From Asterionellopsis glacialis (taxonomy: Eukaryota > Bacillariophyta > Plagiogrammaphyceae > Rhaphoneidales > Asterionellopsidaceae), in NCBI GenBank assembly GCA_014885115.2, contig WKLE02002886.1, forward strand, positions 1 through 20,286: a stretch of 20,286 nucleotides of DNA, given 5' to 3'. Below, one piece after another: positions 1-20,286 of this stretch. Made by a program: the position numbers and the translations under genes. Every line of letters starts with the position of its first letter. The first letter of the stretch is position 1. Under the pieces are notes generated by a model. That model saw only the letters and a program-made list of their open reading frames with translations, was not told the DNA's origin and ran no database searches.

Positions 1-1904
1 GTGACGACAATACTGCTGCGGAAAACCAAAATTTCGTACAATTAGTATTCAATGAACCCAAATCTTTAGGATTAGAAATTTTTCGTCATCGCAATGGTGT
101 TGTGCACGTCACTCGCGTAAGTCCTGATGGACAGGCAGAAAACGTATGTATTGATATACTGTTAGAGCCTGAAGTTCTAGACGATGCTGTTATTGTGGCA
201 ATTAATGGTGTACCGTATGATCCAAGAGATACAGGCATACAACTGTACAATGAATTGAAATCAAAGGCAAGACCCAAACATATTTTATTTGCCTTACGGA
301 TGACGAACACACCAGATGTGAAACATGCATTTTGTGTGAATAAAATACGCAATGGCAAATTTATTGAATTAGTTTTTTGGAAACGTGTCATGGGTGTCCG
401 AGTCGATCAAAAACAAGATGAGAAGGTCTTGAAAGTAGATCATTTGGAAGGCAAATCAGAGGCTGCAAAAATTGCTGAACAATGTCTTTTGGATCCAGCA
501 ATTTTCATTGGTGCCTCAATCATAGGTGTAAATGGGCGCAAATACAAGAACAAAACAGCCATGTTTACAGCATTGACAACACCCAATCGTCCGAAATTTA
601 TTTTATTCGAATTATCACATTCACCTAAATCATCACCTCTTTACAATGTTACTGCCATGGCGAAACCACCAGTTCCAAATCTCTCACCACAGCAAAAACA
701 GCAGAAAGAAGAAACGACACCCGAAAAACAGCAACAATCAAGAGAAGATTCAATGAATTTCGATGATATCAAATCGAATGGTTCAGGTGAATCTAATCAT
801 CATAATCATTCGCCATCAACACCTCCTAGAAGCTTTTCGAGATCACCTCCTAGTAGATCAAATCAATCAAAATCACCACGTAGATTATCAACAGCTATGC
901 TTGAAAAGGCAGTGTATGCATCAAAATCTATGCGGCAGCTTGCAGCACCTGTAGGGCATGATGATGATGATGACGACGACAATGATAATTCTCCTTCCTC
1001 ACCAACCCCCCAATCACCACCTCGTCGAAACTATCCAGATCAAGCCCAATTAGTGGCTGATTCGAAACGCAAATTAGAAATTTGCTTAGATGAAATGGAA
1101 AAATTAAATTTGCAAATCGATGAGGAAGCAGAAAATCAACGCAAGTTCCAAGAATCTATGGCCAGAATGGAAAAATTAAATGCTGAAAATGAACGTAGTA
1201 TATCTGTAGTATCTGTAGGAGAACAAAACAATAATAATGATTCTACTGGTGATGGTGAAGATATGATGTCACCAAAATCATCCAAGGCACGATATATATT
1301 ACAAGGATTCCAAAACTTTACGGTTCGTGAACGTATACGACAACGTTGGAATTCATCAAACTTAAATTCACAAGATGATTTAGGAGGTAGCAGTAACGTC
1401 GGTGACGGATCAATGTACTTGGAGGAAGAAGAAGCTGCAGAACACGAACGTTTAAAACAAGAAGCCTATGAAGCCTGTATCAAAGCTATACGTGAGCATT
1501 TGGAAGCATTTTTAGCTGAAACACCTGATGTAAGTTATGAAGAATGGATTGAAGAATTGCATCCTGAAAATGCAAAATCAAGAAGAAATTTAGTCAAGGG
1601 ACGTAGTATCGATCATCGATTTTATGTAGAAAATAGTGATCATCGTAAATTATGGAATGCCCATTTAGATGAAGATGGTTTAAGGCAGTATGTCCCTATA
1701 CGCGACTATGTGCCTGCAGGTGATCGATACAATGACAACACAACGGGAGCAACACCAGTGAAAACTAAATCACAGCAAACGAAAAAATCCTTAAGTTTCA
1801 AAAGAACCAGTAGTGCACCAAATAAAAGAGCATCAATCGTGAAATTTTCAGACGAACAAGAACAATTACAGCAAGTACAACTACAACAACAAGAGCAGCA
1901 TTAA
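1..1904 (+). CDS. Tandem PDZ-like domain protein, 5' end outside window
   Basis: The reading frame is open from base 3 to a TAA at 1902-1904, giving 633 visible residues; the start lies left of the window. Two PDZ-like modules are seen at visible residues about 11-99 and 119-204. Each has a GL.I or GV.V carboxylate-binding-loop equivalent, a V..V strand and an 'I(V/I)G/A.NG' turn (VAINGVPYD and IGVNGRKYK). A Ser/Pro/Gln-rich linker follows, with an Asp run encoded by a GAT/GAC repeat near 957-983. Then come a Lys/Glu-rich predicted coiled coil (about residues 350-405) and a C-terminal block containing YEEWIEELHPENA and a later IDHRFY...SDHRKLWNA stretch. The tail is Lys/Ser- and then Gln-rich. 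PDZ-like domains usually bind C-terminal peptides, so a scaffold role is inferred. I do not recognise the C-terminal block by name. No intron is visible in this part. It is convergent with the lipid kinase. Confidence 0.8.
   Translation, partial: DDNTAAENQNFVQLVFNEPKSLGLEIFRHRNGVVHVTRVSPDGQAENVCIDILLEPEVLDDAVIVAINGVPYDPRDTGIQLYNELKSKARPKHILFALRMTNTPDVKHAFCVNKIRNGKFIELVFWKRVMGVRVDQKQDEKVLKVDHLEGKSEAAKIAEQCLLDPAIFIGASIIGVNGRKYKNKTAMFTALTTPNRPKFILFELSHSPKSSPLYNVTAMAKPPVPNLSPQQKQQKEETTPEKQQQSREDSMNFDDIKSNGSGESNHHNHSPSTPPRSFSRSPPSRSNQSKSPRRLSTAMLEKAVYASKSMRQLAAPVGHDDDDDDDNDNSPSSPTPQSPPRRNYPDQAQLVADSKRKLEICLDEMEKLNLQIDEEAENQRKFQESMARMEKLNAENERSISVVSVGEQNNNNDSTGDGEDMMSPKSSKARYILQGFQNFTVRERIRQRWNSSNLNSQDDLGGSSNVGDGSMYLEEEEAAEHERLKQEAYEACIKAIREHLEAFLAETPDVSYEEWIEELHPENAKSRRNLVKGRSIDHRFYVENSDHRKLWNAHLDEDGLRQYVPIRDYVPAGDRYNDNTTGATPVKTKSQQTKKSLSFKRTSSAPNKRASIVKFSDEQEQLQQVQLQQQEQH
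957..990 (+). repeat. GAT/GAC trinucleotide run coding poly-Asp
   Basis: A short imperfect GAT/GAC microsatellite inside the PDZ-like gene encodes seven consecutive Asp residues followed by Asn-Asp-Asn. It stays in frame and is one of several acidic low-complexity tracts in this window. Confidence 0.8.
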
Positions 1905-2558
1905 ATGACACTAGCTCGTAGAGAATAAGTACATATTCCAACCTGTATTAAATCTAAAAAAGTTACCCGTTTAATTTTGTCTTGTAATCTTTGCACAACA
2001 AACCATGCATTAATTTTTTCGCCTGCGAGGCTCTTGGATCACTAGACATATTGTTGATCTTGATTTCTACACCACTAAGCAGACATTTGCTTGGTACGGC
2101 ATCTGCTCATCCCTACAGTCCTGTTTTATTTCAAGACTGGCCGAGCACTTGTGTCTGTCGTCAGATGATATAAGTAATGAGACTATCCTGTCCCTTTTTT
2201 AAAACTAGGCGATTTCTATTGTTGGAAGAGGAATCTTGTTGCCATTATCACCATTGTTGCCTGTACCTGCCAGTGGGAAATAATGCACACTATTGCAAGT
2301 TGTCAAGAGCAAGCTACTAGAACGTGGTTTTAGAAAGTAAAAGATTCAGAAAAGGAGAGTATTTTTTAAACGATGACAGACCAGTTTTTAAAAACCTGCA
2401 TTTACACAGCATCGCAAAAAGTTATTATCCGAAGTCCTTTACGTAGCAGTGCGTCAGAACTTCAACCAACCATATCAACAAGTTGCACCATCAAATAAGG
2501 TAGGAAAGTTGTCATATTGTAAAAGATCCTGATGCTAAGATTTTCTTTCCATCAAAGT
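1905..2558. other. Convergent intergenic region, no gene seen
   Basis: About 650 bp lie between the stop of the PDZ-like gene (+) and the stop of the lipid kinase (-), so this should hold both 3' UTRs and polyadenylation sites. I see no convincing gene. A 12-bp perfect palindrome, GTTTTTAAAAAC, lies at 2384-2395. An AATAAA on the minus strand (2563-2558) overlaps the kinase stop codon, so it is too close to be a likely poly(A) signal. An ATG-less minus-strand open stretch near 2223-2357 looks weakly protein-like (Asn/Gly-rich) but has no start or splice support. Confidence 0.6.
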
Positions 2559-3770
2559 TTATTCACCATCATTCGGCATTAAAAAACGGATTGCTTTTGG
2601 TGCTACACGTATAGTAGCCGGGGTAAAGCCTACTAACTCTCCATCAGCTTCAATACTGCAGGGGCTGTTATCATTGCTATTATTGATCCTGATACTTTCT
2701 AGAAGAACTTTGTTGGTATGCTTGTAGACTACCTCAGGATGTTTGAGTTTTATACCTTTCTTCAATTTGTTTATATTCTTTAAATACTCCCAAGTGCCCA
2801 TATTACCAAATATTGTAACATGAAATTGACCATCCAGAACACTGGCATCAGGAGCGACACAGATCCCATCACCAAAATATCTACCATTTGCCACAGTAAG
2901 TTGTAACAACTTACCACTCCATTGCCAAGAGGAGGAGGAAGAGGGATTGATTTCCTCTTCCTTATTGTCCTTATTATCCTTATTGTCGTTGTCACCGTCA
3001 TCACTACTTGTGCAACTCAAATCCTTTTTAACATAAACCATGAATGCTTTTAAAATGTGTTTTACATAATTGAAGCTTGGACCTAACATACTATTTTTTG
3101 CTTGTTCTTTACGTTGTACAACATCTGGACTTATTCCCACACCTGCTATATTGATAAAATAACGAATCTCATTCGTTTCATGTATTGTGATCTCCCCTAC
3201 ATCTATCTTCTTCCCCTGATTACTAGAAGTAGTACTCGAACTATTGCTATTGCTATCGCTTATAATCAAATCTATAATTTGTTTCATCCCATTCGATTTG
3301 TTGGAATCAATGTGGACCGTTCTCACAAAATCGTTTCCAGATCCATAGGGTAACACTCCAATTACGGGATAGTCACTGGCACAATTGGTAGTATTTTTAG
3401 AAGTAGACTTGTTACTTGATAAAACACCATTTATTACTTCGTGTAAAGTACCATCACCACCAACCGCGATCAAATAATCACAAGAAGTACTTTGGCTACT
3501 ACCACTATTACCATCGTCTTGTTGTTGTTGCTGTTCTACAACTTGTCGGGCCAATTCAATGGCATGAGATTTTCGTTGCGTAGGAATAAATTGAACATTT
3601 TTCAACATCAAATTCAATAATGATGACAAATTACTATTCGTATTTGTAGTCTCATCATTCTGCTTTTCCTTGATTTGTTCTTGACAATAATATTCAAACT
3701 TGGAACGTACTTTGGTTACCAAACAACGTTTCTTGTCTTTGTTGTTGATAATAAACACAATATTCACCAT
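2559..3770 (-). CDS. Diacylglycerol/sphingosine-type lipid kinase (DAGK catalytic family)
   Basis: This 403-residue protein has an ATG at 3770-3768 and a TAA at 2561-2559. The N-terminus (MVNIVFIINN) fits the first strand of the DAGK_cat fold, although the usual NP..G turn is degenerate. The nucleotide-binding GGDGT motif is at residues 104-108 (IAVGGDGTLHEVINGVL), and the second conserved loop GSGNDFVRT is at 143-151. The C-terminal lobe carries GRYFGDGICVAPDASVLDG (about 296-314) and IEADGE (373-378), typical of YegS/DgkB/ceramide kinase-like enzymes. These enzymes phosphorylate diacylglycerol or sphingoid bases using ATP; the exact lipid cannot be told from sequence. Gln, Ser/Asn and Asp/Asn/Lys inserts (about 79-96, 171-186, 252-275) interrupt the fold at likely surface loops. 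No signal peptide or membrane span is seen. It is divergent from the sterol desaturase, across 1 kb. Confidence 0.9.
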   Translation of the reverse strand: MVNIVFIINNKDKKRCLVTKVRSKFEYYCQEQIKEKQNDETTNTNSNLSSLLNLMLKNVQFIPTQRKSHAIELARQVVEQQQQQDDGNSGSSQSTSCDYLIAVGGDGTLHEVINGVLSSNKSTSKNTTNCASDYPVIGVLPYGSGNDFVRTVHIDSNKSNGMKQIIDLIISDSNSNSSSTTSSNQGKKIDVGEITIHETNEIRYFINIAGVGISPDVVQRKEQAKNSMLGPSFNYVKHILKAFMVYVKKDLSCTSSDDGDNDNKDNKDNKEEEINPSSSSSWQWSGKLLQLTVANGRYFGDGICVAPDASVLDGQFHVTIFGNMGTWEYLKNINKLKKGIKLKHPEVVYKHTNKVLLESIRINNSNDNSPCSIEADGELVGFTPATIRVAPKAIRFLMPNDGE

Positions 3771-4100
3771 TTTGAAATTAAAAATACATTCAGAGAATAA
3801 CGAACAAACAAAGGTGCCTTGTAGTTTGACAGCTTCTGTGACGTTCTTCGTACGGTACTGAGATTTATTAAATCGATGTATTTTATTACATGCACTGTAC
3901 CTTCGTATTTATTATGATACAGTTTTTTGTCAAGAACATCATTATTTACCAGGTACATCTACTACCGGTACTCTCTCTAGAGGAATGCTTTCTCCGTCGG
4001 CCGCGCGTGCGTGTGGTCGGTCAAGCCAGCGGGTAATCCAACTAAGAACTCCGAACACTGGAGCTAGCTTGTCGTACGAGTACCAGGTAGGACCTCACTG

Positions 4101-4132
4101 TCCCTGTCCCTGGTAAATACCAGTTACAGGGA
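4101..4132. repeat. Interrupted inverted repeat (12 paired bases)
   Basis: TCCCTGT (4101-4107) pairs with ACAGGGA (4126-4132), and CTGGT (4110-4114) pairs with ACCAG (4119-4123). These leave a symmetrical CC/TT internal loop and an AAAT apical loop. It lies between two divergent genes. It could be a stem-loop in a 5' UTR, a dyad binding site or a remnant of a small mobile element; the sequence does not decide. Confidence 0.7.
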
Positions 4133-4137
4133 AATAT

Positions 4138-4149
4138 CAGGTATACCTG
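4138..4149. promoter_or_regulatory. Perfect 12-bp palindrome CAGGTATACCTG
   Basis: CAGGTATACCTG is its own reverse complement. The half-site CAGGTA also occurs in TACCAGGTA at 3947-3955 and 4081-4089. Recurrence of the half-site in a divergent promoter suggests, but does not prove, a binding site for a dimeric regulator. Confidence 0.5.
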
Positions 4150-4756
4150 CAATCATACATCATAAATAATACAGATACATACATTTTAAAAAATTATCTT
4201 CACAACGGCGGGAAAAATTATGTCAATCATGGACTCCTGCTAAATGAAATTTCTTGTTCACAGTTCAAATATACTGGCACATTTTATAGAATTGAATAAG
4301 TAAAAGTTTACATGTTCGTAAGACTTTAGTTGAAAAATAAAGTATTATGTGAAAAAGTGAACGTCCGAGGCAGTCAGTCTAGTTTTGATCCTATCAACTG
4401 TATATTCATCTAACGTAGTTAACAAGAATAACCAGAAACCCGGAACTGATCATTGGCAACTAGTTAGTTAGTAGAAAAGATTAGTTGAGATACTGCAGTC
4501 TAGTGAAAATCTACACATGGTATTATACCTACGACTCGTGCCACAAATGAGAACTCTTTTGTACAAGGCGATACACCGTCGATATCGGATAGAGGTGACC
4601 TCCTGTTTGTGTGACTCACCCGCGCTCATCTCATGCTTCTCTTGTTTGAAAAACGGGTTCAACGACACATTGAACCGCATATCCCTCTTCACAAGCTCAC
4701 TCTAGCTACCGTACTCACCTGTTAGAGGTCCAGGTTGACTCTCTCCATCAAAGATA

Positions 4757-4778
4757 GACAGAGAGAGACAGAGAGAGA
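4757..4778 (+). repeat. Tandem GACAGAGAGA repeat before the desaturase start
   Basis: Two direct copies of a 10-mer (4757-4766, 4767-4776), plus a partial third, end 14 bp upstream of the chosen ATG. This is probably part of the 5' leader of the sterol desaturase mRNA. Purine-rich repeats like this are common microsatellites, and no function is claimed. Confidence 0.7.
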
Positions 4779-4791
4779 ACTTGAACAGAAT

Positions 4792-5916
4792 ATGATGATA
4801 TTTCCATCGAAACAATCCTACGCACTGTCATTGCTGGTAACATGCTTGGTTGTATCCGTCACGTACGCTGCATGGTGGGACAAAAGTAACTCGACAAATG
4901 ATGCTAATAATAATGCCGATGATCTCCTTGGTGGCAGTGCGGACGACACAGCAACAGTTCCATTCCCTGGTCGTACATGGTTAGATACAATGGCACTGAA
5001 CAAAGACAATGCATTTGCATGGAATGGTGTAGAATATACGTCGGCGTACGATGCCTTATTGAACGGGACACCTCAACATCATTTAGTACGAAATTTCAAT
5101 GCATGGCTGAATTCATGGCTCTTTTCCACCCAACAAGTGGAACAAATGGTGCAATACACACAATCCTTGGACTATGCACATTACGTGTTATGCTATTTAC
5201 GTAATTTTGTCGGTGCCATGGTGGTCTATTATGGAACCTCCCTCTTCTTTCATTATCATATTTACATTCACCCCCGATCGCAAACTATATTTAAAGATCG
5301 TGAACGTCCATCCTGGGATACCATTTGGGATCAAATTAAATTATCTCAGGCCTCCATGTTTCTCTACATAACTCTACCCGTGTTGGATGAATATTTGATT
5401 GAACAGGGTTGGACACAAGTCTATTACACGGTAGATGACATTGGCGGCTACGGATGGTACGCTGTATTCACGGTGATCTACTTTGCCTTGGTAGAAATTG
5501 GTATTTATTGGATGCACCGTACACTCCACACCAATAAATTTTTATACAAACATGTACACATGTTACATCACAAATACAACAAACCTGAAACCTTGTCACC
5601 CTGGGCAAGCATTGCCTTTAATCCCTTGGATGGGATATTGCAAGCCTCGCCGTATGTCCTATGTCTACCACTCGTCCCCTGTCATTATTTGACACACTTT
5701 GGATTATTATTCTTTACGGCAGTTTGGGCCACCTACATTCATGATTCCATGGATTTCAATATTGACCCCATCATGGGCAGCAAGTACCACACCATGCACC
5801 ATACACATTATATTTACAATTACGGACAAGTATTTACCTTTTGTGATCAATTCTGGGGGACATTACGTGTTCCGCAAGGGAAAACAGGTGTCAAACCGAC
5901 AAGTAAAACAGCATAG
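4792..5916 (+). CDS. ERG3: Sterol C5-desaturase (lathosterol oxidase)
   Basis: This 374-residue protein runs from ATG at 4792 to TAG at 5914-5916. The frame is open further upstream to a TTG at 4735, but 4792 is its first ATG. It belongs to the fatty acid hydroxylase/sterol desaturase superfamily. The three di-iron histidine boxes are present: HRTLH (242-246), HMLHH (256-260) and HTMHH (333-337). Between them NPLDGILQASPYVLCLPLVP and IHDSMDFN match the C5-desaturase subfamily (plant STE1/yeast ERG3) rather than C4-methyl oxidases. These ER membrane enzymes introduce the delta-5 double bond into delta-7 sterols using O2 and cytochrome b5. Several hydrophobic spans are present. The first about 27 residues form an extra hydrophobic signal-like segment ending near AYA/AWW, followed by an Asn/Asp-rich linker, which makes the N-terminus longer than that of STE1. 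It is tail to tail with the selenoprotein gene. Confidence 0.93.
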   Translation: MMIFPSKQSYALSLLVTCLVVSVTYAAWWDKSNSTNDANNNADDLLGGSADDTATVPFPGRTWLDTMALNKDNAFAWNGVEYTSAYDALLNGTPQHHLVRNFNAWLNSWLFSTQQVEQMVQYTQSLDYAHYVLCYLRNFVGAMVVYYGTSLFFHYHIYIHPRSQTIFKDRERPSWDTIWDQIKLSQASMFLYITLPVLDEYLIEQGWTQVYYTVDDIGGYGWYAVFTVIYFALVEIGIYWMHRTLHTNKFLYKHVHMLHHKYNKPETLSPWASIAFNPLDGILQASPYVLCLPLVPCHYLTHFGLLFFTAVWATYIHDSMDFNIDPIMGSKYHTMHHTHYIYNYGQVFTFCDQFWGTLRVPQGKTGVKPTSKTA

Positions 5917-5988
5917 AATCAAGGTAAGGTTTGATTTAACATCATGTTCTAATCTTGAGTGAAGAAAAAATATGGTTCATGTTCTAAA

Positions 5989-5994
5989 AATAAA
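5989..5994 (+). terminator. Candidate poly(A) signal for the sterol desaturase
   Basis: A canonical AATAAA hexamer lies 73 bp after the TAG stop. Poly(A) signals are loosely defined in diatoms, so this is only a candidate. Confidence 0.4.
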
Positions 5995-6178
5995 GCAAAT
6001 ACGAATTTATATAAAAAGGTATAAACTCGCGTCTACATGATATCTATCTGTCAAACAAAAGGGAAAAAGCCAACAAATCGGCTATTCACTGAAACTCTTC
6101 CTTTCGAACTGTTGGGAACACAGTAAAGAATAGTAGAAAAGATAAAAATGACAAAAATCTCTGTGACTACAATACACA

Positions 6179-6251
6179 TATTTGTTTTCTTTTTCGCCGA
6201 TTCGAAACAATATCATGATTGTTGATCGAATCAGGTCATTCTTGTACAATA
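6179..6251 (-). promoter_or_regulatory. SECIS element, form 2, for the selenoprotein gene
   Basis: Read on the minus strand, all parts of a eukaryotic SECIS are present in order. The 5' AUGA is at 6239-6236. The 3' side is CGAA at 6196-6193, giving the non-Watson-Crick quartet with tandem G.A pairs (G6237.A6194, A6236.G6195). A continuous 9-bp helix follows: 6234-6226 with 6205-6197, one U.G wobble, otherwise Watson-Crick. Then comes UCAA, with the unpaired AA at 6223-6222, exactly 12 nt after the AUGA, opposite UU. A 4-bp mini-helix CAAU/AUUG (6221-6218 with 6211-6208) closed by a 6-nt loop makes it form 2. A weak lower helix can form between 6251-6246 and 6185-6179. It lies about 195 nt past the TAG stop. 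In eukaryotes SECIS elements in the 3' UTR direct selenocysteine insertion at UGA. Confidence 0.9.
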
Positions 6252-6434
6252 CATATTATGGCATGCTTTCACATTTCCGTGCAGTCTACATGAATTTTTG
6301 TTTCATTTTCGTTCCCCAAGACACGGAATCCTGTTTATGTGTCATAATCCAGTTTTCTTTCTTCTTGGTGCCCTCCTACACACTCGAACCCCACCACAAA
6401 TTTAACGTTCGTTTTCTGTGTTGTTTCCTTATTA

Positions 6435-7459
6435 CTAAAGACCCTCTGGTATATTATCAATACCAAGATCTTCCAATCCTTCTCGCATGACTTGCTTGAC
6501 ATGGGCCAAGGCATGTCTAGATGTAATTTGTTTGGTACCCGTCACAACTATTTCACCCTTCGAATCAATGATTCGAAGGTATCCCCATCAGGAATGAGCT
6601 AAACCAGCACCCCACTTTTGCATTGCTCTATTGTAGTTCGCATTCGAACGATCCCATGTATTGAATGCACACGGGACAAAAAGCTACAGCACATTTGGAA
6701 AATAAAATACAAGTAGGTGTGGAGTGAGAAGTACTTGACAAAAAAATTAATCTGTAGACGATGCAGTATCCTCTATTCTTTGTTCCATGCAGAAAGACAA
6801 ATCAACATGGCACAATCTATCATTTTTGAATTGAATGAGTGTACCCAAAGTTGAGTAAAGGTATTCATGTTTCGGTATAAAAACTTACCTCTTGTGCTAC
6901 CTTGACAACAAGTGGATCTGCAAAAATAGCACCAGCATCCTTACATCCGGCTCATCCACTCCATTCTACAAAATTGGCAAAGATGGGTTTACCTGTTTCT
7001 TTGGCAATTTCAAGTGCAATATCATAATCTCCATGTTTTGAATCAGGTGTCAAATTTCTGTATATACACACACATATATATAGAATATATGCATGTTGTT
7101 GGATGTATGTATGTTGTTGCAAGGATAAGGTTTCACCACATTATTTTTTAAAAAATTAGGTAAACAAGAAGCATAAAAAAATGTGTGAGAGAATTCAAAA
7201 TTACAAGTATTGCCTTTGTACATATAGGCGCTCTATCTTGCTTTTTTTGTTTGATTGGTTGTACGCCATGTCATAAATCTTACACATAATTGATGGTACC
7301 AAGCTCAACTGCTTGATTGTGAATTGATGTTGATGAAGGGTGTGTTTTGAACAAGGACGAATTCATGGTAGGTTTCCCTTTGTAAGACGATTCTTGGTCT
7401 TGTGGTGGTTCGCCTTGATATTTTTGTTCCTTGTAACGATTCTTATTCCAGAATCTCAT
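6435..7459 (-). CDS. Thioredoxin-like selenoprotein with two in-frame TGA (Sec) codons
   Basis: Exons are 7459-7284, 7057-6889 and 6683-6435, with a TAG stop at 6437-6435. Introns are 7283-7058 (GTAAGA..ATACAG) and 6888-6684 (GTAAGT..TGTAG); both joins keep frame (phase 2, then phase 0). The product is 197 residues. A basic, Gln/Ser-rich N-terminus leads into a thioredoxin-like domain: DYDIALEIAKETGKPIFANF, then EWSGUAGCKDAG, where U94 is TGA at 6954-6952 and C97 completes a UxxC motif. The last exon has LFVPCAFNTWDRSN, then GAGLAHSUWGYLRIID with a second TGA (U147, 6590-6588), and ends in NIPEGL. Protein-like sequence continues unbroken through both TGAs to the TAG, and a form 2 SECIS follows. 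A thiol-disulfide (selenol) oxidoreductase role is inferred; substrate and partners are unknown. The N-terminus is uncertain: an acceptor-like TTTTATAG ends at 7488, so an upstream exon may exist. It is head to head with the sorting-nexin gene. Confidence 0.85.
6588..6590 (-). other. Second in-frame TGA, probable selenocysteine 147
   Basis: TGA is in frame 32 codons into the last exon, between Ser-146 and Trp-148, followed by a good beta strand (YLRIID) and 50 more codons to a TAG. No splice pattern that I can see removes it without losing conserved-looking sequence. Confidence 0.7.
6952..6954 (-). other. TGA codon read as selenocysteine 94 (UxxC motif)
   Basis: TGA falls at the first position of a CxxC-type redox motif (Ser-Gly-Sec-Ala-Gly-Cys-Lys), with the resolving Cys codon TGT at 6945-6943. 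Substitution of Sec for the catalytic Cys of a CxxC motif is the commonest selenoprotein signature. Confidence 0.85.
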
Positions 7460-8348
7460 GAATGTTGCCTTTTGCTGACGTGACAATCTATAAAATATGA
7501 AAATGTAACACAACAATAAGCTTGAATGAAAAATGACAGTGAGAATTTCTTTTTTGGTTTTTATGTCGCACACACAAGAAGTATTGTGGTCGCTCAAGAA
7601 GAACAGTACTGTAATGCTGCTCACGCACAAAGAAAGCTTTATGTTGTGTCGTGTTCTGTTGGACTATCTGTATCCAGATTTCTGTCAAGAAAGAAGGGAA
7701 AGATCATGCCTGAGCATCGTTTCATCCATTAGTCTTGTCATCAGTCGTGTGTGTCACTGTGGCTCAGGCAACAAAAAAAATAAAACAGAGTTTGAAGGAA
7801 GGACACTCCTCAGACGTCATTGATAGGTCAAGTGAAAACTCTAACCCTATCAATGTAAGTGAATAATCAGAACGCGGTCTTGGTGTGACTGGAAGAAAAA
7901 AAATAAGAATGATGATGTCTTCTACTGTGTATCTGAAGTAGACCCCCCCAAAAGATTATTCATGACCCTCACACGCAGACACCCCGAAATGAGAGCAGTA
8001 GAAGCGAAGATGATCCTTATAGTAGTTTCCGTTGAACTATTTTCTTGGATGATAGCTCGAACTAGTACGAAGAGAGCTCTGTGTTCGAGGTAAATTGGAG
8101 ACCCCGCGTATTATTTTGTACCCCTTAAACTACTGCACATAGATTGTTCTCATGCGTGTATCGTAGACTTATTGCAAGAGGTCTTGATCGATTGGATGTA
8201 CGGTATGCATGTCCCTTTCAGAATGCTCTTCCATTTGAGTCGTTCTGGTTATTAATATTATAGCAGAGAATAGAGTTTTCCCTTTTGGCAAATGGCATTC
8301 AGTTTCAGGGTGTCTCTGTAAACGTCCATTATTTCGTTACTGTCCAAA
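7460..8348. other. Divergent promoter region of selenoprotein (-) and sorting nexin (+)
   Basis: About 890 bp lie between two divergent start codons. Any missing first exon of the selenoprotein gene would lie here; I tried minus-strand ATGs followed by GT donors and found no convincing one. It contains a 10-bp inverted repeat (7818-7855). Open stretches on both strands around 7488-7823 look like shadows or intron sequence, without family resemblance. Confidence 0.5.
7818..7855. repeat. Perfect 10-bp inverted repeat with 18-nt loop
   Basis: CATTGATAGG (7818-7827) is the exact reverse complement of CCTATCAATG (7846-7855). It lies in the divergent promoter of the selenoprotein and sorting-nexin genes. 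It lacks the AUGA/GA quartet and is not a SECIS. Confidence 0.8.
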
Positions 8349-11300
8349 ATGATGACAACCGCAAAAGATGAGAATCCTCCTACAGAATCGTTGTCACAAT
8401 CAGAGCAACAAGAAGAAGACCAACGGGAGCGGGATTCGCCATCATCCTCATTATCGTCCATGATGACCATGTTGACGAATCACATTCCATCCTCGCGACA
8501 GGAATGGTTCAAATATTTGTCCATTGTGATAATTCCTATAGTGGCAACTGGTCATTTAGGATCGTTATGTACATTTATCATTCGTTCCATATGGAACATC
8601 GTTTTAACTTGCATTGGTGTCATGTTGGGGCTCGGACTAGGTCTTGGATTAGCCACGCATGTTCATGATCGTTTGGAACATCTTTGGCAGTTGAATAATA
8701 TCAGTCGCGAAGGGGACAATGATGACTTTTTGAATGATTCCATGCCGACCACACCCGCTGCAACCACAAAACGAACGAGTCGAACGAGTGTCAGGAAAGA
8801 ACATCATCACAAGAATCCCAGCTACAGCAACAGCAACAATAGTCTCATTTCATCGGCGGCTACGGCGAGTTCCACAGGATCTACTGCAATGATGACTGCA
8901 TCATCATCAGCAACTACGACCACGACAAGTACCAGTGTCGACAATACGGTATATGCCTCTCTCATGACGAGTGCGGGGTATGATGTGTCCGATGGGATCC
9001 GTCGCGGACAAATTATACGGTCCACGTCTGATTTTTTTCAAAATTTTTATAAATTTACCAAACATGCAGATCCTCATACATGGATAGGACCGCAAATCAT
9101 GGCGGCACAATGGCCACATTTACCATCCCCTATACGGTACGAAATTGGACGATTCATTGAATTCCTCATGAGAGACTTTGTCGCTATATGGTATTGCATC
9201 GTCGATAGTGGGTGTCCCTACCGTAATGAAAAAGAACATCGGAAGGAGCAACTCAAGCAGCAACAAGACAGTAAGGGAACTCAAGATTCTTTCGAACCTG
9301 ATCAGGACGAACCACAAACTCAACAGCAGCAGCAGCAAACACAAAATCATCATCCTCATATAACTGGTCGTGCCATGGTATGGAGTACAGCTGTTCATCG
9401 TCCTATACCCATGATGAATGCCATGTACCATTCATTAGCTATAGTATTTGGTAATTTATCATCACGCGTAGAACATGTCAATATATTTCAACTATTACTC
9501 TTGAAATGGACCAAAGTATTAAGTCATTCCTTCAAGGTATACCGACAATTACATAAATCAGCATCTCAAAAATTACCACCATCATTATCAGCATCAACAT
9601 CACAAAAATCTTTGACTTCCTTACGACGATCCAATTCAACAACATCCGCACCAGGTACAGTAGCAAAAGAATCTACAACAGAAAGTACACGTAGTATTTA
9701 TGACAAGGATGACAACGACAATATCAACAATCTCCAGAGTAAAACCGACAATCGTATCAATAAGGATGATACTAGTACCAGTAACAACGCCACCACCACA
9801 CCAGTCGCACAAGAAGGGAACGACAATGATCAATACCACCAACAACAACAGCAACAAAAACGACGTCGTAAACGTCCTCATGTATCTGAAATGCAAATGG
9901 CAAAAGAATTTCTTTTAGCTGGTAAATTGCATCAAGCGATTACATTTGGTATGGATGTGCCTAGTTTACTATTTGCAGATGCAGATGGAAGAGATTGTGG
10001 TGTGGGTGGTGGAGATAAAACTAAAACGGCAAAGCCATCGTCGTCCTCAAACAATAACAACAACAATAAAGATGCGCAAGGTGCCTCTTCTCCTACTAAA
10101 TCATCATCACCATCAGCGACGACGACAACAACAACAACTGCTGAAGATATATTGGAACAACGTTTGTTTTCCACCAATATATTAAGTGAATGTGAATTGG
10201 ATTACAACCGTGTATTATCAAGTCGATTTGTTCGACTTTTATTACCACGAAGTGAATTTTCATCACCCATTATATCAACCCTAATGACCGAAATGTTAGC
10301 ATCATGTATCCTATGTCCCATCATGGGATTATTTGCAAAAGATTATGTCAATTCATGGATTTGTATGGGTATTGATATGACAAGTGGTGATAGTAGTAGT
10401 AAAGATTCCAAAGAAGCAAAAGCAAACAAAGAAAAAGGACCACAGGGGAGTGATGAAACAAATGCTTCAAAGGTAGAAAGGGAACAAGGAACAACAACAA
10501 CAACAGCACCTTTAAATACAGAAAGTTTTTCTGAATTAGATCATCGTGGTTCATTTGAAACAGAATTTGAAGACGATGACGACGACGACGATGATGAATT
10601 TGATGAAGAAATATTTCAGGAAAATGATGGTGAAGATGGACTCCAAAACGACGACACGAATCCTATGTTGTCATTAGAAGAGCAGAACAATACTATTGGA
10701 GAGAGTAGCATCGATGGAGAGAAAGAATTAATTGTACCCTTACTATCCGAGTCTCTGGCTGATTTACAGCGATATTTAGACTTTGATGAATGTCGAGAGG
10801 CACGAGCTCAAAGTTATGAACTTGACATTGATTGGGATGATCCCGGTTGTCAAGAAGCTGTTCGTCGTTTAGTATTGATATTGGAAGCTGCATTGCTAAA
10901 TGGATGTCGAAATCATCCAAGAAAGATGAAAAGGAAAGAAATGAATCATGACGACGATGACAATCACGACGTGAAAAATGATTGGATTGGTCCAGCGTCA
11001 AGTAATGATGACAACGATGACGATGCGTTGGATGACAAATATGACAAATCTACTTTGTTCGCCCAGCATCCTTCTTTGTCACAGGTACTCATGGAAATGA
11101 CTAGTGATATTGACATGTTTGAAAATCGAATCAATGCAGAAGAAAAGGATATGGGCGAAGACTACAATGATCATGACGACGACGATGCTTCACAGAACAA
11201 TGAACCAAGTCCTTGTCTTGATCACAATGCTTCGACTGTTGAATTGTCCACATTGCGTACACTTATTGCAGCGTGGCTTCATACAGGTCAGATCCATCAC

Positions 11301-14300
11301 ATCATGTCCATCCTATGTCGCGCACACCAAAGTGTCTTGATACCCTATTATCATAATTATGCATTACTTCGAAATGAACGAATCAACAAGGACTTTTTAA
11401 AACAATTAAAAGCCCTCGATGGAGTTGATGTTTTGGTCGATACCACTGCCGTTGTGTCGAACTCTGACTCGGAAGTCATTAGAAGCAGGACCAAGGTTGT
11501 GATCCTAAAGGACCAGGAACATCAAGGTATCTGCACAAATGACGTGCCTTTTGCTGAACAGCAAGAGTCTACGGCTGACATTAGGAATGAAGCTGTCATA
11601 TCAGATCTCCCAATGGAATCGCCTGATGTTTCACCGAATAAGAAGAAAAGTGATCTGCAGACTTCACCATCCACTGGAGGTGGTTCGCCCTTGTTCAAGG
11701 CAAGTTTAACTGGTAGTGTCTTGGATGTGAAAGATAAGTTTTCAAGACTAATGGGAGAAAACGCCAAGGCAGGGCATGCTGTAAACCCGCACTCAGCTGA
11801 ACTTAGTGGACTGGGCACAGCATCAGCTGTCGCCCTTAGTCAACGTTTTTACACTGGCTCGTCTACTCCAAAATATATCGACTTTAATCGAAACGAAGCT
11901 TGGGCAGGAAGTCTACGGTCTGAACGGATACGCAAATTGCAGTCATGGGCGGCTGCTACAGCTCCGTCAAAAGAAAGGGATTCTCCAGAGGTAATTTACA
12001 GGAAAAATGGTATTGCAGAGCGAGACGTTCTGGTGTTTCTCGATGTTCATAGACTTGCCCGGCTTTTCTACGCAAATACAAGTTTGATTTCGATCCGCAA
12101 TGGGGTAAGACGGAACGAGCCATTGTCTGAAAACATTTCACAAAATAAAGATGAGCGAACATATATTTCTCTATTGGCTGTTGAACCTGTTTGTCCACGA
12201 CGAAGAATTGAAGTACCAGACGACGACTCATCGTTCTTGCTTCGTGCTCAGGTAAGTCCAACTCATCACTTTGTGAAGCTTCTCGTGATGATCCGTTTTG
12301 TCATATTTTATATTCAATCGCATGTATTGCCTTTCCTCCTCTTTACTTTAGACTCGAACACTCAACCCCGTCGGAGTCCATCGAGACCAACGCATACACG
12401 ATCTAAGTTACTTATGCTTTGCCGCCATATATGAGGAACCGGCTTCTATTCCAGGAGACACACGCTATCGTGGTGGGCGGTATATTCGAAACTGTTTAAT
12501 GCGTTACTTTCCGAATGGCCGCAATGCTTCCATTTCTATTTCACCTGATGCACGAAAGCTTGACAATAGAAAGCACGCCGTTCCAGACGACGTTGGTAAC
12601 TTTACAGATAGAACAGCTACCCCTGTTCTATCCCAAAGTTTTCTACGAGAGCGTTACATATGTAAAAAATGGTACCAAAAAGGAGCTGCTCCACGATCGA
12701 GTTCGATTTTGACCAGTACAACTATGGAAGCCACAGACTTTTCGGCTACACCACGCTCAGGAAAGGCGATTGACTTTGCCTACCGAATGTCTCTATTTGA
12801 ATACCCAACAGTTGACTTGGGAGGGAAGAAGTTTATGGTACGGGATTCAGCTGCGGAAGGGCCACATCGAACGGATGCCAGTGCACTAGAAATAAGTGAT
12901 CCTTCTCTTAGTGTTGCTTTGATTGTGATTGGAAATGAGTTGGGATCACCGTCCAATAGCAACACTGCTAAAGCCGAAGAGCAAACAATTGACAAAACAA
13001 GCCATCCAAGTAATATAGAAATGGGAGCAGATGGATATCCCATTTTGTGGTTGAAATCAAAAACCAAAGAAGGTGTCGTTGTCAAACCATATCGTACATC
13101 CTATGTACGTGCAGCATTGCTGATTTCATCGACAAGACAAGATGCTCAAATGAAGGTAAGAGATTCTCTTTGTGCATTTCGTATTATGACATGTATAAAA
13201 ATACCACCCCTAACTGATTACGTGTGGAATTGCAATTGCGTCAGTGCTTGGTGAAATGTATATGTTCAGGTTCGGCAAGAGATGCAACGAAGGAACGGAT
13301 TGAAGAAGAACTTTGGCCAACTTTCAAGCTATTAGAGTATGCCAGCAGCCCTGTACCGGATAAGCAGTCTACACTATTGCGGGATTTAAAATTTGGCATC
13401 AATCATATTGATAGAGATCAACTTCGTCGCAATGGTTTGCTCGTTCCACGTTACCCAACCGTGATCCAATCAATCGACGCAGTTGTAGAAGAAGCTGTCC
13501 ACGCAAAAGACGCTGTTGGTGTTTCAGTGGGAGGAGTTGCACCAAATAGTATGCTTTACAAAATTCGAGTTGTTGCAACAGTTACATTAGATGTGGAAGA
13601 AGGTGACATTTCAATACTGAAGAACTATTATTCCTCTGACAGTGGAGACGTGACAGATAGCACCGACGATCATCAAAATGTACTATTTCGTGAAGAGTGG
13701 GTGGTTTACCGTTCTTACAAGGAATTCACCCATTTACACAAGCACTTGAAGAGTCAAGTTTCGCCATCAGAAACCTTTGCAGCGCAAGCTAGTGCCCGGC
13801 GACTCGTCGATGCTGCCACAGCAGCCTTTACTCATGGAGGAGGAGGGACAACGAACGCATTGCATCGGAATCGAAAGGCGTTGATTCCATCCTTGGGACA
13901 GGCAAACAAGGCAGGTGCGTTGGAATTCACTGCCAAAGCAATCCAAAAGAGACAAAAGATTCTTGATGGGTACTTAGAACATCTTTTGTCGCCAACGAAT
14001 ATGTTAAAGAGATGTCCTGAAGTGTTACTTTTTATTGGTGCATTCAATGCCTTCCCACCAGAAGTTCGAACGGGAGCAGGTCCTGTAACCATTGCTGCTG
14101 ATTCCCTTGGTCGTACTGAAATGGTCCGTACTGTTGTGAAAGTTACAAAAGAAGATCCAAATGAAGTTATCCTAATATCATCAGGGGAGAAATACATTGA
14201 AAGCGAGACTTCAAATCCAAGAAAGGTTGACAACACGAATCAATCTAACAAGGAAATAGCTATTACTCCTAGTCTTCGTGATGAGAAAAGTGCTTCAAAT

Positions 14301-14975
14301 CTAGATGTAGGGCTATCGCCGTCTCCTCATGCAATGACTGATAGTGGTGGTGGTAGTGAAGCAATAACTTCTGGTTCTTCTACTTTGAACGGGAGCCATA
14401 ATACACGCAATAAGAAAAGAAAAATACATATGAAACCTGCAATAAAGGCCAAAATAGAAAAGGTTCCTTTGGGTCAAGTGCGCAATGCACTGTTTGAATT
14501 GGTACGATATCAATTTGATTTTGATAATGCATCATTCTTTCGTTCACGTATGTTTTCTGCTTTGAAAACCATGTCCTTCGCTGTAACAAGTTCATCCGAA
14601 TTTCGTAAAATGTTATATGAAGCCCATGTGAAGCATGTCAATCCTGATGCACTTGGTGGTCTCGTAAAAATGCTATTAGATATATTATGGCCTGATGGTG
14701 TGTTTTTCGACTCGAAACCACCACTAACACCTAGAGAGAGTCAAACTCTTTCGGACGAAACACTCCAAAAGCTGACATCGATATTCCCGGAACAACTTCA
14801 AAGTGTATTGGGACAAGAGATTACGAACGATGGCATGGAAATGTTACATGAAATGTTACAAAATCGATTAGTTTTGCGGAGCATGGCATACATGCTATTT
14901 GATTTAATGTGGCTGGAAATATTCCCTGAACTTCAAGATGTATTGACGGGTGGGTCAGTTCTTGATATAGATTAA
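8349..14975 (+). CDS. Large PXA-PX-Nexin_C sorting nexin (Mdm1/SNX13/SNX14-like)
   Basis: Exons are 8349-12251, 12352-13155 and 13245-14975; introns are 12252-12351 (GTAAGT..TTTAG) and 13156-13244 (GTAAGA..GTCAG), both phase 0. The product is 2145 residues. It begins with a polar segment and then two adjacent hydrophobic spans (about 54-104), a likely ER hairpin anchor. A PXA domain follows (about 260-680, with RDFVAIWYCIVDSGCPY at 275-291 and a second part near 625-675), split by Gln/Ser/Asn inserts. Strongly acidic low-complexity runs come next. A helical region near 965-1025 sits where the family carries an RGS domain, but I cannot assign it. A PX domain lies at about 1672-1837 (VVYRSYKEF is the R..F phosphoinositide-binding strand), and Nexin_C at about 1976-2136 (WPDGVFF, LQN, LFDLMWLEIFPEL). 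Family members tether ER to other organelles and handle lipids. At roughly twice the length of SNX13/14, it is inflated by inserts and an unassigned block at about 1310-1670. Confidence 0.9.
10569..10614 (+). repeat. GAC/GAT/GAA acidic tract in the sorting nexin
   Basis: A run of GAC, GAT and GAA codons encodes an almost pure Asp/Glu stretch. It is one of several (also near 10948-11034 and 11154-11187) that separate the PXA region from the rest. The tract stays in frame, so it is probably tolerated as a disordered linker. Confidence 0.75.
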
Positions 14976-15148
14976 AATAATAGACAACTAGTACTATTCA
15001 TAGCTTTCTACATCTATTTGTCACCTGCTGCATCGGCATCTAGCACATTTGTCGCCACAGCTGGAGCAGGATTTGATACAGTAGACTTCCCTCTAGTTGT
15101 CTAAATAATATTTGACGACCGGCCAATAGAATTGAACTCATGGAAGCC

Positions 15149-15172
15149 ACTGTCACCTGCTTGTGTGACAGT
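15149..15172. repeat. 8-bp hairpin ACTGTCAC/GTGACAGT
   Basis: ACTGTCAC (15149-15156) pairs with GTGACAGT (15165-15172) over an 8-nt loop, about 175 bp past the sorting-nexin stop. It is likely within a 3' UTR; function unknown. Confidence 0.7.
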
Positions 15173-15305
15173 TCACACATTTTACGAGGAGTTCTAAATC
15201 CATTTCAACGCTCCTTTCATCAGAATTGTATTATGAATTTACGAGATTCTCACTGATACGCCGGCGACATGACAAGAAAATAAGGAAAAAATGCTGTAGG
15301 CTCTA

Positions 15306-15362
15306 GTACTGTATCGAACACATGAACTGGACACCCTCTTAAGTCTCAACCTGATACAGTAC
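15306..15362. repeat. 10-bp inverted repeat GTACTGTATC/GATACAGTAC
   Basis: The arms at 15306-15315 and 15353-15362 are exact reverse complements with a 37-nt spacer. It lies in the convergent intergenic region; function unknown. Confidence 0.75.
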
Positions 15363-15506
15363 CATTAAATACAGAACCTGCTTTGAAATCCTCACAATTC
15401 CTCTCTACTTAGTGTATTCATATTATAATACTCGTACATAATATTATTATTTATCGTGCAAGACTTCAAAAGATCAATAAAAAAATCTAACCGGAATTCG
15501 CTCACA

Positions 15507-15524
15507 CGACGCAAATCGGCGTCG
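15507..15524. repeat. GC-rich 6-bp hairpin CGACGC/GCGTCG
   Basis: The arms at 15507-15512 and 15519-15524 pair over an AAATCG loop, in an otherwise AT-rich stretch and about 30 bp after a run of A. Such a hairpin could form on either strand's transcript. Confidence 0.6.
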
Positions 15525-15913
15525 CGTCCCCTGAACTTCCTATTGATTCGTGAAAAATGAACATTAGATGACCCTTCACACTACATACAAATTCTACATC
15601 TTTTTCGTGATCAATAACACTCAACATCCACGTCAAAGTTTGAAGGGAAAACCGAATATTAGGAATAGGCTAAGTCATGGAATAATGATCCAGTTACATG
15701 GAGAAGCAAAGGCATCATTAGAATTTGTAGCAAGAAATTGTTTCAAAAGTCACTAAACGTATGAATTCTTCATAAACAATAATGTGGACAGAAATGATAC
15801 AATGAAAACGCATTTTCTGTTGAATTCTGCTTTTAATGATATTTCCTATTTGCCTGTGATTGTACATTTTTTTTGTTTTATCAAACTATTACTTAATATG
15901 AGACCTCTAATAT

Positions 15914-18900
15914 CTAGTATGCTGCTTTTTCAATAGTCGCCATGAGACTCTGGGAAACTGATGCACATGTATCGGGGCAATTTGTAGCTGCCGAGAAACA
16001 TAAAAGCATTAGGTCCTGCTCGTAGACCTTTTGCATCGCACGTACATTATCTGGCAAGGTAGCGTAAGTCTGCAACAAACCCAATGCACTCCTTTGAAGA
16101 TTCTCATCGTCAAGATGCCGTTTCATGGCAACAATTAGGATACTCAATGTCAGCTCTCTCATCGCCGAGGATACGCCACTTCGGTTATCCATCACAATGT
16201 TAGACAAGGCATCAAATGCATGTGCCGCTACTTGTGTATCACTGACGTTAATCCATGTCGAATAAAGAATGGCATCTTCTGCTCCAGCATCACGAACAGC
16301 AGCCCTATTTTTAGAGACCCGGGCCATGCTTTTGATAGTGACCAAAACATCATTCTGTAAAAGAATTGATTCGGGATGTCGTGTCATTGCATTAACAACC
16401 GCCTCGATGGCACCTCGTTCGCCAATCACTTGACCACCACCAGAACGCTGACTCAACATGTAGAAAATAGAGCAACCATATGATTGAACGTCATGCGAAT
16501 CAATCTGGTGTTTCATTGACTTGACAATCAACTCGCAACCGTTACAATTCACAAACTGAACTTGGTATGGTTTTTGCTGTTTGCAAAGAACCAACAACAT
16601 ATTGAGACCTACAGTTTGGACGTCGAGATCATCAAGATGTTGGTCCAACATGGGTAAGACAGCTTGGAATAGGTCAGTCGATACATTTCTTAGAATGTCA
16701 TCACTAACTTTCGGCAGTATCCCTATAAGAATACGACACGGGAAGCCCACAAGACGTTCATGGGTACTATGTACCATCATTAAACGGCAAAGATGATTAA
16801 GCAGCGCCGGACCAAGACCAGTGTCTACTAAGGCTTCTATGTCTGCATCCACTAACGTTTCAAAAATGGATAAAATGTCCATTTGAATTGTCGCATTCAT
16901 CAAAAATTCATCCAAGCACCGCAACAGAAGTGGAATGGATTTCCCTAGCTCCTTGGCGACAACATTTGCTCCAGTACCGCTCGTTGACATGGCAGCAAGA
17001 GTGGATGTTGTACGAGATATTTCTTGTTCGTCGCTGCTTTTCAGACTAGCGAGTAATGGGGACACACCTGCAGCTGTACTCTCTCCATCTAGATTTGTTG
17101 AGTTTTGGCAGGAGATGATATCCGCCAAGACTGACGGGTCAACACCTTTTAGTGTTTTCCGACGTAGCTTTCTTACGAAGCCCTCAGGATGATTCTTGCG
17201 GATTTCAGCAATCTGTTCTCGAACTCCAGATTCTCGTGGAAACCAAGTATCTAAGGATTCTTTCGCTTCGGCTCTATCGCTTTGGAATAACTCGTCGTAC
17301 AGATGCCCCCACCCATCGCACAAGATCCACTTGGGATTCAGAGGGAATGTGTATCCCTCTTTGATTTTCTCACTAAGGAAATCTTGGACACCTTTAGGGT
17401 CCATATACTTCCAATGCTCAGGTAAGGAATCAGAAATGACAAGGAATTCATCATCCAGATCCTGTGGGAAGTAATAATTGAAACACTCCGCACCGTGTCT
17501 GACAGCACCATTTCGAATCTCGCCACTTGCAAGAGTATTCGCTGCTTTTTCCATGATGGAATAGGATGCAGGGTCTCCAAAACCTGTTGGGAGTAAAGAA
17601 TGAAGGTAATGATTTAAGAGTGATGAATATAAAATGAACAATAAAAAACACCAAAATGGATAAGAGATGAAAACGTACCAAATCGAGGCATGACAGGATG
17701 AATATCTTCACCCTCCCATGGGTTTTCTATTACTTCCAACCAACGACTTGTCCAACTTTCTGGCCCTGGATTCGCAAGGATATCTCGAATTCTATTCACG
17801 CTCCATTTTAACACATCTATTTGATCAGATGGGAGTGGCTGGTGAAAGGAAATACGTTGAGATCCCACCAGGAAAGCATCAAAATCAGAAACAACCGGGA
17901 AAACGCGATTGTGTTCTTCGTAGGCCATGAGTAATTCGAATGGATTCATTGCTGTGTCAGTATCCAAATCCGCGTATTGCCATCTGTAAAAAGAGAATGA
18001 CGTTTCAAAAGTTTATACCAACAGTGTGTCAATGGATGTGTATCAAGAAATATGAGAAACAAACACAAAATAAGGAGATGCGCATACATTGTTGGCAGTA
18101 TACTTACAAAACAGCCCTGGGATTACCGTCTATCGGGGGAGAACAGAGGGATCCGATATTTTTATCCTGAAATGCAGGAATTGAGGGTCGTCCACCATCG
18201 TATTGAGACCCTTTTGGTCTACTAATATCTTGTTGGACGATGTAGGCCTCCCAAAATAATCGAACCGGAACCTCAATGCCGTAACAGTGAGGTGCATAGT
18301 CGTCGATATCTCGGATGGTTGGATTATCCATTTCGTATGCCAATGCATTTTGAACTTCCTCCCAATTGAATTCTCCCGTCATATCTCCACCTGTCGATAA
18401 ATCTGGAATGCTTTGAATCATGCTTTTAGCGGTTGCTACTGACAACATCATATCTTCACAAACTTGTTCTAGAACGGATGCCACCGAGTCTCTTGCTACA
18501 GCAGTGGAATAGAAAATTCTCAGGGTATCAGTTGTGGACAAGGTTTTAATTTTGGTTTTGTGGTGATTCTCACTAATTTGCAAAAAGGGGACAAAAGCGG
18601 ACAGCTTGCCTCTCTTGGCAGATTTTCCTTTAATGTCCAATCCCTTCCCAACCGCTTCACCTGTCATCATCTTGCGGATAGCATCTGTACTGGTCGGACG
18701 GAATATAGCAAAGAGTGATGCTCTTGCAGTGCTTTGAAGTCGAGGGTTCACTGGGAATCCACGTTTCGATAATGTCATGATGAGACTTCTTCGGTTCTCA
18801 TTCGCTATGACACGTTCATCCCGAATTTGTTTCACTCCTGTGATGTAATCAAGAATTTGTCGTCGCGGATCTGTCTGGTGAAAGGAAGCACCCCAATGTC

Positions 18901-20286
18901 GAAGTCTGAACCCTAAATACTTTAATAGTGCCTCGCGCTCTTCTTCACTGAGACCCTTCTTTTCTAAATTTCGTTTGGCTGCTTTTTTGAATTTCGAGAC
19001 AGCTGATGCGACCTTGAGACTAAGTCCAAAGTTCATGACTGGTAAATCATCCTCTTCACCCTCACCACTCCCATAAGATGGAACAGGCAAGCGTTGGTCA
19101 GGACTTAATTCCTTTTCATCCTCCACGAAACGGAAAAACAAATGATCATCCTTAAAGTCTTGTTCATCTTCATCTTCAGGTCGGATGTGTTTGAATAGAC
19201 CTAGGTCTTTCGATAATTTTTGTCCCAAATGAACAGCATCACGCTTTGAATTCGCCAATGATGAAAAGATCATCCAATTCACAGCATCTGCACCAATGAA
19301 ACATTTATGAAATGTCATATTCCGGTGTTTATGATTTTTTGTTTTGACGCCGTTCTTAAACAATGTGGCTGTATCTTCAAGAGTACCAGTCGATTCTGAT
19401 TTATCACCCTTGAGTTTCGATATAGGTACTTCATATCCCTCCGGATAGGTCCGATCTTGAATGTCTGTGAAACGATAATACCGTAAATCATCAAAGAATG
19501 GAACACCTGCGGGGACATGTTCAAACAAATTCAATTGCTTCATCAAACGTTTCCCTATCTCTTCTGCCTCTCCACGTGATGACGCAAATTCAGCTGTTAA
19601 CAACCAATCAACCGCATCAGAGCCAATAAAGGTTTCAATTTTCTGTGCCAGGACAACCGTAGTTTTAACTTCAATGCCCAATTCAAACGCTTGTGCAACT
19701 TCCAGTAGTATGGCTGATTCTTCATCTTGTGCCGGAAATTGAACTGCCGGTGATATGTACCTTATTGACCCTCTCATTGATTTTCTATCTAATGATATTT
19801 CAGTCGGTGCAAAGTCTTTTAGTGATGAATTCAGTTTATCCAATGCTTCTTCCAATTCTTCTTCATCTGTAGTAGATTCATCATCCTGTTCATATGTTGG
19901 TGCAAAGCTAACACGACTTGTCGCTGCCCTTGATGTGGGTACCACTGCTGTACTAGCACTGCTCGTACTGCCACTCAAACTGCTTGGCGGTTGTGGTGCA
20001 AAACTAACTCGTTGCCGTATACTTGACCTAGTGGAAGGCGGCGCCACAGTTTCATATAAATCACGAAGACTCGGTGATGCTTTACGTGTCAGCACGGGTC
20101 TACCAGGCCTAGCAGCCGCTGCTGGTTTCTGTTCGCTATGTACACCACCAGCCGTATGGAACGTATCGCCCGCCTTGTCTTTCGCGTCAACCTTCATGTA
20201 ATCCTCGTCCTCGTCGGAACGATATCCTGGCGGTAAACTAGCCACGGATTCTATTGACTTTCCTGAGGAATTAAAGGATGCTACGC
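15914..20286 (-). CDS. DEP-DEP protein with conserved central block and armadillo-like tail, 5' end outside window
   Basis: Exons are >20286-18108, 17983-17679 and 17583-15914 (TAG at 15916-15914). Introns are 18107-17984 (GTAAGT..TACAG) and 17678-17584 (GTACGT..AACAG), both frame-consistent. The frame is open to the right edge, so the start is missing; about 1383 residues are visible. A disordered Ser/Pro region carries two RVSFAP motifs. It is followed by DEP 1 (19699-19466; ETFIGSDAVDWLL, then LNLFEHV) and DEP 2 (19363-19124; CFIGADAVNWMI, then LGLFKHI). A long, highly ordered-looking block crosses both introns and includes NALAYEMDNPTIRDIDDYAP, EEHNRVFPVVSDFDAFLVG, PESWTSRWLEVIEN and LNPKWILCDGWGHLYD; I do not recognise its family. 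The last roughly 400 residues are leucine-rich helical repeats of armadillo/HEAT type. DEP domains usually mediate membrane or GPCR/lipid targeting, so a signalling or membrane-recruited scaffold is inferred. Enzymatic activity is not evident. Confidence 0.85.

Follow-up and report, generated by a model that had tools for sequence, protein, structure and literature searches.

A thioredoxin-like gene with two in-frame TGA codons in the diatom Asterionellopsis glacialis: a probable two-selenocysteine relative of the bacterial VPGUxxT family

VPGUxxT proteins appear, as 'OS_HP5', in a table of PMC13188914 among prokaryotic selenoproteins, with one selenocysteine (Sec). In algae and protists, several proteins with two or three Sec residues have been described, including PDI_e, MSP, the two-Sec form of SELENOJ, and SELENOW (PMC7539508, PMC2375036). 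According to the available text of PMC7539508, PDI_e carries GUGUU and SELENOW UxxU, whereas the protein considered here would combine UxxC with a second Sec 53 residues further on. The same text, an algal survey of 42 selenoprotein families, contains no description of a family with UxxC plus a second Sec, a separation drawn from descriptions and not from sequences; identity with its 'TlpA', 'Hypo', or PDI subfamily (PDI_a-d) proteins, or with the T. pseudonana 'thioredoxin-fold protein' in the accessible text of PMC2375036, is possible. In a full-text literature search, no title or abstract opening among the matches listed names the protein.

The gene lies in contig WKLE02002886.1 of A. glacialis, the whole 20,286 nt of which were analyzed and are referred to as the window, and the searches of its home genome covered 40.3 Mb in 1503 contigs. 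As proposed in the initial annotation, three minus-strand exons join across two introns with clean GT...AG boundaries into one frame of 197 residues running from ATG to TAG (Table 1), and the only interruptions of this frame are the TGA triplets at codons 94 and 147. The first of these occupies the U-A-G-C redox motif in which it had originally been placed, and the second lies in the context AHS-U-WGYLRI. The deduced protein is hydrophilic at its N-terminus and terminates in IPEGL. When both TGA codons were entered as Cys, a protein search returned 38 relatives with E <= 0.001. The strongest match, P0001 (E 2.3e-81), aligns without gaps across both predicted splice junctions (alignment A1, 75% identity), and a chance origin of the frame is therefore rejected. 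No other copies of the gene were found in the genome, where a query of the C-terminal part matched only the exons of this gene and a search with P0043 only two of them. It is considered highly probable that the gene encodes a two-Sec selenoprotein. The fuller reading, in which both Sec residues would serve a two-selenium oxidoreductase of thioredoxin fold and Sec147 would share in the chemistry of Sec94, is held with moderate confidence.

Table 1. Coordinates of the predicted gene and its associated elements in the window
Feature	Position	Strand	Remarks
Exon 1	7284..7459	-	ATG start at 7459; N-terminus matches P0001
Intron 1 (predicted)	7058..7283	-	GTAAGA...ATACAG
Exon 2	6889..7057	-	Carries putative Sec94 and Cys97
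First in-frame TGA, residue 94, likely Sec	6952..6954	-	76/123 relatives stop exactly before it
TGT, Cys97 of U-A-G-C	6943..6945	-	From the sequence
Intron 2 (predicted)	6684..6888	-	GTAAGT...CTGTAG
Exon 3	6435..6683	-	TAG at 6437-6435
Second in-frame TGA, residue 147, likely Sec	6588..6590	-	W in 22 W/W relatives, Cys in P0039; P0025 stops exactly before it
SECIS-like hairpin, form II	6190..6240	-	ATGA 6239-6236, AA 6223-6222, GA 6195-6194

A profile search yielded 130 matches, 120 of them listed, and 123 distinct proteins were obtained and classified. The majority (76/123) end exactly before position 94, and in 22/123 positions 94 and 147 are both W. Other pairs of residues at the two places are Cys/Asp (6/123), Ser/Asp (1/123), Cys/Cys (1/123, P0039), Pro/Ser (2/123), and Ser/Thr (1/123), and one relative, P0025 (1/123), has Cys94 and then ends exactly before 147. 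Partial rows comprise W94 with 147 unaligned (4/123; P0028, P0048, P0057, and P0076), W147 with 94 unaligned (5/123; P0024, P0027, P0047, P0049, and P0050), and Cys at 94 alone (2/123; P0055 and P0123), and two further proteins (P0022 and P0023) show intron-like sequence at 94. With the partial rows and, for position 94, P0022 and P0023 excluded from the state counts, 33 relatives were reliably aligned at both places, and their residue 147 is W in 22, Asp in 7, and Cys in 1. Taken together, the stops and the W/W rows are most simply read as TGA at both places, recorded as a stop where the standard code was applied and as Trp where code 4 was. This reading is supported by P0054, which ends exactly where P0002 has W, the two prefixes being identical at 84 of 86 residues. 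The initial annotation had held that homologs lacking Cys or Sec at position 94 would count against it, and on this reading such homologs are limited to P0026, which has Ser, and to P0051-P0053, degenerate sequences with Pro or Ser.

The recurrence of these two places bears directly on whether the gene is functional. A pseudogene, or a sequencing error producing two nonsense changes, might be suspected in a single-copy gene with two in-frame TGA codons, but both places turn up again in relatives encoded on numerous contigs, and elsewhere the frame is unbroken and conserved, making such an origin extremely unlikely. It is likewise very unlikely that only the first TGA encodes Sec and the second is a true stop followed by a remnant of exon 3: P0025, with Cys94 and an end exactly before 147, would fit such an arrangement, yet full-length relatives show conservation on either side of each TGA position, including the part downstream of 147, and among the 33 aligned relatives position 147 is W in 22, Cys in 1, and Asp in 7. 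With 76/123 relatives truncated at 94 and another 22/123 given Trp at both places, the protein collection searched holds erroneous records for much of the family; with two in-frame TGA codons, ordinary gene finders would truncate the product. Among relatives from named organisms, both of them diatoms, the public protein of Seminavis robusta (P0068) is a stub of 85 residues that stops at the first TGA place, and that of Epithemia clementina (P0021) is of the Cys/Asp type. For the DNA of the relatives, scans of viral contigs and genome contigs with the diatom-side alignment A2 confirmed none, and a plasmid collection searched with P0003 gave no match. The N-termini of P0002, P0003, P0004, P0009, P0014, and P0015 start with Met-Gly followed by basic residues, reminiscent of N-myristoylation; P0001 and the window protein lack this feature.

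The genome contains genes of the Sec-decoding machinery. A tRNA-Sec with anticodon TCA is present (the other rescanned Rfam matches are tRNA-Ser and tRNA-Leu), Sec synthase (SecS) was found at E 6.3e-109, and in-frame TGA codons occur in matches to other genes, namely Rdx (1/3), GPx (2/3), and Sep15/SelM (1/1). These genes also weigh on the idea that TGA is an ordinary Trp codon in these organisms, so that the recorded W would be real and no selenium involved. The 22 W/W relatives would agree with it, but the presence of tRNA-Sec and SecS, the Cys at both places in P0039, and the standard-code open reading frames of the window that lack TGA (600, 403, 393, 583, 575, and 713 aa) leave it barely credible. 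A SECIS-like hairpin lies 196 nt after the TAG, consisting of ATGA, 12 nt, AA, a ministem, and GA, with a stem of 9 bp; its 51 nt fold at -13.8 kcal/mol (z -2.45), a value equaled by 4 of 200 shuffles. A home-made SECIS descriptor, written after the hairpin had been spotted by eye, scored it at -11.2, the lowest of nine matches across both strands of the window, and dinucleotide shuffling of the downstream 500 nt reached that score in 17 of 2000 cases. Similar elements were detected downstream of the Rdx gene (-12.8) and the Sep15/SelM gene (-13.5) on their own strands; chance-like matches also occurred about 2 kb beyond a GPx match (-11.6) and on the opposite strand beside the Sep15/SelM match (-11.0), and no convincing element was found by the descriptor near the two GPx genes. 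The Rfam model SECIS_1 did not match the hairpin, either in the window at the gathering score or in parts of it at E up to 10. This miss does not weigh strongly against the hairpin because the same model leaves the Sep15/SelM element unmatched and gives the Rdx element only 13.7 bits (cut-off 35). The recurring places in relatives, the SECIS-like element, and the machinery genes thus agree with the two Sec codons initially proposed.

The AlphaFold model of the window protein is a confident thioredoxin fold, bearing out the fold first suggested from the redox motif, and residue 147 lies in it two residues before the fourth strand. The selenium-dependent redox role predicted earlier fits this model together with the recoding places and the machinery genes. 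The fold is shared with AGR2/AGR3, ERp18, DsbD-gamma, and DsbH-type proteins, at sequence identities of 14-19%; by eye, the window protein has no visible ER signal or retention signal, which would set it apart from AGR and ERp18, and Sec is not known from any of these proteins. For the Pfam family Thioredoxin_7 (PF13899), the window protein scores 20.4 bits, below the 27-bit gathering cut-off; P0039 reaches 28.9 bits, just above it, and 4 of 30 relatives match at E <= 0.01. The NCBIfam family VPGUxxT type 2 (NF041383) is matched at E <= 0.01 by 29 of the 30 aligned relatives (alignment A3) and by the window protein at E 1e-10 over profile positions 9-112 of 287, with 41.8 bits, far below the curated 275. 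A profile comparison with six bacterial VPGUxxT members gave a probability of 99.4 and an E of 2.4e-21. The initial annotation had matched the protein to no named family; judged by sequence, the nearest described one is the bacterial VPGUxxT thioredoxin-like (seleno)proteins (NF041383/NF041382). Sequence searches of PDB gave no match at E up to 1 for alignment A2, and 3f9u (E 0.15) and 3ira (E 0.6) for alignment A4; a viral fold library gave no match at E <= 0.001.

Comparison with the bacterial family reveals both shared and distinct features. The thioredoxin domain is homologous over its length. Eight bacterial loci were found, three of which cover most of the query while the remaining five match a short part of it, as read by eye. 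At the first place, one of the three, from Verrucomicrobiales, has TGA followed by xxC as in the window protein, and the other two have Cys. The motif of the Verrucomicrobiales locus, which comes from a MAG (CALGZA010000003.1), is VPG-U-GGC, a bacterial UxxC form. Unlike the window protein, which is a single domain ending at residue 197, the bacterial members examined comprise about 300 residues and include a weakly MsrA-like second part. Moreover, the window protein has W-S-G-U where they have V-P-G-U, and a likely second Sec where they have Ala, a difference suggesting that the second Sec is a later addition. The best reading of these sequence comparisons is that the diatom protein would be a eukaryotic relative of the bacterial VPGUxxT family, with a single domain and two Sec residues. 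Such a protein would enlarge the eukaryotic selenoproteome by a two-Sec family of numerous members and would link a eukaryotic family to a bacterial one that the table in PMC13188914 places in prokaryotes only.

In the proposed mechanism, splicing of the three exons would yield the 197-residue protein, with both TGA codons read as Sec94 and Sec147 after recruitment of the encoded Sec machinery by the hairpin in the 3' UTR. Sec94, at the N-terminus of the active-site helix, would form a U-x-x-C pair with Cys97 and act as its nucleophile. In thioredoxins, the loop before the fourth strand carries a cis-proline and faces the CxxC motif. Sec147, placed in this cis-proline-type loop, may join the chemistry of Sec94 by supplying another selenium that could bond with that of Sec94, and the protein is likely a soluble reductase of the thiol/disulfide or peroxide type. 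Whether the two selenium atoms cooperate can be approached through the states of the two places across the family. One possibility, considerably less favored than the shared chemistry itself although still plausible, is that both TGA codons are Sec but only Sec94 and Cys97 perform the redox reaction, with Sec147 being structural or near-neutral. The Asp147 of six Cys94 relatives and the bacterial Ala at this position agree with that possibility, implying that CxxC chemistry can proceed without a particular residue at 147. However, Sec is costly to retain, 22 of the 33 aligned relatives are W/W, and none of the 33 combines W at one place with a different residue at the other.

The tree of the family speaks to the same question. 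It was built with places 94 and 147 masked in the U/U rows and with the partial proteins and P0044 (W/W, partial) left out. Only starred groups were used, since 16 of the 33 inner branches are open, the bootstrap is unsettled, and P0039, P0021, P0045, P0040, and P0042 are long. The starred branches require the U/U label to have changed at least twice, and the Cys/Asp protein P0019 falls within a starred group (100/98) together with two U/U rows, so that both Sec residues were probably lost together at least once, a joint loss that argues against an idle Sec147. The six Cys94/Asp147 relatives and P0025 indicate that the two places are not strictly tied. On balance, the coupling of 94 with 147 and the location of the latter in the loop that precedes the fourth strand favor shared chemistry with moderate confidence. 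A more specific scenario, in which Sec94 and Sec147 would form a diselenide switch, originating as a VPGU-type thioredoxin domain turned into a single-domain diatom protein with a newly acquired second Sec, the pair then being kept or lost together, is offered tentatively, as somewhat less likely to be right than wrong. The paired places allow the question of why a protein retains two selenium atoms 53 residues apart to be tested directly. Among the Cys94 relatives, P0020, P0043, P0045, and P0046 have lost Cys97 (to Val or Ala) and have Asp at 147, representing a one-Cys version whose chemistry must differ.

Several additional observations concern the genome and the surroundings of the gene. 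A search with Thioredoxin_7 found two other places in the genome, one above the cut-off (L019) and one below it (L020). With NF041383, six places were found, all below the cut-off. Another frame of this genome, open over 476 codons (L031; G000:C708:36201-37076, minus strand), matches the VPGUxxT type 2 profile over positions 1-284 with 126.6 bits (cut-off 275); it carries the motif LPGDKETG and appears to be a two-part relative in which the redox residue has seemingly been lost. A second, weaker two-part relative (L032) is also present. No selenium link was seen for the four Pfam-typed neighbors in the window, which are diacylglycerol kinase-like (2559-3770, minus strand), a fatty acid hydroxylase (4735-5916, plus strand), PXA/PX/sorting nexin-like (8349-14975, plus strand), and a DEP-domain protein (18104-20245, minus strand).
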